Of a stretch of 62,934 nt of DNA, positions 1 to 62,934 are shown piece by piece. Positions within the stretch are counted from its first letter, which is position 1. Each line of letters starts with the position of its first letter. The stretch comes from a virus. The translations under genes were made by a program, and so were the position numbers. Under the pieces are notes generated by a model. It had not been told where the DNA came from. It saw only the letters and a program-made list of their open reading frames with translations, and did not search any database. The stretch lies in IMG/VR virus record IMGVR_UViG_3300037189_005381, positions 1 through 62,934 of that record; one strand, given 5' to 3'.

Positions 1-885
1 GTTCAATGTACCAACGAACTTAGTGTTTGTTGGAGCTTCGAAAGTACCTTCTGTTGTACGTGCAAACGCACTTGTTGTTGCAGATTGTAGAATTGTCAAT
101 GCCTGGTTAGACACAACAGCCCAGTTACCTGCACCACGACGTGTACGCTGAGCGATTTGGTTAGCAACACGGTTGATTTGAACTGCCAATGCGGCATGCT
201 CGTCACCAACGAATGTAGCTGTACCAGATACGGCAGCTTGGTCATAAGTTTGACCAACACTTGCTAGACCACGTAGGCTAGAAAGAATTTCTTGGTCAAT
301 TTCAGCTGTAATTTCTTGTGCTAGAGCAGCCATAATTTCAGCTTCGATATCAATACCTTGCTGAGCTTGTGCATCTTGAGCAGCTTCAAAAGTCCAACGA
401 GCACTTAGCTTACGTGTCTTGGCTTCTACAGCTTGTTTCAAGATTTGGATGCTCATACGCTTACCTGGGTTGCCTTCTAGGCTAGCAGTACTACTTGCAC
501 CTGGTGTAGCGTCTGTGTTGTTACCAGAATAAGCAGCCGCAATCTTGAATGGGCTTAGTGCTTCATCTCCAGCTGTTACGCCATCACCACCATCTGCGTA
601 ACGAATACGTAGTGTGTGGATTTGGCCAACTGGACCAGTCATTGGTTGTACGCCAACGATTTCGTTAGCAATGACTGTTGGCATTACACGGCGGATTACT
701 GGAAGAATCACGCGGTTTAGTGTTGCAACGTTACCTGCACTGGTTGAACCAGCTGTTGCACTTTCTGCAAGATACCTACGAGTGTTTTCAAGGGTCACAC
801 CCATGACACTACGCTTGTGGCCTTGTAGGCCTTCTAGTAGGGCCTCTTTTGTATCTTGCCATTTTTCATTTAGCAATACGGACAT
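1..885 (-). CDS. gp23: Major capsid protein gp23 (3' end outside window)
   Basis: The ATG is at 885 with an AGGAG ribosome site 7 bases upstream, and the frame stays open to base 1, so 295 N-terminal residues are visible and the C-terminus is missing. T4-like gp23 builds the hexamers of the capsid shell. The visible part reads like marine T4-like gp23: a helical N-terminus beginning MSVLLNEKWQ, then a long segment with RVMPTVIANEIVGVQPMTGP and the conserved KARKLSARW-type stretch (here TRKLSARWTFEAAQD). It lies 13 bases after the scaffold gene gp22, the usual T4 order. Codon use looks more GC-rich and regular than in the tail genes, as expected for a very highly expressed protein. In T4 the N-terminus is removed by gp21; the cleavage point is not obvious here. 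Confidence 0.95.
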   Translation of the reverse strand, partial: MSVLLNEKWQDTKEALLEGLQGHKRSVMGVTLENTRRYLAESATAGSTSAGNVATLNRVILPVIRRVMPTVIANEIVGVQPMTGPVGQIHTLRIRYADGGDGVTAGDEALSPFKIAAAYSGNNTDATPGASSTASLEGNPGKRMSIQILKQAVEAKTRKLSARWTFEAAQDAQAQQGIDIEAEIMAALAQEITAEIDQEILSSLRGLASVGQTYDQAAVSGTATFVGDEHAALAVQINRVANQIAQRTRRGAGNWAVVSNQALTILQSATTSAFARTTEGTFEAPTNTKFVGTLN

Positions 886-898
886 TTGTTTCTCCTAA

Positions 899-1993
899 TT
901 ATTTTAGACCCGCTAGTTTGCGGATGTCAATTAAATTATCAATACCTTCCTCGGCAGTGATCTTGGTTGGCTTGTCGCCTGTAACCTCTTTACTCTCATT
1001 TAGTGCCTGTTTTGGTGCCTTAGTGTGTGCCTTGCCTTCCATCACCGCTGGTAAGTACTTGTCGAAAGCATCAGCCAATTTGAAAGTTTGTACACTTTCT
1101 AAAAGCTGACTCATAACTGCTTTCTTTTCACCACTTAGCGGAGCTAGTAATTCTTGCATTGCTTCTTTACGTTGCATTGTGTCTTTAGCAATACGGATTT
1201 CACGTTCTTTGCTTTCGACCAATTGCTGTACTTCTGCAATAGCTTGTTGTGCCTCTGCTAGTTCTGCTTCTTTCTTATCTACAATCTTCAACAAACGTGA
1301 AGTTGTGGATTTTTCATTAACATGACTAGCCATATATTCTGCATTGAAAGCTTCGAAAATCTTGCGTCCAAAGTTATTTTGACGTGCGCTATCAATATCT
1401 TCACGTAATTGCGAAATCTCTTTTGTAAGATTTTTTGTAATTGCGTTCTCAACAATTGTTGCGCTCTTAGCGATAAACTGTTGTTTGATTTCAGCAAATT
1501 TTTCTTTTGCTTCGCGAACTAATTTAACTTTAGTTTCTGCAAGGTCTTTCTTATCTTCTGCGAATTCTTTAATCTCACGAGCAAGTGCTTCAACTACGAA
1601 AGCTTCTAGCTTTCCAAAGTTTTCTGCAACTTTCTGACGATCGCTTTGAAATTCACCTAACTCTCTGGCCAAATTCTTAACAACAAAAGCTTCTAGTACT
1701 TCTGAATCTTTTGAAATCTTTGCTTCATACTGAGCTCTTGCTTCCGCAAGGCTTTGTTTGTCAGCAACGAATTCAGCAATTTCGCTTTCTAACTGTTCAC
1801 CAATCATCTTGTCAAGTGACTCAACAATAGTTGCACGGTCGTGCTCATAACGTTGAGCGAACTCTTCACGAAGTTCGGCTGTCAGTACATCGCGAGTTTC
1901 TTGAAGTTTGGCGTTCCAAGCTGTTTCGACTTCGGCCTTGATTTCCTCAGAAATCATTCCGCTTTCGAAAAGTTTTTTGAATGCGTCCAACAT
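899..1993 (-). CDS. gp22: Prohead core scaffolding protein gp22
   Basis: A 364-residue, highly charged, almost wholly helical protein, as expected for the scaffold around which the prohead shell assembles and which gp21 then degrades. Two internal repeats share the pattern LEAFVV..LARE..EF (about residues 100-115 and 128-143), followed by a coiled-coil middle (AEDKKDLAETKVKL). The C-terminus ends DNLIDIRKLAGLK. The start at 1993 is preceded by a GAGGAG ribosome site. It sits between protease gp21 and capsid gp23, the T4 order, with gaps of 18 and 13 bases, so it is co-transcribed with them. Assignment rests on order, length and composition; sequence conservation of this family is modest. Confidence 0.87.
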   Translation of the reverse strand: MLDAFKKLFESGMISEEIKAEVETAWNAKLQETRDVLTAELREEFAQRYEHDRATIVESLDKMIGEQLESEIAEFVADKQSLAEARAQYEAKISKDSEVLEAFVVKNLARELGEFQSDRQKVAENFGKLEAFVVEALAREIKEFAEDKKDLAETKVKLVREAKEKFAEIKQQFIAKSATIVENAITKNLTKEISQLREDIDSARQNNFGRKIFEAFNAEYMASHVNEKSTTSRLLKIVDKKEAELAEAQQAIAEVQQLVESKEREIRIAKDTMQRKEAMQELLAPLSGEKKAVMSQLLESVQTFKLADAFDKYLPAVMEGKAHTKAPKQALNESKEVTGDKPTKITAEEGIDNLIDIRKLAGLK

Positions 1994-2011
1994 CTCTTTT
2001 TCTCCTCGGGC

Positions 2012-2638
2012 TTATTTTAGACCTTGAATAATATTAAGGATACTTTCCTTAAGATATTTTTGGGCCTTTGGATCTTCTCTAACTTCATGTGCCACTTGTA
2101 TAGCTCTATTACCACCACGAGTATTCATAAAATGCTCATAAATGGCTGTAGGATATGCTCCTGGCGCACTTGGTTGTGCTACTACATCTACTGTTATGAT
2201 TTCAAAGTCTGATACTTCGCCTGTTCCATCATTAACATTGCCGCTACCACGACTAGAAACGCCTAGCTTAACGCCAGACTCTAGCATGGTACGGACTAAA
2301 TTTCCCATTGGTGTTGGCAAGATTTTAAACTTGCCGTAACCATTTGGACCGTCCATCCACATATCTGTAATCATGTGACTTACGCGGTCCAAATTAACTT
2401 TCAAATCATCTGGATGGTCAACTTCGCCTAATACGCTGTATCCGTTTTTAATTTGATCAATTAACGTGTTGACAGCGTTGCCTATTTGATCAACAGGATA
2501 TACACGCTGATTCGCATTACGAATCCCGCCTTGGATACAAATCCCCTTCATATAAAGGTTCTTGCCGTCTTTGTCGTCTGATTCAACAACACAACGTGCT
2601 TGATCAAACGACAAACTTTCGCGCAATAAAAAGCTCAT
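2012..2638 (-). CDS. gp21: Prohead core protein protease gp21
   Basis: A 208-residue serine protease of the phage prohead protease family, which matures the T4-like head by cutting scaffold and capsid precursors. The catalytic His is visible in GEVDHPDD (about H75) and the nucleophile in LGVSSRGSG (about S128/S129). A later acidic segment, DFEIITVDVV, ends the catalytic fold. The N-terminal NANQRVYP segment is also typical. Length is close to T4 gp21 (212 residues). It lies directly upstream of gp22 and downstream of the acidic core protein. The ATG at 2638 has a GGATAAG-type ribosome site. Confidence 0.94.
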   Translation of the reverse strand: MSFLLRESLSFDQARCVVESDDKDGKNLYMKGICIQGGIRNANQRVYPVDQIGNAVNTLIDQIKNGYSVLGEVDHPDDLKVNLDRVSHMITDMWMDGPNGYGKFKILPTPMGNLVRTMLESGVKLGVSSRGSGNVNDGTGEVSDFEIITVDVVAQPSAPGAYPTAIYEHFMNTRGGNRAIQVAHEVREDPKAQKYLKESILNIIQGLK

Positions 2639-2653
2639 TAACTTATCCTAAAA

Positions 2654-3496
2654 TTACTTAGAACCTAGTGGGCTCTTAGTATTACCTGCTTGCTCACCAG
2701 CGCCTTTCTTCTCTGCGCCATGACCAGGTTCTTTCTTCTTGAACGCTGTTTTACCAGCATTGCCGCCTGGAACATTAATGTTGCCAGCATTTTCTTCTTT
2801 AGCACTTGGGTTCAATAAACCACCTTTTGTGCCTTCGCCTTTAGCTTCACCGCCTTGTGCAATGTTGCTTGCTGTGCCACCCATGTCGTTCTTTCCAGCA
2901 ACGATTGACTTAGTGTTCTGTCCGTCGTCACCCATTTTACCAAATTGGTTGTACTGCTTTCCACCAACTTGTTCTGTATATTCGCGAAGCATGTCTTCTT
3001 CATCTTCACCTTCTTCTTCGCCTTCTTCACCTTCTTCTTCGCCTTCTTCAGATCCCATATCAGAACCTTCACCTGCGATAAGAGCTTCAAATTCTGCTTT
3101 AAGTGACTCTAGTTCGTCTTCTAAATCTTGAACACGATCTTCTACATCACCGTCACCGCCCATTTCTGAATCATCGCCAAACTCTGCGTCCATGGCCATG
3201 TCATCTTCTGCACCTTCATCGTCGCCATCCATTTCAACATCCTTCATTAGGTCGTCTGATGGATCACCGCCGATTTCAATAACTTGTTCACCACTGTCAA
3301 AACCAAAATTCTCATCAGTTTTTTCAGCTTTGTCTTCGCTGTTATCTTCGTCGTCTTCTTTCTTTTCTTCTTCAGAAATTAAACTCTCGTAGATACCGCG
3401 GCTTTTTTCAACAACGATCTGATGAAACAGTTCGTTGGCTTTTTGTGTTTCTTCGTTAATTAGATAATCTAATAATTGTTCAAATTTATTTTGCAT
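2654..3496 (-). CDS. Acidic prohead core protein (gp68-like)
   Basis: A 280-residue protein starting at the ATG at 3496, preceded by AAAGGAG; a longer frame opening with TTG at 3526 has its start upstream of this ribosome site and is unlikely. The first 45 residues (FEQLLDYLINEETQKANELFHQIVV) resemble the N-terminal part of T4-like gp68, a prohead core component. The rest is low complexity: a long Asp/Glu stretch (about residues 45-165, including runs of EEGEE) and then a Gly/Lys/Asn-rich tail. Such acidity fits a degradable internal scaffold. It lies 15 bases before gp21. Identity with gp68 is inferred from the N-terminus and gene order. Confidence 0.75.
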   Translation of the reverse strand: MQNKFEQLLDYLINEETQKANELFHQIVVEKSRGIYESLISEEEKKEDDEDNSEDKAEKTDENFGFDSGEQVIEIGGDPSDDLMKDVEMDGDDEGAEDDMAMDAEFGDDSEMGGDGDVEDRVQDLEDELESLKAEFEALIAGEGSDMGSEEGEEEGEEGEEEGEDEEDMLREYTEQVGGKQYNQFGKMGDDGQNTKSIVAGKNDMGGTASNIAQGGEAKGEGTKGGLLNPSAKEENAGNINVPGGNAGKTAFKKKEPGHGAEKKGAGEQAGNTKSPLGSK

Positions 3497-3538
3497 TGCG
3501 AAATTCTCCTTTGATAGTATAGGCAAGGCTGTCGAGTA

Positions 3539-3545
3539 TATTTAC
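3539..3545 (-). promoter_or_regulatory. Possible late promoter before the gp68-like gene
   Basis: On the minus strand this reads GTAAATA within TGTAAATATAC, one base off the ATAAATA core seen at the stronger late promoters here. Transcription would begin near 3532, giving a leader of about 35 bases that contains the AAAGGAG site. A single short motif, so tentative. Confidence 0.35.
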
Positions 3546-3577
3546 AGCGTAGATAATATATATAGCGAAAATATGCC

Positions 3578-3593
3578 AAAAAGACGTCTTTTT
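3578..3593. terminator. Perfect 16-base palindrome, possible bidirectional terminator
   Basis: AAAAAGACGTCTTTTT is a perfect palindrome lying between the 86-residue head gene and the gp68-like gene. It can form an A/T-rich stem ending in a T-run on both strands, like a weak intrinsic terminator. It could equally be a protein-binding site. The stem has few G-C pairs. Confidence 0.35.
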
Positions 3594-3625
3594 GACAATT
3601 TTTTATTTAAATGTTAAGAATTTTA

Positions 3626-3886
3626 TTAAGCAGGAGCCTGAACTGGAGTAGCATACTGAGCTTGTATTAGCTCAGACTCTTCAGCCATTTCAGAAACATG
3701 TGCTTCATGATTCTTGCGCATTTGATTAATTTGCTTCAACGACAATCTAGTTTTTCTTGTATCTGACAATTTAAGAACATCTTTGTCATCATCAGAGTTA
3801 TACCTTTTGTCTTCCAAAGGTTGATTATCGTAGTCATCTTGACCAAGTGAATCTTTATTGAAGTAAATGAATTCGCGTAAGAACAT
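3626..3886 (-). CDS. Small conserved head-cluster protein, 86 residues
   Basis: The ATG at 3886 lies 11 bases past the portal stop and begins MFLREFIYFNKDSL. A longer frame reading back to 4024 would overlap the portal gene and is unlikely. The protein is charged and helical (KDVLKLSDTRKTRLSLKQIN), ending in an Ala/Pro/Gln tail. Marine T4-like phages carry a similar small protein directly after the portal, in the place T4 has gp67, a prohead core protein. The gp67 role is inferred from position, not from clear similarity. A late-promoter-like sequence overlaps the portal stop just upstream. Confidence 0.72.
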   Translation of the reverse strand: MFLREFIYFNKDSLGQDDYDNQPLEDKRYNSDDDKDVLKLSDTRKTRLSLKQINQMRKNHEAHVSEMAEESELIQAQYATPVQAPA

Positions 3887-3893
3887 AGTAATG

Positions 3894-3901
3894 TATTTAT
3901 T
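3894..3901 (-). promoter_or_regulatory. Possible late promoter overlapping the portal stop codon
   Basis: Minus strand reads AATAAATA, with the TAA being the portal stop codon. It would place the transcript start almost at the ATG at 3886, so a useful leader is lacking; this weakens the call. Confidence 0.35.
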
Positions 3902-5633
3902 GCGATTGTGCAGGACTTGGTGGGGCGCCTGCTCCGCCTGTGCCACCCGCTTCTCCTGTGGGTTCTGCACCTGGTGGTGGTACTCCTGAGTCACCTTCAT
4001 TGTCAGTAAACTCATCCAAGTCACCTTGAATACCGCCTGGAGTTATACCCGCTCCACGCATTTCTTGTCCTGGATTCTGTCCACTGCCAGTGTTACCAAC
4101 AATGTTTTCTTGACGCCATAGCATTTCGTTCTCTTGCATTTCTTCTGCACTGAGACCTAAGAAGCGTTTTAGAGCAAAACGTTTACTCATATATGGAACT
4201 TCTGCAACTGCCTGGAACGTGCTAACACGTTGTCCATCCATCTCTGCTTGTCTATAAGACGCAAAGTTTTGTGGAGGATTGAATTTTAAATCAAATAAGT
4301 TTGGATCAATGTTAATTCCGCAGTTTTTGAGATATAATTTAAATTCTAAATCAAATGCTTCTGTGAATAAACTTTGTAAACGTTCACAATAAAAGTTAAA
4401 ACGTAGCTCTTGTATGTAGGCAGTGCCTACACGACCATCACTAAAACTTGCATTTGAATCGTCTGGACCTGTAGGCAAGTAGCTACTTGGTATACGTAAT
4501 GCACGGAATAATTTGTTAGTAAAGAAGCGTAAATCTTCAATTTCACCTAAGTTACTACCGCCTGGAAGTACTTCAACTTTACTGCCACGACCTTCAGCAG
4601 TTTGTGGGAAAAAGTAATCTTCGTTAATGGCTAGTGGGTTAAATCCACTGTCAATAACACTTTGTCCGCCACCAGTAACACTAGGAATACGTCTTTGATT
4701 TACTTCGTTTTTAACACGTTCAACAAAGCTCATGGCCAAGTGACTAGGCATGTTACCCACGTCAACATAGAACACACGTCTTTCTGGAGCTCTCATCACA
4801 CGATAGATAATGATCGCATCTTCTAGCAATTCTTTTTGCTTGTATACTTTAAAACACATTTCAAGCAAGCTATTACCAAATGGGAAGTTACTGTCAAGTC
4901 CTTCACTTAGACTCAAATGTATCACATGGTTAGCATCAATAGCCACTTGTTCTTGACTGTTACTGAATCTGCTGCCTGTTAGTTGAGGGTAACCACCAAC
5001 CATACCACGCTGAAAGCCACCACCAGTAACGTATGCCGCGTTGCCTGGAGTTGCATTAGGAGCATTTGGATTGATTTGTGTTACTGTTAAACTTTGTAAG
5101 TTAACGTTTAGGTCTCGAATAACATATTGCTCAGGCTCTTTGCCTTCACTTTCGTTAACAATAATTTTGTCAACTTTACTAGGATCAATGTAAACCCATT
5201 TTTGAGTTTCTGGATCACGTACAAAGAAACAATCACCAAACTTAAAAAGATTACGGATTGTTTTAAAAATTCTTACATCAAATTGATTCAGTTTGTGCCA
5301 CTGTTGTAAACATTTCTTTAATAGTTTAACTTCGGTATTTGTTGCTTGTTCTCTATAATCAATGTTGAACGCAGTACCGTTGTCCTTGTTCTTTTGTGTG
5401 CAAAATTCAGCTAAAATGTCTAATGCCGCATTGACCTCGCTGTCAGCATCCATAGTATTATACTGCTGATATCGTTCTAATCTATTTGGATGCCCTGAAT
5501 ATACATCAGGAAGGAAACTGGAATAGTTGCTTCTGAATGCGTTATAATTTGAACCGCCCGATCCTGATATAAGACTCTTTGAGCCTCCATCATTGTTAAC
5601 TTTAACTGGTGTAAAAAACTTTTTCCAAGCCAT
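3897..5633 (-). CDS. gp20: Portal vertex protein gp20
   Basis: A 578-residue protein that forms the dodecameric portal through which DNA is packed and to which the tail attaches. Typical T4-like portal features are visible: the N-terminal ERYQQYNTMDADSEVNAALD stretch, the clip/stem region with VMRAPERRVFYVDVGNMP (about residues 275-295), the tract EVLPGGSNLGEIEDLRFFTN, and RIPSSYL with SFSDGRVGTAY. T4 gp20 is 524 residues. The C-terminus is a Gly/Pro-rich tail of about 50 residues. The ATG at 5633 has AAGGATTAAGA upstream and lies 10 bases after the preceding gene. Confidence 0.96.
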   Translation of the reverse strand: MAWKKFFTPVKVNNDGGSKSLISGSGGSNYNAFRSNYSSFLPDVYSGHPNRLERYQQYNTMDADSEVNAALDILAEFCTQKNKDNGTAFNIDYREQATNTEVKLLKKCLQQWHKLNQFDVRIFKTIRNLFKFGDCFFVRDPETQKWVYIDPSKVDKIIVNESEGKEPEQYVIRDLNVNLQSLTVTQINPNAPNATPGNAAYVTGGGFQRGMVGGYPQLTGSRFSNSQEQVAIDANHVIHLSLSEGLDSNFPFGNSLLEMCFKVYKQKELLEDAIIIYRVMRAPERRVFYVDVGNMPSHLAMSFVERVKNEVNQRRIPSVTGGGQSVIDSGFNPLAINEDYFFPQTAEGRGSKVEVLPGGSNLGEIEDLRFFTNKLFRALRIPSSYLPTGPDDSNASFSDGRVGTAYIQELRFNFYCERLQSLFTEAFDLEFKLYLKNCGINIDPNLFDLKFNPPQNFASYRQAEMDGQRVSTFQAVAEVPYMSKRFALKRFLGLSAEEMQENEMLWRQENIVGNTGSGQNPGQEMRGAGITPGGIQGDLDEFTDNEGDSGVPPPGAEPTGEAGGTGGAGAPPSPAQSQ

Positions 5634-5642
5634 TCTTAATCC

Positions 5643-8036
5643 TTACGCTGGTATTGATCTCATAACAGATTGAGTCAACGATTCTAATTTGTCAATAACT
5701 CTTGTGGTATTTTCATTATCGTTCTGAATTAATCTAGCAAGCATGTCAGAGTCTGTTCCTAATGTAGCCACTTGTGTTCTGCTATTATTTAACTGATTTT
5801 GTGATGCTTCCTGAGCAGAAGTGGATACTTGCACAGGTCTTTCAGCAGTATTGGTAGTAGGAGTGGCAGCTCTAGGTTGTACCACCGCACTCGTTTCTGG
5901 TCTTGGAGCGGATGCGGTTGGTGCAGGAGGTGCCGGTGGTGGATTTTTAATTTTTGAAGCCACTTGTGCAAATTTATCTGCGGCCTCAGTTGACATAAAT
6001 TCAACTCCAACTTTACCAGTAGTACCATCATACTGACTAGACAACTTAAAATCAGTTCCTTCTTTTAAGTTAGCCTGTGCCATTAAGTTTTTAATCTGGT
6101 CAACTTCTCTAGATACTTCTTGACCTTTATTAATCTTGTAATCAAATTTTACACCACCACGAAGTTTTTCAGTATCTGGAAGAGTGCTATTGGTTCTTTG
6201 AACACCTTCAATAGCTCCTAACAATGCATTAGCCGCAGGTCCTAATGCTTGTCTTGCAGGAGCTCCTGCGTTTGCCGCTGGTGCAGACTGTGCAGATGCT
6301 TGTTGTGCGTTGCCATTATTTGGCGTTTGTGGAGAGCCTTGTGCTTGGGATCCATTTCTTGATTGATTTTGATTACCACTTTGTGTATTAGTACCGCCTG
6401 TCAATTCGTTAAACTTATTCACAGCACGATCAATTATCTTGTCAATTCCTTCACTGCTTGTTTTACTAAACTCGCGTATTTCTTTTGTTGCTGATATATT
6501 CAACTCTTTTAATCTTGTAACAGCATCTATATTACTTTTTAAAAATGCGTCATCCCCTAATTTTCCTATACCTTTTGCAATTTCTCCAACAGCTGAAGTA
6601 ATAATTTGTGAACTGAGAGCAACTCCTAAACCAAATGTGTTTAATACTTTATTTGCTTCACCCATGCTAACAGCTATTCTAATATTTTCTCTTTGAAATG
6701 TGCCTAATGCATCTAAATTCTTACCTTGCTGACTTGTCAAACTGTTTGTGGAATCTTCTAATCTTTTCTGAACAGCTGGCATATCGCCAAACATTTGCTG
6801 TAAGTTTAACAATGCATTGGCAGCAATACCAGGAGCGCCAGCATTATCTAAAAATCCTTGTGCTAAATCATTTGACTGACTTTCTATCCTTGCGAACGTA
6901 GGACCTAAATCAACTTGTTTGATAGCATCCATTACTGGCACACCTTTGGCCACTGCTGCCGATAGAGCTTTCATTTTTTGCATTAGGTCAGGAGCCATGC
7001 CAGCAAGCACGGCACTTTGTTCATCAAAACGCCCTGTGTAAGCCGCAATGGTTGCTCGCATGCCTTTTTGTGCATCTCCGCCAAACATGCCAGTCATTAG
7101 AGATAGCATCTGTTGCTTACCTTCTTCTCTAATGTTATTAAAGATTGTTCTATTGCGAGCATCTTGCAATGCTTCGTTGGCAGCTTTCATAATGACTTCT
7201 CTGTTGAAGCCAAATGCATCTCCCAATTGAGTTACAGTTTTTGTAGTCTGCAACATCTTGTCATTAAACATGGAACCATAAGTCTGTTGTGCTTTAGTCA
7301 AACCACCAAACAACATGGAATTTTGTAATATAACTTTTCCGTAATCATTTGCTCCAATGCCTAATCGCATGAATTGATCGTTGAATGCTTCACCGCTATC
7401 ACGCATACTTTGTGCAGATAGACGCAAATCTCTCATGCCATTTCTTGCACTAGTGCCGTTTAATCGTAAATTAAGGAAGTTTTCTTCCATTAATCCAGCG
7501 TACTCTTGCATAGTAACGCCTAGTGTACTAGCATTAATTCTTAGATTGTCAAAGTCCCCTGCAACTACCCCGCCAATATTGCTCAGTCGCTTGTAAACAT
7601 CAAATTGTTCTTCTAATTGACCAATCCCTTCAGCGGCAAACTTGTAAATGGCACTAGTAGCTCCAGTAGTGCGTGATCCTAATATGCGCAAGTTGTTAGT
7701 TTGATCTCTTATGGCTCCACTAGAAGTTCTAATTTGTTGCGACACTCCTTCAAATCCACCAGTTAGATCAGTTAAAATACTGCCTAATACTTTGCCAGCA
7801 CCAGTAATAACTCCAACAACACCGCTAAATTTAGACACGGCTCCGCCAAGCACTCCTAGTTTTCCGCTAGTATCTTTGGAAGCATCACCAATTGCTCCAA
7901 AGAATCCACCCACACTCTTAGAGTCTATTTTAGCTATTTTTTGCAAGGTCAGCAATAGTTCACGCTGTGTTTCTTCCAGCGCCATACCACGCAGTCTAAT
8001 ACTTTCGCTTCCCAGTGTACCAGTTACTTCAGACAT
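5643..8036 (-). CDS. Probable tail tape measure protein
   Basis: A 797-residue protein with the character of a tape measure, the ruler for tail length that fills the tail tube. It is long and mostly helical. It has a Gly/Ala/Val-rich hydrophobic patch near residues 45-95 (GVLGGAVSKFSGVVGVITGAG), heptad-like helices through residues 100-540, and a low-complexity Gln/Asn/Pro/Ala linker at about 555-600 and again near 700-740. In T4 the tape measure (gp29) lies with the hub genes; here this gene follows the head cluster, opposite the gp26/gp51 pair. Nothing else in the window is a better tape measure. Alternative: another large tail or internal head protein. A late promoter (GATAAATA) lies 44 bases upstream. 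Confidence 0.62.
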   Translation of the reverse strand: MSEVTGTLGSESIRLRGMALEETQRELLLTLQKIAKIDSKSVGGFFGAIGDASKDTSGKLGVLGGAVSKFSGVVGVITGAGKVLGSILTDLTGGFEGVSQQIRTSSGAIRDQTNNLRILGSRTTGATSAIYKFAAEGIGQLEEQFDVYKRLSNIGGVVAGDFDNLRINASTLGVTMQEYAGLMEENFLNLRLNGTSARNGMRDLRLSAQSMRDSGEAFNDQFMRLGIGANDYGKVILQNSMLFGGLTKAQQTYGSMFNDKMLQTTKTVTQLGDAFGFNREVIMKAANEALQDARNRTIFNNIREEGKQQMLSLMTGMFGGDAQKGMRATIAAYTGRFDEQSAVLAGMAPDLMQKMKALSAAVAKGVPVMDAIKQVDLGPTFARIESQSNDLAQGFLDNAGAPGIAANALLNLQQMFGDMPAVQKRLEDSTNSLTSQQGKNLDALGTFQRENIRIAVSMGEANKVLNTFGLGVALSSQIITSAVGEIAKGIGKLGDDAFLKSNIDAVTRLKELNISATKEIREFSKTSSEGIDKIIDRAVNKFNELTGGTNTQSGNQNQSRNGSQAQGSPQTPNNGNAQQASAQSAPAANAGAPARQALGPAANALLGAIEGVQRTNSTLPDTEKLRGGVKFDYKINKGQEVSREVDQIKNLMAQANLKEGTDFKLSSQYDGTTGKVGVEFMSTEAADKFAQVASKIKNPPPAPPAPTASAPRPETSAVVQPRAATPTTNTAERPVQVSTSAQEASQNQLNNSRTQVATLGTDSDMLARLIQNDNENTTRVIDKLESLTQSVMRSIPA

Positions 8037-8060
8037 TTAATTTTCCCAGAAATATACGCA

Positions 8061-8068
8061 TATAAATA
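8061..8068 (+). promoter_or_regulatory. T4-type late promoter for gp26
   Basis: TATAAATA, an exact match to the T4 late promoter -10 element, 30 bases before the gp26 ATG. The expected start near 8075 leaves a short leader containing CGGAG (8087-8091) as ribosome site. Confidence 0.75.
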
Positions 8069-8079
8069 ATGCAGTATAT

Positions 8080-8087
8080 TATTTATC
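8080..8087 (-). promoter_or_regulatory. Late promoter for the tape-measure / head block
   Basis: Minus strand reads GATAAATA. Transcription leftward would start near 8073, giving a leader of about 37 bases with GGGAAAA before the ATG at 8036. It faces and overlaps the rightward late promoter at 8061. Confidence 0.6.
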
Positions 8088-8098
8088 GGAGTTAAAAA

Positions 8099-8962
8099 AT
8101 GGAAAGTCCACGTAAAAATCCCCTGTCTTCTTTTATGAGAAGACCCAAACTATTTCTTAAATTGCCCAGCCAAGGACGCTTTTGGCCTGAAGGCAGTTTA
8201 GAAATACCAGCTAACGGAGAGTTCCCTGTATATGGACTGACCGTTAAAGACGAGCTGTTGATCAGAACTCCAGATGCATTGTTCAACGGACGTACCACTG
8301 TGGACGTGATTAAAAGCTGTGTGCCAAATATTTTAGATCCTTGGAAGTGTCCAAGTTTAGATTTAGATGCAATATTAATTGCCATACGCATTGCCACATA
8401 CGGCGAAAAAATGACCATGGATGTGAGTATTCCAGGCACCAATGAAAAAGAACCTTTTGAAATTGACTTGAGACCGTTGTTAGATCAAATTGTGGAAAAT
8501 ACCTTTTGGGAAGAAGAAGTCAAAGTCAACAACGATATGACCATATACATTGAGCCAGTGACCTACAAGGTATTAACTGACTATAGCCTACTAAGTTTTG
8601 ACAGTAATCGTGTGCTACAAGCCATTATACAAAACGAAGATCTCAGTGAAGAACAGCGTATTGACATGGCAGCAAACGCCATGGGACGTCTAGCAGATGC
8701 TACTCTCATGCAGATGTTAAACGGAATTAAGCGTATTGACACTACAGAAGGCAACACCACTGACCCATTACAAATTAAAGAGTTTTTAGAAAATTGTGAT
8801 AAAGAGTTTTTTGATGTAGTGGCTAAAGCATTTAGAGAACTTAACGATAGGAACAACAAACGCTTCATGACCATACAGACTCCACAGCAGTATGTGGATC
8901 AAGGAGCTCCCGCACAGATGGAAGTGCCCTTTGAGTTTGATTACTCAAATTTTTTCGTCTAA
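8099..8962 (+). CDS. gp26: Baseplate hub protein gp26
   Basis: A 287-residue member of the T4 gp26 baseplate family, needed for hub assembly. The diagnostic N-terminal motif is FLKLPSQGRFWPEG (about residues 19-32), followed by YGLTVKDELLIRTPDALFNG and a helical C-terminal half. T4 gp26 is about 208 residues. The ATG at 8099 is preceded by CGGAGTTAAAAA. Near its end, codons AAT TTT TTC form two overlapping -1 slippery heptamers; a shift would fuse it to the next gene, giving about 362 residues. It is transcribed away from the tape measure gene, with which it may work as a tail assembly chaperone. Confidence 0.85.
   Translation: MESPRKNPLSSFMRRPKLFLKLPSQGRFWPEGSLEIPANGEFPVYGLTVKDELLIRTPDALFNGRTTVDVIKSCVPNILDPWKCPSLDLDAILIAIRIATYGEKMTMDVSIPGTNEKEPFEIDLRPLLDQIVENTFWEEEVKVNNDMTIYIEPVTYKVLTDYSLLSFDSNRVLQAIIQNEDLSEEQRIDMAANAMGRLADATLMQMLNGIKRIDTTEGNTTDPLQIKEFLENCDKEFFDVVAKAFRELNDRNNKRFMTIQTPQQYVDQGAPAQMEVPFEFDYSNFFV
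8947..8956 (+). promoter_or_regulatory. Probable -1 programmed ribosomal frameshift site
   Basis: The bases AAATTTTTTC in the gp26 frame read (tc)A AAT TTT TTC, giving two X-XXY-YYZ heptamers, A-AAT-TTT and T-TTT-TTC. The -1 frame is open through the site and continues without a stop to 9186. A weak stem (AGGC/GCCT enclosing TTTT/AAAA, 8962-8985) begins 5 bases downstream. The downstream gene otherwise has only a TTG start with a cramped ribosome site. Confidence 0.6.
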
Positions 8963-8967
8963 GGCTT

Positions 8968-9186
8968 TTGTCTAAAACTCTGCCTGAAATTGTTGAGATA
9001 TCAGCAGGACTCGACAAAGAAGCAAAAGCCATCGAAAAAGACACATTCAGGTTAGCATGGTACATGCGTGGAGGCCTTACCACTGATGAGGCATTTCAGT
9101 TGACCTACGAGCAAAAACAAGCTATCAATGAAATCGTAAAAGAAAATATGGAATGGACTAAAGATTCCGGTATGCCTTTAATCTGA
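8968..9186 (+). CDS. gp51-like hub assembly protein, probably made as a gp26 fusion
   Basis: As a separate gene it would be 72 residues from a TTG at 8968, with AAGG only 3 bases upstream, which is a poor start. As a frameshift extension of gp26 it adds about 76 residues. The sequence has a conserved-looking core, FRLAWYMRGGLTTDEAFQL, then TYEQKQAINEIVKEN, all helical. In T4 gene 51 directly follows gene 26 and encodes a hub assembly factor not found in the virion; position and size fit that. Siphophage and some myophage tail chaperones use the same short-plus-extended arrangement. The gp51 name is inferred from position. Confidence 0.6.
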   Translation: MSKTLPEIVEISAGLDKEAKAIEKDTFRLAWYMRGGLTTDEAFQLTYEQKQAINEIVKENMEWTKDSGMPLI

Positions 9187-9230
9187 GTTACCCTTAAGTA
9201 GTAAAGTTGATAACAGTAGCATGTTCTATC

Positions 9231-9248
9231 AGTGAGCTAACGCTCACT
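9231..9248. terminator. Perfect 7-bp hairpin after gp51-like gene
   Basis: AGTGAGC-TAAC-GCTCACT lies 45 bases past the stop at 9186. It is followed by TGTTCGTTATTT, only loosely T-rich, so termination is possible but not certain. Confidence 0.45.
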
Positions 9249-9304
9249 TGTTCGTTATTTCATAACTCACAGTTTTATTTCATTTAATAATAAGAACAAT
9301 TATA

Positions 9305-9319
9305 AAACACGAAGTGTTT
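9305..9319. terminator. Small 6-bp hairpin
   Basis: AAACAC-GAA-GTGTTT, a compact stem with a three-base loop within the convergent gap. Function unknown; part of a cluster of stems. Confidence 0.3.
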
Positions 9320-9345
9320 ACGATATTATCCAGATTAATCAGCCA

Positions 9346-9369
9346 CACTTCGCCCTGGCGGGCGAAGTG
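9346..9369. terminator. Strong 10-bp GC-rich hairpin, likely bidirectional terminator
   Basis: CACTTCGCCC-TGGC-GGGCGAAGTG is a perfect 10-bp stem with a tetraloop, the strongest hairpin in the window. It lies between two converging transcription units. No long T-run follows on either strand, so it might instead belong to a structured RNA. Confidence 0.55.
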
Positions 9370-9680
9370 AAATGATCTACATTATCCGAGTAGCACAACC
9401 ACTTAGCGTTACAACATTACAGAGGCGGTCATCCGGTACCTCGAGTTGCGTCTTCATTATGACGGCGGTTTGTGTACATACGCTAACATACACACAAACG
9501 TAGGGTTTTTCTCCCTTCTTTTTGCCTTTTTTGACTCTATTCAAACAACTAAACAGCAGGCATGCTTGCTATCGTGGTCCTGTTAAGGATACTAGTTGAG
9601 TGCTTGCTACAGCGGCAAGACTTCCGTCCCCCTTATTATCGGGTTGTCTCTAGGCACATGATATTAACCTGTGCGAGTCA

Positions 9681-10127
9681 TTAACTGTTTAATTGAGCCT
9701 TAAATTTTTTGATTATGTGTGAGCCGTGGACGCGAACTTGAATGTGGCCATTGTAATACTCATCAGTTTCCAATACCTTACGTTCAAATTGCTCTTTAGC
9801 TTCTAGATATGAAGTTTCTGCCTTACTCGTGCAATAGTGGAGAATTTCACGTTTGAAGTTTTCTTTGCCTAATGTCTCTATGTCTTTGTTCAGTTCGTCA
9901 CTTGAGCCATAATATTCTTGCCAGTCGCTATCTACTTTACTTTTAATTCTTTTTTTCTTCTTAGTACCGTTTTTTAATTTTTGTACTCTGTAAGTAGTTC
10001 GACTAAATTTTGCTAGTTTTTTGCCTATATATTTGCGACCAGTAAGTGTGTTGGTAATGATATAAACAAAACCAACACACTCCTCTGGAAGTTGTTCAAC
10101 AGTGATCCCTTCGTACAACCATGTCAT
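9681..10127 (-). CDS. GIY-YIG-type nuclease-like protein
   Basis: A 148-residue protein with a GIY-YIG nuclease signature: GFVYIITNTLTGRKYIGKK (residues 18-36), then YYGSSDEL, KENFKREIL, a conserved Glu in YLEAKEQF, and YYNGHI near the end. All main elements of the fold are present, so it may be active. Related proteins occur across marine T4-like phages and include Seg-type homing endonucleases, but the short, fused-domain-free form here could serve recombination or host DNA breakdown. A Lys-rich insert (KKKKRIKSK) lies between the YIG and YYG motifs. Its ATG overlaps the stop of the preceding 54-codon gene (ATGA). Last gene of the gp55 unit. Confidence 0.72.
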   Translation of the reverse strand: MTWLYEGITVEQLPEECVGFVYIITNTLTGRKYIGKKLAKFSRTTYRVQKLKNGTKKKKRIKSKVDSDWQEYYGSSDELNKDIETLGKENFKREILHYCTSKAETSYLEAKEQFERKVLETDEYYNGHIQVRVHGSHIIKKFKAQLNS

Positions 10128-10288
10128 TGCTTTCTAAGGATCCCTGCAATATGATTGATATCAGTTTTAATTCGTTGACGTTCACGCTCAAAGTAATTGA
10201 CTCTTTGAGTTAGTTGTGCAACTTGGAACTCTAATCTTTTTACAGTTTGCTCAAGCTGAAGTAATCGCTTAACGTCAACGTCTGACAT
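10124..10288 (-). CDS. Small coiled-coil protein, 54 residues
   Basis: A short gene from ATG 10288 to TGA 10124, beginning MSDVDVKRLLQLEQ and ending GILRKQ. The sequence follows a clear heptad pattern (LLQLEQTVKRLEFQVAQLTQ), so it should form a coiled coil. It shares one base with the upstream stop (TAATG) and four with the downstream start (ATGA), so it is tightly coupled to both neighbours, which supports it being real. Function unknown. Confidence 0.72.
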   Translation of the reverse strand: MSDVDVKRLLQLEQTVKRLEFQVAQLTQRVNYFERERQRIKTDINHIAGILRKQ

Positions 10289-10482
10289 TAAGCTGCCTTG
10301 GCTTCTTTACGAGCGTTCTTCTCTGCTGTAATTTCGTTACGGCGAATTTTTACTGCCTTGGCTAGTTCTGCCAATGCCTTGCGAGCTCTTGTGCCAGCGG
10401 CGCTGTTACCTTTGACGAATTTCTCGTCTTCAGCCTTCCATTGTGCTAGTGAATCTTCGATTAATTTAATAGTATCTGTCAT
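10288..10482 (-). CDS. Small histone H1-like (Hc1-type) basic protein
   Basis: A 64-residue basic, Ala/Lys-rich helical protein. The stretch KGNSAAGTRARKALAELAK (about residues 24-42) resembles the core of chlamydial Hc1 and related bacterial histone H1-like proteins, which bind DNA non-specifically, and the end is EKNARKEAKAA. A role in binding phage or host DNA is inferred. The ATG at 10482 is preceded by AAAGGAAAA. A 9-bp hairpin lies 28 bases upstream. It is coupled to the 54-residue gene by TAATG. Confidence 0.65.
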   Translation of the reverse strand: MTDTIKLIEDSLAQWKAEDEKFVKGNSAAGTRARKALAELAKAVKIRRNEITAEKNARKEAKAA

Positions 10483-10509
10483 TTTAATTTTCCTTTTTAT
10501 AAGCTGAAG

Positions 10510-10535
10510 TGCGTATTACTTAATTCTAATACGCA
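10510..10535. repeat. 9-bp perfect inverted repeat upstream of the H1-like gene
   Basis: TGCGTATTA and TAATACGCA are separated by eight bases, in the 75-base gap between two minus-strand genes. Leftward it is followed by a TATAAA sequence and then the ribosome site of the H1-like gene. It could be a processing site, an attenuator or an operator. Confidence 0.45.
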
Positions 10536-10557
10536 GTATTTGTGAAGAAATTGATTC

Positions 10558-10806
10558 TTATACTTTTGGCCTTCTTTTTGTAACATAAGTGCCAGTATTT
10601 TTGCGCATTTCTTTATTTTCTCGCCATCTTTCGTGCTGTGCTTCCATCACGATATCAGACATCTCTTTGGTTAACCTGCTTAGTTCTTTTAAAACTTTTC
10701 GATAAGCAATGGTGCGTTCGCGTGTTCCGTTTTCTAACCAGTTCTCTTTGCAGTTGTAATATGCAATTATGAGCTCTAGAAATCGTTCATGCTTTTCTTT
10801 AAACAT
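10558..10806 (-). CDS. Conserved hypothetical protein, 82 residues
   Basis: A charged, helical protein (MFKEKHERFLELIIAYYNCK ... RRPKV) with a basic end. It begins two bases past the gp46 stop, so it is read from the same message. No domain is recognised. Similar-sized helical proteins follow gp46 in other marine T4-like phages, but no function is known to me. Confidence 0.72.
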   Translation of the reverse strand: MFKEKHERFLELIIAYYNCKENWLENGTRERTIAYRKVLKELSRLTKEMSDIVMEAQHERWRENKEMRKNTGTYVTKRRPKV

Positions 10807-10808
10807 AA

Positions 10809-12602
10809 TTATACCGGAGCTTCAATAACATCTGTGTCAGTTGAGTAGCTGGTAAACCCGTTTTCTTTAATCACTCGTAAAATACTGTTTACTCGACCCG
10901 CAAGTTCATCCTTGTGACTGATCAAATAGATATTTTTATCTCTTTCTCTAGCCATCTTCTTAAGAATCGCCAATGCACCTTCAACACCTGCACTATCCAT
11001 GCCTGCATCAATAAGTTCATCAATGAACAATAAGTTAATAGGATGATATAAACTTTCCCAAACATCACGGAACGCCCAACTTAAACTTAAAATAAGTCGG
11101 TTGCGTTCACCGCGACTCAAGTTATCAAAGTCTAAGTCTTGGCCTAGCTGTGTAATCTCAACGTTCAAATCGTTTAAGAACTTGACTTGATGTGGCAACC
11201 CTGCCTTATTCAAGTAATAACTTAGACGTTTGTTTAGATATGCAAGATTTTGATCAATAATTTTCTTACGTATAAAACTATCTTTGCTGGTTAATAGTTT
11301 GTGTAAGAACTCCATATGGTCTTTTACACTAGTCAACTCATTAACTGTGTCCCAACTGATTTCTTGTAATGCTGTTTTTCGTAATTCGTCCACTTGTTCA
11401 GTGTAAGGATTCAACTCTACTTGCTTGTCAGCAAGAGCCTTACTCAAACTTTCAACGTTATTTCTATGATTGTAGGCTTGTTCAGCACTGTCATAGTAAG
11501 TAGACGGTCTTCCATTGATATCGCCAATGTCAGACAATTCTTTTAACACTAGATTAAGGTCAGCTAACACCTTGTCTTGATACGCAATTGAATCAGACAA
11601 ATGCTTTACAGCAGTGTCTTTCATCTCGTCGTGTTTATGATCATGCAGTTCTTGTTCGCAAGCAGGACATTTTTTATTATCAAGTTGTTCTAACTCTCTA
11701 GTATACTTGCTAACGGTCTTTTCAGCTTGACCAATAGCAGTTTCAAGAGTGGCCTTCTGCTTGTTTAATGAACTAATTTTTGCTGTTAGTTCGTTGTACA
11801 CCTTGAGTCTAGCATGTTTTTCAATTTCTCCGTCGATATCAACAGAGCGCAACTCGGCAATCGCTGATTGGTAACCGGCGCAGTCTTGTTCTCGCTTGGA
11901 TTCCCAGGCTTTACTTTTAGTAGAGAGGCTGTCAATTGATTGTTGTACTTTTTCATTACTAGTCCTTATGCTGTCGATTTTAAAAGTTTCTGCTTGAATT
12001 TGATCTTTAATTTCTTTTACTTGAACTTTAAGTAATTCTGCTTTCTCACTTAACAAGGTTATACCAAGCAACTGTTCAATGACTTCTCGTTGATCATTTG
12101 CCCGCATGCTTAGAAACGGTTCGGTATATGTGTTCAATGCAACCAAATGCTTGAACATTGTTTGACTCATGCCTAATAAAGATTCAATAGCCTTTTGTGT
12201 TTCTCTACTGTCTCCTTGAGCATCGTCATCGCCCTGTGAATCATCTTTTATTTGAACATGATCAACGTAAAATTTTAAGAAGTTTGGTCTTCTTCCTCTT
12301 TCAATCTTATACTGTCTGCCATTAATTTCAAATTCACAAGTAACAATTAGGTTTTTACCGTTTGTCTTGTTAATTAAATTTTCTTTTTTAATCTTAGTTA
12401 AGGCTTCGCCATATAAAGCATAGCACAAAGCATTGATGATAGTTGTTTTACCAGTACCATTACGACTACCGCTGTCATCTCCGCCTAAGTCTACGTTTTC
12501 ACCCAACACCAAAGTCAAATGATTCTTGTCAAAATCTACGGCTTGAGTCTGGTTCCCCACACTCATAAAGTTTTTTACTGTTATTGTTTTTAGTTTAAAC
12601 AT
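10809..12602 (-). CDS. gp46: Recombination endonuclease subunit gp46 (SbcC/Rad50-like ATPase)
   Basis: A 597-residue SMC-type ATPase which, with gp47, resects DNA ends for recombination-dependent replication and degrades host DNA. The Walker A is NGTGKTT (about residues 48-54). A long coiled coil follows with a zinc-hook CPAC at its tip (about residue 312), then the ABC signature region LSRGERNRL and Walker B LLFIDEL (about residue 524). The loop before Walker A carries an extra acidic stretch, GENVDLGGDDSGSR. Length matches T4 gp46 (560). It overlaps gp47 by eight bases. Confidence 0.96.
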   Translation of the reverse strand: MFKLKTITVKNFMSVGNQTQAVDFDKNHLTLVLGENVDLGGDDSGSRNGTGKTTIINALCYALYGEALTKIKKENLINKTNGKNLIVTCEFEINGRQYKIERGRRPNFLKFYVDHVQIKDDSQGDDDAQGDSRETQKAIESLLGMSQTMFKHLVALNTYTEPFLSMRANDQREVIEQLLGITLLSEKAELLKVQVKEIKDQIQAETFKIDSIRTSNEKVQQSIDSLSTKSKAWESKREQDCAGYQSAIAELRSVDIDGEIEKHARLKVYNELTAKISSLNKQKATLETAIGQAEKTVSKYTRELEQLDNKKCPACEQELHDHKHDEMKDTAVKHLSDSIAYQDKVLADLNLVLKELSDIGDINGRPSTYYDSAEQAYNHRNNVESLSKALADKQVELNPYTEQVDELRKTALQEISWDTVNELTSVKDHMEFLHKLLTSKDSFIRKKIIDQNLAYLNKRLSYYLNKAGLPHQVKFLNDLNVEITQLGQDLDFDNLSRGERNRLILSLSWAFRDVWESLYHPINLLFIDELIDAGMDSAGVEGALAILKKMARERDKNIYLISHKDELAGRVNSILRVIKENGFTSYSTDTDVIEAPV

Positions 12603-13617
12603 GAAGTCCGTTATAAATGCTTAATAGAGTATTGTTATTATATGTGCCAGTCTCTAAGGCAACGATTTGTTCAGCTACGATTTGATCTACGCTTTCAAAC
12701 TTAACATCAGTATTTTCATCAACTAGTCCTTCCAAGTTATCTTTCTCCGTAATCAAACTTAATTCTCGGATGTCGTACTCTTTCATAAAGGTTTCCTTAA
12801 TGAAATTAGCCTCTTCAAAGGTAATATCAATGTCAAGAGTAACACGTAAGTACATCTTACTCTTCATTATACTATCTTTCTCATCAAGAAGTCTACTTAA
12901 TTTTACAGAACGATATTTAGGACAGTCAGGCCAATCAATATATTCAGGCGGCTTGTCCCATTCCAATAACATCATTCCTCTCATGTCATCCCAGCTGTCA
13001 GCATAGTTGTGTGGGAAGGCATTGCCAATGTAATGAACTTTGTCCTTGCTCTGTCTCTTATGAAAGTGACCACTAAAAACATAATCTTGATGTTTGAAGT
13101 GAGTGGGCTGTAGTTCGCCATGATCAGGCATTTGCACCATGGCGTTCATATAAAACAGCGGAAGTTCAAAGTGACCAAATATGTATTTGCTCTTGATCTT
13201 TTCAATAGTCTTCCATTCATCGCCTACTAGCCAAGGAAGAATAGTGACATTTCCTTCTGTAAAAGCATTATTGACCATGTTAATATTTGGAAATAATCTG
13301 CCATATTCTAAACTATGTAGATCTCTTTTGTCCTTATAATACTGGTCATGATTACCTGTAATAATATGTACAGTGTCAAATGCGCTGTTAAGTTTTTCTA
13401 ACGCATTTACTGTATAATTCATTGTACTAACGTCAGTTGTTGAGCGATTATGATGCCAATCTCCTAAGAAAATGCAAGTTTCTGCACCTTTTTCTTTAGC
13501 AGTAGCAATAAACCAATCAACAAAATCAGCACAATCTTCATTGTGTGTACGACTATTACTCTTCAATCCAAAATGGATATCAGTAAAACAGGCTGCTTTC
13601 TTAAAAAGATTTGTCAT
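12595..13617 (-). CDS. gp47: Recombination endonuclease subunit gp47 (SbcD/Mre11-like nuclease)
   Basis: A 340-residue metallophosphoesterase nuclease, partner of gp46. All metal-binding motifs are visible: DIH (D13, H15), GDWHH (about 52-56), GNHD (88-91), GHFE and GHFHKR (about residue 185). Length equals T4 gp47 (339). Its ATG overlaps the gp55 stop by four bases (ATGA), and it overlaps gp46, so gp55, gp47 and gp46 form one coupled unit. Confidence 0.97.
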   Translation of the reverse strand: MTNLFKKAACFTDIHFGLKSNSRTHNEDCADFVDWFIATAKEKGAETCIFLGDWHHNRSTTDVSTMNYTVNALEKLNSAFDTVHIITGNHDQYYKDKRDLHSLEYGRLFPNINMVNNAFTEGNVTILPWLVGDEWKTIEKIKSKYIFGHFELPLFYMNAMVQMPDHGELQPTHFKHQDYVFSGHFHKRQSKDKVHYIGNAFPHNYADSWDDMRGMMLLEWDKPPEYIDWPDCPKYRSVKLSRLLDEKDSIMKSKMYLRVTLDIDITFEEANFIKETFMKEYDIRELSLITEKDNLEGLVDENTDVKFESVDQIVAEQIVALETGTYNNNTLLSIYNGLHV

Positions 13618-14504
13618 TCAGCTTCTTCCTCTGGAGTATCTTCACTTTTTGCTTGTCTCATGCCCTTGTACAAGGCAGCTTGACGTGCAGTTTCCTCTGC
13701 GTATTCTTGTTGGTTTTGTCTTGTAAAGCTAGGAGTTAGTCCGCTTTCTTCTAACATGTCATCACGAATATTTTGCATACGCTTTTCAATATTAAGCACA
13801 CGAGTAAAACTGTTAGTAACGGCGGCAGTATAATAAGCAAAAGGATTTTCAGATTTACTTTCATCAAACTGTAGACCAATCTGACTTAATTGTAAAATTG
13901 CTTGTCCTTTCATTTCTTCAACGTAAGTATAACCTCGCCAATTGCTTCTTTGTGCATATCGTTCAGCTAGCATTAGATACATTTTGCCAAGCTCTTCAGT
14001 AATTCTTCCGTGTTCTTTAGAAAAGGTACCGTTTTGCAAAGTGCCCTTCCAGTGACTTTTTCCTACACACATTAGTACATCATTAGCATCAAATGCCCAA
14101 TGTTGATAGGGAGGAAAGTTACATCTTTCATGAGCGTCAGCTGTGCTTTTCACTGTTTTCTTACGTCCAGGAGCAAGTGGCACGTGTTCATGTGTCATAA
14201 TCCTAAACACTAAATCAGTTTTTGGTACCTTTTTGTAGTCAATTATGCAGTCAACTAGCTTGACATCCTTAATGCCTTGAGCTTTATTTTGTTGATATAA
14301 CCTAGTTCCTAGCCGTTTAGCTCTATTACGTTTAGCTTCTGCGATAGTTCTTACATTGATTTTATCAACAGATGGAAGGATTAGATCATAGTCCTCATAT
14401 TCAGGACCCATAAATGATCCATATGTGTTCTTGCTCTTGTGTATCTGTAACAGTAGGTCTTTGTTGTTAAGATATTTGTTTCTCTTTACAGTCGTTATTA
14501 TCAT
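13614..14504 (-). CDS. gp55: Late-transcription sigma factor gp55
   Basis: A 296-residue protein. Its C-terminal half carries the T4-like gp55 signature: GRITEELGKMYLMLAERYA, then QLSQIGLQFDESKSENPFAY and YTAAVTNSFTRVLNIEK, a sigma region 2-like segment. gp55 directs host RNA polymerase to TATAAATA late promoters. T4 gp55 is 185 residues, so about 100 extra N-terminal residues are present here, including APGRKKTVKS and FPPYQHWAFDAND. The ATG at 14504 is 12 bases from AGGAG. A consensus sigma70 promoter lies just upstream, so it is made early, before the late genes it serves. The divergent late block begins across the same gap. Confidence 0.92.
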   Translation of the reverse strand: MIITTVKRNKYLNNKDLLLQIHKSKNTYGSFMGPEYEDYDLILPSVDKINVRTIAEAKRNRAKRLGTRLYQQNKAQGIKDVKLVDCIIDYKKVPKTDLVFRIMTHEHVPLAPGRKKTVKSTADAHERCNFPPYQHWAFDANDVLMCVGKSHWKGTLQNGTFSKEHGRITEELGKMYLMLAERYAQRSNWRGYTYVEEMKGQAILQLSQIGLQFDESKSENPFAYYTAAVTNSFTRVLNIEKRMQNIRDDMLEESGLTPSFTRQNQQEYAEETARQAALYKGMRQAKSEDTPEEEAE

Positions 14505-14530
14505 TATTGTTATAGACTCCTAATAACTAT

Positions 14531-14559
14531 ATTATAAACTACCTACATAATTTTGTCAA
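14531..14559 (-). promoter_or_regulatory. Consensus sigma70 promoter for gp55-gp47-gp46
   Basis: Minus strand: TTGACA (14554-14559), 17-base spacer, TATAAT (14531-14536), an exact match to the bacterial consensus. The start near 14524 leaves a leader of about 20 bases with AGGAG. Its -35 box overlaps the divergent late promoter. Confidence 0.85.
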
Positions 14560-14566
14560 ATAAATA
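14558..14566 (+). promoter_or_regulatory. Late promoter for the baseplate gene block
   Basis: AAATAAATA, including the ATAAATA core at 14560-14566, lies 19 bases before the ATG at 14585, with AGGGAGA as ribosome site. Two bases overlap the -35 box of the divergent gp55 promoter. Confidence 0.7.
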
Positions 14567-14584
14567 TGTAGGGAGAATATTCAA

Positions 14585-15358
14585 ATGAGTGATTTCAGTT
14601 TTACAAATCTTGCGGCATCGGCCCAAGAAGTATGGGGTTCCGGACAGCTTACTAACGGACAGTCTATAATTAGGACTGCCGCGGCAGATAAGGTGCTAAA
14701 CTCTACGGTTAAAGTTAGTTTTACCTCCCAAGAAAGACAGGCGAGTTTAGAAAGCAGAGTATATTTGAAAATTCCTAATCAGTACTGGCCCGTTGGATCT
14801 ATTACTCAAGTTTTGGATAGTAACCCAACAGGGTCAAATCCAGGCGCATGGGCAGGAATTTACTTCCCAGTAACTCCCACAGTAAAGCAAGACACTAAAG
14901 TAAACTGGAATCCTGCAAACATACAACATAGTAATTATGCAGTTTATTCTTATCAGAATACAGATGTTGGAACCATAAGCGTGTCAGGACAGTTTCCAGT
15001 ACAAAATAGACAGGAAGCAGTTTATTGGCTAGCAACAGTGCATGCCTTAAGAGCAATTACAAAAATGAGAACAGGCAATGACACACTATCTGGATCACCT
15101 CCACCAGTTTGCCGTTTTAATGCCTACGGTGCAAATGTTTATGAAAACATTCCTGTGGTAGTAGGTGGGTTTAGTATTGATTTGCCTAATGATGTAGACT
15201 ACATTACTGGATTTAATTTTGGTAATAGAGTTAATAAAGTTCCAACATTGAGTACAATATCAATGACATTAGTTCCTGTTTACAGTAGACGCGAAATGTC
15301 TAACTTTAGTGTTGATCAATTTATATCTGGAACATTAGATGGAAGAGGATATCTATAA
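14585..15358 (+). CDS. gp48: Baseplate tail-tube cap protein, gp48-like
   Basis: A 257-residue protein first in the baseplate block. The middle, VGTISVSGQFPVQNRQEAVY followed by WLATVHALRAITKM, resembles the gp48/gp54-type proteins that cap the central tube and start tail tube growth in marine T4-like phages. T4 gp48 is 364 residues. The N-terminus is polar (SDFSFTNLAASAQEVWGSGQ). The ribosome site AGGGAGA precedes the ATG, and the stop overlaps the next start (TAATG). Whether it is the gp48 or gp54 counterpart cannot be told without alignment. Confidence 0.72.
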   Translation: MSDFSFTNLAASAQEVWGSGQLTNGQSIIRTAAADKVLNSTVKVSFTSQERQASLESRVYLKIPNQYWPVGSITQVLDSNPTGSNPGAWAGIYFPVTPTVKQDTKVNWNPANIQHSNYAVYSYQNTDVGTISVSGQFPVQNRQEAVYWLATVHALRAITKMRTGNDTLSGSPPPVCRFNAYGANVYENIPVVVGGFSIDLPNDVDYITGFNFGNRVNKVPTLSTISMTLVPVYSRREMSNFSVDQFISGTLDGRGYL

Positions 15359-15666
15359 TGAGTGAATACAAATATGGCGAATATTCACCATATAAAAATA
15401 CACAGCTGACTGATTTTTATCTTGATGTTTGGACACCAAGAGAAATAACGTTGTCAGTTGACGACACCTTAGTTGAATTACCGTCACAGTATGAACATCG
15501 TCCAGATTTATTGGCTAATGACGCATATGGAGATCCTAAATTATGGTGGGTGTTTGCCATGCGTAATCCAGAAGTAATTAAAGATCCAATTTATGATTTA
15601 ATTGCTGGAGTAAAAATTTATATCCCACAGAGATCAAGGTTGTTTGCAGATTTAGGAGTTGTATAA
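15358..15666 (+). CDS. gp53: Baseplate wedge protein gp53
   Basis: A 102-residue protein with the gp53 core: YEHRPDLLANDAYGDPKLWW, then VFAMRNPEVIKDPIYDLIAG and IYIPQ, a LysM-like fold that staples neighbouring wedges together. T4 gp53 is 196 residues, so this is the compact form. It is joined to both neighbours by TAATG overlaps. Confidence 0.85.
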   Translation: MSEYKYGEYSPYKNTQLTDFYLDVWTPREITLSVDDTLVELPSQYEHRPDLLANDAYGDPKLWWVFAMRNPEVIKDPIYDLIAGVKIYIPQRSRLFADLGVV

Positions 15667-17669
15667 TGTCTGTTCAACGAGTGACTACGGGTGCAACCTT
15701 AAAAGAAGTTGGTGTTAATCTTTTAAAAAACATAATTAGAAGCGCCGCCTATCCAGGTGAAAATATTCTACACGACTACAGAACTTTTAATTACAGAGTA
15801 ACCCTTGCAGTAGTAAGTCCAGAAGAATTAAAATCTGGATCTTATAAAACTGCTGGATTTAGTAATCCTATTTTTGTAAGCCATGGTAAGGGAACAGGGT
15901 CTCCAAAAAACACAAACTCTCAATCACTTAACAAATTACAAAGTATTGTTAACACTCTTAATCAATCTGCTAGAGCAAATTATGATTACTATTTGGAAGA
16001 TCTGTACATTAAAAACTTTTTAGGCAAGTCAAGAGATTGGACTACTGAAATACGCTTAAAGGTTATTGAGCCATATAGTATTGATACTTTTTTAACAAAT
16101 ATTATTTCAGCATTAACAGTTAAAGGTTATAAAAACTTTGACAAGTCAAATGCTTTTGTTTTAAAAATTGATTTCGTTGGATATCACGAAGACTCTACGA
16201 CACCAGAATTAATACCCTATACAACAAGATATTATCCAATGATTATAACGAACATGGAAGCAAAGCTGACACAGCAAGGCACAACATGGGAAATCAAAGG
16301 AGTACCAGTTAATCAAGCAGGAACGTATGACGATGCTAATATAATAAATCAAGAGTTAAACGTTGCAGGAAGAACTGTTGGCGAAGTTATGAAAGATTTG
16401 GAACTTACATTAGATACCATTCAAAAAAATGCAGAAGATAAAACTGGACATAAACTTAACCGTTATAAGATTGTGTTCCATGATGAAAAAGGTAATGTTA
16501 CAGATGGTAGCGAGTTTGCTAAGTCTGCAATGTTTGATCCATTTAAAGACGCTTCAAATAAAGAATTCACCAAAACTTCATATATTACTGGCACTGTACA
16601 GGCAGGCGAACGGCCCGAAGATGTGAAGCCAACACTGACAGTATCAGGAAAGTTAGGATTGACAAAAGTAATTGATGCAATTATTCAAGACAGTTTGTAT
16701 GTTACTGAAAAAATTAAAACACAATTTCAAGGTGACTTCAACAAGGGAGGTTGGATCAATTGGTGGAGGGTTGTGACTAAAACAGAAAACTTGCCAATAC
16801 ATGACAATGCTAGGAATGTTACTCCTAAGTTGATAACATTTCAAATTGTTCCTAGAAAGGTTCACTACACTAAACTATCATCTATTTTTGTACCAACATA
16901 TAAACCTCCTGCATCTGATTATGAAGGAATGACTGCTAGGAGGTACGAATGGCAGTATACTGGAAAAAACAAAGACATCTTATCTTTTAATTTAAATTTT
17001 AATCAAATGTGGACTAAGATTATTACAGGAAATTTTGGTGTGAGTACTGATATGCCTGGCGCTTCTGGCGGACAAATGACTGAAAAACAAATTGCAGGGG
17101 TTAAAGCAAGTAGCAGTGTGCCTACAGCAACACCTGGCGATTTGACTACCGGCAATGTAACACCAAATCCAAGCAATGAAAAACAAGAGATAGCAGTCAA
17201 AGGTGCAAATCAACCTGATCCATTGTTTACGCTAGCTAGAGATATAAACTCATTGATGAACAATCCTTATGAAAATATAGAACTTAATATGGAAATACTG
17301 GGAGATCCAATGTGGTTAGGAACACAGTATATTGATGATGGAAATAAAGTAGACAGCACGAGTACTTTGTTCACTGTTGATGGTGGAATCGCATTACGAT
17401 CTGTTGACCCAGTTATGAGAGTTGTTGCCTATGCACCAACTGACATTAACTCTCAAGGATTTTTAACATCTGGCGAAGCTAATGAAGACAAAGCATTGTC
17501 AAAAATCAGTGCATATTATACTGTTCGAGAAGTAGAAAGTTCATTCTCAAACGGAACGTTTAAACAAAAATTAATTGGTACACGAAATGTGTCACAAGAT
17601 TTGGCTGCATCACAAAAAATACAGTCCTTTTCAGATAGATTTACGTTAAATCAAATTAATTTGACATAA
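15666..17669 (+). CDS. Baseplate/hub structural protein, possible gp27 counterpart
   Basis: A 667-residue protein in the baseplate block, upstream of gp5. Visible stretches include DYRTFNYRVTLAVVSPEELK (about 40-60), a region with IEPYSIDTFLTNIISALTVKG, and ARRYEWQYTGKNKDILSFNLNFN (about 420-443), which recurs in large structural proteins of marine T4-like phages. T4 gp27, the hub trimer bound to gp5, is not otherwise seen here, so a hub role is plausible, but residue-level similarity to gp27 is not evident to me. A low-complexity Ser/Thr/Pro/Gly linker lies at about 460-510. It starts by TAATG coupling from gp53. Confidence 0.6.
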   Translation: MSVQRVTTGATLKEVGVNLLKNIIRSAAYPGENILHDYRTFNYRVTLAVVSPEELKSGSYKTAGFSNPIFVSHGKGTGSPKNTNSQSLNKLQSIVNTLNQSARANYDYYLEDLYIKNFLGKSRDWTTEIRLKVIEPYSIDTFLTNIISALTVKGYKNFDKSNAFVLKIDFVGYHEDSTTPELIPYTTRYYPMIITNMEAKLTQQGTTWEIKGVPVNQAGTYDDANIINQELNVAGRTVGEVMKDLELTLDTIQKNAEDKTGHKLNRYKIVFHDEKGNVTDGSEFAKSAMFDPFKDASNKEFTKTSYITGTVQAGERPEDVKPTLTVSGKLGLTKVIDAIIQDSLYVTEKIKTQFQGDFNKGGWINWWRVVTKTENLPIHDNARNVTPKLITFQIVPRKVHYTKLSSIFVPTYKPPASDYEGMTARRYEWQYTGKNKDILSFNLNFNQMWTKIITGNFGVSTDMPGASGGQMTEKQIAGVKASSSVPTATPGDLTTGNVTPNPSNEKQEIAVKGANQPDPLFTLARDINSLMNNPYENIELNMEILGDPMWLGTQYIDDGNKVDSTSTLFTVDGGIALRSVDPVMRVVAYAPTDINSQGFLTSGEANEDKALSKISAYYTVREVESSFSNGTFKQKLIGTRNVSQDLAASQKIQSFSDRFTLNQINLT

Positions 17670-17678
17670 GGAAATATA

Positions 17679-18794
17679 ATGGTAGGTCCAAATAAATTAT
17701 ATGAATGGAGAATTGATGACAGAGTATCATTATACTCTGCATCATATCAACGAGCAAACGTAGGAAAATTTTTAAATTTTTCTATACAGGCAGATGGAAA
17801 CTTTGCAATTAATGTTAATGGTACGGCAGCAATCGTTCCACAGTTGGCACAAGTTGCGGCAATTATACAAGGTATATTAGGCATATTTGGTTTAGAAACA
17901 GACAGACCAGAACCAGCACCACAATTAAAAACTATCACAATTGACCCAGGCGTAACATTAGCAACACTTTTTGGAGCAAGTCAAGGAGTTAATATTCTTG
18001 TACAAATTTTAAAAGGCAAAATACAGGCAATTAAAAATTATGTTGAATCAGCAGTTACTAGTATACAAAATTTAATACAGTGTGTTTTAAAAAATCCTTT
18101 ATTGGCTGCGGCATTGCTAGCAAAAATTATTAGACAAGGATGGATACCCTTCCCTGAACCAATTAAGAAAGCATTGATTGCGGCAAGAGATGCTATTAAT
18201 AAAATCTTAGGATTAAATTTAATAATTTACAATCCTTTAGCTGAATACATAAAACGATTAGTTGAGTATTTAAAATTTAAATTTCCTCCACCAATACTGT
18301 TGCCTTTTATTCCTTTTATACCAGGGTGTAGTCCTGCATTTTATTCAGGAAGACCACCGTTGTCATTATTAAATCAGGAACCAATTGAACAGCAGGTGCA
18401 ACCACAAACAATCACTACACCAAATGGATTTACATCTAAGATTAATTTAAATGTCCCTACCTTCCCACTTGATATTGGGCCTGGCGGTAACCCAGATCTA
18501 GCATTGACGGATGATCAAGTACAAAACTTATTAAGCGGATACGATCCTTATAACTTGTTCACAGCAGGTATACCAGCAGTTGAACTTGACTCGAGTTTGA
18601 ATGTGGTAAACTTTCCAACGCAGACTTCAAATAATTCTGCTACAAGACAAGTACAGGATCAGTTAATTTCTGCAAGCAACAAAGTTGCAAATGATATTAC
18701 AGTATTAAACAAAGATTTATCTAGAGCAGGGTTTATACCAAGACCTAGTCCATTAGATGACTTATTATGTGCTCCAGGAGAAAGTGGTAGATAA
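17679..18794 (+). CDS. Hypothetical virion structural protein, 371 residues
   Basis: Not recognised. It begins MVGPNKLYEWRIDDRVSLYS, with AAGGAAA as ribosome site. Hydrophobic helical stretches occur at about residues 45-70 (VPQLAQVAAIIQGILGIFGL) and 140-155 (LLAAALLAKII), then a Pro-rich segment FPPPILLPFIPFIPGCSP (about 206-223) and a polar C-terminus. It sits between the hub candidate and gp5, so a baseplate or needle-associated role is likely. The hydrophobic stretches recall proteins stored in the tail tube or delivered to membranes, but this is speculation. Confidence 0.65.
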   Translation: MVGPNKLYEWRIDDRVSLYSASYQRANVGKFLNFSIQADGNFAINVNGTAAIVPQLAQVAAIIQGILGIFGLETDRPEPAPQLKTITIDPGVTLATLFGASQGVNILVQILKGKIQAIKNYVESAVTSIQNLIQCVLKNPLLAAALLAKIIRQGWIPFPEPIKKALIAARDAINKILGLNLIIYNPLAEYIKRLVEYLKFKFPPPILLPFIPFIPGCSPAFYSGRPPLSLLNQEPIEQQVQPQTITTPNGFTSKINLNVPTFPLDIGPGGNPDLALTDDQVQNLLSGYDPYNLFTAGIPAVELDSSLNVVNFPTQTSNNSATRQVQDQLISASNKVANDITVLNKDLSRAGFIPRPSPLDDLLCAPGESGR

Positions 18795-20563
18795 TGGAAC
18801 TAAAAAATAGTACGCAACACCCTTCAATAACTACTAATAACAGTGGACCATACATTGCTCGAGTAGTAGGTCATAACGACAGTACTAGAATGGGAACATT
18901 GGAGTGTGTAATTTTACGAAAAGGCGGAGACGGACAAGAAGTAGCAGACGCTGTTAGAGTATATCCAAGATATGCTCCGCACTTTTTTGGATATACTGCG
19001 TATGAAGCAACTGATGCAAATTTACGTAATGCATCTAGTTCACAACAAAGCTATGGCATGTGGTTTGTCCCTCCAGATATTGGTACAAAAGTTATCATTA
19101 TTTTTATTGAGGGTGATAGGGAACAATGTTTTTGGCTAGCGTGTGTTCCTGAACCAGGAATTAATCAAATGGTTCCAGGCATTGCCGCAAGTCAATATGC
19201 AGAACTAACCCCACAAGAAAAAACTAAGTTAGGATTTACTAGCGACACTGCTGTTGTTCCTGTTGTTGAAGTTAACAAGAGAGTTCAAGGCAGAGACAAT
19301 TCTAAACCTGACATTGTAAAAAAGGCCATGCATCCTTTTACATTGCGACTTGCAACGCAGGGTTTGTTAAAAGATCCTATAAGAGGAACTACTACCAGTA
19401 GTGCAAGACGTAGTACGATCAGTAATGTTTACGGAATTTCAACACCTGGGCCTGTTGTAGTAGGTGGCAAACAATATCAATTTGGAACACAAAAAGAACC
19501 AAAGCCTGCCTACGTTGAACGTGAAGGCGGAACACAGTTTGTAATGGATGATGGTTACGTTGGCAAAGATGAAAAATCTAAAAAAGAAGGTATTTTAGAT
19601 GAGCTAGTACGATTACGCACACGTACTGGTCACCAAATACTTTTACATAATTCGAGTGATTTAATTTATATTTGTAACAGTAGAGGAACTGCTTGGTTAG
19701 AATTCACAAGTGATGGAAAAATTGATATCTATGCCGCTGACAGTATAAGCATACACAGTGAAAATGATTTCAATTTTAGAGCTGACAGAGATATTAACTT
19801 TGAAGCAGGCAGTAATGTTAATATAGTTGCCGCACAAGGATCCATGCATTTTGAAGCATCTGGACTAATTGAGGGTTTTGCTGGATTAGATTGTAACTGG
19901 ACTGCTGCCAATCACTTTAATGCCAGTGCATTAGGTCGCATACGTTTAACATCGACTGGAGCAAGTACTAACCCAACGCAAGCTGGACCGTTGTCAGGAA
20001 TTGATTTATATTCTGCGCTTGGCAACATCAACATGTATGCTACTACACAAATTAAACAACAAGCATTGGGAGAGATTAATTTAAAATCTGGCAAAGGACT
20101 AACAGTATTATCAGGCGCCGCAACAACAATTGACACTGTTGGTACAACATCAATAACTTCAGGATTGAATAATTATATCACAGCACTTGCGTCCAATGTA
20201 CTATTTTCTGGCACTACCCACTACGAAAGAGCTACGTTAATTGATATGAACGGACCTGCTCCTTTCCCACCAAATACTACTGCTGGAACAAATTTGGCGT
20301 TGGCGTTAGATGCACTTTCAATACTTCCTGAAGCGGCAACAAGTGTAGTTACACTAGATAGATTCTCTCTTTCAGGAAGAACAGCAGATAAAAATGCAAC
20401 AAGTGACATGCAAAAAGGTTGGGAAAACAATAATTTCTACGCTGCCACAAAAATTAGTAGTATAATGCGTCGAGTTCCAACACATGAACCATGGGACGAT
20501 CATGAAAACATTAACCCAACGGCTTACAAGCCTGAAAAAACAGGAAGGGACGGACCAATATAA
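18794..20563 (+). CDS. gp5: Baseplate central spike gp5-like protein without lysozyme domain
   Basis: A 589-residue protein. The N-terminal 160 residues look like the gp5 OB fold (IARVVGHNDSTRMGTLECVI; GMWFVPPDIGTKVIIIFIEG). From about residue 265 the sequence is a beta-helix with short alternating repeats (DGKIDIYAADSISIHSENDF, FNFRADRDINFEAGSNVNI) like the T4 gp5 needle. No lysozyme segment or catalytic Glu region lies between them, as in other marine T4-like phages, so it pierces but probably does not digest. TAATG overlaps join it to both neighbours. Confidence 0.84.
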   Translation: MELKNSTQHPSITTNNSGPYIARVVGHNDSTRMGTLECVILRKGGDGQEVADAVRVYPRYAPHFFGYTAYEATDANLRNASSSQQSYGMWFVPPDIGTKVIIIFIEGDREQCFWLACVPEPGINQMVPGIAASQYAELTPQEKTKLGFTSDTAVVPVVEVNKRVQGRDNSKPDIVKKAMHPFTLRLATQGLLKDPIRGTTTSSARRSTISNVYGISTPGPVVVGGKQYQFGTQKEPKPAYVEREGGTQFVMDDGYVGKDEKSKKEGILDELVRLRTRTGHQILLHNSSDLIYICNSRGTAWLEFTSDGKIDIYAADSISIHSENDFNFRADRDINFEAGSNVNIVAAQGSMHFEASGLIEGFAGLDCNWTAANHFNASALGRIRLTSTGASTNPTQAGPLSGIDLYSALGNINMYATTQIKQQALGEINLKSGKGLTVLSGAATTIDTVGTTSITSGLNNYITALASNVLFSGTTHYERATLIDMNGPAPFPPNTTAGTNLALALDALSILPEAATSVVTLDRFSLSGRTADKNATSDMQKGWENNNFYAATKISSIMRRVPTHEPWDDHENINPTAYKPEKTGRDGPI

Positions 20564-20997
20564 TGGCTATTAAAAAATTAGTAATAAAACCAACTGCTAC
20601 CACTATGAATTATGGAGTGCGTACTGCGCATGTCTATAAAGGATTTAGTAGCTCAAAAGCTTCACAAAATTTTAAAATATATGATATTGAGTGTATCAAA
20701 CAGGATATCATAAATCATTTTAGTACAAGGAAGGGCGAAAGAGTAATGAACCCAACCTATGGTACCATTATATGGGACGCTATATTTGAACCATTGACTG
20801 AAGATCTAAGAAACGCAATATCTGATGATATCAAACAGATCATACAAAATGATCCACGAGTTATCGCTGAAGATATCAAGGTTGATGAATTCCAAAGTGG
20901 CATATTATTAGAAATAACATTAAGATATCAAACAGAAAATTTGTCATCTGTCCTTAAGTTGACATTTGACAAAGAGTTAGGTTTGATCACTGAGTAA
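20563..20997 (+). CDS. gp25: Baseplate wedge protein gp25
   Basis: A 144-residue gp25 / VI-secretion TssE-type protein that helps nucleate the sheath on the baseplate. The core reads DIINHFSTRKGERVMNPTYG, then IWDAIFEPL and IKQIIQNDPRV, typical of the family (T4 gp25 132 residues). It starts by TAATG overlap from gp5. Fifty-four bases and a late promoter separate it from gp6. Confidence 0.94.
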   Translation: MAIKKLVIKPTATTMNYGVRTAHVYKGFSSSKASQNFKIYDIECIKQDIINHFSTRKGERVMNPTYGTIIWDAIFEPLTEDLRNAISDDIKQIIQNDPRVIAEDIKVDEFQSGILLEITLRYQTENLSSVLKLTFDKELGLITE

Positions 20998-21020
20998 TTA
21001 AGTAAGCATATTTTAATTAC

Positions 21021-21028
21021 GATAAATA
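21021..21028 (+). promoter_or_regulatory. Late promoter before gp6
   Basis: GATAAATA lies 23 bases before the gp6 ATG, with CGGAG between. It matches the other late elements of the window and would boost gp6 and the giant gene. Confidence 0.65.
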
Positions 21029-21051
21029 TGAATATCGGAGATTGACGAAGA

Positions 21052-24000
21052 ATGGCTAGCACAGAAAGACAAAATAATTTATTAGTTGGCGAGGATTGGA
21101 CCAAGATTTATCAAACGTTCCAAAATGCCGACTTTAAATCCTACGATTTTGAGACGATTCGTCGTAGTATGATTGAGTACCTTCGTCAAAACTTCCCTGA
21201 GAGTTTTAACGACTATATTGACAGCAGTGAATATGTTGCGTTAATAGACATGATTGCGTTCTTGGCGCAAAGTTTGAGCTTCCGTATTGATTTAAATGCA
21301 CGTGAAAACTTTTTAGATACGGCTCAAAGAAGAGACAGTATTTTAAAACTAGCCAAGTTGATCAGTTACAATCCTAAAAGAACACAATCTGCTAAAGGTT
21401 TATTAAAAGTTAATTCTGTAAGTACAACAGATAACCTAACAGACGCTAATGGAACAAACCTTGCTAATAGAGTAATTTCTTGGAATGACTCTACCAACAG
21501 GGACTGGTACTCACAGTTCACTCTAGTGATGAATTCTGCAATGGACACTGCGGTCTTTGGCAAACCAAATGCCAGCAGATCAATTAATAGTATCCCTACA
21601 GAACAATATAACTTAAGAACAAATACAACAGATGTCCCATTGTTCTCTTTCAGCAAAACAATTGGCGGAATCCCAATGTCATTTGAACTTGTGAGTTCTA
21701 GCATTATTGATAGAACTGATATTGGCGAAGAAGCACCAACTCTTGGCGGAACATTTGGGGTAATGTACAGAAACGACAACAAAGGAAGTTCTAGTACTAA
21801 CAGTGGTTGGTTTGTTATGTTTAAGGAAGGAACACTACAAAATTCAGATTTTTCTTTGACTAACCCTGTGGCTAACGAAATTGTTGGCGTTGATATTCAA
21901 AATATTAATGATACAGATGTTTGGCTTTATGAAATTGACGCTAATAATACAATGTCAAATCTATGGACAAAGTTGGACAGCGTTACAGGCACTAATGCAA
22001 TTTATAACAGTGTAAAAAATAAAGTTAAAAGTTTCTATAGTGTTAACACAAGAGAAAATGATCAAATTGATTTAAACTTTAGTGACGGTGTTTTTGGTAA
22101 ACTTCCTAATGGAAATTTTAGACTCTACTACAGAACCAGTAATGGCCTAAGTTATGTGATTACCCCACAAGACTTAGACAACGTACAAATTAGATTTCCG
22201 TTTTTAAACAGAGCCGGTCAGGCACAAACCTTGACTATGAATCTGGGCCTAAAAGGCAGTGTTTCAAATAGTGCCGCATCAGAAACTAATGACAGTATTA
22301 AACAAAAAGCCCCGCAAGTCTATTATACACAAAATAGAATGATTACTGGGGAAGATTATAATATTGTTCCTTTAACTAGTAATCAGCAAGTTGTAAAAGT
22401 TAAAGCAATCAACAGAACAAGTTCTGGTATCAGTAGATATTTTGAATTGACTGACCCAACTGGGCGTTCTAGTTCAATTAATTTATTTGGTACAGACGGC
22501 GCACTTTATAGAAACGACTATACAACCAGCTTTAATTTTAAATTTAATACTAAGAATGAAGTTTACGGTATTATGAAAACCCTAATTGAACCTTTACTTG
22601 CAAAAGAGTCAACAAGAGATTTCTATTATCAACAATTTGACAGATTGTCAATTGGTGAGATTGGTGCTAGTTGGCAAAATGTGTCAGTGTTGCCAAATCT
22701 TTCAACAGGCTATTTTAAAAGTAATGCAACTCTTCAAGCAGTTGGCATTGGACAATATACTCAGTCAACATTACGATTTATTAAATCAGAAGCACTGGTA
22801 AAATTTGTACCTCCAGCAGGCAAGTATTTTGCTCCAAATAATACATTAACTTCAACTAAGACTAAGAATACTAAAGATTATATTTGGACAGAAGTTTCTT
22901 ATACGTCTGGTGATGGTAGTAATTTAGGTACGGGCACTGATGATCTTGGAGTGGGACTTGTTGGAATTTCTACATCAGTCCCAAGTGGAGCTATCCCATC
23001 AGAAGTTATACCAGTATTTGTTACAGACATTCCGTTTGCTTTTGAGACTGAGATTGTTAATCAAATTTCTTTAAGAAGAGATTTTGGTTTAAGATATGAT
23101 AGAAATAGCGGCGAGTGGAAGATTATTAACTCTAACAATCTTGACTATACTGATACTTTTAGCACGACTTATTCAGGCGACATCAGTAATTTAGGATTAG
23201 ATGCTAGCTGGCTAATTGCGTTTAAGAATGATGGCGATAATGTGATTGTTTACTATCGTGGTTTAGAGTATATATTCCAAAGTGAAAAAGAAATAAGTTT
23301 TTACTTTAATGAACAAGACAAAAAATACACCAGTAAGTTGGGCGGCACAGCAACTGACTATGTAACAGTGCTTTCAATCAATGAAGACCTTGAAACAGGG
23401 CTAGCGTTAGGGTCAGATTTTAAATTTGAAATTACTAACATGATTTCAAATGTTGACGGGTACTTAGACAACAACAGAATTAATATTTCTTTTTCTGATG
23501 AAACAGGTGACGGAATTGTTGATGATCCTGATTCTTTTGAAAATGTTGTTAAACCTAATTTACTAGATCCAATACTTGGCACTAAGCGTTCGTTTGTGTT
23601 TGTACAAAGTGTACAGCTTAATGATCAAATTTATAAAAAAATTGTTGACAGCTCTTTAGTTGCAACTTTTAACAGTGAATTAGATGTGTCTAACCTAAAC
23701 AATTATCTTCCAGGGCAGCTTTTTTACTTCTATGCCCCTACAGAAAACGTCATTAAGGTGTTAGATAGTTCTTTTAGCTTAGTGCTGGATAACAGTATAG
23801 TTGCATATCCAGGACGATCTGGATTAACATTCCAATATGTACATACAGCAAGCCAAGATTATCGAATTGATCCTTGCAAGACTAATATTATTGATGTTTA
23901 TTTGTTAACAAAAAATTATGACGACCAATTACGTTCTTGGTTACTAACACAAAACGGTGAGCCACCTAAGGCCCCTAGCTCAAATGAATTATTTGAACAA

Positions 24001-24462
24001 TTTAGTTCTGGGTTAAATTCAGTTAAATCGATTAGTGATGAAATAGTTTACCATCCTGCCAAATATAAGTTATTATTTGGTACAGGAGCTAATGTTGATT
24101 TGCAAGCAAAGTTTTTCATTGTTAAAAATTCAAAATCTGTAACCAATGATAATGATATAAAATCTAGAGTTATTGTTGCTATCAATGAATACTTCAGTTT
24201 AGATAACTGGGACTTTGGAGATACGTTTAATTTTGGAGAATTGAGTGCTTATGTTATAAAACAACTAAGCCCAGACATAGTAAACTTTTTAATAGTACCA
24301 AGTGCTCCAGAAAAATATTTTGGTAGTTTATTCCAAGTGTTTTGTCAAGCTGATGAAATCTTCTTAAGTACAGCTGACGTAGGTGACTTAGAAATAATTA
24401 ATACAGTAACATCAGGACTTATTAAAACTAATGGCCCAATTGTCGTTTCTAGTAATGGATAA
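21052..24462 (+). CDS. gp6: Baseplate wedge protein gp6
   Basis: A 1136-residue gp6, which forms the inner ring joining wedges. The N-terminus is diagnostic: SYDFETIRRSMIEYLRQNFP, DYIDSSEYVALIDMIAFLAQ, then ARENFLDTAQRRDSILKLAK. The C-terminus, LSPDIVNFLIVPSAPEKYFG to FQVFCQADEIFLS, also matches gp6. T4 gp6 is 660 residues; the extra 470 or so lie in the middle and look beta-rich, possibly inserted domains exposed on the baseplate. Four bases separate it from the giant gene. Confidence 0.93.
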   Translation: MASTERQNNLLVGEDWTKIYQTFQNADFKSYDFETIRRSMIEYLRQNFPESFNDYIDSSEYVALIDMIAFLAQSLSFRIDLNARENFLDTAQRRDSILKLAKLISYNPKRTQSAKGLLKVNSVSTTDNLTDANGTNLANRVISWNDSTNRDWYSQFTLVMNSAMDTAVFGKPNASRSINSIPTEQYNLRTNTTDVPLFSFSKTIGGIPMSFELVSSSIIDRTDIGEEAPTLGGTFGVMYRNDNKGSSSTNSGWFVMFKEGTLQNSDFSLTNPVANEIVGVDIQNINDTDVWLYEIDANNTMSNLWTKLDSVTGTNAIYNSVKNKVKSFYSVNTRENDQIDLNFSDGVFGKLPNGNFRLYYRTSNGLSYVITPQDLDNVQIRFPFLNRAGQAQTLTMNLGLKGSVSNSAASETNDSIKQKAPQVYYTQNRMITGEDYNIVPLTSNQQVVKVKAINRTSSGISRYFELTDPTGRSSSINLFGTDGALYRNDYTTSFNFKFNTKNEVYGIMKTLIEPLLAKESTRDFYYQQFDRLSIGEIGASWQNVSVLPNLSTGYFKSNATLQAVGIGQYTQSTLRFIKSEALVKFVPPAGKYFAPNNTLTSTKTKNTKDYIWTEVSYTSGDGSNLGTGTDDLGVGLVGISTSVPSGAIPSEVIPVFVTDIPFAFETEIVNQISLRRDFGLRYDRNSGEWKIINSNNLDYTDTFSTTYSGDISNLGLDASWLIAFKNDGDNVIVYYRGLEYIFQSEKEISFYFNEQDKKYTSKLGGTATDYVTVLSINEDLETGLALGSDFKFEITNMISNVDGYLDNNRINISFSDETGDGIVDDPDSFENVVKPNLLDPILGTKRSFVFVQSVQLNDQIYKKIVDSSLVATFNSELDVSNLNNYLPGQLFYFYAPTENVIKVLDSSFSLVLDNSIVAYPGRSGLTFQYVHTASQDYRIDPCKTNIIDVYLLTKNYDDQLRSWLLTQNGEPPKAPSSNELFEQFSSGLNSVKSISDEIVYHPAKYKLLFGTGANVDLQAKFFIVKNSKSVTNDNDIKSRVIVAINEYFSLDNWDFGDTFNFGELSAYVIKQLSPDIVNFLIVPSAPEKYFGSLFQVFCQADEIFLSTADVGDLEIINTVTSGLIKTNGPIVVSSNG

Positions 24463-24465
24463 AAA

Positions 24466-27400
24466 ATGAGTAAAAGAAAATCAGTAGACTTACTTCCAGT
24501 AATTTTTAGAACAGATGCAAATGAAAAGTTCTTAACTGGGACGATAGACCAATTAATTGAAAAACCAACGTTAAAGAAAGTTGATGGGTTTATTGGTGAC
24601 AAAATAGTTGGCAATTATAAGCCTGGAACAGATTCATATATTAATGATGGATCTGATCTAAGAACTCGCTATGAGTTGGAACCAGGGATTGTAACAAAAA
24701 ATGCAGTTACTGATCAGGTCGAATTTAATAAAACTTTTGAAGACATCATTAATAGTTTAAAGTATTTTAATGCAGATACTAGCAATCAAGACAAGTTGTT
24801 TAGACAGCAAAGCTATGCTTGGAATACCTTTATTGATTTAGATAAATTTGTTAATTTTAGAAACTATGTTTGGTTGCCTAACGGGCCTTCAACCGTTAGA
24901 ATTAGCGGAAAAGAAAAAGAAGTAACTAGTACAATTAAAGTAAAAATTGTTGATGACAATTGGAATTTTAGTACTAATGAGGTTGCTGTTAACCCAACAA
25001 TTACATTGTACAGAGGGTTTACTTACATATTTGAAGTTGATACTGTAGATCAGCCTTTCTATATTAAAAATAAAAGAAGTAGTGGCGATGTTGATTCTTG
25101 GGACGGTGTACAAAATAACGGGACAACATCTGGATCTGTTATTTTTAACGTAGTAGAAAGCACCCCAAGCACATTGTTCTATGTTAACGGAAATGACAAT
25201 ACGCTTTTTGGTAGATTTTTGATTAGAGATCAAAAAGATAATACAGAGTTAGATGTTGAAAATGAAATTATAGGTAAAAAGACCTACGAAATTAAAGACG
25301 GTATACACTTGTCAAACGGAATGAAAATTGTATTTTCAGATACCGTGTTTCCTGAAAAATATCGAGACAAAACTTATATTGTTGAAGGAGTAGGTAACAG
25401 TATTACTTTAGTTGATTACAATAGTCTTCTTACAATAGAAGGGTATTCAACCATTGTTGAAACATCATTTGATGAAACATCATTTGATGAGTTACCGTTT
25501 GATGAAGTTTCAGAATATCCTGTTAATCCTGATTATATCTTAATTAACCGAGCAAGCGAAGACAAAAATCCTTGGAGCAGATATAATAGATGGTTCCATA
25601 TTGATGTGGTAAACACTAGTGCTTTGTTGAACAGTACTGATCCAACATTCACTTCATTTGATAGGGCACAACGTCCTATCATTGAGTTTAGACCAAATAT
25701 GCAACTGTTTAATTTTTCTAAAATAACAAAGTATGTTAATTTTTTAGATGATACAGTTACAGATGCATTTAGTAGTATTGAAGGATCATTGGGATATTAT
25801 ATTGACGGAAAAGCGTTAGAAGATGGAAACAGAATTGTGTTTCTATCAGATACTGACTTAGATGTAAAAAATAAAATATTCCAAGTGCAATTTATTGATA
25901 TCAACGGAGTTAAGAAGCTACACCTAGAAGAAACAGAAGATGCACTACCAAATTTAGATGATGGATTGTTAGTCATCAATGGTATTAAGAATGGCAGAAC
26001 ATCTTGGGTTTATAAGAATGGAGAATGGATAAAGTCACAACAAAAAGAACAGATTAATCAATCTCCTTTGTTTGACATATTTGATTCTAACGGCATAAGT
26101 TTTTCTAACAGTGATGTCTACACAGATACAAATTTCTCTGGGTCTAGAGTATTTGGTTATCAAATTGGTGTTGGAAGCAACGACAGCATTTTGGGATTTC
26201 CTTTAGTTTACAAAACTGTTTCTAACGTTGGTGGTTATACTTTTGAGAATTGTTTATCAGAAGACACATTTGAATATTTTGTCAATGGTCAAATTGTATT
26301 AGGCAGTACAAAAAATGGATTTTTAAAAGAAAACAACAATTATGTTAATGGCTGGGTAAAGTGCAATAAGTTATCAATCCAAGAAATTATTGACCAACGT
26401 ATTGCGCTTGGTGGTGAAGATGCGTTTGAGTTTGACAGTATTGATATTAGAACTCCTAAAGAACACGTAAGAGTTTTTAAAAATGGAAAACAATTAACAG
26501 CAACAGAATTTGACGTTAGAATTGATTCAGCATTTGATTCGTTTTTTATTACGCTATCATCAGTGCTAGTTAAAAACGATGTAATAGTAATTAGAGTATT
26601 ACCAACTTACGATAAAAAAGAAGAAGGCTATTACGAAACACCAATTAACTTGGTAAACAATCCTACGAACGATTTTCCTGAATTTTTGAGCTATGCTGAA
26701 ATCAACGACCATTTAAATTCAATTATTTTAAATGCTTCAAAGGATTTAAACACTGTAATTGATAGAAACAATTTACGTGATTTAGCAAATTTAGACAAGT
26801 ACGGAAGAAGATTTGTTCAACATGATGGATTAGTTTCAATGGCTGGAGCAGTAATAGCTAATAAAGAATATAATCTAATACATTCTCTTCGTTGGTCTGC
26901 TTTGGAATACCAACGTTACAAAACTTTAATACTACAAAAATTTATAGAATTAGCAGAATATGCTGACATCCCAGATGCACTAGATAAAATAATTTTGAGC
27001 ATTGCTAAGGATAAAACTCCAGCATCTATGTTTTATTACAGTGACATGTTGCCTTATGGGTTAAACAAACGAGATTATACATACACTGTAAATGATACAA
27101 ATATTAGAGCTTATGCATACGGGTCAGAAATTTATGACAGATTTGCTTTTGGCAAAAAAGCAATATTAGTATACGTTAATGGCGAACAATTAATTATTGA
27201 TAAAGACTACTCTTTTGACTTAGATAACCCATTAGTTAGATTTGTTAATACACTGTCTGTAAACGATAAAATTTTAATTAGAGTGTTTAACAACATTCAC
27301 GGCGCAGTAATGCCAATGTCTCCCACAAAATTAGGGCTATATCCTAGTTTTGAGCCATCAATCTATTTAGATGACACTTATATTGAACCAACTCAAGTTA

Positions 27401-30400
27401 TACAAGGACATGATGGTTCAGTAACAGTTTGCTTTGGCGATGACAGAGATCAATTATTACTAGAGTTAGAAAAACGAATTTTTAATAACTTAAAAGTAGA
27501 ATATGATCCACGAATTTTAGATGTAAATGAAATTTTACCTAGTATCTTTAGAAAAACTGGTTATACATCAAAACAATTTGATAATGCTATTGAAGATGAA
27601 TTCTTAAAATGGATTGGCATTTATAGCATTGATTATAGAGCAAATGAAAATGAAATTTATCTAAACAATTTTGGATTCAAATATTTGAATTCAACTGGAA
27701 TAATTGACAGAAATTCATTCATTACTGGCTCTTGGAGAAAAGTTTACAAACATTATTATGATACTGATCGTCCTCACTCTCATCCATGGGAAATGTTAGG
27801 GTTTTACAAAAAGCCAACTTGGTGGGAAGCTGAATATGGTCCTGCTCCATATACGTCTGGAAACGATGTCATGTGGAAAGATTTAGAACAAGGATATATT
27901 CGAGCTGGCGTTAGAAAAGGGTATGATGAAAAATATGCAAGACCAGGATTGTCTAATATTATTCCTGTAGATTCTTACGGAATCTTAAAAGATCCTATTC
28001 AAGCAAACACTGTAAAAGATTTTGATTATTCTGCAAGATACACTGAGTGGTCATTTGGTGATATGGGTCCTGCAGAAACTGCTTGGAGAAGAAGTGACAT
28101 TTATCCGTTTGCAGTTCAAATCGCCATGGCATTAATAATGCCAGCCAAGTATGCAACTTTAGGATTTGACACTTCAAGAAATGTCTTTAACATTGCTAAT
28201 CAAATTGTGTATAAAGATTCTTTAGAAAGATTGAGTCCGGCAGCATTGAAAGTTTTTTCAAATACAATAGATAATAATTTTGTTTATGCAACAGGTTATC
28301 ATCCTTACATTGTTGAAAATTTAAGACAACGTTTTTCTAATCCAGCAGTTAGATTACAGGATTATCTAAATAGAATTCAATCAAATCTAATTTATAAAGT
28401 TGGTGGATTCACAAGCAAGGATAAATTTAGAGTTGCGTTAGAAACAGTAACATCTTACAAAACTGTGGACAAAGTATATGTTCCAGAAGAAAACTATCAA
28501 TTAGTTCTTTCTACTGGATCGCCTACAAAGACATTAACAATGTCAGGTATTATTGTTGAAAGAACAGAAGCTGGCTATATGGTGAGAGGGTATGATTCTA
28601 ACTCTCCATATTTTGCAATTAAAAAAGCAATCCATGCTACTAACGATCCTGTAATTTCTGTTGGCGGAGTTACTGAACCATTTATATATTGGTCTTCAAA
28701 TGCTACAGTGAATGCAGGGTTAGTAGTTGCAAATGGCCAACAGTATTATAGAGCAATTTCTACTCATTTGACCAAGCAAACATTTGAGCCAGGGTTATAT
28801 TATCCACTGCCTTATTTGCCATCTGTTGGCGGTGTAGAAGCATTTGTGGCAAATTCTTTTGAAGACGTTACTACAATAGTTCCTTATGGAACAAAATACA
28901 ACTCTATACAAGATGTGTTTGATTTTATCCTTGGCTACGGAGAATATGTTAAATCTGAAGGGTTTAAGTTTGAAAATCTTTTACCAGAGCTAGATGTGAT
29001 TGCAGACTGGAAACTAGCAGGTAAAGAATTTTTATTTTGGAGTTTACAAAATTGGTCAACAAGCTCAGTAATAAGTCTTTCACCGTTTGCAGAAAAGATT
29101 TATTTTACTAGTGAAAATTCTGTTGTTGATGATTTGTACGATAGTTTCTATGATTACACACTGCTCAAAGCTGATGGCACATCTATTGACAGAAACAAAG
29201 TAAGCATTTCTAGACAAGAAGGTTCCTTTATTATTGATACTGCTGGAACAACTGAGGGTGTTTATTTTGTAAAAATTAGTCTAGTACAAAAAGAACATGT
29301 TGTTGTTTTTGATAATAAAACAATTTTTAATGATTTAATTTATGAACCAACGTCAGGTTATAGACAAAAAAGATTTAAAATCAAAGGGTTTATGACAGAC
29401 GGTTGGAAAGGTGATTTCTACATTCCAGGATTTGTATATGACAGTGCAAAAATTAATGATTGGGAACCTAACATTGATTATGAAATTGGAAATGTTGTTA
29501 GATATCAAACAAAATATTATCAAGCAAAAGCTAGAACACTGGCTAGAGAAATTTTCAATTATGAAGACTGGACCTTACTAGGTAAACAGCCAGTTGCACA
29601 GTTGTTACCTAACTTTGAATATAAAATTAGTCAATTTGAAGAATTTTATAGTTTAGATAGTGTCAATTTTGATAACAGTCAACAAAAATACGCACAAAAG
29701 TTAATTGGGTATGTTCCAAGAACTTACTTAAATTCTTTAATACCTGATGAGTCAAGCCAGTATAAATTTTATCAAGGTTTTATTCGAGAAAAAGGAACCA
29801 CACTTCCTTTAGAAAAATTTGCAGTTGCTAATAACTCAGCTACTGGTGCGCACATTAGTTTACAAGAAGAATGGGCAATTAGATTAGGAACATTTGGTGG
29901 TGAAAATTCTTATGAAGAAATAGAATTTACGTTAGATCAAAATAAACTTAATCAAGATCCTCAAATTTTTGAATTTGAATATAACGATCTAAAATCATCT
30001 TTGGATAAAGCATATAAAGTGCCATTGTCTGACATGCAAATTCATCCAGCTGATTATAATGGTAGACCTTGGCCAACACTTGATGTGTCACCGGTCAATG
30101 GTAACGGATATAGTCAATATCAAAAAATACCAAGTGCAGGCTATGTAAGATTAGATGATGTTGTATTCACTGGGCTATATGAAAACAATATATTAACATT
30201 GTCATCTTCTTCATCTTTGAGAGAAGGCGACACTGTTTGGCTAGCTATTGATAATTCAGGAAACTGGGGAGTTAAACGATATACATTGTCACCAGTAACA
30301 ATTATAAATTACACAGTTGATAATGCAAATAATCTAATTAGCTTCAATACAGACGTTGCCCACAAATTAAAACTGCGAGATTTTGTATCAATTTCTCGAC

Positions 30401-33400
30401 TAGATGATCCACTAAATGGAGTTTACGAAGTAATAGGAATTCCTGACGGAACAACATTTGTTGTTAAGACAGCGTTCAATGATATTCCAGCCGCTGGTGA
30501 AATACTAACTGGTTCAATGTATTATTTTGCAACATCAAGATTTAGTAAATTAGACGACCTAGCATCCATTCCAGGACTTGCAAGATGGCAAAATTGTGAA
30601 TTTGTTTGGGTAGATGATGTAGGTGATGGTACTTGGGCAGTTTTAGAAAAAGAAGCAAACACAAAGGCTTTACCAATACGACCAAGAATTAATCAATCTG
30701 GACAAAAATTTGGTAATACTACAATTATTGCACCAGTGTCTAAAAACATTATTGTTTCTGCTACAGAATTAGAACGTGGTCGAGTTTATGTATATGAAAG
30801 AAATGCACTTGGATCTGAAGATATTATTTTGCATCAAAGTTATTTGTTAGAAGAAAACTTCAGCGATATCTTAACTATACAAGATGTAAAAAATGGAGTC
30901 GGCGTTCCAGAAATGCAACGACTACACGGTGCAAGTTTAGACTGCTGGGAAAACACCGCACTGACCATACGTTATATTGTTTCGGGTGCTCCTAATTCTT
31001 CTAATGCAAAATGGAAAGTTTTAGGACAATCAGTAGAACCAATTAGAAAAGTTTTAGAATTTAACAAGTCCTCATCAGAGCTATTTGAGGAAGGCGCAAT
31101 TAAGATTGTTAAATTTAACAACGAACTTGATGCATATAGAACTGAGGCAGTATTAGCCAGTCCAATAGCACAAGCTGAAGCTAAATTTGGACACAAAGTA
31201 AAATTTGTAGGATCTGATAAACCAACTTTATTGGTGTCAGCTCCAGGACAAGACGGCGGTCTTGGTGCAATTTTTGTTTATTATTTAGACAGCAATAACT
31301 TGTGGCAAGTTTACACTGTTGGCGGAAATCCTTATAACATACGTTCTGAAGTTACTAATATTAATTCAAAATCTAATTTTGGTAGTGATATTGTATGTAA
31401 TAAAGATGGAACAATACTTGCAGTATCTGCACCTGATCATGTAAAAGACAGAACACAAGTACATTCTGGCGCAGTCTTTATCTTTAGAAAAGATGCTGGA
31501 TCTTATAGCTATCAACTGTCCCAAACAATATATGCTGACGATTATTTAGAATCAGACGACTTGTTATTAAAGGGAGTGATCAAGTCATACAATACTGTTG
31601 CACAAATTATTTCATTCCAAGCTTCAGACAATTCTTTAGTTAGAAATACTGGTAGTTTTATTGCAGATGGTTTTAGAATTGGTCAAGCAGTGATTATTAA
31701 CGGATCAACTAATGCTAGCAATAATGGTGAATTTGTAATTAGTGAGTTAAGTGTCTTGCGTATGGCGTTCAAACCTTTACGTTTGCTTAATGATGAAACT
31801 GCTACAACAACTATTACTATCACTGGTCAAGGAACCATTAGAAATGATAGATTTGGTGACAAACTATCAATGTCAGCAGACGGCACAACATTACTAATAT
31901 CTAGTGATCATTCTTCTACAGAAAAATTAGATGCAGGTTTGGTATATGTATTAAAATTACAACTAAACTCTTCATACGCTCTAGATCAAAAAATTACGTC
32001 ACCTGCAACTGAAACAGGCGAGCTGTTTGGAAGTAATTTAGCATTAAGCGAAGACGGTAATACTTTATTAGTTACTGCGATTGGCGGAGGTCAAGCAACA
32101 CCTGTTGCATTTGACACGTATACTGAAAGATATGTAGATTCAGAAGAACGATATGGCTCAGAGTATACGCTTAATCCAACTTCTACAGCAGCCGCTCTAA
32201 GAACAACTTTTGATAGTGGCAGTACTAGATTTGTAAGCAAGGCAGTTGCCAGCGGTGCAGTTTATTTGTATCAAAGATTAGGAACCAAATATGTATTTGG
32301 CGAGTCATTAATTAGCGGAGACAGCGCATCCTTTGATGGATATGGAACTGGAATTGCAACTGATGGAGAATTTATTCTTGTTGGTGCTCCAAGATATGAT
32401 TTAAAAGTAATAGGAACCTTAGAGGATTCTAATCAATTAACAACATATACAGACTCTGGAACTGTTGTAATTTTTGATAAAAAACGAGATATAGAACAAG
32501 CATGCGGATGTGGGTCTTCTTGGTCTTGGTCAAAGGTTAGAGTACAAGAGCCAATAATCGATACTGATAAAATTAAAAAAGTTATTAGCTATGATAATAA
32601 TACATTAGAGATCGTTGACTACTATGAAATTTATGACCCAGTAAAGGGTAAATTGCCTTCTAAAGTATTAAATGAAATCAAATATATTCAACCTTTTGAT
32701 CCAGCAATTTACACAGTTGCATTAGAAACATCAGCCAAAGTAAGAGTTGATAACAAAACAACTTGGTTAGATGATCACGTTGGTGAAGTTTGGCTAGACA
32801 CAAGCACCTTAAGATTTGTTTGGTATGAGCAAGGCGACAATGAGTTTAGAGCGAACAACTGGGGTAAATTATTCCCAGGATCAACAGTTGATGTTTATGA
32901 GTGGGTTAAGAGTGATTTTAGACCAAGTGAGTGGGCGCAACTAGCTGATACAACTGACGGACTAGCACTGGGAGTTAGCGGACAACCATTAAACCCAGAC
33001 AATACAGTACTATCAATTAATCAATACTTTGACCCAGTAGTCAATGATTTTGTTAACGTTTATTATTTCTGGGTTAGAAATAAAATTACTCTTCCAGACT
33101 TAGAATTTAGAAATATGACTTCTTTTGATTGTGCAAGAATAATTGAAGATCCTAAAGGTCAAGGTATTAAATTTGCTAGCTTTTTAGCAACGAACTCTTT
33201 AAGTTTGACTAATGCCAAAAAGTCTTTGAATGGTAATAAAATTAATATTGATGTATACTATCAAACCTCTGACAAAGAAATTAATCGTCATAGTCATTGG
33301 CAGTTAGTCAATGAAAATGTTACCTATTTGAATCTAGATCCTAGTATTGAGAACAAGCTCATTGACAGTCTTGTTGGACAAGATGTTGCTGGCAATCCTG

Positions 33401-36400
33401 TACCTGATCCTGAGGTATCTCCAAAGTTGCGTTATGGAACATCTTACAGACCAAGACAGTCGTGGTTCAAAGACAGAGATTTGGCATTAAAAATAATGAT
33501 CGAATATGTTAATGAAATATTACTTAAACACGATATTGTTGGTAAGGCTAACTTAGCCGAACTAGAAAAGGTCGAAGATTATCCATCCATTAGTTTAGGT
33601 CATTATGATGAAGTTATTGAATTAAGTGATGAAATCTCTTCAATAGGAACTAACGGAAAAGTACAAACTAAATTAAGTGCTACTGTAGTTAACGGTAAAA
33701 TTGTTAGAGTGAACATTGATGATCCTGGTAATGGATACAAAGTTGCTCCAACAGTTCAAATTTATGGTACTGGTCAAGGAGCCAACATACAAACTGCTAT
33801 TGATTTAAATGGCCGTGTTGTATCAGTTAGAATTGTAAATCAAGGTTATGGATATACTGAAACACCAAAGCTAATTGCTAGACCATACTCAGTGCTTACT
33901 GTACTTGATACAGAAATTGATAAGTGGGCAATTTATCAGTATAAAAATAAATCGTTTGTTAGAGAATCTACGCAAACAATTAACGTGCCTAAATATTGGA
34001 GTTATGTTGATTGGGTCGATCCTTCATACGCAGTTGATGTGCCAGCCACATACGCAACTAATTTCATTTCTGATTTAGAATCCTTTATCTTTGAAACAGG
34101 ATCAACAGTTGAAATTAGAACACCAGGAGACGGTAGAAGAATTATTGTGCGTAAAACAACTGCTGGTACAGGCAACTATCTTGATGATTACGATCTAGTT
34201 TTTAGAGAAAACGGAACAGTACAGTTCAATAATAAGTTATATGATAAAATTGCTGCCGGTCTTGGATTTGACAACGTAACTAGATACGACCAAGGTGGGT
34301 TTGATGAAACAAATACTACTGAACTACGTATTATTTTAAATGCAATTAAAGACAATATTTTTGTAGGCGATTTAGCATCCTATTGGAAAAAGTTTGTATT
34401 TGTTGCCATAAGACACGTGCTAAGTGAACAACTATTTGTGGACTGGGTATATAAGACTAGTTTTATTACACCGTTTGTAGATGCTGGAACACTAGACCAA
34501 GATGATGTTTATCGATTCAATGACTTTAGTTATGTTGAAGATTTTATCAAAGAAATTAAACCATACAAATCTAAATTTAGAGAATCAACAGTTGGTTATA
34601 ATACTATTGAAAAAATAGGTGTTGGTGTAACTGATTTTGACTTGCCTGCGTATGTTGACAGTATTACTGGTGCGATTAAATTACCAACTACGTCGATGAT
34701 TAATAATGTTTACCCTTATAAGCATTGGGGTGAAAACTACGGTTTCACGGTGTCAGATATTAGAATTGGTCTAACAGGTCAAAATTATATTACCCCACCA
34801 ATAGTAACAATAGTTCCAGTTGGCGGAGATCCAGGCACTGGCGCAACAGCTATTGCTAAAATTAGTAATGGTAAATTGTCAAGTATTATTGTTACAAATC
34901 CAGGTAGAGGATATTTGACGACTCCTAAAGTTATTTTAACTGGAGGGTCAAATTATCTAGCAGATTTTGTAAATGGGTCTGCGTATGCGGTATTATCAAA
35001 TAGCAAAGTTCGAAGTAATCAAATACAGATGAAATTTGATAGAACTTCTGACACAGGTCTATATACTGGAGAAATTCTTAATAGAAACGTTGATACTGAT
35101 GGAGTAACATTAAATTATGTATTAACATATCCATCTACTAATACAGACACAAATTACCCTGCATTACAAGACGAATCAACTATTAAGTTGTTTTTAAACG
35201 ATGCAGAGATTAGTGCTGACAACTATAGAATAACTTTTAGAAACGATTTGTCAACAGTGATTACATTTAATCTTGCTTTACCTGCAAGACAAAATTTAAG
35301 AATACAGTATATTAAAAATACACTGTACACCGTTGATACGTTTACACAATCTTCTGGAGAAAGTTACACTGACACATTTAAACTAACATTCCCACCAGAT
35401 TTAGATACTGATAAAATTATTGTGCGTGAATTAAATGCAAGCACCAATACTGGATCAGAGATTATAACTAGTGACTATTTGATTCAATTAAAACAAATTA
35501 TTGAAAATGGATTCACAAAGTATGTTGGGTATATTAAATTTAAAAATATTCCAAATCCAGGATCAACTATTACAGTTCAGTATGCTAAGAATATTAATAT
35601 TCAAAATGCGGTTGACAGAATTATTACAAGTTATTACCCAACTGCAAACATGCCAGGTAAGGACGTTACTCAATTAATAAAAGGTGTAGAATTTGGCGGA
35701 GTAGAGATACAGGGTCTTAATTTTACAGTTAGTTCAGGCTGGGATGGATTGCCTTGGTTTACACAGGGCTGGGACACATTTGTCAACAGCTACAAGGACT
35801 TGTTGGTAATTTCAGACGGAACTACTACTACATATGATTTAGGATATACACCTTTATTAGGTACAAAAATCAACGTTTACTTTGATGGTGTTAGAGTTGA
35901 TGATGAAAATTATGGCACAGTGGATCAAACAAATAGTGATGCATTGTTTAAAACAATTACAACTAGTGGTTCTACAAGTACATTGACACTTCCACAGGTT
36001 CCATCATCAGGTATAAAGATTGAGATTCGTCAAGAATTAAGTGATGGCGTAAATTTACCAACTGATGATATTGTTCTTGATACAAATATTACTGGCGGAG
36101 ATTTTTCAACAATTTTGGACGCTGGCGAAATAAGATTTAGAACTGCTACTGGATTAAGTGCCACTGACATAAGTTTAGATGGTGGTGAATTTTTATCAGT
36201 TGAACATAGTCCTTCAACAGAAGAACTAGTCAAGGGTGAGATATTTGACACACTATCAATGACTGTGTTCAACAGCCCAGGTGCAGGAAGTAATTTAATT
36301 TCTACTAAACAATTTATAATGGATGGATCAACAATGCAATTTGTGATCCAAGACACAATTGGCAGTGGACAAGAAATATTTGTATTGATTGGTAATTTTG

Positions 36401-38709
36401 TTGCTAAAGAAAATACTGATTATACACTAACATCAAATGTAAATGGAACAACAACTGTTACCATTATTACAAATGAATATGGAATTGATCAGCTGTCAGC
36501 TACAAATACACTTGCACTTACTGTACAAAAGACAACAATTGGTGGAAGTAATATTTTAAGTAGATTTAGTTATACTGTGACTAGTGCCAATGCTAGTGCA
36601 ACTTCTTTTGAAATTTTGTCAGATATTAATTATCAAGATATTGGTAGTTACTATATTTCAATTTCAAATACTAGTTCTATAACCAAGGCAGCAGGCAGAT
36701 CTAAACGTGCTAAAATTATTATTACTAACACTCCTACTTTGACAGCAGGCACAGTTATTAATATATTGCTATTTGGGTCAACAGTTAAAACTTATAGTGA
36801 AATTTATAATCAAGAAATTGTAATTGATAATAATACAACTTATACATTAACTAAACCGCCTGGAAATATTGCACCGTTGCACGTTATGGCAGCAGTAACT
36901 AGATTAACATCTTCTACAGAAGATTGGAAGGGCCCATGGCTAGAAAATGTTTATTACACAATAAATGACACTGTTCTATACAACAATGTTTCATATATTT
37001 GTAAAATTGGACACACTAGCACACAGACCAATTCTGAATTGGTATTCCCTGCTTGGGCAAGTACAGTTTCTTATGATGTTAATGATATTGTTTCTTTCAG
37101 TGGACAATATCATATTTGTAAAGTTGCACACACTTCAAATACAACTACTTTGACACCTGATAATATAATATATTGGGGAGTGCATATTACTAATCGTCCT
37201 GACGAAGATACTTCTAGAATTTATTGGGGTCTTACTCCAACGCAAAGAATGATGCCACCTGAAACTGAATATTATGAAGTTACACAAAACTCTCAAACAT
37301 TTAGATTAGGTGAAAACATTCCTTACTTAACACGTACTTTGTCAATATCTGATATTGAAGTGTACAAAAATGGAAAAATTATAGTAGTAGGCAGAGACTA
37401 TGAATTTAACACGGTCAATAATACAATTACTATGAGTTCAGGAGTAGCACAAGTTGGCGATGTAGTTGCAGTATGTGTACTACGTGATTCAGACTACGTA
37501 ATTTTTGGCAATCAAATAACATTTAGAAGTCCAGCTAAAATACAAGTAGGTCAACGAGTATCAGTGGTCACCTATACAAATCATGATGAAAATCTAATTA
37601 GAAGAGAAGTATTCAAAACTAATCCTAATAGAAACGAGTATAAACTTAGCAGACCTGTTTATAATATCAACAATGTTTGGGTTGACGTAAATGGTCGTCC
37701 ATTAATTCCAAACTATGATTATCAAGTGGTTGACAAAGATTATATTCAAATATCAAATAGATTTAATCTAGGTAACAACGACAGAGTAGTTGTAACAAGT
37801 ATTAGCGATATTGTATCAAGCGAAGCAGTTTCTTATAGAATGTTTAAAGATATGACAAATGCTGTGCAGTTCAAGAGATTATCAAAGAACAGCACTGTGA
37901 CTTTGACAAAGGCACTGATGTCAACTGACAGAGAGATTGAAGTTAGTGACACAAGTATATTTGGAGTAGTTAATGTCAATAATCCAAAACCAAGCTCAAT
38001 TTTTATTGCTGGAGAAAGAATTGAATTTAGGTCTATTGTTGGCAATAAGCTAACAAACTTAACTCGAGGAACACTTGGAACTGGCGTAGCTGATAGCTAT
38101 CCTGTTGGTACCAAAGTGTTTAACGTTGGAAACAATGAAACTATTCCGTACAGAGAAGGATATACTATAAAAACGTATAAAACTCCTGAAAATTACAAAT
38201 TTAATCAAACTACCAACAGGTATCAACAGTATGTAAACGGTAACTGGGTAAATGTAACCACTGTGGCTTCTTATACCTTGACTGATTTTACATTCAATGA
38301 TACGATTGGTCTTGAAGATCAAGTTACAGTGTACATGGCTGGCAAGGTACTAACTAAACCAGTTAGGGGAAGTAACCAGTTAATCAAACACGATTTTAGC
38401 ATAACCCATAACTCAGACGAAGTTAACAGTCAAGGGCAATCAGGTGATTTAACAGCGGCACCAGACTTTGTTATTGAAAAAGTTGGGAATAACTACGTGT
38501 TGACAGTTAACCCTAGTGTATTGTCTTTAAACAGCGATTCTACAGTGATATCAAATGTTGATATCAAAGTAGTACAAAAAATTGGTAAGATTTGGTATAC
38601 CCTTGGTGGAACAACTACTATACAGCAGGAGTCAACTCCACAAGCTAGATTCTTACAAGAGTTCACTTCAGAATTGCCCGATAAGTATTACTATGGCAAA
38701 CTGTCTTAA
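24466..38709 (+). CDS. Giant multidomain baseplate-associated virion protein, 4747 residues
   Basis: One unbroken frame of 14,244 bases. The N-terminus, KSVDLLPVIFRTDANEKFLT then FVNFRNYVWLPNGPSTV, resembles the very large structural proteins that follow gp6 in marine T4-like phages, where T4 has gp7. Regions seen: FG-GAP-type propeller blades at about 2235-2670 (FGSDIVCNKDGTILAVSAP; FGDKLSMSADGTTLLIS; FGSNLALSEDGNTLLVT); two GNGY/GRGY..P.V Gly-rich repeats near 3075-3140 and 3428-3498; chitin-binding-like W..Y..GD.V..Y modules near 1662-1708 and 4158-4240; and many 'V.VNG..L...DY....D.I.I' sandwich repeats. No frameshift is seen. Likely an elongated wedge/fibre component contacting the host; exact role unknown. 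Confidence 0.93.
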   Translation: MSKRKSVDLLPVIFRTDANEKFLTGTIDQLIEKPTLKKVDGFIGDKIVGNYKPGTDSYINDGSDLRTRYELEPGIVTKNAVTDQVEFNKTFEDIINSLKYFNADTSNQDKLFRQQSYAWNTFIDLDKFVNFRNYVWLPNGPSTVRISGKEKEVTSTIKVKIVDDNWNFSTNEVAVNPTITLYRGFTYIFEVDTVDQPFYIKNKRSSGDVDSWDGVQNNGTTSGSVIFNVVESTPSTLFYVNGNDNTLFGRFLIRDQKDNTELDVENEIIGKKTYEIKDGIHLSNGMKIVFSDTVFPEKYRDKTYIVEGVGNSITLVDYNSLLTIEGYSTIVETSFDETSFDELPFDEVSEYPVNPDYILINRASEDKNPWSRYNRWFHIDVVNTSALLNSTDPTFTSFDRAQRPIIEFRPNMQLFNFSKITKYVNFLDDTVTDAFSSIEGSLGYYIDGKALEDGNRIVFLSDTDLDVKNKIFQVQFIDINGVKKLHLEETEDALPNLDDGLLVINGIKNGRTSWVYKNGEWIKSQQKEQINQSPLFDIFDSNGISFSNSDVYTDTNFSGSRVFGYQIGVGSNDSILGFPLVYKTVSNVGGYTFENCLSEDTFEYFVNGQIVLGSTKNGFLKENNNYVNGWVKCNKLSIQEIIDQRIALGGEDAFEFDSIDIRTPKEHVRVFKNGKQLTATEFDVRIDSAFDSFFITLSSVLVKNDVIVIRVLPTYDKKEEGYYETPINLVNNPTNDFPEFLSYAEINDHLNSIILNASKDLNTVIDRNNLRDLANLDKYGRRFVQHDGLVSMAGAVIANKEYNLIHSLRWSALEYQRYKTLILQKFIELAEYADIPDALDKIILSIAKDKTPASMFYYSDMLPYGLNKRDYTYTVNDTNIRAYAYGSEIYDRFAFGKKAILVYVNGEQLIIDKDYSFDLDNPLVRFVNTLSVNDKILIRVFNNIHGAVMPMSPTKLGLYPSFEPSIYLDDTYIEPTQVIQGHDGSVTVCFGDDRDQLLLELEKRIFNNLKVEYDPRILDVNEILPSIFRKTGYTSKQFDNAIEDEFLKWIGIYSIDYRANENEIYLNNFGFKYLNSTGIIDRNSFITGSWRKVYKHYYDTDRPHSHPWEMLGFYKKPTWWEAEYGPAPYTSGNDVMWKDLEQGYIRAGVRKGYDEKYARPGLSNIIPVDSYGILKDPIQANTVKDFDYSARYTEWSFGDMGPAETAWRRSDIYPFAVQIAMALIMPAKYATLGFDTSRNVFNIANQIVYKDSLERLSPAALKVFSNTIDNNFVYATGYHPYIVENLRQRFSNPAVRLQDYLNRIQSNLIYKVGGFTSKDKFRVALETVTSYKTVDKVYVPEENYQLVLSTGSPTKTLTMSGIIVERTEAGYMVRGYDSNSPYFAIKKAIHATNDPVISVGGVTEPFIYWSSNATVNAGLVVANGQQYYRAISTHLTKQTFEPGLYYPLPYLPSVGGVEAFVANSFEDVTTIVPYGTKYNSIQDVFDFILGYGEYVKSEGFKFENLLPELDVIADWKLAGKEFLFWSLQNWSTSSVISLSPFAEKIYFTSENSVVDDLYDSFYDYTLLKADGTSIDRNKVSISRQEGSFIIDTAGTTEGVYFVKISLVQKEHVVVFDNKTIFNDLIYEPTSGYRQKRFKIKGFMTDGWKGDFYIPGFVYDSAKINDWEPNIDYEIGNVVRYQTKYYQAKARTLAREIFNYEDWTLLGKQPVAQLLPNFEYKISQFEEFYSLDSVNFDNSQQKYAQKLIGYVPRTYLNSLIPDESSQYKFYQGFIREKGTTLPLEKFAVANNSATGAHISLQEEWAIRLGTFGGENSYEEIEFTLDQNKLNQDPQIFEFEYNDLKSSLDKAYKVPLSDMQIHPADYNGRPWPTLDVSPVNGNGYSQYQKIPSAGYVRLDDVVFTGLYENNILTLSSSSSLREGDTVWLAIDNSGNWGVKRYTLSPVTIINYTVDNANNLISFNTDVAHKLKLRDFVSISRLDDPLNGVYEVIGIPDGTTFVVKTAFNDIPAAGEILTGSMYYFATSRFSKLDDLASIPGLARWQNCEFVWVDDVGDGTWAVLEKEANTKALPIRPRINQSGQKFGNTTIIAPVSKNIIVSATELERGRVYVYERNALGSEDIILHQSYLLEENFSDILTIQDVKNGVGVPEMQRLHGASLDCWENTALTIRYIVSGAPNSSNAKWKVLGQSVEPIRKVLEFNKSSSELFEEGAIKIVKFNNELDAYRTEAVLASPIAQAEAKFGHKVKFVGSDKPTLLVSAPGQDGGLGAIFVYYLDSNNLWQVYTVGGNPYNIRSEVTNINSKSNFGSDIVCNKDGTILAVSAPDHVKDRTQVHSGAVFIFRKDAGSYSYQLSQTIYADDYLESDDLLLKGVIKSYNTVAQIISFQASDNSLVRNTGSFIADGFRIGQAVIINGSTNASNNGEFVISELSVLRMAFKPLRLLNDETATTTITITGQGTIRNDRFGDKLSMSADGTTLLISSDHSSTEKLDAGLVYVLKLQLNSSYALDQKITSPATETGELFGSNLALSEDGNTLLVTAIGGGQATPVAFDTYTERYVDSEERYGSEYTLNPTSTAAALRTTFDSGSTRFVSKAVASGAVYLYQRLGTKYVFGESLISGDSASFDGYGTGIATDGEFILVGAPRYDLKVIGTLEDSNQLTTYTDSGTVVIFDKKRDIEQACGCGSSWSWSKVRVQEPIIDTDKIKKVISYDNNTLEIVDYYEIYDPVKGKLPSKVLNEIKYIQPFDPAIYTVALETSAKVRVDNKTTWLDDHVGEVWLDTSTLRFVWYEQGDNEFRANNWGKLFPGSTVDVYEWVKSDFRPSEWAQLADTTDGLALGVSGQPLNPDNTVLSINQYFDPVVNDFVNVYYFWVRNKITLPDLEFRNMTSFDCARIIEDPKGQGIKFASFLATNSLSLTNAKKSLNGNKINIDVYYQTSDKEINRHSHWQLVNENVTYLNLDPSIENKLIDSLVGQDVAGNPVPDPEVSPKLRYGTSYRPRQSWFKDRDLALKIMIEYVNEILLKHDIVGKANLAELEKVEDYPSISLGHYDEVIELSDEISSIGTNGKVQTKLSATVVNGKIVRVNIDDPGNGYKVAPTVQIYGTGQGANIQTAIDLNGRVVSVRIVNQGYGYTETPKLIARPYSVLTVLDTEIDKWAIYQYKNKSFVRESTQTINVPKYWSYVDWVDPSYAVDVPATYATNFISDLESFIFETGSTVEIRTPGDGRRIIVRKTTAGTGNYLDDYDLVFRENGTVQFNNKLYDKIAAGLGFDNVTRYDQGGFDETNTTELRIILNAIKDNIFVGDLASYWKKFVFVAIRHVLSEQLFVDWVYKTSFITPFVDAGTLDQDDVYRFNDFSYVEDFIKEIKPYKSKFRESTVGYNTIEKIGVGVTDFDLPAYVDSITGAIKLPTTSMINNVYPYKHWGENYGFTVSDIRIGLTGQNYITPPIVTIVPVGGDPGTGATAIAKISNGKLSSIIVTNPGRGYLTTPKVILTGGSNYLADFVNGSAYAVLSNSKVRSNQIQMKFDRTSDTGLYTGEILNRNVDTDGVTLNYVLTYPSTNTDTNYPALQDESTIKLFLNDAEISADNYRITFRNDLSTVITFNLALPARQNLRIQYIKNTLYTVDTFTQSSGESYTDTFKLTFPPDLDTDKIIVRELNASTNTGSEIITSDYLIQLKQIIENGFTKYVGYIKFKNIPNPGSTITVQYAKNINIQNAVDRIITSYYPTANMPGKDVTQLIKGVEFGGVEIQGLNFTVSSGWDGLPWFTQGWDTFVNSYKDLLVISDGTTTTYDLGYTPLLGTKINVYFDGVRVDDENYGTVDQTNSDALFKTITTSGSTSTLTLPQVPSSGIKIEIRQELSDGVNLPTDDIVLDTNITGGDFSTILDAGEIRFRTATGLSATDISLDGGEFLSVEHSPSTEELVKGEIFDTLSMTVFNSPGAGSNLISTKQFIMDGSTMQFVIQDTIGSGQEIFVLIGNFVAKENTDYTLTSNVNGTTTVTIITNEYGIDQLSATNTLALTVQKTTIGGSNILSRFSYTVTSANASATSFEILSDINYQDIGSYYISISNTSSITKAAGRSKRAKIIITNTPTLTAGTVINILLFGSTVKTYSEIYNQEIVIDNNTTYTLTKPPGNIAPLHVMAAVTRLTSSTEDWKGPWLENVYYTINDTVLYNNVSYICKIGHTSTQTNSELVFPAWASTVSYDVNDIVSFSGQYHICKVAHTSNTTTLTPDNIIYWGVHITNRPDEDTSRIYWGLTPTQRMMPPETEYYEVTQNSQTFRLGENIPYLTRTLSISDIEVYKNGKIIVVGRDYEFNTVNNTITMSSGVAQVGDVVAVCVLRDSDYVIFGNQITFRSPAKIQVGQRVSVVTYTNHDENLIRREVFKTNPNRNEYKLSRPVYNINNVWVDVNGRPLIPNYDYQVVDKDYIQISNRFNLGNNDRVVVTSISDIVSSEAVSYRMFKDMTNAVQFKRLSKNSTVTLTKALMSTDREIEVSDTSIFGVVNVNNPKPSSIFIAGERIEFRSIVGNKLTNLTRGTLGTGVADSYPVGTKVFNVGNNETIPYREGYTIKTYKTPENYKFNQTTNRYQQYVNGNWVNVTTVASYTLTDFTFNDTIGLEDQVTVYMAGKVLTKPVRGSNQLIKHDFSITHNSDEVNSQGQSGDLTAAPDFVIEKVGNNYVLTVNPSVLSLNSDSTVISNVDIKVVQKIGKIWYTLGGTTTIQQESTPQARFLQEFTSELPDKYYYGKLS
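25459..25503 (+). repeat. 15-base tandem repeat inside the giant gene
   Basis: Two perfect 15-base copies (gaaacatcatttgat) and a degenerate third encode ETSFD-ETSFD-ELPFD, an acidic linker near residue 335 of the giant protein. It is a probable slippage-generated spacer. Confidence 0.7.
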
Positions 38710-38719
38710 TTAAGCACTG

Positions 38720-38727
38720 GATAAATA
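38720..38727 (+). promoter_or_regulatory. Late promoter for the fibre block
   Basis: GATAAATA in the gap after the giant gene. Transcription would start near 38733, which makes the ATG there unusable and the ATG at 38757, behind AAGGTTGAGGAA, the likely start. Confidence 0.65.
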
Positions 38728-38756
38728 TTACTATGGAAAATAATAAGGTTGAGGAA

Positions 38757-39407
38757 ATGAACGAAAATACCCAAGAAAATGCTCAAGAATCAGGCATAAA
38801 AGAAAATGCAGGCTTCCATATTGAAGGTCATATTAAAATTTTTGATCCTGAAACAAACGAAGTATTTGAGGACAGAAGAAACGCCATTCATTATGAAAAT
38901 ATGAGTGTTGCTCTTGCCGCTAGCCTAGCAAATCAAGGCTATGGAATTATTGAAGGCATGAGCTTTGGTAACGGCGGAAGTACTGTAGATCCTAATGGAC
39001 TTATAACATATCTTACTCCTAATAATATTGGGGTAAATTCAGGACTTTATAGTCAAACATATTATAAGATTATTGACCCAAAGAACTTGTCAAACATTGA
39101 TCCTACTAGAAATTTCTTAGAAATACGCCATGTGCGCGGTACAGTTTATACTGATATTTTTTGTAGTGTATTATTAGATTACGGCGAACCAAATGGTCAA
39201 GCTGCCTATGATAATGCACAAGATATGAATAGTGATTTTGTGTTTGATGAAATTGGTCTTAGAGCCAGTAGCGAAGACGGGATCGCAGGAAACGGTAGAT
39301 TACTAACTCATGTTATTTTTCACCCAGTTCAAAAGAGTCTGAATAGATTGATCCAAATTGATTATACAGTTAGGATCCAGACACTAACAACATTTAGCGA
39401 GACTTAA
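38757..39407 (+). CDS. Conserved virion structural protein, 216 residues
   Basis: The start is taken as ATG 38757, directly behind an excellent ribosome site (AAGG and GAGG); an in-frame ATG at 38733 coincides with the expected late transcript start. The protein has an acidic, Gln/Asn-rich first 20 residues, then HIKIFDPETNEVFEDRRNAI, IEGMSFGNGGSTVDP and DFVFDEIGLRAS. Proteins with this core lie between the giant protein and the tail fibres in marine T4-like phages, in the area where T4 has gp8-gp10. Probably a baseplate or fibre attachment protein; function inferred from position. Confidence 0.78.
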   Translation: MNENTQENAQESGIKENAGFHIEGHIKIFDPETNEVFEDRRNAIHYENMSVALAASLANQGYGIIEGMSFGNGGSTVDPNGLITYLTPNNIGVNSGLYSQTYYKIIDPKNLSNIDPTRNFLEIRHVRGTVYTDIFCSVLLDYGEPNGQAAYDNAQDMNSDFVFDEIGLRASSEDGIAGNGRLLTHVIFHPVQKSLNRLIQIDYTVRIQTLTTFSET

Positions 39408-39408
39408 G

Positions 39409-41658
39409 ATGCCGTATTCAATTTCTTTTAGTGATCCAGGGAAAAGTTCTAACCCTATAACCGTTAATGATTTAACTGAAAATAATACCAGTACCAGTCT
39501 AAGTCTTGTTGGTAGAAATTATTCTAATTACGGTGTTGCTGTTGCAAAAAGTTTTGTACATCTTTTAGAAAATTTTGCTAGTCCATTGTCCCCAAACAAC
39601 AGTATTGAAGGACAGTTATGGTACAATAACAGCACTAAGAGATTGTATATTAATGATTCTACTGGCGGAACGAATAATTGGAGACCAGCAGGTGGCACTC
39701 ACGTTGCTCCTACATTAGGTAGACCAACAAATGCATTGCTAGGTGACCTTTGGGTTGATACATTAACTCAGCAATTAAATTTATATAACGGCACAGACTG
39801 GGTATTAGTCGGTCCATCAGCATTGTCTGGTAAAAAGTCTGGTGTATACGTTGAAGCTATTTTAGATAGCTCAGGAATTGAACATTTTGTAACTATTGAA
39901 TACAATAATGACAGCGCAATAAAAATTATTGCAACAGAAAGTTTCATTCCTCAAAAAACAATTGAAGGATTTAATCAATTAAATCCAGGTATTAATATTA
40001 CTAGCAAAAAATTTATAGGACCTGGCGACACTATAGTTCCTACAACAAGCGCAAAAATTCACGGATCATCAACATCAGCAGATGCTTTAAACGTTCTAAC
40101 ACCAAGTGTTGAAACTGTATCAGCTGATAATTTTGCTCGAAGAGACACTTTGAACTTATTTTATGGACAACAGTCTATATTAAATGACGCAGGTCTTACA
40201 ATTGGAACTGCAAACAATTTAAGTCTAGCAGTTGTTCAAGGATCTGGAGTAATTAAAAACACGTCAGATGGCGGCTCAATTGATATGGTAATTGCATATC
40301 AAGGAGCTAACAACGTTATTTTAAAAATTGACGGAAAAAATAAACGAGTTGGTATTAATCATCCATTGCCTAATGCAGAATTAGATGTTAATGGTGATGC
40401 ATTTATTAGTGGGCATCTAATTACAACTGGTATACTAGATAGCACAAGTGCTACTAGCGGATCATTGCAAATAAGAGGCGGCGCAGGTATTGCAAAGAAT
40501 TTATATGTTGGGAAAAACATTACTTCCAGCGGTCACTTGCGTGTAGGTGAATTAGATGAATTTGGCGGATCAATTGCAGGGCCAGCAATTATACCACAAG
40601 TAAATGCTCTTTATGATATTGGAACACCAACTAATAGATTTAAAACAGTGTACGCAGATACATTTAGCGGAGCATTTAGCGGAGCATTCACTGGAACAGT
40701 TACTGGTACAGTAATTGGTGCAGCCAGTTCTCTAGCAGTATCAACTAATTTCCAACTTGGTGGCGACTTAACTAGTCCTGCTCCAGTAAGTTTCAATGGA
40801 ACAGGCGGGACATTGACTATTGGGGCTACACTTGCAGATTCTGCAATACGAGGAAAACCAGAAGTACTAGACAATAGAACAGACGATACTATTTTAATAC
40901 ATAGATCCAACGTAGGTTTACGTAGAGTGACCCGTACAAGTTTCTTATTAGGAGAGGCATTTGTTCCAATTGGTAGTATTTTCCCATTTGCGGCTTCAAA
41001 TGTTCCTTTAGGATACTTACTGTGTGATGGTTCTCTAATTAGCAGAACAGAATATCCTATTCTTTATCAAACTATTGGAACTACTTACGGTAGCGGCGCC
41101 GGCGGCACATATTTTAGACTTCCTGATTTACGTGGCAGATTCCCTCTTGGTAATGCTGGTATGGCAAATTCGTTTGCTAATCCTGTGGTACAGAAAACTG
41201 TTGTTGTTGGACAAACTAGTCAAACATCTGTTACAGTTTCCAATACTGATAATATTTCTATTGGTATGCAAGTTACTAGTACTGAAGCAACTGTTCCAGC
41301 AGGAACAATTGTTACAAGTATACCAAATTCAAACACAGTAGTTTTGAACAATCAACTTACTGCTGGAGCCAATGCAACACTGACATTTACACTAGTTGTT
41401 CTAAGAGAAAGTGTTCCATTAAATTCTACAGATAGAATTTCAAACAGAACTGGAAACTTTACAGCATCTACAAATGGTGGTGAAGGTGGTGCAAGTCAGC
41501 ATACTCTTAATACATTCTCTAGCGGATCTGATCAAATTCAATTTTCACCAGGTTCAGGACAAACTTTAAACAGGAACTTTAACATTCCTATCACTAACCC
41601 ATACTTAACAATTAACTATATTATTAGGGCGGGTGTTGGTTCATCTCAAATAGGTTAA
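39409..41658 (+). CDS. Tail fibre-like protein with collar domain (paralogue 1)
   Basis: A 749-residue adhesin-like protein. The N-terminal ~100 residues (SLSLVGRNYSNYGVAVAKSF, VHLLENFASPLSPNNSIEGQ, LWYNNSTKRL) form a domain repeated in three other genes here and probably anchor to the baseplate. A beta-helix-like middle includes GAFSGAFTGTVTGTVIGAA (about 422-440). Near residues 525-580 a phage tail collar domain is clear: PIGSIFPFAASNVPLGYLLC, DGSLISRTEYP, YFRLPDLRGRFPLG. The C-terminus ends in a short beta-rich tip. It starts one base past the preceding stop. Host-receptor contact is the likely role. Confidence 0.85.
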   Translation: MPYSISFSDPGKSSNPITVNDLTENNTSTSLSLVGRNYSNYGVAVAKSFVHLLENFASPLSPNNSIEGQLWYNNSTKRLYINDSTGGTNNWRPAGGTHVAPTLGRPTNALLGDLWVDTLTQQLNLYNGTDWVLVGPSALSGKKSGVYVEAILDSSGIEHFVTIEYNNDSAIKIIATESFIPQKTIEGFNQLNPGINITSKKFIGPGDTIVPTTSAKIHGSSTSADALNVLTPSVETVSADNFARRDTLNLFYGQQSILNDAGLTIGTANNLSLAVVQGSGVIKNTSDGGSIDMVIAYQGANNVILKIDGKNKRVGINHPLPNAELDVNGDAFISGHLITTGILDSTSATSGSLQIRGGAGIAKNLYVGKNITSSGHLRVGELDEFGGSIAGPAIIPQVNALYDIGTPTNRFKTVYADTFSGAFSGAFTGTVTGTVIGAASSLAVSTNFQLGGDLTSPAPVSFNGTGGTLTIGATLADSAIRGKPEVLDNRTDDTILIHRSNVGLRRVTRTSFLLGEAFVPIGSIFPFAASNVPLGYLLCDGSLISRTEYPILYQTIGTTYGSGAGGTYFRLPDLRGRFPLGNAGMANSFANPVVQKTVVVGQTSQTSVTVSNTDNISIGMQVTSTEATVPAGTIVTSIPNSNTVVLNNQLTAGANATLTFTLVVLRESVPLNSTDRISNRTGNFTASTNGGEGGASQHTLNTFSSGSDQIQFSPGSGQTLNRNFNIPITNPYLTINYIIRAGVGSSQIG

Positions 41659-41667
41659 GGATAGACG

Positions 41668-43437
41668 ATGCCATACGTAATAAAAAAAACAGACGGTAAT
41701 ATAGTAGCAACTGTAACAGATGGTACAGTTGATAGTTCTAGCACCTCTTTAAAACTGATTGGTAAAAATTTCAAAGGTATTGGAGAAATTTATAATTCCA
41801 ACTTGGTACACTTATTAGAAAATTTTTCAAATTCAAGTCCACCAAATAATCAAATTAAAGGGCAGTTGTGGTTTAATTCTAACACAAGTAAATTAAATGT
41901 TTTTGATGGAACAAATTGGAGACCTGTTGGTAGTCCATTTGTTGGTACAAGTAGACCAGCTAACTTGGTTGAAGGCGATCTATGGATTGACAATGCTAGC
42001 CAACAGTTAAAGTTTTTTGATGGATCTAATTTAGTAACTGCTGGACCAATTTATACATCAAGTCAAGGTAAAACAGGTTGGATAGTAGAAGAAATTATTG
42101 ATACTAGGGGAAATTCTAGAGTAGTAGCAGTCATGTATGTGTCAAATGTAAAAATGGCTATACTAAACCCTAGTGCTTTTGTGCCCCTAATTGCAATTTC
42201 AGGTTTTACGACAGGCATTGAGGAACTCAAAGCAGGATTATCTTTCAGTACTAGTGTTGTAGATAACAACATAAATGCACCTTCACAGTCAGCAACAGCT
42301 TTAATCGACCCAGTTGATGGGAACTTGATATCTACTAAGTTTGTTAGAAGTGATAAAAATTCTAGTATTGATGGAAGTTTAACGCTAACAAGTCTTGATG
42401 GATTAATAATTTCAGCAACAGACACTGGTGTAGCACTATATATAGAGCCAGAAAGCGGCAATTATCACACCTATTTGACAAATAACGGGGTTAACAACAA
42501 GTTAACAATCCAAACTCGAACATCTAATGGATTTCAAAATTCATTAATGATTGACCCAATAAACAAGTCAATCAACATTTATCCTAACGACACTTGGAAT
42601 ACTCTTCCAGGAGATACTCCACAGTTAAATGTCAATGGAGATGTTACTATTGAAGGCAATTTACTTGTAGTAGGTGAAACACAGTTTACTAATTCTACTA
42701 CATTACAGATTACTGATAAAAATATTGAGCTTGCAGTAGTTTCAACACCTTCAGATACTACAGCAGATGGCGCAGGATTAACTGTCTACGGAGCTACAAC
42801 TAAATTATTAAGATGGATGAAGTCTGGAATTACAGTTACAGTATCACCTTTAGTAACTTTACCAGCATGGGAAGTCAATGACAATTTTAAAATTCCTTCA
42901 ACAAACAGTTTGTATATTGGAAATAATCAAGTTTTAAGTTCCACAACATTAGGCAGTAATGTAGTAAACAGTAGTTTAACAAATGTTGGACATTTATCAG
43001 ACCTACAAGCAGCCGAATTTACATTTACTGATAATGAAATAACAGTAGATCCAGCTTCTAATCTTGTTATTACTTTAGGAACTGGTAGAATAATTGAACT
43101 TACTACTAGAGCTAGAATTGCAAACGTAGATGCCCCGTCGTTACAGTTTGATGCGGCGAACAAGGAATATGTTGATGATGTTAAAACGTCTCTAAATTAC
43201 GTAACAGTTGATACAACAGGTCTTGCAACTCCTGCAACTGATGCCATTGCACAAATTGACGCACTAATACCTGCACTATCGGTCAATGTTGGCGATGTTG
43301 TTAGAGCATTATGTCTATCTTATACAAACGGATCAACAACACCAACTGTAACACGAGTAGTAAGAATTTATCAGTGTGATCTTGTTATAGGAACAAGAAC
43401 ATGGGTATACCAAACTGGACAAGACATTGCAGTATAA
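41668..43437 (+). CDS. Tail fibre-like protein (paralogue 2)
   Basis: A 589-residue protein with the shared N-terminal domain (SLKLIGKNFKGIGEIYNSNL, VHLLENFSNSSPPNNQIKGQ, LWFNSNTSKLNVFDG). A beta-rich middle follows, with PQLNVNGDVTIEGNLLVVGE (about 316-336) and TNSTTLQITDKNIELAVVS, a motif common before fibre shafts. The C-terminus includes LQFDAANKEYVDDVKTSLNY, which also appears in paralogue 3. Its ribosome site AAGGATAG precedes ATG 41668. No collar domain or chaperone domain is seen. Probably a short or accessory tail fibre. Confidence 0.82.
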   Translation: MPYVIKKTDGNIVATVTDGTVDSSSTSLKLIGKNFKGIGEIYNSNLVHLLENFSNSSPPNNQIKGQLWFNSNTSKLNVFDGTNWRPVGSPFVGTSRPANLVEGDLWIDNASQQLKFFDGSNLVTAGPIYTSSQGKTGWIVEEIIDTRGNSRVVAVMYVSNVKMAILNPSAFVPLIAISGFTTGIEELKAGLSFSTSVVDNNINAPSQSATALIDPVDGNLISTKFVRSDKNSSIDGSLTLTSLDGLIISATDTGVALYIEPESGNYHTYLTNNGVNNKLTIQTRTSNGFQNSLMIDPINKSINIYPNDTWNTLPGDTPQLNVNGDVTIEGNLLVVGETQFTNSTTLQITDKNIELAVVSTPSDTTADGAGLTVYGATTKLLRWMKSGITVTVSPLVTLPAWEVNDNFKIPSTNSLYIGNNQVLSSTTLGSNVVNSSLTNVGHLSDLQAAEFTFTDNEITVDPASNLVITLGTGRIIELTTRARIANVDAPSLQFDAANKEYVDDVKTSLNYVTVDTTGLATPATDAIAQIDALIPALSVNVGDVVRALCLSYTNGSTTPTVTRVVRIYQCDLVIGTRTWVYQTGQDIAV

Positions 43438-43449
43438 CGGAGCGATTAG

Positions 43450-45366
43450 ATGACATATTCAATTAAACTTTCAAACAACAGCGTATTAGTCGATGTACCA
43501 GACGGTGCAATAGACAGTTCAACCGTATCTTTAAACTTGGTTGGAAGAAACGTTGCTGGTTATGGGTTTTATCAAAATGAAAATTTTGTACATTTATTAG
43601 AAAACTTTTCTAAAAATACTCCTCCTGACAGTCCTTTAGTTGGACAATTATGGTATGATACCTTAACAAATCAATTAAAACTTTATAGTTCTTCAGAAAT
43701 TTGGCAAGGGGTTGGTAGAATTGAACTAGCATCAACTAAACCTGCATTACTGTCATCTAAGAAGGGCGACTTTTGGTACAACACCACTTCAAACGAATTA
43801 AAAGTGTTTGATGGAACAGATTATGATTTAGTCACTACTAGTATTCCAGGTTTTGGCACTAGTAGATTAGAAGGAAGTATCATTCCAGGGATCAAAGATG
43901 GTGAATCAATTGAATCAAATAATCCAGTTTTAAAATTATTTGTTGATGATTTGTTAATTGGGATAGTATCAAAATATGCATTTGTCCCCACAACACCAAT
44001 TGTAGACTTACATGATAATATTGATAATCCTGGCAGTGTACTACCAGGTTTAAATTTGGTTGGATCATCTTTAATTAATGGTAAGGTAGATCAAACTTAT
44101 GCATTAATAGATCCAACAGATGGTCCACTTACATCAGAAAGTTTTGTTAGAACTGATAGTTCGTTAGTACAGGAAATGCAATCTAGCATTTGGACTAAGG
44201 AACACGTACATGCAGGTATTAGAGACAACGATAATGCACAATATCTAGTTAAGATTGGAAATTACACAGGATCAAATGCTGACGAAGATTTAGATGGCCA
44301 TATTGTTTATACTGGCACACGGTTAGTAATTACTTGCGCAGAACCTTTTGAACCAATTAGAGATGTAATATCTTTTGACAGTGGATTAACTAACAAAACA
44401 GTTGTTAAACCATTGAGCACTGTTGATATTGGTTCGGCAGCAGGGCCTTTTAACGCAGTATATTCTACTAGTTTAAACGGTAACTTAACTGGTACAGTGA
44501 CAGGAAACGTTATTGGCAATATAAATGGTGATAATGCTAAACTAGACAAAGTTTATACTAGAGACGGTCTTACAACAGTAGTTGATTTAACAAAGTCTAC
44601 TACTGAATTTTACGGTAAACTTGTTGGTAGTCTGCAAGGTAATACAACTGGTGATGTTACAGGAAACGTAATTGGTAACTTGACTGGTGATGTGACTGGC
44701 GATGTTACAGGAAACGTAACTGGCAACGTTACGGGCAACGTAACTGGCAATGTTACAGGCAACGTAACCGGTAATATAACTGGAAATGTACTTGCATCAA
44801 ATGGGCAAGTAGTAATTAATAATGTTACCAGAGAGTTTATTGGTACATTAACTGGAAATGCAAGTTCAGCATCAACACTATCAGTTCCAAGAACCATAAA
44901 CGGTGTGTCATTTGATGGTAGTGAAAGTATTGTGATAACAGATTCTACTAGATTGTCATTGCTAGGCGGAACACTTGCTGGACCATTGACATTGGCAGCT
45001 GATCCAATTGATTCAAGACATGCTGTTACAAAAGAATATGTTGATACTTTGGTACAAAGTAAACCTTTATTTTTTAGTTTAGATACTAGAGGATTAAATG
45101 AGACAGGGTCAGGAGCAGGTTCAGTTGTTGAACTTTTGAATTCACTAGCACCAGTTACAAATTTGATTCCACTAACAGTGTGCAGAGTTGCTTCAACAAT
45201 ACAAAACATTTCTACTACAACAAGTGCGTCATATGGAAGTTTTATTAGTATACACTATGTGAGTAGTGTAAACGTAGTCACAACAGTTAACAATCCTACA
45301 AGAAATAACGATTTAGTCTACAGAGTCAATGCAGGAAGAACAAGTTGGGAATATGTATCAGGTTAA
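43450..45366 (+). CDS. Tail fibre-like protein with TGNV repeat shaft (paralogue 3)
   Basis: A 638-residue protein sharing the N-terminal domain (SLNLVGRNVAGYGFYQNENF, VHLLENFSKNTPPDSPLVGQ, LWYDTLTNQLKLY). At about residues 400-447 lies a run of 4-residue TGNV/TGDV units, most likely a beta-helical shaft. Then come VSFDGSESIVITDSTRLSLL and PIDSRHAVTKEYVDTL, the latter shared with paralogue 2. Its last 14 bases overlap the next gene. Host binding or virion decoration is likely. Confidence 0.82.
   Translation: MTYSIKLSNNSVLVDVPDGAIDSSTVSLNLVGRNVAGYGFYQNENFVHLLENFSKNTPPDSPLVGQLWYDTLTNQLKLYSSSEIWQGVGRIELASTKPALLSSKKGDFWYNTTSNELKVFDGTDYDLVTTSIPGFGTSRLEGSIIPGIKDGESIESNNPVLKLFVDDLLIGIVSKYAFVPTTPIVDLHDNIDNPGSVLPGLNLVGSSLINGKVDQTYALIDPTDGPLTSESFVRTDSSLVQEMQSSIWTKEHVHAGIRDNDNAQYLVKIGNYTGSNADEDLDGHIVYTGTRLVITCAEPFEPIRDVISFDSGLTNKTVVKPLSTVDIGSAAGPFNAVYSTSLNGNLTGTVTGNVIGNINGDNAKLDKVYTRDGLTTVVDLTKSTTEFYGKLVGSLQGNTTGDVTGNVIGNLTGDVTGDVTGNVTGNVTGNVTGNVTGNVTGNITGNVLASNGQVVINNVTREFIGTLTGNASSASTLSVPRTINGVSFDGSESIVITDSTRLSLLGGTLAGPLTLAADPIDSRHAVTKEYVDTLVQSKPLFFSLDTRGLNETGSGAGSVVELLNSLAPVTNLIPLTVCRVASTIQNISTTTSASYGSFISIHYVSSVNVVTTVNNPTRNNDLVYRVNAGRTSWEYVSG
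44650..44790 (+). repeat. 12-base tandem repeat encoding TGNV/TGDV units
   Basis: Eleven consecutive 12-base units of the form GGNAAYGTNACN, plus a partial twelfth. In the central six units the synonymous codons alternate strictly between GTT-AC(A/G) and GTA-AC(T/C), giving a 24-base higher-order period. It codes for the shaft of paralogue 3. Confidence 0.85.
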
Positions 45367-45844
45367 TTTAATTAAGAATTATTTGACTAATGCTAGCGAA
45401 ATTATAGAATTGGCAGAAAAAGAAAAACATAATTTTTCTTTAAGACAGCCAAATGAAAAATATAATTTTTCTACAACATATGGAGATAGTCAAATGAAAT
45501 CTCTTTTTTATTTTAATATGAGTGAAGAATTAAAGGCAGCTATTTTTAAAACGTTAAGTGATGAAGATAAAACTGCTACAGGTTTTGTGATTAACAGATA
45601 TGATTCAGGAGATTTTTTAAAAAGACACAAAGATTCTCAAGGAGCATATTGGAAGTTTAAGTTGATATTTTTAAGAAGTGATAAGCCTCATTTTGTTTGG
45701 TATGATAAAGAAGGCAACAGGAACTTTGTTGAAGAAGAACCTGGAGCGTATTTAGAAATGCCTATTCATATTGAACACGAAGTAACAGAGATTGGACAGG
45801 ACGAACAACCAAAATATAGTCTTGTATTAAGTTGGGGAATATAA
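45353..45844 (+). CDS. 2OG-Fe(II) oxygenase-like protein in the fibre cluster
   Basis: A 163-residue protein from ATG 45353 (MYQVNLIKNYL), overlapping the fibre gene by 14 bases; an in-frame ATG at 45329 would add eight residues. The iron site of a 2-oxoglutarate oxygenase is visible: HKD (HxD) in LKRHKDSQGAY, the distal His in IHIEHEVTEI, and a Lys in PKYSLVLSW for 2OG binding. KLIFLRSD between them fits the jelly-roll fold. It could hydroxylate a residue of a fibre or host protein; the substrate is unknown. It is coupled to the next gene by TAATG. Confidence 0.7.
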   Translation: MYQVNLIKNYLTNASEIIELAEKEKHNFSLRQPNEKYNFSTTYGDSQMKSLFYFNMSEELKAAIFKTLSDEDKTATGFVINRYDSGDFLKRHKDSQGAYWKFKLIFLRSDKPHFVWYDKEGNRNFVEEEPGAYLEMPIHIEHEVTEIGQDEQPKYSLVLSWGI

Positions 45845-46308
45845 TGGCAAAAGAAAATAGAAAATTATTGTTTTTAAAATCTACAGGAATTCTTATTGGT
45901 GAGGTTACTGCTGACACTGACGAATCAGTGTTGGACCTGTCTAAATTTTACGTTAGAGACGTAAGTATTGACACTGCGAATCAAGAATACTGGAGTGGTG
46001 ACTATGCAACTGGACGAGTAATGTCTAGACTTGATAAACCAGTTGTTACTGAATCTACGTTAAATTACGCTACCAATTTAAAAGTTTTAGAGACCTATTC
46101 AATACACAAGCAACTGAATATTTTAGTGGACATGCTGGATAAAAATGCCACTGAAAAGACACCAGAATTTGTGGCTATGAGGGACTTTTTGAAAGCAGTT
46201 AGACAAGAACATTTACAAAAGGTACAAGCATACTCAAGTAATTCAGAAGCATACACTTGGGTATCAAAAGAACAAGAAAATGCCATGCTTTCTAAGAAAG
46301 TAGTTTAA
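45844..46308 (+). CDS. Hypothetical protein between fibre genes, 154 residues
   Basis: ATG 45844 overlaps the preceding stop (TAATG) and has GGGGA upstream. Nothing is recognised. The N-terminal half is beta-like (LLFLKSTGILIGEVTADTDE) and the C-terminal half helical (YSIHKQLNILVDMLDKNATE, REFLKAVRQEH-type). Its position between fibre genes suggests a fibre assembly chaperone or a small fibre accessory; this is inference only. Confidence 0.68.
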   Translation: MAKENRKLLFLKSTGILIGEVTADTDESVLDLSKFYVRDVSIDTANQEYWSGDYATGRVMSRLDKPVVTESTLNYATNLKVLETYSIHKQLNILVDMLDKNATEKTPEFVAMRDFLKAVRQEHLQKVQAYSSNSEAYTWVSKEQENAMLSKKVV

Positions 46309-46310
46309 TG

Positions 46311-46317
46311 GTAAATA
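46311..46317 (+). promoter_or_regulatory. Possible late promoter before paralogue 4
   Basis: GTAAATA within GGTAAATATTAG, very like the GGATAAATATTAC element at 38720. The start near 46324 would leave GAGAG as ribosome site for ATG 46340. Confidence 0.45.
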
Positions 46318-46339
46318 TTAGAAATAACTGAGAGTTGAC

Positions 46340-48394
46340 ATGCCATATACAATAAAGAAATTTAACGGTCAAACAATAGCTATAATACAGGATGGTTCTG
46401 TAGATAACATTTCTACAGATCTCAATTTGCCTGGAAAAAACTATTCTGGATACGGAAAATCATTAAACGAGAGTTTAGTATATCTATTAGAAAATTTTGC
46501 TAATTCTGTAGAACCAACAAATAAAATTACTGGACAACTTTGGTTTGATACCAGTGTTAAAAAAATTAAAATTTATAACGGAGTTGAATTTAAGCCGTTG
46601 GGCACTATTGAACATAGCGCAACAGCTCCAACAGGTCAACTAGCAGGGGATTTGTGGTTTAACACTACAACAAGCCAACTGTTTGCTTATAATGGTACTG
46701 AACATAAATTAATTGGACCGTTGTTGGTTAATCCAAATGCGGCACAATTAGTGTCTAAGATATTGATTGATACTGGCGGAAATCGCCATACAGTGTTAGC
46801 TTCACAGTTTGAAGACACTATTACTACTATATTTTCTAAAGACGAGTTTGATATTGATTCAACACAAACTCCTATAACAGGATTTGGTAAAATTTTTAAA
46901 GGTGTTACATTACCTTCAAGAACAAATTACCCAAATATTAAATTTGGGGGCATGGCTAAAACTTCAGAATCGTTGCTAGTGAACAATGTAGAAATTCCTG
47001 CGGCAAATTTTGTACAAAATACAGGAACTGGTAATCAAATTATGAATACCAGTTTATCTATTAGAGTAGAACCGTCTCTTAATAATAATGGAACATTTTC
47101 AAATGTTAAGGGTTTATTCTTAGGAAGCTCGGATAATTTCTTTTTAGGTTACAATGCTGGAACAGCATATCTTAATAATATAACTGGGTCTAATTTTAGT
47201 TTAGGCGTAACTGTTTCTGGAACACTTAGAAAAGTTATTGCAATTGATAACACTGGCATAATTCCAGAAACAGATAGTACATTTAGTCTTGGCACAAACA
47301 CTAGAAAAATTAAAAATGTTATTGCAAGTAATTTTGTTGCAGTTGATGATCCTAGTCTGCCAGTTGGTAATGCGGCATTTAGAGGAAAGGTAGAAGGAAC
47401 AACTGTATCTGCCAGTGCTGGATTTGTTGGTAGACTAGTGGGGAATGTCAATGGTAATATTGTAAAAAATGACAATACTGAAGTATTGACTATCAGTGGA
47501 TTAACTCCAGTATTTAATGGAAGAACTAATGGTAGTCACTATGGTAACGTAGTTAATTTAAATGCTCCAGTTGATCAACAAATAGCAGTTGACGTTAGTG
47601 GCACAAGTACTGTGTTTAGAGGTGCTTTTTCTGGAGTATCAGAGACTGCTTCTAAGATAAGAATTGGTAACACTGACTATGCAGGTTTGGTATCTAGTGT
47701 CAATCCAACTCCATATAGAAATACTGTAGCAGTTCGTGATGCAGATGGCAACTTGTCAGCAGTTCAATTTTTAGGAACTGCACAACAGTCTATTTCCATT
47801 TTAGATCAAAACCAAGTTCCTAGAGTCGCTTCAATAAGCAATACGCCTTTTACAATTGTAGTTAGAGATTCCAACGGTTCTATTCAAGTTGGAAACATTG
47901 CAGGTACTGCTACTAACTCAGACAGACTTGGCGGTCTAGTTCCTTCTGTTTTAAACACACCAAGTACAATTGTTGCACGTGATGCAGCCGCAGATATATT
48001 TGTCAATATTGTACATGGAACTGCGACTAGTGCTAACTATGCTGACTTGGCTGAAAAGTATCTTACAGATGCTGAATACGATGTTGGCACAGTTGTTAAA
48101 ATTGGTGGTGAAAAAGAAGTTACAGCAAGTACTTGGGGCTGTCGTGCAATTGGTGTAGTGTCTGCTAATCCTGCTTACATGATGAACAGTGGATTAGAAG
48201 GTGGAACATACATTGCATTAAAAGGTCGTGTACCAGTTAAGGTCATTGGACGTATTAAGAAGGGCGAAGACTTAATTGCATCAGACAACGGATATGCTGT
48301 AATGGCAGTGCCTCATGCTAGTAGAGTATTTGCAGTGGCTTTAGAAACCTCCGATGATGAAGGTCCTAAAGTAATTGAAGCATTAATTCTTTAA
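46340..48394 (+). CDS. Tail fibre-like protein with C-terminal autoprocessing-like domain (paralogue 4)
   Basis: A 684-residue protein with the shared N-terminal domain (DLNLPGKNYSGYGKSLNESL, VYLLENFANSVEPTNKITGQ, LWFDTSVKKIKIYNG). The middle is a repeat-containing beta-rich shaft (GRLVGNVNGNIVKND). The last 120 residues (ANYADLAEKYLTDAEYDVGT, AIGVVSANPAYMMN, ALKGRVPVKVIGRIKKGEDL) resemble C-terminal domains of many phage fibres, similar in pattern to intramolecular chaperone/peptidase G2-like domains. It ends the rightward structural block; its stop shares TTAA with the convergent thyA stop. Confidence 0.82.
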   Translation: MPYTIKKFNGQTIAIIQDGSVDNISTDLNLPGKNYSGYGKSLNESLVYLLENFANSVEPTNKITGQLWFDTSVKKIKIYNGVEFKPLGTIEHSATAPTGQLAGDLWFNTTTSQLFAYNGTEHKLIGPLLVNPNAAQLVSKILIDTGGNRHTVLASQFEDTITTIFSKDEFDIDSTQTPITGFGKIFKGVTLPSRTNYPNIKFGGMAKTSESLLVNNVEIPAANFVQNTGTGNQIMNTSLSIRVEPSLNNNGTFSNVKGLFLGSSDNFFLGYNAGTAYLNNITGSNFSLGVTVSGTLRKVIAIDNTGIIPETDSTFSLGTNTRKIKNVIASNFVAVDDPSLPVGNAAFRGKVEGTTVSASAGFVGRLVGNVNGNIVKNDNTEVLTISGLTPVFNGRTNGSHYGNVVNLNAPVDQQIAVDVSGTSTVFRGAFSGVSETASKIRIGNTDYAGLVSSVNPTPYRNTVAVRDADGNLSAVQFLGTAQQSISILDQNQVPRVASISNTPFTIVVRDSNGSIQVGNIAGTATNSDRLGGLVPSVLNTPSTIVARDAAADIFVNIVHGTATSANYADLAEKYLTDAEYDVGTVVKIGGEKEVTASTWGCRAIGVVSANPAYMMNSGLEGGTYIALKGRVPVKVIGRIKKGEDLIASDNGYAVMAVPHASRVFAVALETSDDEGPKVIEALIL

Positions 48395-49263
48395 ACTGCC
48401 ATAGGTGCTGAAATTGCACCGTGACTTTGATAATTTTCTAAACTAATATCGGACATTGCAAATTTTGTAATGTCCTTTATTTCTGGGTTTAATACCAACT
48501 TGGGGCAATCAAATGCTTCTCTTTCTAATTGCTCTTGAGCTTGTTCCAAATGGTTGTTATACAGATGAACATCGCCAAAAGTAATGATTAGTTCACCCAC
48601 ATCTAAATCACAGCATTGTGCAATCATATGTGTGAATAATGCATAAGAAGCAATATTAAAAGGCACTCCCAAAAATATGTCTGCACTACGTTGATACATT
48701 TGACAACTTAGTTTGCCGTTGTTTACATAAAATTGTGCAAAACAATGACATGGTGGCAACGCCATAGAATCAAGCTCTCCTGGATTCCACGCTGTAATAA
48801 TATGTCTGCGACCGTTAGGGTCTTCTTTAATGCCCTTGAGTAATTGTTGCAGTTGGTCCACATGGCGCACACCCATCTTGTTGACACCAAATACTGGAGC
48901 TCTCCAAGTACGCCACTGAACTCCATAAATTCGACCTAAGTCATCTTTATGTTTTTTCTGATGCTTATTGACCCAATAATCTGCATTGGCATTTTCAGAC
49001 CATATGGTCTTTTTATCACTGTTCGCATCACCGTGCAAAATTTCTTTAAGTTTGCGTTCGTCGCCACTGCCTAAAATAAACCAAAGCAGTTCACTAACTA
49101 CAGCTTTCCATGCTAACTTTTTGGTTGTGATTGCGGGGAAGCCTTTGCTTAAATCAAATCTAAGTTGCTCCCCAAATAAACTAATTGTGCCTACTCCAGT
49201 TCGATCTTCTTTTAATGAACCTTCGTTAATTATTTTTGATATGAGATTGTGATAATTATCCAT
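48391..49263 (-). CDS. thyA: Thymidylate synthase ThyA
   Basis: A 290-residue enzyme converting dUMP to dTMP using methylene-tetrahydrofolate. Key motifs: the N-terminal DRTGVGTISLFGEQLRFDL, the catalytic Cys in ALPPCHCFAQFYV (about residue 175), RSADIFLGVPFNIASYALF and the C-terminal AMAV-type end. It follows DHFR with a one-base TAATG overlap, so both steps of the thymidylate cycle are co-produced. Its stop overlaps that of the convergent fibre gene. Cytosolic. Confidence 0.97.
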   Translation of the reverse strand: MDNYHNLISKIINEGSLKEDRTGVGTISLFGEQLRFDLSKGFPAITTKKLAWKAVVSELLWFILGSGDERKLKEILHGDANSDKKTIWSENANADYWVNKHQKKHKDDLGRIYGVQWRTWRAPVFGVNKMGVRHVDQLQQLLKGIKEDPNGRRHIITAWNPGELDSMALPPCHCFAQFYVNNGKLSCQMYQRSADIFLGVPFNIASYALFTHMIAQCCDLDVGELIITFGDVHLYNNHLEQAQEQLEREAFDCPKLVLNPEIKDITKFAMSDISLENYQSHGAISAPMAV

Positions 49264-49763
49264 TAGACCTTCTTACGGTAATGCCAAATTTCAAAATTTT
49301 GATTATTATCTACACCTTCACCAAGTAGACGTCTGTCGTTCCAATGGTATTGGATAGAAGTTAAATCAATATCTTCTTCGTACACTACAAACTCTTTAAT
49401 AATGGTCACACGCCATTCATCAATATGGTCCCAAAATGCTTTGAACACATTTACACCACCTGCAATAATAATGTTTTTATCTGGGTGTGTTTCTTTAATC
49501 ATACTAATGATGTCATCAGCAGATCCTGAAACTCTTTTTACACTGTCGCTTTCTTCTAAATCTACATTATTAGAGTAGACATAGGTTACTTCTCCACGCA
49601 AATGGTGGTGCGAGTCAAAAGATTTTCGACCAACTAAAACTATATTATTTTTGGCAAGTTCTTGATAGGCATCCTTAGCTGAATATAATTCAAGCCAAGG
49701 CATACGGCCATTGATACCAATACCGCCTACTTCTGTACTAATTACGATTGCTGTTGTTGTCAT
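49263..49763 (-). CDS. Dihydrofolate reductase
   Basis: A 166-residue DHFR-type enzyme that regenerates tetrahydrofolate for ThyA. The N-terminal strand and loop AIVISTEVGGIGINGRMPW, the NADPH-binding NNIVLVGRKSFDS, and IIIAGGVNVFKAF (about residues 97-109) are typical. The start ATG 49763 has TTAGGAA upstream. It overlaps the 3' end of the preceding small gene by 26 bases. Confidence 0.88.
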   Translation of the reverse strand: MTTTAIVISTEVGGIGINGRMPWLELYSAKDAYQELAKNNIVLVGRKSFDSHHHLRGEVTYVYSNNVDLEESDSVKRVSGSADDIISMIKETHPDKNIIIAGGVNVFKAFWDHIDEWRVTIIKEFVVYEEDIDLTSIQYHWNDRRLLGEGVDNNQNFEIWHYRKKV

Positions 49764-50049
49764 TTCCTAATTTTGCTGAGGTAAAACTTACCTCACTCCT
49801 TATCATGTCAAAATCTAGCAGGTATTCGACCATGCTAACGCCGTGTAGTTCATGGACATCGCCAATTAGTTTTTCTAATTCTAGTGAGGCGGTTTCTAAG
49901 TTGCTTGCCCAATCGTCACGTAACTTAGATGCCACATCTATAGAACAAGTGTCTTGGTTTTTGAGTTCAAGTTCTACGCTTGCAATGTATTTAATCGGGA
50001 TAGCACGTAAAGATACGTCTTCCAAAATCTCCCGCCAATTTGCATCCAA
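49738..50049 (-). CDS. Hypothetical protein, 103 residues
   Basis: No family is recognised. The only standard start in frame is TTG 50049 (LDANWREILEDVSLRAIP), with AGGA 11 bases upstream; an ATA closer to AGGAG is a remote alternative. The protein is acidic with a central helix (LETASLELEKLIGDVHEL). It overlaps DHFR by 26 bases, and so probably shares its message. Confidence 0.6.
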   Translation of the reverse strand: MDANWREILEDVSLRAIPIKYIASVELELKNQDTCSIDVASKLRDDWASNLETASLELEKLIGDVHELHGVSMVEYLLDFDMIRSEVSFTSAKLGNDNNSNRN

Positions 50050-50102
50050 GCCAGATACTATCCTAACTCTCCTAGGAAAAGTACTAGAAATAACTGCCCC
50101 CT

Positions 50103-50687
50103 TTAAGCTTCTACAGCTTTAGCAGTTTTCTTTTTTGGAGGATCTAAGTCGTCTGCCTGTTTACGCAGAGTTTGTGCTTCTTTAAACAATGCATCTGCTT
50201 GACTACGTAGACTCTTGGCTAACTTAGTATCATCTAATACTTCATTTATACTAGCAATATCGGCAACTGGAGTTTCTGTAATTTGTGCAATTTCAGTAAC
50301 CTCACCTTTCTTGCCACCAGCTAGCTCCTCTAAAGATATTCCTTTTTGTTCCGCAATAAGTTTATTCAACTCATCTAAAGAAATTGACTGACTTGGTGTT
50401 GGTGTTACAATAACATCCTTAGTTGAAATCTTTCTAAGTTTTTTATTGTAATGTAACCAAGCTAACATTTCACTGTTATCTGGGAATCTGCGAGTTGCAA
50501 GGATTGTAGCTAACTCAAATGCACCTTGTGATTCAGGAGTTTGCAACTCAGTCATCAGTGCATCGTGGTGAGTGGGCCCCAGCCCTTGGGTACCCACCAC
50601 AAGACAACTGTGTGGATCACCCGGAATTGTTCGAAAAACAATGACAACTGGGGCATCATTATTTTTCATTTTTCCGACGTGTTTCAT
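50103..50687 (-). CDS. Conserved hypothetical protein, 194 residues
   Basis: The first 100 residues look like a folded domain (VVIVFRTIPGDPHSCLVVGT; HDALMTELQTPESQGAFELA; LAWLHYNKKLRKI), followed by a mixed, more flexible part with DVIVTPTPSQSISLDELNKL and a basic Lys-rich end (PPKKKTAKAVEA). Similar proteins occur in marine T4-like phages without known function. The C-terminal helix (SQADALFKEAQTLRKQADDL) may be a coiled coil. AAGGAAAA precedes the ATG. Confidence 0.75.
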   Translation of the reverse strand: MKHVGKMKNNDAPVVIVFRTIPGDPHSCLVVGTQGLGPTHHDALMTELQTPESQGAFELATILATRRFPDNSEMLAWLHYNKKLRKISTKDVIVTPTPSQSISLDELNKLIAEQKGISLEELAGGKKGEVTEIAQITETPVADIASINEVLDDTKLAKSLRSQADALFKEAQTLRKQADDLDPPKKKTAKAVEA

Positions 50688-50696
50688 TTTTTTTCC

Positions 50697-50957
50697 TTAT
50701 TGTTTTGGTGCTTCTGCGGCACCTTCAGTTTTAGCTGGTGCAATGTGATTTAGAAATGCTTCTAAACGATTATACACTTGGCCAACACTAGCTAATTCAC
50801 CTGCTTTAAATGTACCGCGTTGACTTGCAACGTCAATAATTGTGCGTAATGCTTGTAGATCATTGACAGTTAGGTCAGGTGCTGGTGCTTGTGCAGGTGT
50901 TGCCTCAGCGGCTGTTGCTACAGTTTCTGTTGCTTGTACTTCAGTTTGCTCACTCAT
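50697..50957 (-). CDS. Conserved small protein, 86 residues
   Basis: An Ala/Pro/Glu-rich N-terminus (about 30 residues) is followed by a helical conserved-looking core, LTVNDLQALRTIIDVASQRG, then VGQVYNRLEAFLNH. Similar small proteins accompany the upstream and downstream genes in marine T4-like phages. Function unknown. The ATG at 50957 shares four bases with the preceding stop (ATGA), and TAGGAGA precedes it. Confidence 0.78.
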   Translation of the reverse strand: MSEQTEVQATETVATAAEATPAQAPAPDLTVNDLQALRTIIDVASQRGTFKAGELASVGQVYNRLEAFLNHIAPAKTEGAAEAPKQ

Positions 50958-51244
50958 TTATTTCTCCTATTTTCTAAATATGGGCATGTAAGCATGAACA
51001 TTGTCAATTCTCTTGGATCTTCAAATCCAATTTTAGTTGACTCTGTCATAAAATTTCCATTAGATATATTAAGCTCTGATTGCACACAAAACCTACTATT
51101 TAGGTTTGTATAAATCCATCTTGTCAATGTAGGTTTATCACAATCTACATCAACATAGACGCTTTCAAAGTGTTTTGGAATACGATGTACTACTCGATAG
51201 TCCAAAACATTTAAAGGATTCAGTGTACCATTTTTCAGTGGCAT
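50954..51244 (-). CDS. Conserved hypothetical protein, 96 residues
   Basis: A single small domain: VVHRIPKHFESVYVDVDCDK, ITRWIYTNLNSRFC-like middle and EDPRELTMFMLTCPYLE at the end. No domain name is known to me. A perfect TATAAATA late promoter lies 17 bases upstream, so this gene starts a late unit running towards thyA. Confidence 0.75.
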   Translation of the reverse strand: MPLKNGTLNPLNVLDYRVVHRIPKHFESVYVDVDCDKPTLTRWIYTNLNSRFCVQSELNISNGNFMTESTKIGFEDPRELTMFMLTCPYLENRRNK

Positions 51245-51259
51245 AATAATCTACGCAGT

Positions 51260-52534
51260 TTATTTATAATGTGCGTACTGACCGAATGGAGATTTTATAT
51301 CTTCCGAACCGTGAATAATGAACAATGTATCACAGTAGTCTTCATCTCCCCAGCTTCCGCAGGGATATCCGTCAGTAAACATTACAAATTTCTTAGGTTC
51401 AATTCCTTGATCTTTCATGAAGTTATAATTGCAGTCAAAGTCAGTACCGCCACCGCCCTTAATTTCATAAGAGTCTAAATCTTGGCCGTTATCGGCACTA
51501 AATTTGGCATAGTTATATACTTCTGTATCAAAGCACCAAAGTTGGATATTATAGTCTACATATTCGTCCATAATTCCTTTAACTTCACTTAAGAAGTCTT
51601 TGGCTTGTGCATCACCAATTGAACCAGACATATCAATACCAATACAGATATCAATAGTTTCATCATTAAGCATACCTGGCAAAACCGCCCCAGTATGCCA
51701 TCCTTTTCGACTTGGACGCATAAAGCTATAATTGCTACGAAGAATACTTTGAATATTCATACGCAACAATTGACGCCAATCCATTTTTGGCTCTGTAAGG
51801 TCTTTAAGGAGTCTCTGGACACCCACTGGGACTCGACCAGCGCCAGCTGCCTGTGCGGCGGCAACCATTGCTTCTTTTAATTCATCTCGAATTTTTTTCA
51901 GTTCTTCTTTGCTATATTTAGGAGCACCTTTTCCATCCTTATCGCCATTACTTTCGCCATCTCTAGGATCACCGTCTTCGTCCCAATCCATATGTTCGTC
52001 AAGTAACTCGCCCAACTGCTTAAGGAGTTCTTCAGCACTCATAAATTTGACATTCTTCATCAAGTCGTCATAAATTTCTTCAGAGCTCTTACCTCGATAT
52101 TTTGAGTCATAACAAATTTTTACTTGATCAATTTTCTCACCAATGCGTTCGTCAATCAAAATTTGATTAACAGCAAAGTCACAAGCATAGTTAAAAAACT
52201 TTGGATCTCTATCTAAACGACGTGTTAGGTGGTCAAACACATTATGTAGTGTTTCGTGACCAAAAAGGAATTCACATTGTTTTGCACTCAGTGATTTAAT
52301 AAAGTCAATATTGTAATAAAAATTACGACCATCAGTTGCGGCAGTAGGACACCAATCGCTAGCATCAATTAGTTGCAGGCGTGTTGCTAAATTACCAAAA
52401 AATGGTTGTCGTAGTAAAAGTCCAACTCTAGCGGTAATAAGTTTTTCTACAGCATCATTTTTCTCTTTTGTGCTGTGTTCTCGCTTTTCGAAAACTTTTT
52501 TATTGTTTTCGTCTTTCATAATAGTTGAGGACAT
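51260..52534 (-). CDS. VWA-domain protein with HExxH-like motif, MoxR partner
   Basis: A 424-residue protein from ATG 52534, which lies six bases after AGAAAGG; a TTG at 52552 would lie within a few bases of the likely transcript start and is rejected. The N-terminal half carries FLFGHETLHNVFDH (His-Glu-x-x-His, about residues 93-97), a metallopeptidase-like motif. After an acidic linker, a C-terminal von Willebrand A domain shows the MIDAS motif DMSGS (about residue 300). This layout matches the VWA partners of MoxR ATPases, encoded just upstream. Such pairs act as chaperones or metal-insertion machines; the phage target is unknown. Confidence 0.85.
   Translation of the reverse strand: MSSTIMKDENNKKVFEKREHSTKEKNDAVEKLITARVGLLLRQPFFGNLATRLQLIDASDWCPTAATDGRNFYYNIDFIKSLSAKQCEFLFGHETLHNVFDHLTRRLDRDPKFFNYACDFAVNQILIDERIGEKIDQVKICYDSKYRGKSSEEIYDDLMKNVKFMSAEELLKQLGELLDEHMDWDEDGDPRDGESNGDKDGKGAPKYSKEELKKIRDELKEAMVAAAQAAGAGRVPVGVQRLLKDLTEPKMDWRQLLRMNIQSILRSNYSFMRPSRKGWHTGAVLPGMLNDETIDICIGIDMSGSIGDAQAKDFLSEVKGIMDEYVDYNIQLWCFDTEVYNYAKFSADNGQDLDSYEIKGGGGTDFDCNYNFMKDQGIEPKKFVMFTDGYPCGSWGDEDYCDTLFIIHGSEDIKSPFGQYAHYK
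51261..51268 (-). promoter_or_regulatory. Perfect late promoter embedded in the VWA gene stop
   Basis: Minus strand TATAAATA, formed by the last two codons and stop of the VWA gene (TAT AAA TAA). It would drive the small genes, DHFR and ThyA late in infection. Confidence 0.65.
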
Positions 52535-52563
52535 ATACAACCTTTCTTTCAATTATATAGCAT

Positions 52564-52592
52564 ATTATAGCACGAATCTTGTTAAAAGTCTA
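52564..52592 (-). promoter_or_regulatory. Sigma70-like promoter for the VWA gene
   Basis: Minus strand TAGACT (52587-52592), 17 bases, TATAAT (52564-52569). The -10 is perfect, the -35 is 4 of 6. The start near 52557 leaves AGAAAGG before ATG 52534. Confidence 0.6.
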
Positions 52593-52636
52593 TAAAAGAA
52601 AGGGCATTTAAGCCCCTTCTTTGTTATTTTTTGCAC

Positions 52637-53722
52637 TTATTTTTCAAGGGCAGTAATAACGTACTTGCCAAATCGATCATGGAACTCATCAAAGTTCTTC
52701 ATTTCAGCAGGATCAAAAGGCAGTTGGAAGTTGGTAAGAGCAGTCTTTGCGCCCATAACAACAATTTCTGTTGGGAAATTGTCCATCATAAAACGGAAGA
52801 AATTGTCTGCCATGCCATCCCAATCTTTAGCTTTCTTGTTATGACGCTCGTCAAGCTCATAGCACATGCCAATGGTCAAAGAATACATTGCTGAAATTTC
52901 TTTAATTTTCAACTCTTTTACTTTACCATCAAGGATTTCTGATGGATTAGGCAACTGACCAGAAATTTTACGGTGTGCCATAAACTTAACAGCAAGACCT
53001 TCACCAACAGCACCTGCAACCAAGTCAGTAATAGTACCGTCATCAGTGTCTTCGTCTTCAAGAAGCTCACTAACAAAAGACCAGCTACGTGGTGTAGCAA
53101 ATGCACGACTTGCGGATTTAGGATCAAAGTCATACAAGTCTTGTTTTGCATAGTTTAGATAACCAGCAACGTCTTTGTGTACTTTATTTGAAGTAGCCCA
53201 CTGATTCCAGTCATCAAAGTCTACACGCAATTCCAAGTGAACAAAACGATTTGCCAACGGGGCTGGCATACGATATGTAACACCTTTATCAGTTTCACGG
53301 TTACCTGCGGCAACAATGCTAACACCTTCTGGAAGTACATAAGTACCTACACGGCGATTCAAAATCAACTGATAAGCCGCAGCCTGTACGCTTGGCGGAG
53401 CCGCATTAAGCTCGTCCAAAAACAAAATAGCAGTGCTATTTTTATCACTAGGCAACTCTGCGGGAGGAGCCCAGCTCATTGTGTTTTCTGTAGCATTGTA
53501 ATAAGGGATACCTTTGATATCAGTAGGCTCCCAAAGAGGAAGTCGAACGTCAATCACCTCACGACCATCTTCGGCTGCAATTTGTCGAACAATGTCGGAT
53601 TTGCCAATACCAGGCGCTCCCCACATAAAAATTGGACGCTTTTTAGACACACACTTGCGTAGTGACTTTTTAGCCTCGTTAGGGGTGACTGTACGATTTG
53701 CACTAATTTCGCTCTTTGCCAT
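52637..53722 (-). CDS. MoxR-family AAA+ ATPase
   Basis: A 361-residue AAA+ ATPase. Walker A is GAPGIGKS (residues 35-42), Walker B ILFLDELNAA (about 97-106), sensor 1 region IVAAGNRETD and the arginine-finger region MPAPLANRFVHLEL follow. MoxR ATPases work with VWA proteins like the one encoded 102 bases downstream. The pair is widespread in marine T4-like phages. AAAGGTAAC precedes the ATG. A good sigma70 promoter lies 45 bases upstream, so it is probably early. Confidence 0.92.
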   Translation of the reverse strand: MAKSEISANRTVTPNEAKKSLRKCVSKKRPIFMWGAPGIGKSDIVRQIAAEDGREVIDVRLPLWEPTDIKGIPYYNATENTMSWAPPAELPSDKNSTAILFLDELNAAPPSVQAAAYQLILNRRVGTYVLPEGVSIVAAGNRETDKGVTYRMPAPLANRFVHLELRVDFDDWNQWATSNKVHKDVAGYLNYAKQDLYDFDPKSASRAFATPRSWSFVSELLEDEDTDDGTITDLVAGAVGEGLAVKFMAHRKISGQLPNPSEILDGKVKELKIKEISAMYSLTIGMCYELDERHNKKAKDWDGMADNFFRFMMDNFPTEIVVMGAKTALTNFQLPFDPAEMKNFDEFHDRFGKYVITALEK

Positions 53723-53766
53723 TTGTTACCTTTCTAAAAACAGAATTAAATGTTTACTGTCTTTAT

Positions 53767-53795
53767 ATTGTAATGCCATTAGGACAAAAAGTCAA
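53767..53795 (-). promoter_or_regulatory. Sigma70 promoter for the MoxR gene
   Basis: Minus strand TTGACT (53790-53795), 17 bases, TACAAT (53767-53772), each box one base off consensus. It directly abuts the stop of the upstream gene at 53796. Confidence 0.75.
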
Positions 53796-54188
53796 CTACT
53801 TCTGCAAGTTTCTTTGTCGTGTTGCTCGTTTTGCTCTTCCAAATTTGGTAAGATCACCATCAAACAGCACCAATTGTAGTGCAGTTTTTTCATGGGTTAC
53901 CAAAATTTCTTCGTTGGTTAGATAGTATGGGCAATCAATAAATCTATCCAAATCAATAATCATTTTGTTAGTAATCACTAACCCAATTGGAAATCTAATT
54001 TGGTAAAATTTTATTTCAGCGTTGGTATTAAAGTATTTGTAACCACTGTCTGATAAACGAAATCTTCTATCTTCAGCAGAACGCCAGTTTACCCACCATG
54101 CCCTGTATAGCATGTTAAAACTTTTTGGGTCACTACTATATTTTTCGTCGTTTGAAATTAATGCTTTGGTAATGTTAGTCTTGTTCAT
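53796..54188 (-). CDS. Hypothetical protein, 130 residues
   Basis: Starts at ATG 54188 (MNKTNITKALIS), or at GTG 54200 with four more residues; both overlap the preceding gene. Visible features are aromatic stretches FNMLYRAWWVNWRSAEDRRF and IKFYQIRFPIGLVITNKMII, and a basic end (FGRAKRATRQRNLQK). No family is recognised. It is the last gene before the MoxR promoter. Confidence 0.65.
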   Translation of the reverse strand: MNKTNITKALISNDEKYSSDPKSFNMLYRAWWVNWRSAEDRRFRLSDSGYKYFNTNAEIKFYQIRFPIGLVITNKMIIDLDRFIDCPYYLTNEEILVTHEKTALQLVLFDGDLTKFGRAKRATRQRNLQK

Positions 54189-54468
54189 TAACTGGTTCAC
54201 CAGTTGTTAATTTATACACACAAAAATCTTTGCATTCAAACATCTTATTCAATTTGTTAGAAAGATTGTGTGCATGACCAGGATTACTAAAACTTACTTT
54301 TTTATATTTAGGTCCAGGATAACTACTAACCAAACTAGTGGTTTTTAAGTTGACTGGTTGACCCTTATAAAAAACTGCCCAAATGGCATCACTCTCTAAA
54401 ACTTGCTCAGTTTTATAGTTCTTTTTGTTAGTACTTTCCAACAGTATTTTTGGCTTTGGTCTACTCAT
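54175..54468 (-). CDS. Conserved hypothetical protein, 97 residues
   Basis: A basic small protein (MSRPKPKILLESTNKKNYKT) with ESDAIWAVFYKGQPVNLKTT, SSYPGPKYKKVSFSNPGHAH and FCVYKLTTGEPV. The pattern is familiar from marine T4-like phages but no function is known. Its start lies just after an 11-bp inverted repeat whose loop holds the ribosome site GAGG, suggesting translational control. Confidence 0.8.
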   Translation of the reverse strand: MSRPKPKILLESTNKKNYKTEQVLESDAIWAVFYKGQPVNLKTTSLVSSYPGPKYKKVSFSNPGHAHNLSNKLNKMFECKDFCVYKLTTGEPVNEQD

Positions 54469-54500
54469 AAACTACGTATCCTCGTTTATATACGTAGTTT
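54469..54500 (-). promoter_or_regulatory. RBS hairpin: 11-bp perfect inverted repeat abutting a start codon
   Basis: Minus strand AAACTACGTAT, loop ATAAACGAGG, ATACGTAGTTT, then ATG directly. GAGG, the only ribosome site, sits at the end of the loop, and forming the stem would bring it close to the start codon. It could be a translational switch or protein site. A late-like AATAAATA lies just upstream. Confidence 0.6.
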
Positions 54501-54505
54501 ATTTA

Positions 54506-54727
54506 TTAAAAAGTACCACCATCCATAGACACTGAAATTACCCCGTCATCGCTTGTTTTGACTGCTTTATCGAGGTTACCAACTGCTCTTGCTAGTACCA
54601 ATGTAAGATTTTCTACTAATATCTGCGCTTCTTTAATATCTAGAACAATTTGTTTTTGATTTGTCTTTTTAGCGGCAAATACCTTATTAGCAAAATCTTC
54701 AATTATATAATTATTAATTTCGTTCAC
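54506..54727 (-). CDS. Hypothetical small protein, 73 residues
   Basis: The most likely start is GTG 54727, six bases after AAAGG; a TTG at 54748 lies ahead of that site. The protein is helical (NEINNYIIEDFANKVFAAKK; EAQILVENLTLVLARAVGNL) with an acidic end VSMDGGTF. It overlaps the upstream gene by 14 bases. Function unknown. Confidence 0.65.
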   Translation of the reverse strand: MNEINNYIIEDFANKVFAAKKTNQKQIVLDIKEAQILVENLTLVLARAVGNLDKAVKTSDDGVISVSMDGGTF

Positions 54728-55187
54728 GATGTGCCTTTGAAAGTTCAAGTCTTACTTCTGCATCTGTATGAAAAGGACCACGATAAGGATATCTTTCCAA
54801 AGTGATTAATTTAGGGCAATGACTTTTAACCCATCCCTTTGGAAACTTAATCAAGTAATGTCCGGCACAGTGCTTACTAATGCTTTTTGCACTCTTTGTA
54901 TAAATTGGAAGTTTGCGTTGTACATCATACAAAGGGTTATGCGGAAATGTTTTAGTTTCATAACCATAAACATCTTTTGTTTTGCTTGCCTTAACAGAGT
55001 ATGGAGTTTCAATAATTAAGTCCATTGCCGCTTCAACTTCTTTTAAGTCATGGAATTCAATTTTAGTACCATTAGCAAAAAATACATAGCCTGATTTTTC
55101 TTTGCTCAAAGTTCCTAATTTTACTCCATTAGTTTCTACTATCCATTCTTTATTTGGAATTAAAGGTTTAGCACATGGTAATGTCAT
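54714..55187 (-). CDS. Hypothetical protein, 157 residues
   Basis: Beta-rich N-terminal part (WIVETNGVKLGTLSKEKSGY; VFFANGTKIEFHDLKEVEAA) and a basic C-terminal part with AGHYLIKFPKGWVKSHCPKL and ITLERYPYRGPFHTDAEV. No family is recognised. AAAGGGA precedes the ATG. It lies between the exonuclease and small genes in one leftward unit. Confidence 0.72.
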   Translation of the reverse strand: MTLPCAKPLIPNKEWIVETNGVKLGTLSKEKSGYVFFANGTKIEFHDLKEVEAAMDLIIETPYSVKASKTKDVYGYETKTFPHNPLYDVQRKLPIYTKSAKSISKHCAGHYLIKFPKGWVKSHCPKLITLERYPYRGPFHTDAEVRLELSKAHRERN

Positions 55188-55201
55188 ATAATCCCTTTCT
55201 T

Positions 55202-56185
55202 TTATTTTTGGTATCTAGCATTAAAAGCGTCAGCATAAGTTTGAATGTTTTCACTAATTTTGGTAAGTTCATAACTAGCACAAAATTTTAACATTTTTAC
55301 TCCTACTTGACCTACTTCTTTTGAAACAGCATTAGTTTTAATTGTTTCATCAATTATTTGTCTAATAGCTTCAGGTTGTGCAGACAAATCACAAAGTAGT
55401 CTATTACGTTGATAATCGTCTAATACCCTGTGTTCTACGCCTTCATGATCCACCCACTTTTGGAGCATCAGATTGTTCCAAGCATACCCTTTAGTAGTAC
55501 GATCTTCAAATGCTTCAATAAGTCCTACTTTGCTTTTTGTTCCTTTAGTTCGCACACCAGGATATGCTGAAAAGATATTATCACTTGTATCGCCACGCAT
55601 ACATTTTTCAAACAACAACCATTCTGGATTAGGAGCAGGTTTTTCTTCCCCAGTTTTTTTATCTTTTACTCTTTTGCCTTTTGAATCAAAATAGCCTTCG
55701 TGTGTAGTTGTTACTTCACTCACACCATTATACTGTTTTACATTAGGGGCAATTAATTGTGCAAAATCGCCATCTGTTGAAATGATAACATGATTATCAT
55801 TTGGATGTGCTTGAATAAAGCCTGCAATTAAATCATCAGCTTCTAGTTGAGAATTTTGCAAAACTGTACAGTTTGTTTTTTCAGTAACAAATTGTTTAAA
55901 CTGATCAAAGGTCTCCCAAAAGACTCTTTCTTCTTCTGCTTCTTTTTCGTTATGTGCGGCTCTAGCATCAGACCTATTTCGTTTGTATGGACCGTAGTGA
56001 TCTTTACGCCACGAGCGACCCTCGAGGCAGAAGATAACATGACTGCCGTTAAAGTCGTTCCATGCCTTTCTAACGCTATTAAAAGTAACATGAAGACTCA
56101 TTCCAATCTTAGTTTCAAGATCACCTTTAATTGCATGCCTTGCACGAAAAAACGTGTTTGCAGTATCTACGAGTATATATGACAT
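55202..56185 (-). CDS. rnh: 5'-3' exonuclease / RNase H (flap nuclease family)
   Basis: A 327-residue nuclease of the T4 RNase H / FEN-1 family, which removes RNA primers and flaps in lagging-strand synthesis. Metal-binding acidic residues are in YILVDTAN (D7), QLEADDLIAGF (about 113-123) and ISTDGDFAQL (about 136-145), and the helix-three-turn region is MRGDTSDNIFSAYPGVRTKG (about 193-212). T4 RNase H is 305 residues. It begins one base after the preceding stop. Confidence 0.92.
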   Translation of the reverse strand: MSYILVDTANTFFRARHAIKGDLETKIGMSLHVTFNSVRKAWNDFNGSHVIFCLEGRSWRKDHYGPYKRNRSDARAAHNEKEAEEERVFWETFDQFKQFVTEKTNCTVLQNSQLEADDLIAGFIQAHPNDNHVIISTDGDFAQLIAPNVKQYNGVSEVTTTHEGYFDSKGKRVKDKKTGEEKPAPNPEWLLFEKCMRGDTSDNIFSAYPGVRTKGTKSKVGLIEAFEDRTTKGYAWNNLMLQKWVDHEGVEHRVLDDYQRNRLLCDLSAQPEAIRQIIDETIKTNAVSKEVGQVGVKMLKFCASYELTKISENIQTYADAFNARYQK

Positions 56186-56635
56186 TTAACTTACTTCCGA
56201 TTTGCCGTTGCCTAAATTGTTTATATTGATGTAACCACTTCCCCGACGTTCCATGTTCACACCTTCTTCACTGCCAATGTTCCTACACAAATTTTGGAAC
56301 CAAACATCAACAATACTTTCCTCAGTTGGGCCATCATAACCATGACCCTTTAATTGTACTATAAAGTACTCGTTCCAGTCAAGCTCAAAAAATCCGTTAG
56401 ATGGATTATCAGGATTAACGTGTGTTTCTAATACAGCTACCCAAGGTTCTTTTCTTTTAGTAGCTTCTGCTTTGGAAGTATATTGCTTAGTTTCTTTTTT
56501 AGCTCTTGGTTTTGCCGCAGGCTTTTCTTTGTAAGATTTAGCAATATCTTTATCTTCAGCCGCCGCTGTTCTTTTTCTAGGCACAGTTTTTTTAACTGGC
56601 TCTTCCTTTTTTACTGTTGTTTTTCTAGTTACCAT
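56186..56635 (-). CDS. Conserved hypothetical protein with basic tail, 149 residues
   Basis: ATG 56635 follows GGGGGA by seven bases; an in-frame TTG at 56659 lies inside queE and is rejected. The first 65 residues are extremely Lys/Arg/Ala-rich and look disordered (TRKTTVKKEEPVKKTVPRKR). The C-terminal domain has PWVAVLETHVNPDNPSNGFF, ELDWNEYFIVQLKGHGYDGP and WFQNLCRNIG. The tail suggests nucleic acid binding. Similar proteins lie near the RNase H gene in marine T4-like phages. It starts one base after the queE stop. Confidence 0.78.
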   Translation of the reverse strand: MVTRKTTVKKEEPVKKTVPRKRTAAAEDKDIAKSYKEKPAAKPRAKKETKQYTSKAEATKRKEPWVAVLETHVNPDNPSNGFFELDWNEYFIVQLKGHGYDGPTEESIVDVWFQNLCRNIGSEEGVNMERRGSGYININNLGNGKSEVS

Positions 56636-56636
56636 A

Positions 56637-57542
56637 TTAAGTCCCCCATGCATTACCAAACAAGTCTACGTGCAATCTTGGACTAAATCTAAAACCTTTT
56701 TGTAAACATAGTTCTGCAACTTGACGTGCAGTTTTAGCTTGTCCTTCTTGCGTAGCACCACAAGGCATCAAATAAACATCACAAAAAATTTCTTTTTCTT
56801 TATACAGTTCAATGGCCTTTTCAACTTCTAAAACATCTTGTTCATCAGTTACAACAAATTTAAAATAAAAGTTCCTACCAGGTAATCCATAGTATTGAGC
56901 CGCTACTTCTGGCTTAATTGCTTCGTCCCATGCCTCTCCAGAACTAGTCAATTTAGGACTGCAACTCCAAGTAAACTTAACAAAGTAATTTGGATCTCGA
57001 GTAGGACCAAAACCAAGATCCAGCATCATTTGGATAAATTCTTGTTTTAGTTCATGTGTTGTATTTGTTTCAAATGTTACATTTTTAATGTCTTTAAATT
57101 GCGGTTGTTTTAATAAAGCCGCCAATTGCTTTTGCCACATTAAAGGCTCACCGCCAGTAATAACAAGATGTACATCCTGACCGTTATCACATGTCCATTT
57201 TCCTTCTGGAGTCATTGCAGTTAGCTTGTCAGCAATAACATCTACGGTATCCCAAGTAGCCAAGTGTTTATATTTTGCACTCCAGCTGGCACTAGTATCG
57301 CACCCAATATTACTAACTGGCAGTTCTTCAAAACTCTTATATGCTTCTGGATGATCAGGATTGGCTCTAGGATCATTGTTGTGTGGCATTTGTTCAATAG
57401 GTATAAAGTTACCTCTTTCTTGTCCAAAACCGCGACATTCAAAGTTGCAACCAAACGTTCTAAAGAAAACACTGGGCACTCCTACAAAGCGACCTTCGCC
57501 TTGTACGCTATAAAACATTTCACTGTATCTAATTTTTTCCAT
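56637..57542 (-). CDS. queE: QueE-like radical SAM enzyme (7-carboxy-7-deazaguanine synthase)
   Basis: A 301-residue protein starting at ATG 57542, just downstream of a consensus promoter; in-frame ATGs further up lie at or before the transcript start. The N-terminus EMFYSVQGEGRFVGVPSVFF and FRTFGCNFEC match QueE. The iron-sulfur cysteines appear as C32, C36 and, after a 44-residue insert, C81 in NIGCDTSASW, a split version of the usual cluster motif. VHLVITGGEPLMW is the SAM-binding GGEP. QueE makes CDG on the way to preQ0, used for tRNA queuosine or for 7-deazaguanine in phage DNA. FolE, which makes the first precursor, is also in the window. Confidence 0.85.
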   Translation of the reverse strand: MEKIRYSEMFYSVQGEGRFVGVPSVFFRTFGCNFECRGFGQERGNFIPIEQMPHNNDPRANPDHPEAYKSFEELPVSNIGCDTSASWSAKYKHLATWDTVDVIADKLTAMTPEGKWTCDNGQDVHLVITGGEPLMWQKQLAALLKQPQFKDIKNVTFETNTTHELKQEFIQMMLDLGFGPTRDPNYFVKFTWSCSPKLTSSGEAWDEAIKPEVAAQYYGLPGRNFYFKFVVTDEQDVLEVEKAIELYKEKEIFCDVYLMPCGATQEGQAKTARQVAELCLQKGFRFSPRLHVDLFGNAWGT

Positions 57543-57564
57543 ATGTGATTCCAATTTATACTTC

Positions 57565-57593
57565 ATTATACTATTATTTAGGTTGTTTGTCAA
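57565..57593 (-). promoter_or_regulatory. Perfect sigma70 promoter for queE, with CCTAAATAAT spacer motif
   Basis: Minus strand TTGACA (57588-57593), 17 bases, TATAAT (57565-57570), exact consensus. The spacer contains CCTAAATAAT, also found in the folE promoter, and it includes a late-like TAAATA. It lies across the 3' end of the upstream gene. Confidence 0.85.
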
Positions 57594-57792
57594 ACAATTC
57601 TAACTGTTTTTTACGACATTCTTGTTTTGCCCAAATTGGAATATCTGGACTTATTTCTGATAGTCTACAATCAATTTTGATTACATCGCCTTTTTTTGGA
57701 ATACTGTAATATATTGATGCAAACATCGCAATAATAGCAATAAAGGCAAATAATGATATTTTTACAATCTCTCGCTTAGTAATATCCGACAT
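57574..57792 (-). CDS. Small single-span membrane protein, 72 residues
   Basis: A short charged N-terminus (MSDITKREIVK) is followed by one clear membrane segment, ISLFAFIAIIAMFASIYYSI (residues 12-31), then a polar tail with two cysteines (DCRLSEISPDIPIWAKQECR). No cleavage site is evident, so it should be an anchored inner-membrane protein with the tail probably outside. Function unknown. It overlaps the upstream gene by 31 bases, and its end carries the queE promoter. Confidence 0.75.
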   Translation of the reverse strand: MSDITKREIVKISLFAFIAIIAMFASIYYSIPKKGDVIKIDCRLSEISPDIPIWAKQECRKKQLELFDKQPK

Positions 57793-57962
57793 AGGTCTGC
57801 ATCCTTTACATTATTAAAAATGAAAAACATGGCATCTTCTTTAGGGTGACTTGTATATCGATCTCCAGGTAACCCAAACACTTCTAATACCATAGCACAG
57901 GTTTCATTCCACCAAAAGCCATTTTGATTGTCCCAATCAATTTTTACGGTAGCATCACTCAT
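57762..57962 (-). CDS. Hypothetical small protein, 66 residues
   Basis: ATG 57962 (MSDATVKIDWDNQNGFWWNE) overlaps the preceding stop by eight bases; a GTG at 57974 is an alternative. The protein holds FGLPGDRYTSHPKEDAMFFI and ends LLSERL. No family is recognised. Tight overlaps on both sides support it being real. Confidence 0.7.
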   Translation of the reverse strand: MSDATVKIDWDNQNGFWWNETCAMVLEVFGLPGDRYTSHPKEDAMFFIFNNVKDADLCRILLSERL

Positions 57963-58473
57963 CTTTTTTGTCACTAAATGGCCAAGCAGTAGGTTGATAT
58001 TTTTCCATACCTATGTCTTCTTTAATGACTTCGTTATAAGCATCTTCATCAACAAGGTCAATTTTTACTGGACCATAAATTAAAACCCCGTCATCTTCAA
58101 CTTGCCAATTATGATCACCGTCAAATATCCAAGAAGTACCCCAACGTCCATCATCATCTTCTAAGTCACCACGACATCGTTTTTCAATTTCTTCTTTTTC
58201 ATCGTCGGTAAACTCGCCTTGAAATTCAACATATACAGAACACAAATCGTCAAGCTCACAACCCCAACCAATATTAGTGCTACAATATATAGAATTTACT
58301 CCGTTACCGTAGTCTAATACAGGATCATCTAGCTCACGAAAACCTTGACCCCAACGATACCACTCACTAACAATAAATCCTCTAATATCGCCATTAGGTA
58401 ATGTTTCATAAACATCAACGTAAAATTCAATGTTTTTCTTTTCTAAAGGAGTTATTCGAAATAATTGAGCCAT
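57955..58473 (-). CDS. Conserved acidic hypothetical protein, 172 residues
   Basis: ATG 58473 (MAQLFRITPLEKKNIEFYVD) lies one base after the preceding stop; a longer frame to 58503 would overlap that gene. The protein is acidic with several Trp (IVSEWYRWGQGFRELDDP; CSTNIGWGCELDDLCSVYVE; WGTSWIFDGDHNWQVEDD). The pattern recurs in marine T4-like phages. No domain is known to me. Confidence 0.78.
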   Translation of the reverse strand: MAQLFRITPLEKKNIEFYVDVYETLPNGDIRGFIVSEWYRWGQGFRELDDPVLDYGNGVNSIYCSTNIGWGCELDDLCSVYVEFQGEFTDDEKEEIEKRCRGDLEDDDGRWGTSWIFDGDHNWQVEDDGVLIYGPVKIDLVDEDAYNEVIKEDIGMEKYQPTAWPFSDKKDE

Positions 58474-58474
58474 G

Positions 58475-58663
58475 TCAGTGTTTATGACCGCAATCGCAGT
58501 CACCTTTTGTAAAAAAGTTTTTGATAGATTTAAACAAGTTTATGTATCTTGTGTAATAAGGGCTAGCCAATATTTGCGAAGACATTGAGGCATGATGTGG
58601 ACATCTTCCTTGCCTATAATCACACGTTGTACTATATTCGTTACCACAAGTTTGACACTTCAT
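58475..58663 (-). CDS. Small Cys-rich, probably zinc-binding protein, 62 residues
   Basis: An N-terminal zinc-ribbon-like segment, CQTCGN ... CDYRQGRCPHH, has Cys and His spaced to bind a metal ion, and the C-terminus adds CDCGHKH. The centre is aromatic/helical (YYTRYINLFKSIKNFF). AGGATTAATT precedes the ATG. A regulatory or binding role is possible; function unknown. Confidence 0.7.
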   Translation of the reverse strand: MKCQTCGNEYSTTCDYRQGRCPHHASMSSQILASPYYTRYINLFKSIKNFFTKGDCDCGHKH

Positions 58664-58665
58664 AA

Positions 58666-58869
58666 TTAATCCTTAAAGTATTTTTCCATTACTTCTAGTT
58701 TATCCATGTACTCTGCAATTTGCGCAACTTCTTTTTCAATAGCATCCATTAGATCGGTGTGATCATGAATAGCCATTGGGTTTGCTAACATAATATCTAC
58801 ATTCATTTTGTGCTTACGAATGTGTGCTTCAAAGTGTTGTTCTAGTGTTTCAACGATTTGATTTTTCAT
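58666..58869 (-). CDS. Hypothetical small helical protein, 67 residues
   Basis: A helical, His- and Met-rich protein (VETLEQHFEAHIRKHKMNVD; DLMDAIEKEVAQIAEYMDKL). Its ATG shares four bases with the HIT gene stop. It precedes the Cys-rich gene by two bases. Not recognised; likely coiled coil. Confidence 0.72.
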   Translation of the reverse strand: MKNQIVETLEQHFEAHIRKHKMNVDIMLANPMAIHDHTDLMDAIEKEVAQIAEYMDKLEVMEKYFKD

Positions 58870-59264
58870 TTTGTTTTCCTATAATTACCTTTTTCTGGAA
58901 TGACGTGACGTACTCCGCCTGTTGGATCTTCCATGTCACCCTTACGTCTTGGGATTAAATGTACGTGTGGCCAATCTACAGTTTGTCCTGCAGCCAACCC
59001 TATATTGAGCCCTACATTAAATCCATCCCATTCACCTGCCTGTACTTTTTTTATTCCTAGTTGAACAGCATCGTTCATAGCGTCTGCTAAAACATGTGTA
59101 GTATTATACTTTGGTATAAACAACAAGTGTCCTTCTGTAACTGGATATTTGTCTGCAAATACTTTAACGTGAAAGTCTTCCTCAATCAAATTATCCCACG
59201 GTGCATTTTTTGAATCTTCTATAAATGCTGGTTCAGTTAGAACTACTTTATATAAGTCGGTCAT
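58866..59264 (-). CDS. HIT-family nucleotide-binding protein
   Basis: A 132-residue protein from ATG 59264, which overlaps the upstream stop (ATGA); a GTG at 59276 is less likely. The fold is HIT: KYPVTEGHLLFIPKYNTTHV, GFNVGLNIGLAAGQTVDWPH and HVHLIPRRKGD. The active triad HxHxH is changed here to WPHVH, so the first His is Trp while the nucleophile position His remains. HIT proteins cleave nucleoside phosphates such as Ap4A or AMP conjugates. The C-terminal DPTGGVRHVIPEKGNY is typical for the group. It is coupled to the phosphoribosyltransferase. Confidence 0.85.
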   Translation of the reverse strand: MTDLYKVVLTEPAFIEDSKNAPWDNLIEEDFHVKVFADKYPVTEGHLLFIPKYNTTHVLADAMNDAVQLGIKKVQAGEWDGFNVGLNIGLAAGQTVDWPHVHLIPRRKGDMEDPTGGVRHVIPEKGNYRKTK

Positions 59265-59815
59265 TTTGTCCACCATTCTTCGTAAGGAAATTCAATCCAT
59301 ACATCGTTTACAGATTTATTAATTTCTTCTCCTGCAAAGTCCATTTTAATAGATGCTTTACTTGCCAAGTTATCAAATAAGACTGCAAATTTTACATTGT
59401 TGTTCCAAACAGTTTCCCAGGACTTGTCGTTAGGCATACAACCACTAGGCCAATCATTTAAAATCCAATTGACTGTGTTACCCTGGTCATTAATGTCGTC
59501 TACTATTAGTATGTTTTTTCTAGACAATACGTTACTAGATTCGCCATCATTGAATTCTCTGTCTTCTATATTAACATACCCATAAGCATCTTCAGCCATA
59601 CCTAAATCGCTAACGCATTCGCCACCATCTCGTAAACTTACTTGCAATGGTCGCATTGGAACATTTAGATAATGACTGATCATAACTGCTGGTAGTAGGC
59701 CACCTCTACTAATGCCAACAATGTAGTCTGGTTTCCACTCGCTAAGAGTTATTTGTCTGCACAGACTACTAACTAAATTTTTAAATTCAGTGTATGTTAT
59801 TATGCGCTTGCTCAT
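59261..59815 (-). CDS. Phosphoribosyltransferase (XGPRT/HGPRT-like)
   Basis: A 184-residue type I phosphoribosyltransferase. The PRPP-binding loop ILIVDDINDQGNT is at about residues 101-113, and the early PDYIVGISRGGLLPAVMISH is like xanthine/hypoxanthine-guanine enzymes. It likely salvages purine bases to nucleotides for phage DNA synthesis. Inserts around YGYVNIEDREFNDGESSN and MPNDKSWETVWNNN are longer than in the E. coli enzyme. It overlaps the cupin gene by 29 bases and the HIT gene by four. Confidence 0.88.
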   Translation of the reverse strand: MSKRIITYTEFKNLVSSLCRQITLSEWKPDYIVGISRGGLLPAVMISHYLNVPMRPLQVSLRDGGECVSDLGMAEDAYGYVNIEDREFNDGESSNVLSRKNILIVDDINDQGNTVNWILNDWPSGCMPNDKSWETVWNNNVKFAVLFDNLASKASIKMDFAGEEINKSVNDVWIEFPYEEWWTK

Positions 59816-60272
59816 ATCTTTCCTTAAGGTATTGTTCGTGTTGGATCCATTTGTTATTAACTAAAAATCCCCAATCACGTTTTTTAGGTCCAGGCATAAA
59901 CAGTGTCCATGCTGTTACACCTTCTTTTAGCTCGATGCGATGATAACTGTTTGGACTACAAATGCGGAAATGCCCAGGACCACGCCATTTGCGTACTTCA
60001 CAACTTTTAGTACCATCTGAGTTAAATTGTGGAATCCATTCGTAGTATCCACCTTTGAGTATCAGTGTAGCATAAGGCCATGGATGATCATGAACATCGT
60101 CAGGATCACCTTTTAAAAACTTGTGTAAGAATACGTTAAAAGGAAAATTATCTCTGTCTTTTAAAAACAAATAATAGCGTTCTAAATACGGGTCATCACT
60201 TTGACGATCCATAACAATACGCTTTCTTCCTCTCTTATCTAACCAATTAAGGAAATGACTGGTAATCTTCAT
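59787..60272 (-). CDS. Cupin-fold protein, 161 residues
   Basis: Cupin-type metal site visible: DVHDHPWPYATLILKGGYYE (about residues 58-77) with two His and a downstream His in SPNSYHRIEL (about 110). YLERYYLFLKDRDNFPFNVF and RDWGFLVNNKWIQHEQY flank it. The fold resembles cysteine-dioxygenase-like cupins, but the substrate is unknown. Common in marine T4-like phages. Its start overlaps the 58-residue gene by 26 bases. Confidence 0.75.
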   Translation of the reverse strand: MKITSHFLNWLDKRGRKRIVMDRQSDDPYLERYYLFLKDRDNFPFNVFLHKFLKGDPDDVHDHPWPYATLILKGGYYEWIPQFNSDGTKSCEVRKWRGPGHFRICSPNSYHRIELKEGVTAWTLFMPGPKKRDWGFLVNNKWIQHEQYLKERYEQAHNNIH

Positions 60273-60423
60273 CGCTTTCTTCCTTACAAAGTTCGTAAAC
60301 GGTTTTAAATTGATCCCACGCTTTTTGAAGCGCAGGATACTGATTACACATTACACCTAACTCTACTGCTTTGATGTTGTATTCTAAATAGTATTTGTTT
60401 TGTGTTTCAAAGTCTAAATTCAT
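60247..60423 (-). CDS. Small protein between folE and the cupin gene, 58 residues
   Basis: From ATG 60423 to TAA 60247, beginning MNLDFETQNKYYLEYNIKAV and ending DEDYQSFP. Its ATG overlaps the folE stop (ATGA), and it overlaps the cupin gene by 26 bases, so it is part of the unit. The sequence is acidic and helical with aromatic residues. No family is recognised. Confidence 0.72.
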   Translation of the reverse strand: MNLDFETQNKYYLEYNIKAVELGVMCNQYPALQKAWDQFKTVYELCKEESDEDYQSFP

Positions 60424-61169
60424 CTAGGAGCAAACTCTTGTTGTAATTTAATGTTATCAAAAAATTCTTTTTTCGCTCCTGGATCAGTTTTAAACGTACC
60501 AGTTAGTACAGTTGTTTGTGTTAATGAACTGTGAGCCATAATGCCGCGATTCTCACAGCAACCATGTGTGGCTTGAATGTAGACTGCTACGTTTTGGGAG
60601 TTTGTTGCTTTTTGGATCTCCCTAGCAATGTCATTACAAAGTTCCTCCTGGAGAGTACCTCGTCTTGCACACCACTGTGCGATGCGTGTGTATTTGCTGA
60701 GTCCAATGAGTTTCTCGGCAGCAATAATGCCAATATAAGCAACGCCAGCAACGGGTTGGTGATGATGGCTACACATACTGCGAAGCTCACTACGAACAAC
60801 CAACATACCCTCATAACGGTCCGCCGAGTCATTTGGAAATGCTGTACAATCTGGTGCTGGTTCATATCTTCCTGCCATTATTTCATTAAAGTACATTTTA
60901 GCCAGTCGGCGGGCTGTACCATGCGAGTTAGGATCATTTTCTCGATCAATAAGCAATCGATCTAGTACTAGTTCAAATGCTTCAGTTGCTTCGTCAATGA
61001 GCTTGTGTTTCATTTCTTCAGTGACATAATCTGATACATTGTCACCTGCCCAAAAACGTTTTTGATCACGTTTCATTTTAAAGCGAATTACATCTGCTAG
61101 ATATGCTTCTTTATATCCGCCATCGCCTGCCATTGCGTCTAAGCCTGTTTCATTATTTTTTGATGTCAT
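60420..61169 (-). CDS. folE: GTP cyclohydrolase I FolE
   Basis: A 249-residue enzyme that converts GTP to dihydroneopterin triphosphate, first step of folate and of 7-deazaguanine (queuosine/preQ0) synthesis. The zinc/catalytic segment SMCSHHHQPV (about residues 131-140), AEKLIGLSKYTRIAQWCARR and ATHGCCENRGI are diagnostic. The N-terminal 70 residues are extended over bacterial FolE (E. coli 222 total). It is preceded by AGGAATC and a TTGACA/TATAAT promoter. With queE and thyA/DHFR in the window it can feed either pathway. Confidence 0.95.
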   Translation of the reverse strand: MTSKNNETGLDAMAGDGGYKEAYLADVIRFKMKRDQKRFWAGDNVSDYVTEEMKHKLIDEATEAFELVLDRLLIDRENDPNSHGTARRLAKMYFNEIMAGRYEPAPDCTAFPNDSADRYEGMLVVRSELRSMCSHHHQPVAGVAYIGIIAAEKLIGLSKYTRIAQWCARRGTLQEELCNDIAREIQKATNSQNVAVYIQATHGCCENRGIMAHSSLTQTTVLTGTFKTDPGAKKEFFDNIKLQQEFAPR

Positions 61170-61195
61170 TATTGATTCCTATACTAAACAAGTTA

Positions 61196-61225
61196 ATTAT
61201 AACATTATTTAGGATCATATGTCAA
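61196..61225 (-). promoter_or_regulatory. Sigma70 promoter for folE, with CCTAAATAAT spacer motif
   Basis: Minus strand TTGACA (61220-61225), 18 bases, TATAAT (61196-61201). The spacer holds CCTAAATAAT as in the queE promoter. The TGA of the upstream gene stop lies within the -35 box. Confidence 0.8.
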
Positions 61226-61536
61226 ACTTTTAAACTTTCCATAGTTATGATTTTACCAATTTCACTGCCTAAATCCTTGTCATTGGTAATAACATATAAA
61301 CTAATATTGTGTCTGTCTTTTCTATCATCGTACATAGCTGTTTCAATAATGGTACCGCCACTGGCTTTGTACATTTTGAATTTTACAGCCCTAGTGTCCA
61401 ATGAATCAGAAACTTCTATAGGTCTAATTTGTTTAGTAGAAGCTAGGTTATATGGTACAAGCCCACTATCAACTTCCCTGTCCTTTCGCATAATGTTCTC
61501 TGCTTTTTTCATAATCCATTTATCAAACCATTTCAT
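61222..61536 (-). CDS. Conserved hypothetical protein, 104 residues
   Basis: ATG 61536 (MKWFDKWIMKKAENIMRKDR) lies one base after the preceding stop; a longer frame to 61614 lies inside the oxygenase gene. The N-terminal amphipathic helix could bind membrane. The rest is beta-like (RAVKFKMYKASGGTIIETAM; RHNISLYVITNDKDLGSEIG). Similar proteins occur in marine T4-like phages. Function unknown. Confidence 0.77.
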   Translation of the reverse strand: MKWFDKWIMKKAENIMRKDREVDSGLVPYNLASTKQIRPIEVSDSLDTRAVKFKMYKASGGTIIETAMYDDRKDRHNISLYVITNDKDLGSEIGKIITMESLKV

Positions 61537-61537
61537 A

Positions 61538-62116
61538 TTAATACTCCATATCTGCGGCAACAATAAACCGATACTCTTTTGATTGAGGTGGCATCGGTCT
61601 GTGCCATTGGTCACTGGGATAAACTAGCCAACTTTGACTAGCGGGGGTTACTACCAAACGTTCCTGCTCTTTAACTCCGTTAGGAGCAAACTCAGTACCA
61701 CTTAGCATATATACAGCATCATTTGGTATATGCAAATAATAAATTGCAGATAAAGAATTATTTTCTTTGGTCAAATGATGGGTGTGCCAAAGATCATCAC
61801 GATCTTCAACAATGTCATTATTGGTCATGAAACTCCATGCTTGCATATTTTTAATTTGAACTTCTTTGCCCAAATACATAAAACAACTAAAAATAAAACT
61901 CATTCGAAGTTTAAGCCAATGTTGTTCAGTTCTAGCAAACACATTTTCAGAGGTTTGAAACTTTGGACTATTTTTAAAATAGTTTCCACTTTCAATTATA
62001 TTTTTGATGTCTTGTTTTGCAAGTGATTCATCTTGCGGAGATATTATAGAAGAAAAATTATATTTTTTAAATACGTCATTTTCTTCTACAATCGTTCTAT
62101 TGTTTGAGTTGCTCAA
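61538..62116 (-). CDS. 2OG-Fe(II) oxygenase-like protein, about 192 residues
   Basis: The only standard start upstream of the domain is TTG 62116, 20 bases inside the glycosyltransferase end; the true start is uncertain. The core shows DLWHTHHLTKENNSLSAIYY (about residues 106-125), YMLSGTEF and WLVYPSDQWHRPMPPQSKEY-RF, the last with the distal His and Arg that close the 2OG site in this oxygenase group. The family is common in marine T4-like phages, but substrates are unknown. A different group from the oxygenase at 45353. Confidence 0.72.
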   Translation of the reverse strand: MSNSNNRTIVEENDVFKKYNFSSIISPQDESLAKQDIKNIIESGNYFKNSPKFQTSENVFARTEQHWLKLRMSFIFSCFMYLGKEVQIKNMQAWSFMTNNDIVEDRDDLWHTHHLTKENNSLSAIYYLHIPNDAVYMLSGTEFAPNGVKEQERLVVTPASQSWLVYPSDQWHRPMPPQSKEYRFIVAADMEY

Positions 62117-62934
62117 TTAATTTACCTGCACTGAAGAAGTTGTTAGTTAAATCAATAGTTTGACTTTTTAGTTTTGGCAATCTAGTTTCATAATGATCCA
62201 TGTGTTGCATAATTGCAAAACACAAATTTGGACGATGTGCTTGATAAGATTCAAAACTTTCAGTCCATATACTTGGATATTTGAAAATGTCATAGTACAT
62301 TTCACTATAGCTTAGTCTATCAGGCACCATGGGAATAGCGTCTACTACTGCGCCTTCGTAACAACTAATACCCAGTGTTTCTTGTAGGTTAGCACTGAAT
62401 ACCATCTTTGCTTCGCCTAACAAATTATGATATTCATTTTTTGTTAATTGCTGATCTTGGCATACTACAAATTCATATTGTGGCAAGTGTTCTTTTAGAT
62501 CTCTAAAGATTTCAACCTGCTTCTCTGGAGCAATTCGATGAGGGAACAGGATAAGATCACGCTTGGGCATATTCTTATACATTGTTAATGTTCCGTCCAT
62601 ATATTCCATGGGCCATCCTGAGCGTACTATCTTTCCACTTGCTACATATTCATCAATTTGATGTTTGACAAATACTTCACGTTTAATCTCAAACAGATTT
62701 TTAATAAACAAGTCAATGTGAAAGTCTGTAGCAAAGTAATTGTGATCAAACGAATGGAAAAAACTTTTCTCAGCATGTCTGACCCAAGGCTTGTCACCGA
62801 CAAGACGACCTAAGAAGTCTTGCGGATCATAACTACCTGCATGCCACAAGCCATGTGTTGTTACTGGAATACCCAGTAACTCACTCATGTACTTTAAGTT
62901 TATAATGCCCGGATGCCAAGCATCAGTAAAAATA
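62097..62934 (-). CDS. Glycosyltransferase (GT-B type), 5' end outside window
   Basis: The frame stays open upstream of ATG 62888 to the window edge and reads FTDAWHPGIINLKYMSELLG, which fits the protein, so the start lies outside. About 279 residues are visible. The donor-binding half shows DLILFPHRIAPEKQVEIFRD, YEFVVCQDQQLTKNEYHNLL and FSANLQETLGISCYEGAVVD, the Glu-rich GT-B nucleotide-sugar site. It may glucosylate phage DNA, modify the host surface, or alter virion proteins. Confidence 0.82.
   Translation of the reverse strand, partial: IFTDAWHPGIINLKYMSELLGIPVTTHGLWHAGSYDPQDFLGRLVGDKPWVRHAEKSFFHSFDHNYFATDFHIDLFIKNLFEIKREVFVKHQIDEYVASGKIVRSGWPMEYMDGTLTMYKNMPKRDLILFPHRIAPEKQVEIFRDLKEHLPQYEFVVCQDQQLTKNEYHNLLGEAKMVFSANLQETLGISCYEGAVVDAIPMVPDRLSYSEMYYDIFKYPSIWTESFESYQAHRPNLCFAIMQHMDHYETRLPKLKSQTIDLTNNFFSAGKLIEQLKQ

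Follow-up and report, generated by a model that had tools for sequence, protein, structure and literature searches.

The gp26 gene of the viral genome IMGVR_UViG_3300037189_005381 (IMG/VR; positions 1 to 62,934, the 62,934-nucleotide stretch of DNA referred to here as the window) ends in a run of Ts across which an open reading frame continues in the -1 register. The question raised by this locus is whether ribosomes shift frame at the run to append a gp51-like extension to gp26, or whether the extension is expressed in some other manner. A first reading made from the letters of the DNA (hereafter the sequence-only reading) had proposed a programmed -1 frameshift, and comparison with related phages supports that proposal. 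It is very likely that such a shift at T_TTT_TTC, assisted by a downstream RNA stem, gives rise to short and long tail assembly chaperones. The comparative support consists of the in-frame heptamer, the conserved open -1 frame, the frequent lack of a start codon, a compensating stem, and homology to T4 gp26 and gp51; actual ribosomal shifting, its frequency and the chaperone role are what we infer.

Results

gp26 and its relatives

The zero-frame product matches PF12322 with an E-value of 4.8e-7 and 30.1 bits against a curated cut-off of 24.5, which places it in the T4_baseplate family, and it also matches phrog_150 (baseplate hub; E 1.5e-10). The GGAG upstream of the gene lies at 8088-8091, 7 nt from the ATG (Table 1). 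A tblastn search with gp26 returned 59 phage records, each at less than 60% identity and the majority from jumbo T4-like phages, including Phosso, Atu_ph07, PA5oct, RaK2, 121Q, CBB, GAP32 and SCTP-2. The closest kin in the phage collection are jumbo T4-like phages rather than the ordinary marine T4-like phages that had been proposed for comparison. Two Cys pairs resembling a zinc ribbon (gp26 residues 111-114 and 261-270) occur in at least 90% of aligned relatives and are lost in the window protein.

Table 1 Positions of features at the gp26 locus, numbered along the window
Feature	Position	Strand	Remarks
Tape-measure-like protein	5643..8036	-	797 aa; divergent, adjacent to gp26
Candidate promoter element TATAAATA	8061..8068	+	Taken by us to resemble a T4-type late promoter element; weak (2 matches in the window vs 7.3 expected by chance)
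gp26, short product	8099..8962	+	287 aa; T4_baseplate family, PF12322, phrog_150; GGAG upstream
A_AAT_TTT, overlapping the heptamer below	8947..8953	+	Present, not conserved
Slippery heptamer T_TTT_TTC, proposed -1 shift site	8950..8956	+	In frame, conserved
-1 frame extension, gp51-like	8950..9186	+	78 aa from FF; 76 aa past gp26 F286; TGA at 9184-9186
Zero-frame stop TAA	8960..8962	+	One codon past heptamer; same distance in 41/52 clusters
Downstream stem, 5' arm GGCTTTTG	8963..8970	+	Covers the only TTG start
Downstream stem, 3' arm CAAAAGCC	9023..9030	+	Pairs with 8963..8970

The slippery site and its conservation

The last codons of gp26 are AAT (8948), TTT (8951), TTC (8954) and GTC (8957), followed by TAA at 8960-8962. 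Both overlapping heptamers named by the sequence-only reading are present in frame, and of the two it is T_TTT_TTC that relatives keep. The candidate A_AAT_TTT was dropped as a shift site, given that the codon preceding TTT is variously GAT, AGT, AAT, CAT, TAT, CGT or GCT across heptamer-bearing clusters. From the site onwards the -1 frame is open through its TGA, such that a slip would join 286 residues to 76 and produce 362 residues in place of 287, as had been calculated.

A lone heptamer proves little, since 5 of the 69 stop-to-stop ORFs of at least 100 aa in the window carry an in-frame slippery heptamer of some kind within their last 12 codons. Two of these five have a -1 extension of at least 50 aa, namely gp26 and an ORF at 57225-57548; the latter was discarded because it is antisense to a 318-aa ORF. 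That ORF (56637-57593, minus strand) contains the motifs CNFECRGFG and SVQGEG, and on their account resembles radical SAM enzymes of the QueE type, which act in 7-deazaguanine synthesis. The site in gp26 stands above chance because it is conserved in relatives. Of the uncut gp26 loci, which number 234, 218 have an in-frame T_TTT_TT(C/T/G) with an open -1 frame, as TTTTTTC in 202 cases, TTTTTTT in 14 and TTTTTTG in two, so that the predicted conservation of the slippery run among kin was borne out. The 234 loci derive from 243 sequences, 237 of which had a gp26 ORF; the six without one and three that were cut were excluded, and some records were counted more than once in the heptamer surveys. 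The heptamer was likewise present at 17/17 of the first loci, including RaK2, PA5oct and Atu_ph07 (five of the 17 are near-identical, and a further locus cut by a contig end was excluded), and at 82/82 loci of the P-SSM2/KVP40 type, which are mostly close kin. The gp26 gene of SCTP-2 was missed by the profile, and the gene matched by tblastn carries the heptamer. The 16 exceptions come from T4 (three), Acinetobacter phage PhT2 (three), RB43 (three), three Ackermannviridae (six) and one locus that has an internal stop with the T run intact. All five -1 extensions shorter than 50 aa run off a contig end.

Grouping the heptamer-bearing loci at 70% identity gives 52 clusters, and grouping them at 50% gives 20 lineages; from each gene's own codon use the heptamer would be expected in 19.9 of the former and 5.6-5.7 of the latter. 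All members of these sets bear the heptamer by construction, and heptamer-less lineages were therefore added back at the mean chance. With the three Ackermannviridae, 20 of 23 lineages carry the heptamer (P 1.6e-10), and with T4, RB43 and PhT2 as well, 20 of 26 (P 3.9e-8), both P values treating lineages as unrelated. Judged by this comparison, T_TTT_TT is kept beyond codon choice and coding need, as a frameshift signal would be. Rhizobium I1_9 retains the six Ts although the residues encoded are Phe-Leu rather than Phe-Phe. T4 gp26 keeps Phe-Phe, but codes it as TTC TTT. Among further T4-type loci, four are without any T6, a fifth has T6 with a -1 frame that closes at once, and a sixth is cut.

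The -1 frame extension

Across 27/27 aligned rows of the window, L018 and 121Q types, the extension does not vary at F1, F2, R3, L6 and L7, and R3 and L6 are kept at 90% or more in a broader alignment of 28 rows that extends to PA5oct and XacN1. The baseplate hub assembly catalyst family phrog_634 is matched by 4/4 non-jumbo extensions (P-SSM2, S-N03, Desulfovibrio 7757 and Rhizobium I1_9), with E-values from 4.5e-11 to 2.1e-29. No phrog_634 match was obtained with the extensions of the window, L018, CBB or SCTP-2, and the window extension on its own had no significant PHROG match. Profile alignment with hhalign bridges the jumbo extensions to the non-jumbo extensions and the T4 gp51 C-terminus (probability 60%, E 8.6e-5), and the label "gp51-like" given to the extension probably holds. 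The AlphaFold model of the extension is all-helical with a pLDDT of 86.5; its best structural row, 2kmu (Z 5.6), was not accepted as related. Because codon positions are nearly even over extension codons 5-10 (0.31/0.32/0.375), the codon-position test does not back coding in that part; an excess at the third position is seen over codons 11-40 and 41-78.

The gap that follows the extension holds a perfect 10-bp hairpin at 9346-9369 (CACTTCGCCC/GGGCGAAGTG). A further hairpin at 9231-9248 may be the terminator of the gp26 operon.

Candidate RNA stimulators

Stimulatory structures for -1 frameshifting usually lie about 5-9 nt downstream of the heptamer. In the window, 8963-8970 and 9023-9030 form a perfect 8-bp pairing after a 6-nt spacer, with a fold z of -2.57 over a 70-nt stretch and -1.76 over a 79-nt stretch (10 of 200 shuffles as good). 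The sequence-only reading had noted a weak stem starting five bases past the site; the stem is there, starting 6 nt past and stronger than that description. Over the 52 clusters, the 70 nt starting 4 nt past the heptamer have a mean fold z of -1.99, with 24 clusters below -2. Within the window clade (seven sequences) the 8-bp stem is paired in 56/56 cells, and two pairs are changed on both sides.

The clade of L018 (51 sequences) has a 13-pair helix in which 84.6% of cells are paired vs 40-58% when slid; it shows 38 double changes vs 18.5 in shuffled data, with 0/500 shuffles as high, and RNAalifold recovers nine of the 13 pairs unguided. A hairpin in P-SSM2 relatives (40 distinct sequences) is 94% paired vs 27-50% slid, with little covariation. 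A single stem position shared by all was rejected: at the window stem columns, pairing is perfect in the window, L002, L012 and L017 among 32 cluster representatives with 78-aa extensions, and the L018 clade is not paired there, having its own stem with a different 3' arm. Codon constraints also act on the stem region because it codes for protein in the -1 frame. The 6-nt spacer and compensating changes are those expected of a downstream stimulatory structure.

An upstream Shine-Dalgarno (SD)-like stimulator, an optional feature, was not found in the window, where pairing reaches -2.2 kcal/mol and is no stronger than in the rest of gp26. SD-like pairing of -5 kcal/mol or stronger precedes the heptamer in 9/52 clusters, with GGAGG about 10 nt upstream in P-SSM2, S-N03 and Cr30 and weaker forms in six other clusters.

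Alternative explanations

Expression of the extension as a separate gene, through termination-reinitiation at the TTG at 8968 with the T run merely coding for Phe-Phe, is improbable. An ATG does occur within the first 12 -1 codons in 17/52 clusters, and several of the heptamer-bearing records annotate the extension ORF as a separate gene. The case named beforehand as counterevidence, homologues with a clear ATG and ribosome site and no slippery run, was found in part in the Ackermannviridae, where the heptamer is absent in 3/3 records (L111, L112 and L113), the -1 ORF is still present, and an ATG overlaps the gp26-like stop in 2/3. The second ORF of these phages may use reinitiation; no Ackermannviridae relatives were found among viral contigs. 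Against reinitiation at the window's site stands the lack of any ATG, GTG or TTG in the first 12 -1 codons of 32/52 heptamer-bearing clusters, with GTG or TTG as the only such codons in another 3/52, the window included. The second gene of the window had been said to have no good start, and the same is frequent among its kin. The TTG at 8968-8970 is the only ATG, GTG or TTG among the first 25 codons of the window -1 frame; its anti-SD pairing is close to zero (-0.1 kcal/mol), it is buried in the downstream stem, and the invariant R3 and L6 lie upstream of it. The retention of T_TTT_TT beyond codon choice also argues against a purely coding run.

Transcriptional slippage, in which mRNAs in the -1 frame would arise from the T run, is less probable still. 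Such slippage is known on long T runs, and runs of six to eight Ts are seen here, but six Ts are short for it, and the compensating downstream stem points to shifting by ribosomes, as does the GGAGG that cyanophages carry about 10 nt upstream. Almost no weight can be given to gp26 being a single gene broken by sequencing error or decay. Two ORFs do overlap in different frames, as a broken gene would have it, but the identical junction occurs in 52 clusters from many studies, isolate genomes included, and the recurrence of the heptamer with an open -1 frame across surveys (17/17, 82/82 and 218/234) refutes this explanation.

The neighboring gene and the predicted fold of gp26

The tape-measure-like gene that had been described opposite gp26 is a 797-aa divergent gene, and a large divergent gene occupies the corresponding position in Phosso, PA5oct, 121Q, RaK2, CBB, XaC1, GAP32 and SCTP-2; in all of these but SCTP-2, a portal gene was recorded along with the large divergent structural or hypothetical gene beside gp26. 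Two observations count against the preferred explanation, the first lowering its probability slightly: no large divergent gene lies beside gp26 in three jumbo relatives (Atu_ph07, Vibrio 2.275.O and XacN1), and phrog_14121, to which the genes opposite gp26 in RaK2 and 121Q belong, carries the label head and packaging. The RaK2 counterpart is noted as similar to a tape measure. Tape measures scale with tail length at about 1.5 Å per residue. The large neighbors in PA5oct, 121Q, RaK2 and GAP32 (720-798 aa) roughly fit this scaling, given tails of 115-136 nm in the part of the source available (PMC3936114).

The AlphaFold model of gp26 (pLDDT 89.0) has as its best BFVD fold match a T4-like baseplate hub assembly protein (E 1.3e-19, TM 0.82). 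Alignment to the HK97 tail assembly chaperone (TAC; 2ob9) is partial, with Z 6.5, rmsd 3.6 and 88 of 107 residues aligned; 2ob9 ranks 34 among unrelated rows, with a Z no higher than that of unrelated helical chains. Foldseek returned no match between the model and PDB at E of 0.001 or below, and searching PDB sequences with the gp26 alignment gave a best E of 0.42. Other Foldseek matches in BFVD (TM 0.44-0.54 by query) are uncharacterised phage proteins of 507-686 aa from Ralstonia phages RSF1 and RP12, Erwinia phages Special G and phiEaH2, and Aeromonas phage PS1 (E above 0.001 for phiEaH2 and PS1). These could possibly be unrecognised tail chaperones.

A proposed duplication in T4-type phages

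T4 gp26 and gp51 each match PF12322 over the whole length of the profile, and gp51 has about 48 further residues that align with the extensions. The two, which are encoded by divergent genes, are paralogues that correspond to the short and long products. The heptamer is present in 19/22 phage records with one PF12322 gene (one of which, 2.275.O, is labelled a partial genome) and in 0/3 with two. In a tree of 24 rows, the genes from two-copy phages fall into a single clade (92/87, 94% of bootstraps) that neighbors KVP40 and Aeh1 and is nested among heptamer-bearing genes, the latter lying on both sides of the deepest split; the tree has long branches and a midpoint root, and it places the short copy of RB43 not with T4 gp26 but with the long copies. 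On this tree, long branches and midpoint root included, one duplication would have replaced the frameshift in T4-type phages. This suggests that T4 is a derived exception and that the shift site and RNA stem belong to its relatives and to jumbo phages.

Discussion

In the reading that we prefer, ribosomes would slip -1 at T_TTT_TTC, aided by the stem that starts 6 nt downstream, and besides gp26 itself, of 287 aa, a smaller amount of a 362-aa protein would be made in which gp26 is continued by the helical, gp51-like extension. Like lambda G and GT, the two forms would cover the tape measure protein and bring in proteins of the tube or the baseplate hub. A role as a G/GT-like tail chaperone pair is likely in view of T4 genetics, the tape-measure-like neighbor, which many though not all jumbo relatives have, and the partial fold likeness to the HK97 chaperone, and from the reading frames the two forms would share their N-terminus, as is typical of G and GT. 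The available portion of PMC3004832 counts T4 gp26 and gp51 among the chaperones of hub assembly, gp51 being required but absent from the particle and the presence of gp26 in the hub being disputed. The lambda virion contains neither G nor GT according to the portion of PMC5009743 available. PA5oct gp336 bears no ESI-MS/MS note, whereas gp334, gp335, gp343 and gp344 have one. Against the chaperone reading, the CBB record labels its gp26 a structural protein.

On balance, we lean towards the poly-U -1 frameshift being ancestral in the whole T4 superfamily, jumbo phages included, with its loss in T4-type phages after one duplication and with the stimulator exchanged between lineages (upstream SD-like sequence and hairpin in cyanophages; a differently placed stem and no SD in the jumbo clade).

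The title of Vladimirov 2022 (Virology) reportedly names chaperone genes of T4-like phages, which we presume to be gp26 and gp51. In its available text, PRFect (PMC10885494) cites that work for T4-like phages in which a short gene is accompanied by a long fused one, and the accessible part of the phage Adele paper (PMC12846349) credits it with poly-T shift signals in T4-like TAC genes; because of these citations, frameshifted T4-like chaperones are already known as a kind. Among the matches listed in the literature search, to the extent of their available text, none was found that deals with the frameshift in jumbo phages, with the RNA stems or with the order of duplication.

The short gp51 of cyanophages and vibriophages has been described as gp51 minus its first ~200 residues (Sullivan 2010, PMC3037559), and the word "frameshift" is absent from the main text of that paper in the portion available. 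What was called a short gp51 in P-SSM2 and KVP40 is the -1 extension that follows gp26. The same portion reports gp51 as missing in Aeh1 (PMC3037559), where we found it in the -1 frame after gp26, with TTTTTTC. The frameshift could account for the truncated look of cyanophage gp51 and for its seeming absence from Aeh1. Annotations need mending, since the two frames are left unjoined in 13/13 of the annotated heptamer-bearing phage records viewed.

The lambda heptamer and gene order differ from those of the window. No sequence similarity of the window genes to lambda G/GT or P2 E/E' was shown, and the window's tape-measure-like gene is divergent. What is shared is a short gene that acts with the tape measure and has a minor -1 extension close to its 3' end, as these systems are described in the available portion of Atkins 2016 (PMC5009743). 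The TAC gene of Vandenendeviridae and Andersonviridae, exemplified by phage Adele, also has a poly-T -1 shift at its end, a GTTTTT shift argued from conserved open -1 frames; it belongs to another phage group, and an RNA stem is unmentioned in the part of the paper available (PMC12846349). The G-T frameshift is described as widely conserved among long-tailed phages "except T4" in the available text of Atkins 2016 (PMC5009743). T4 and the window share the protein family, with gp26 as the short form and gp51, bearing an in-frame extension, as the long form; T4 uses divergent paralogous genes without a slippery site, whereas the window has one gene and a slippery site.
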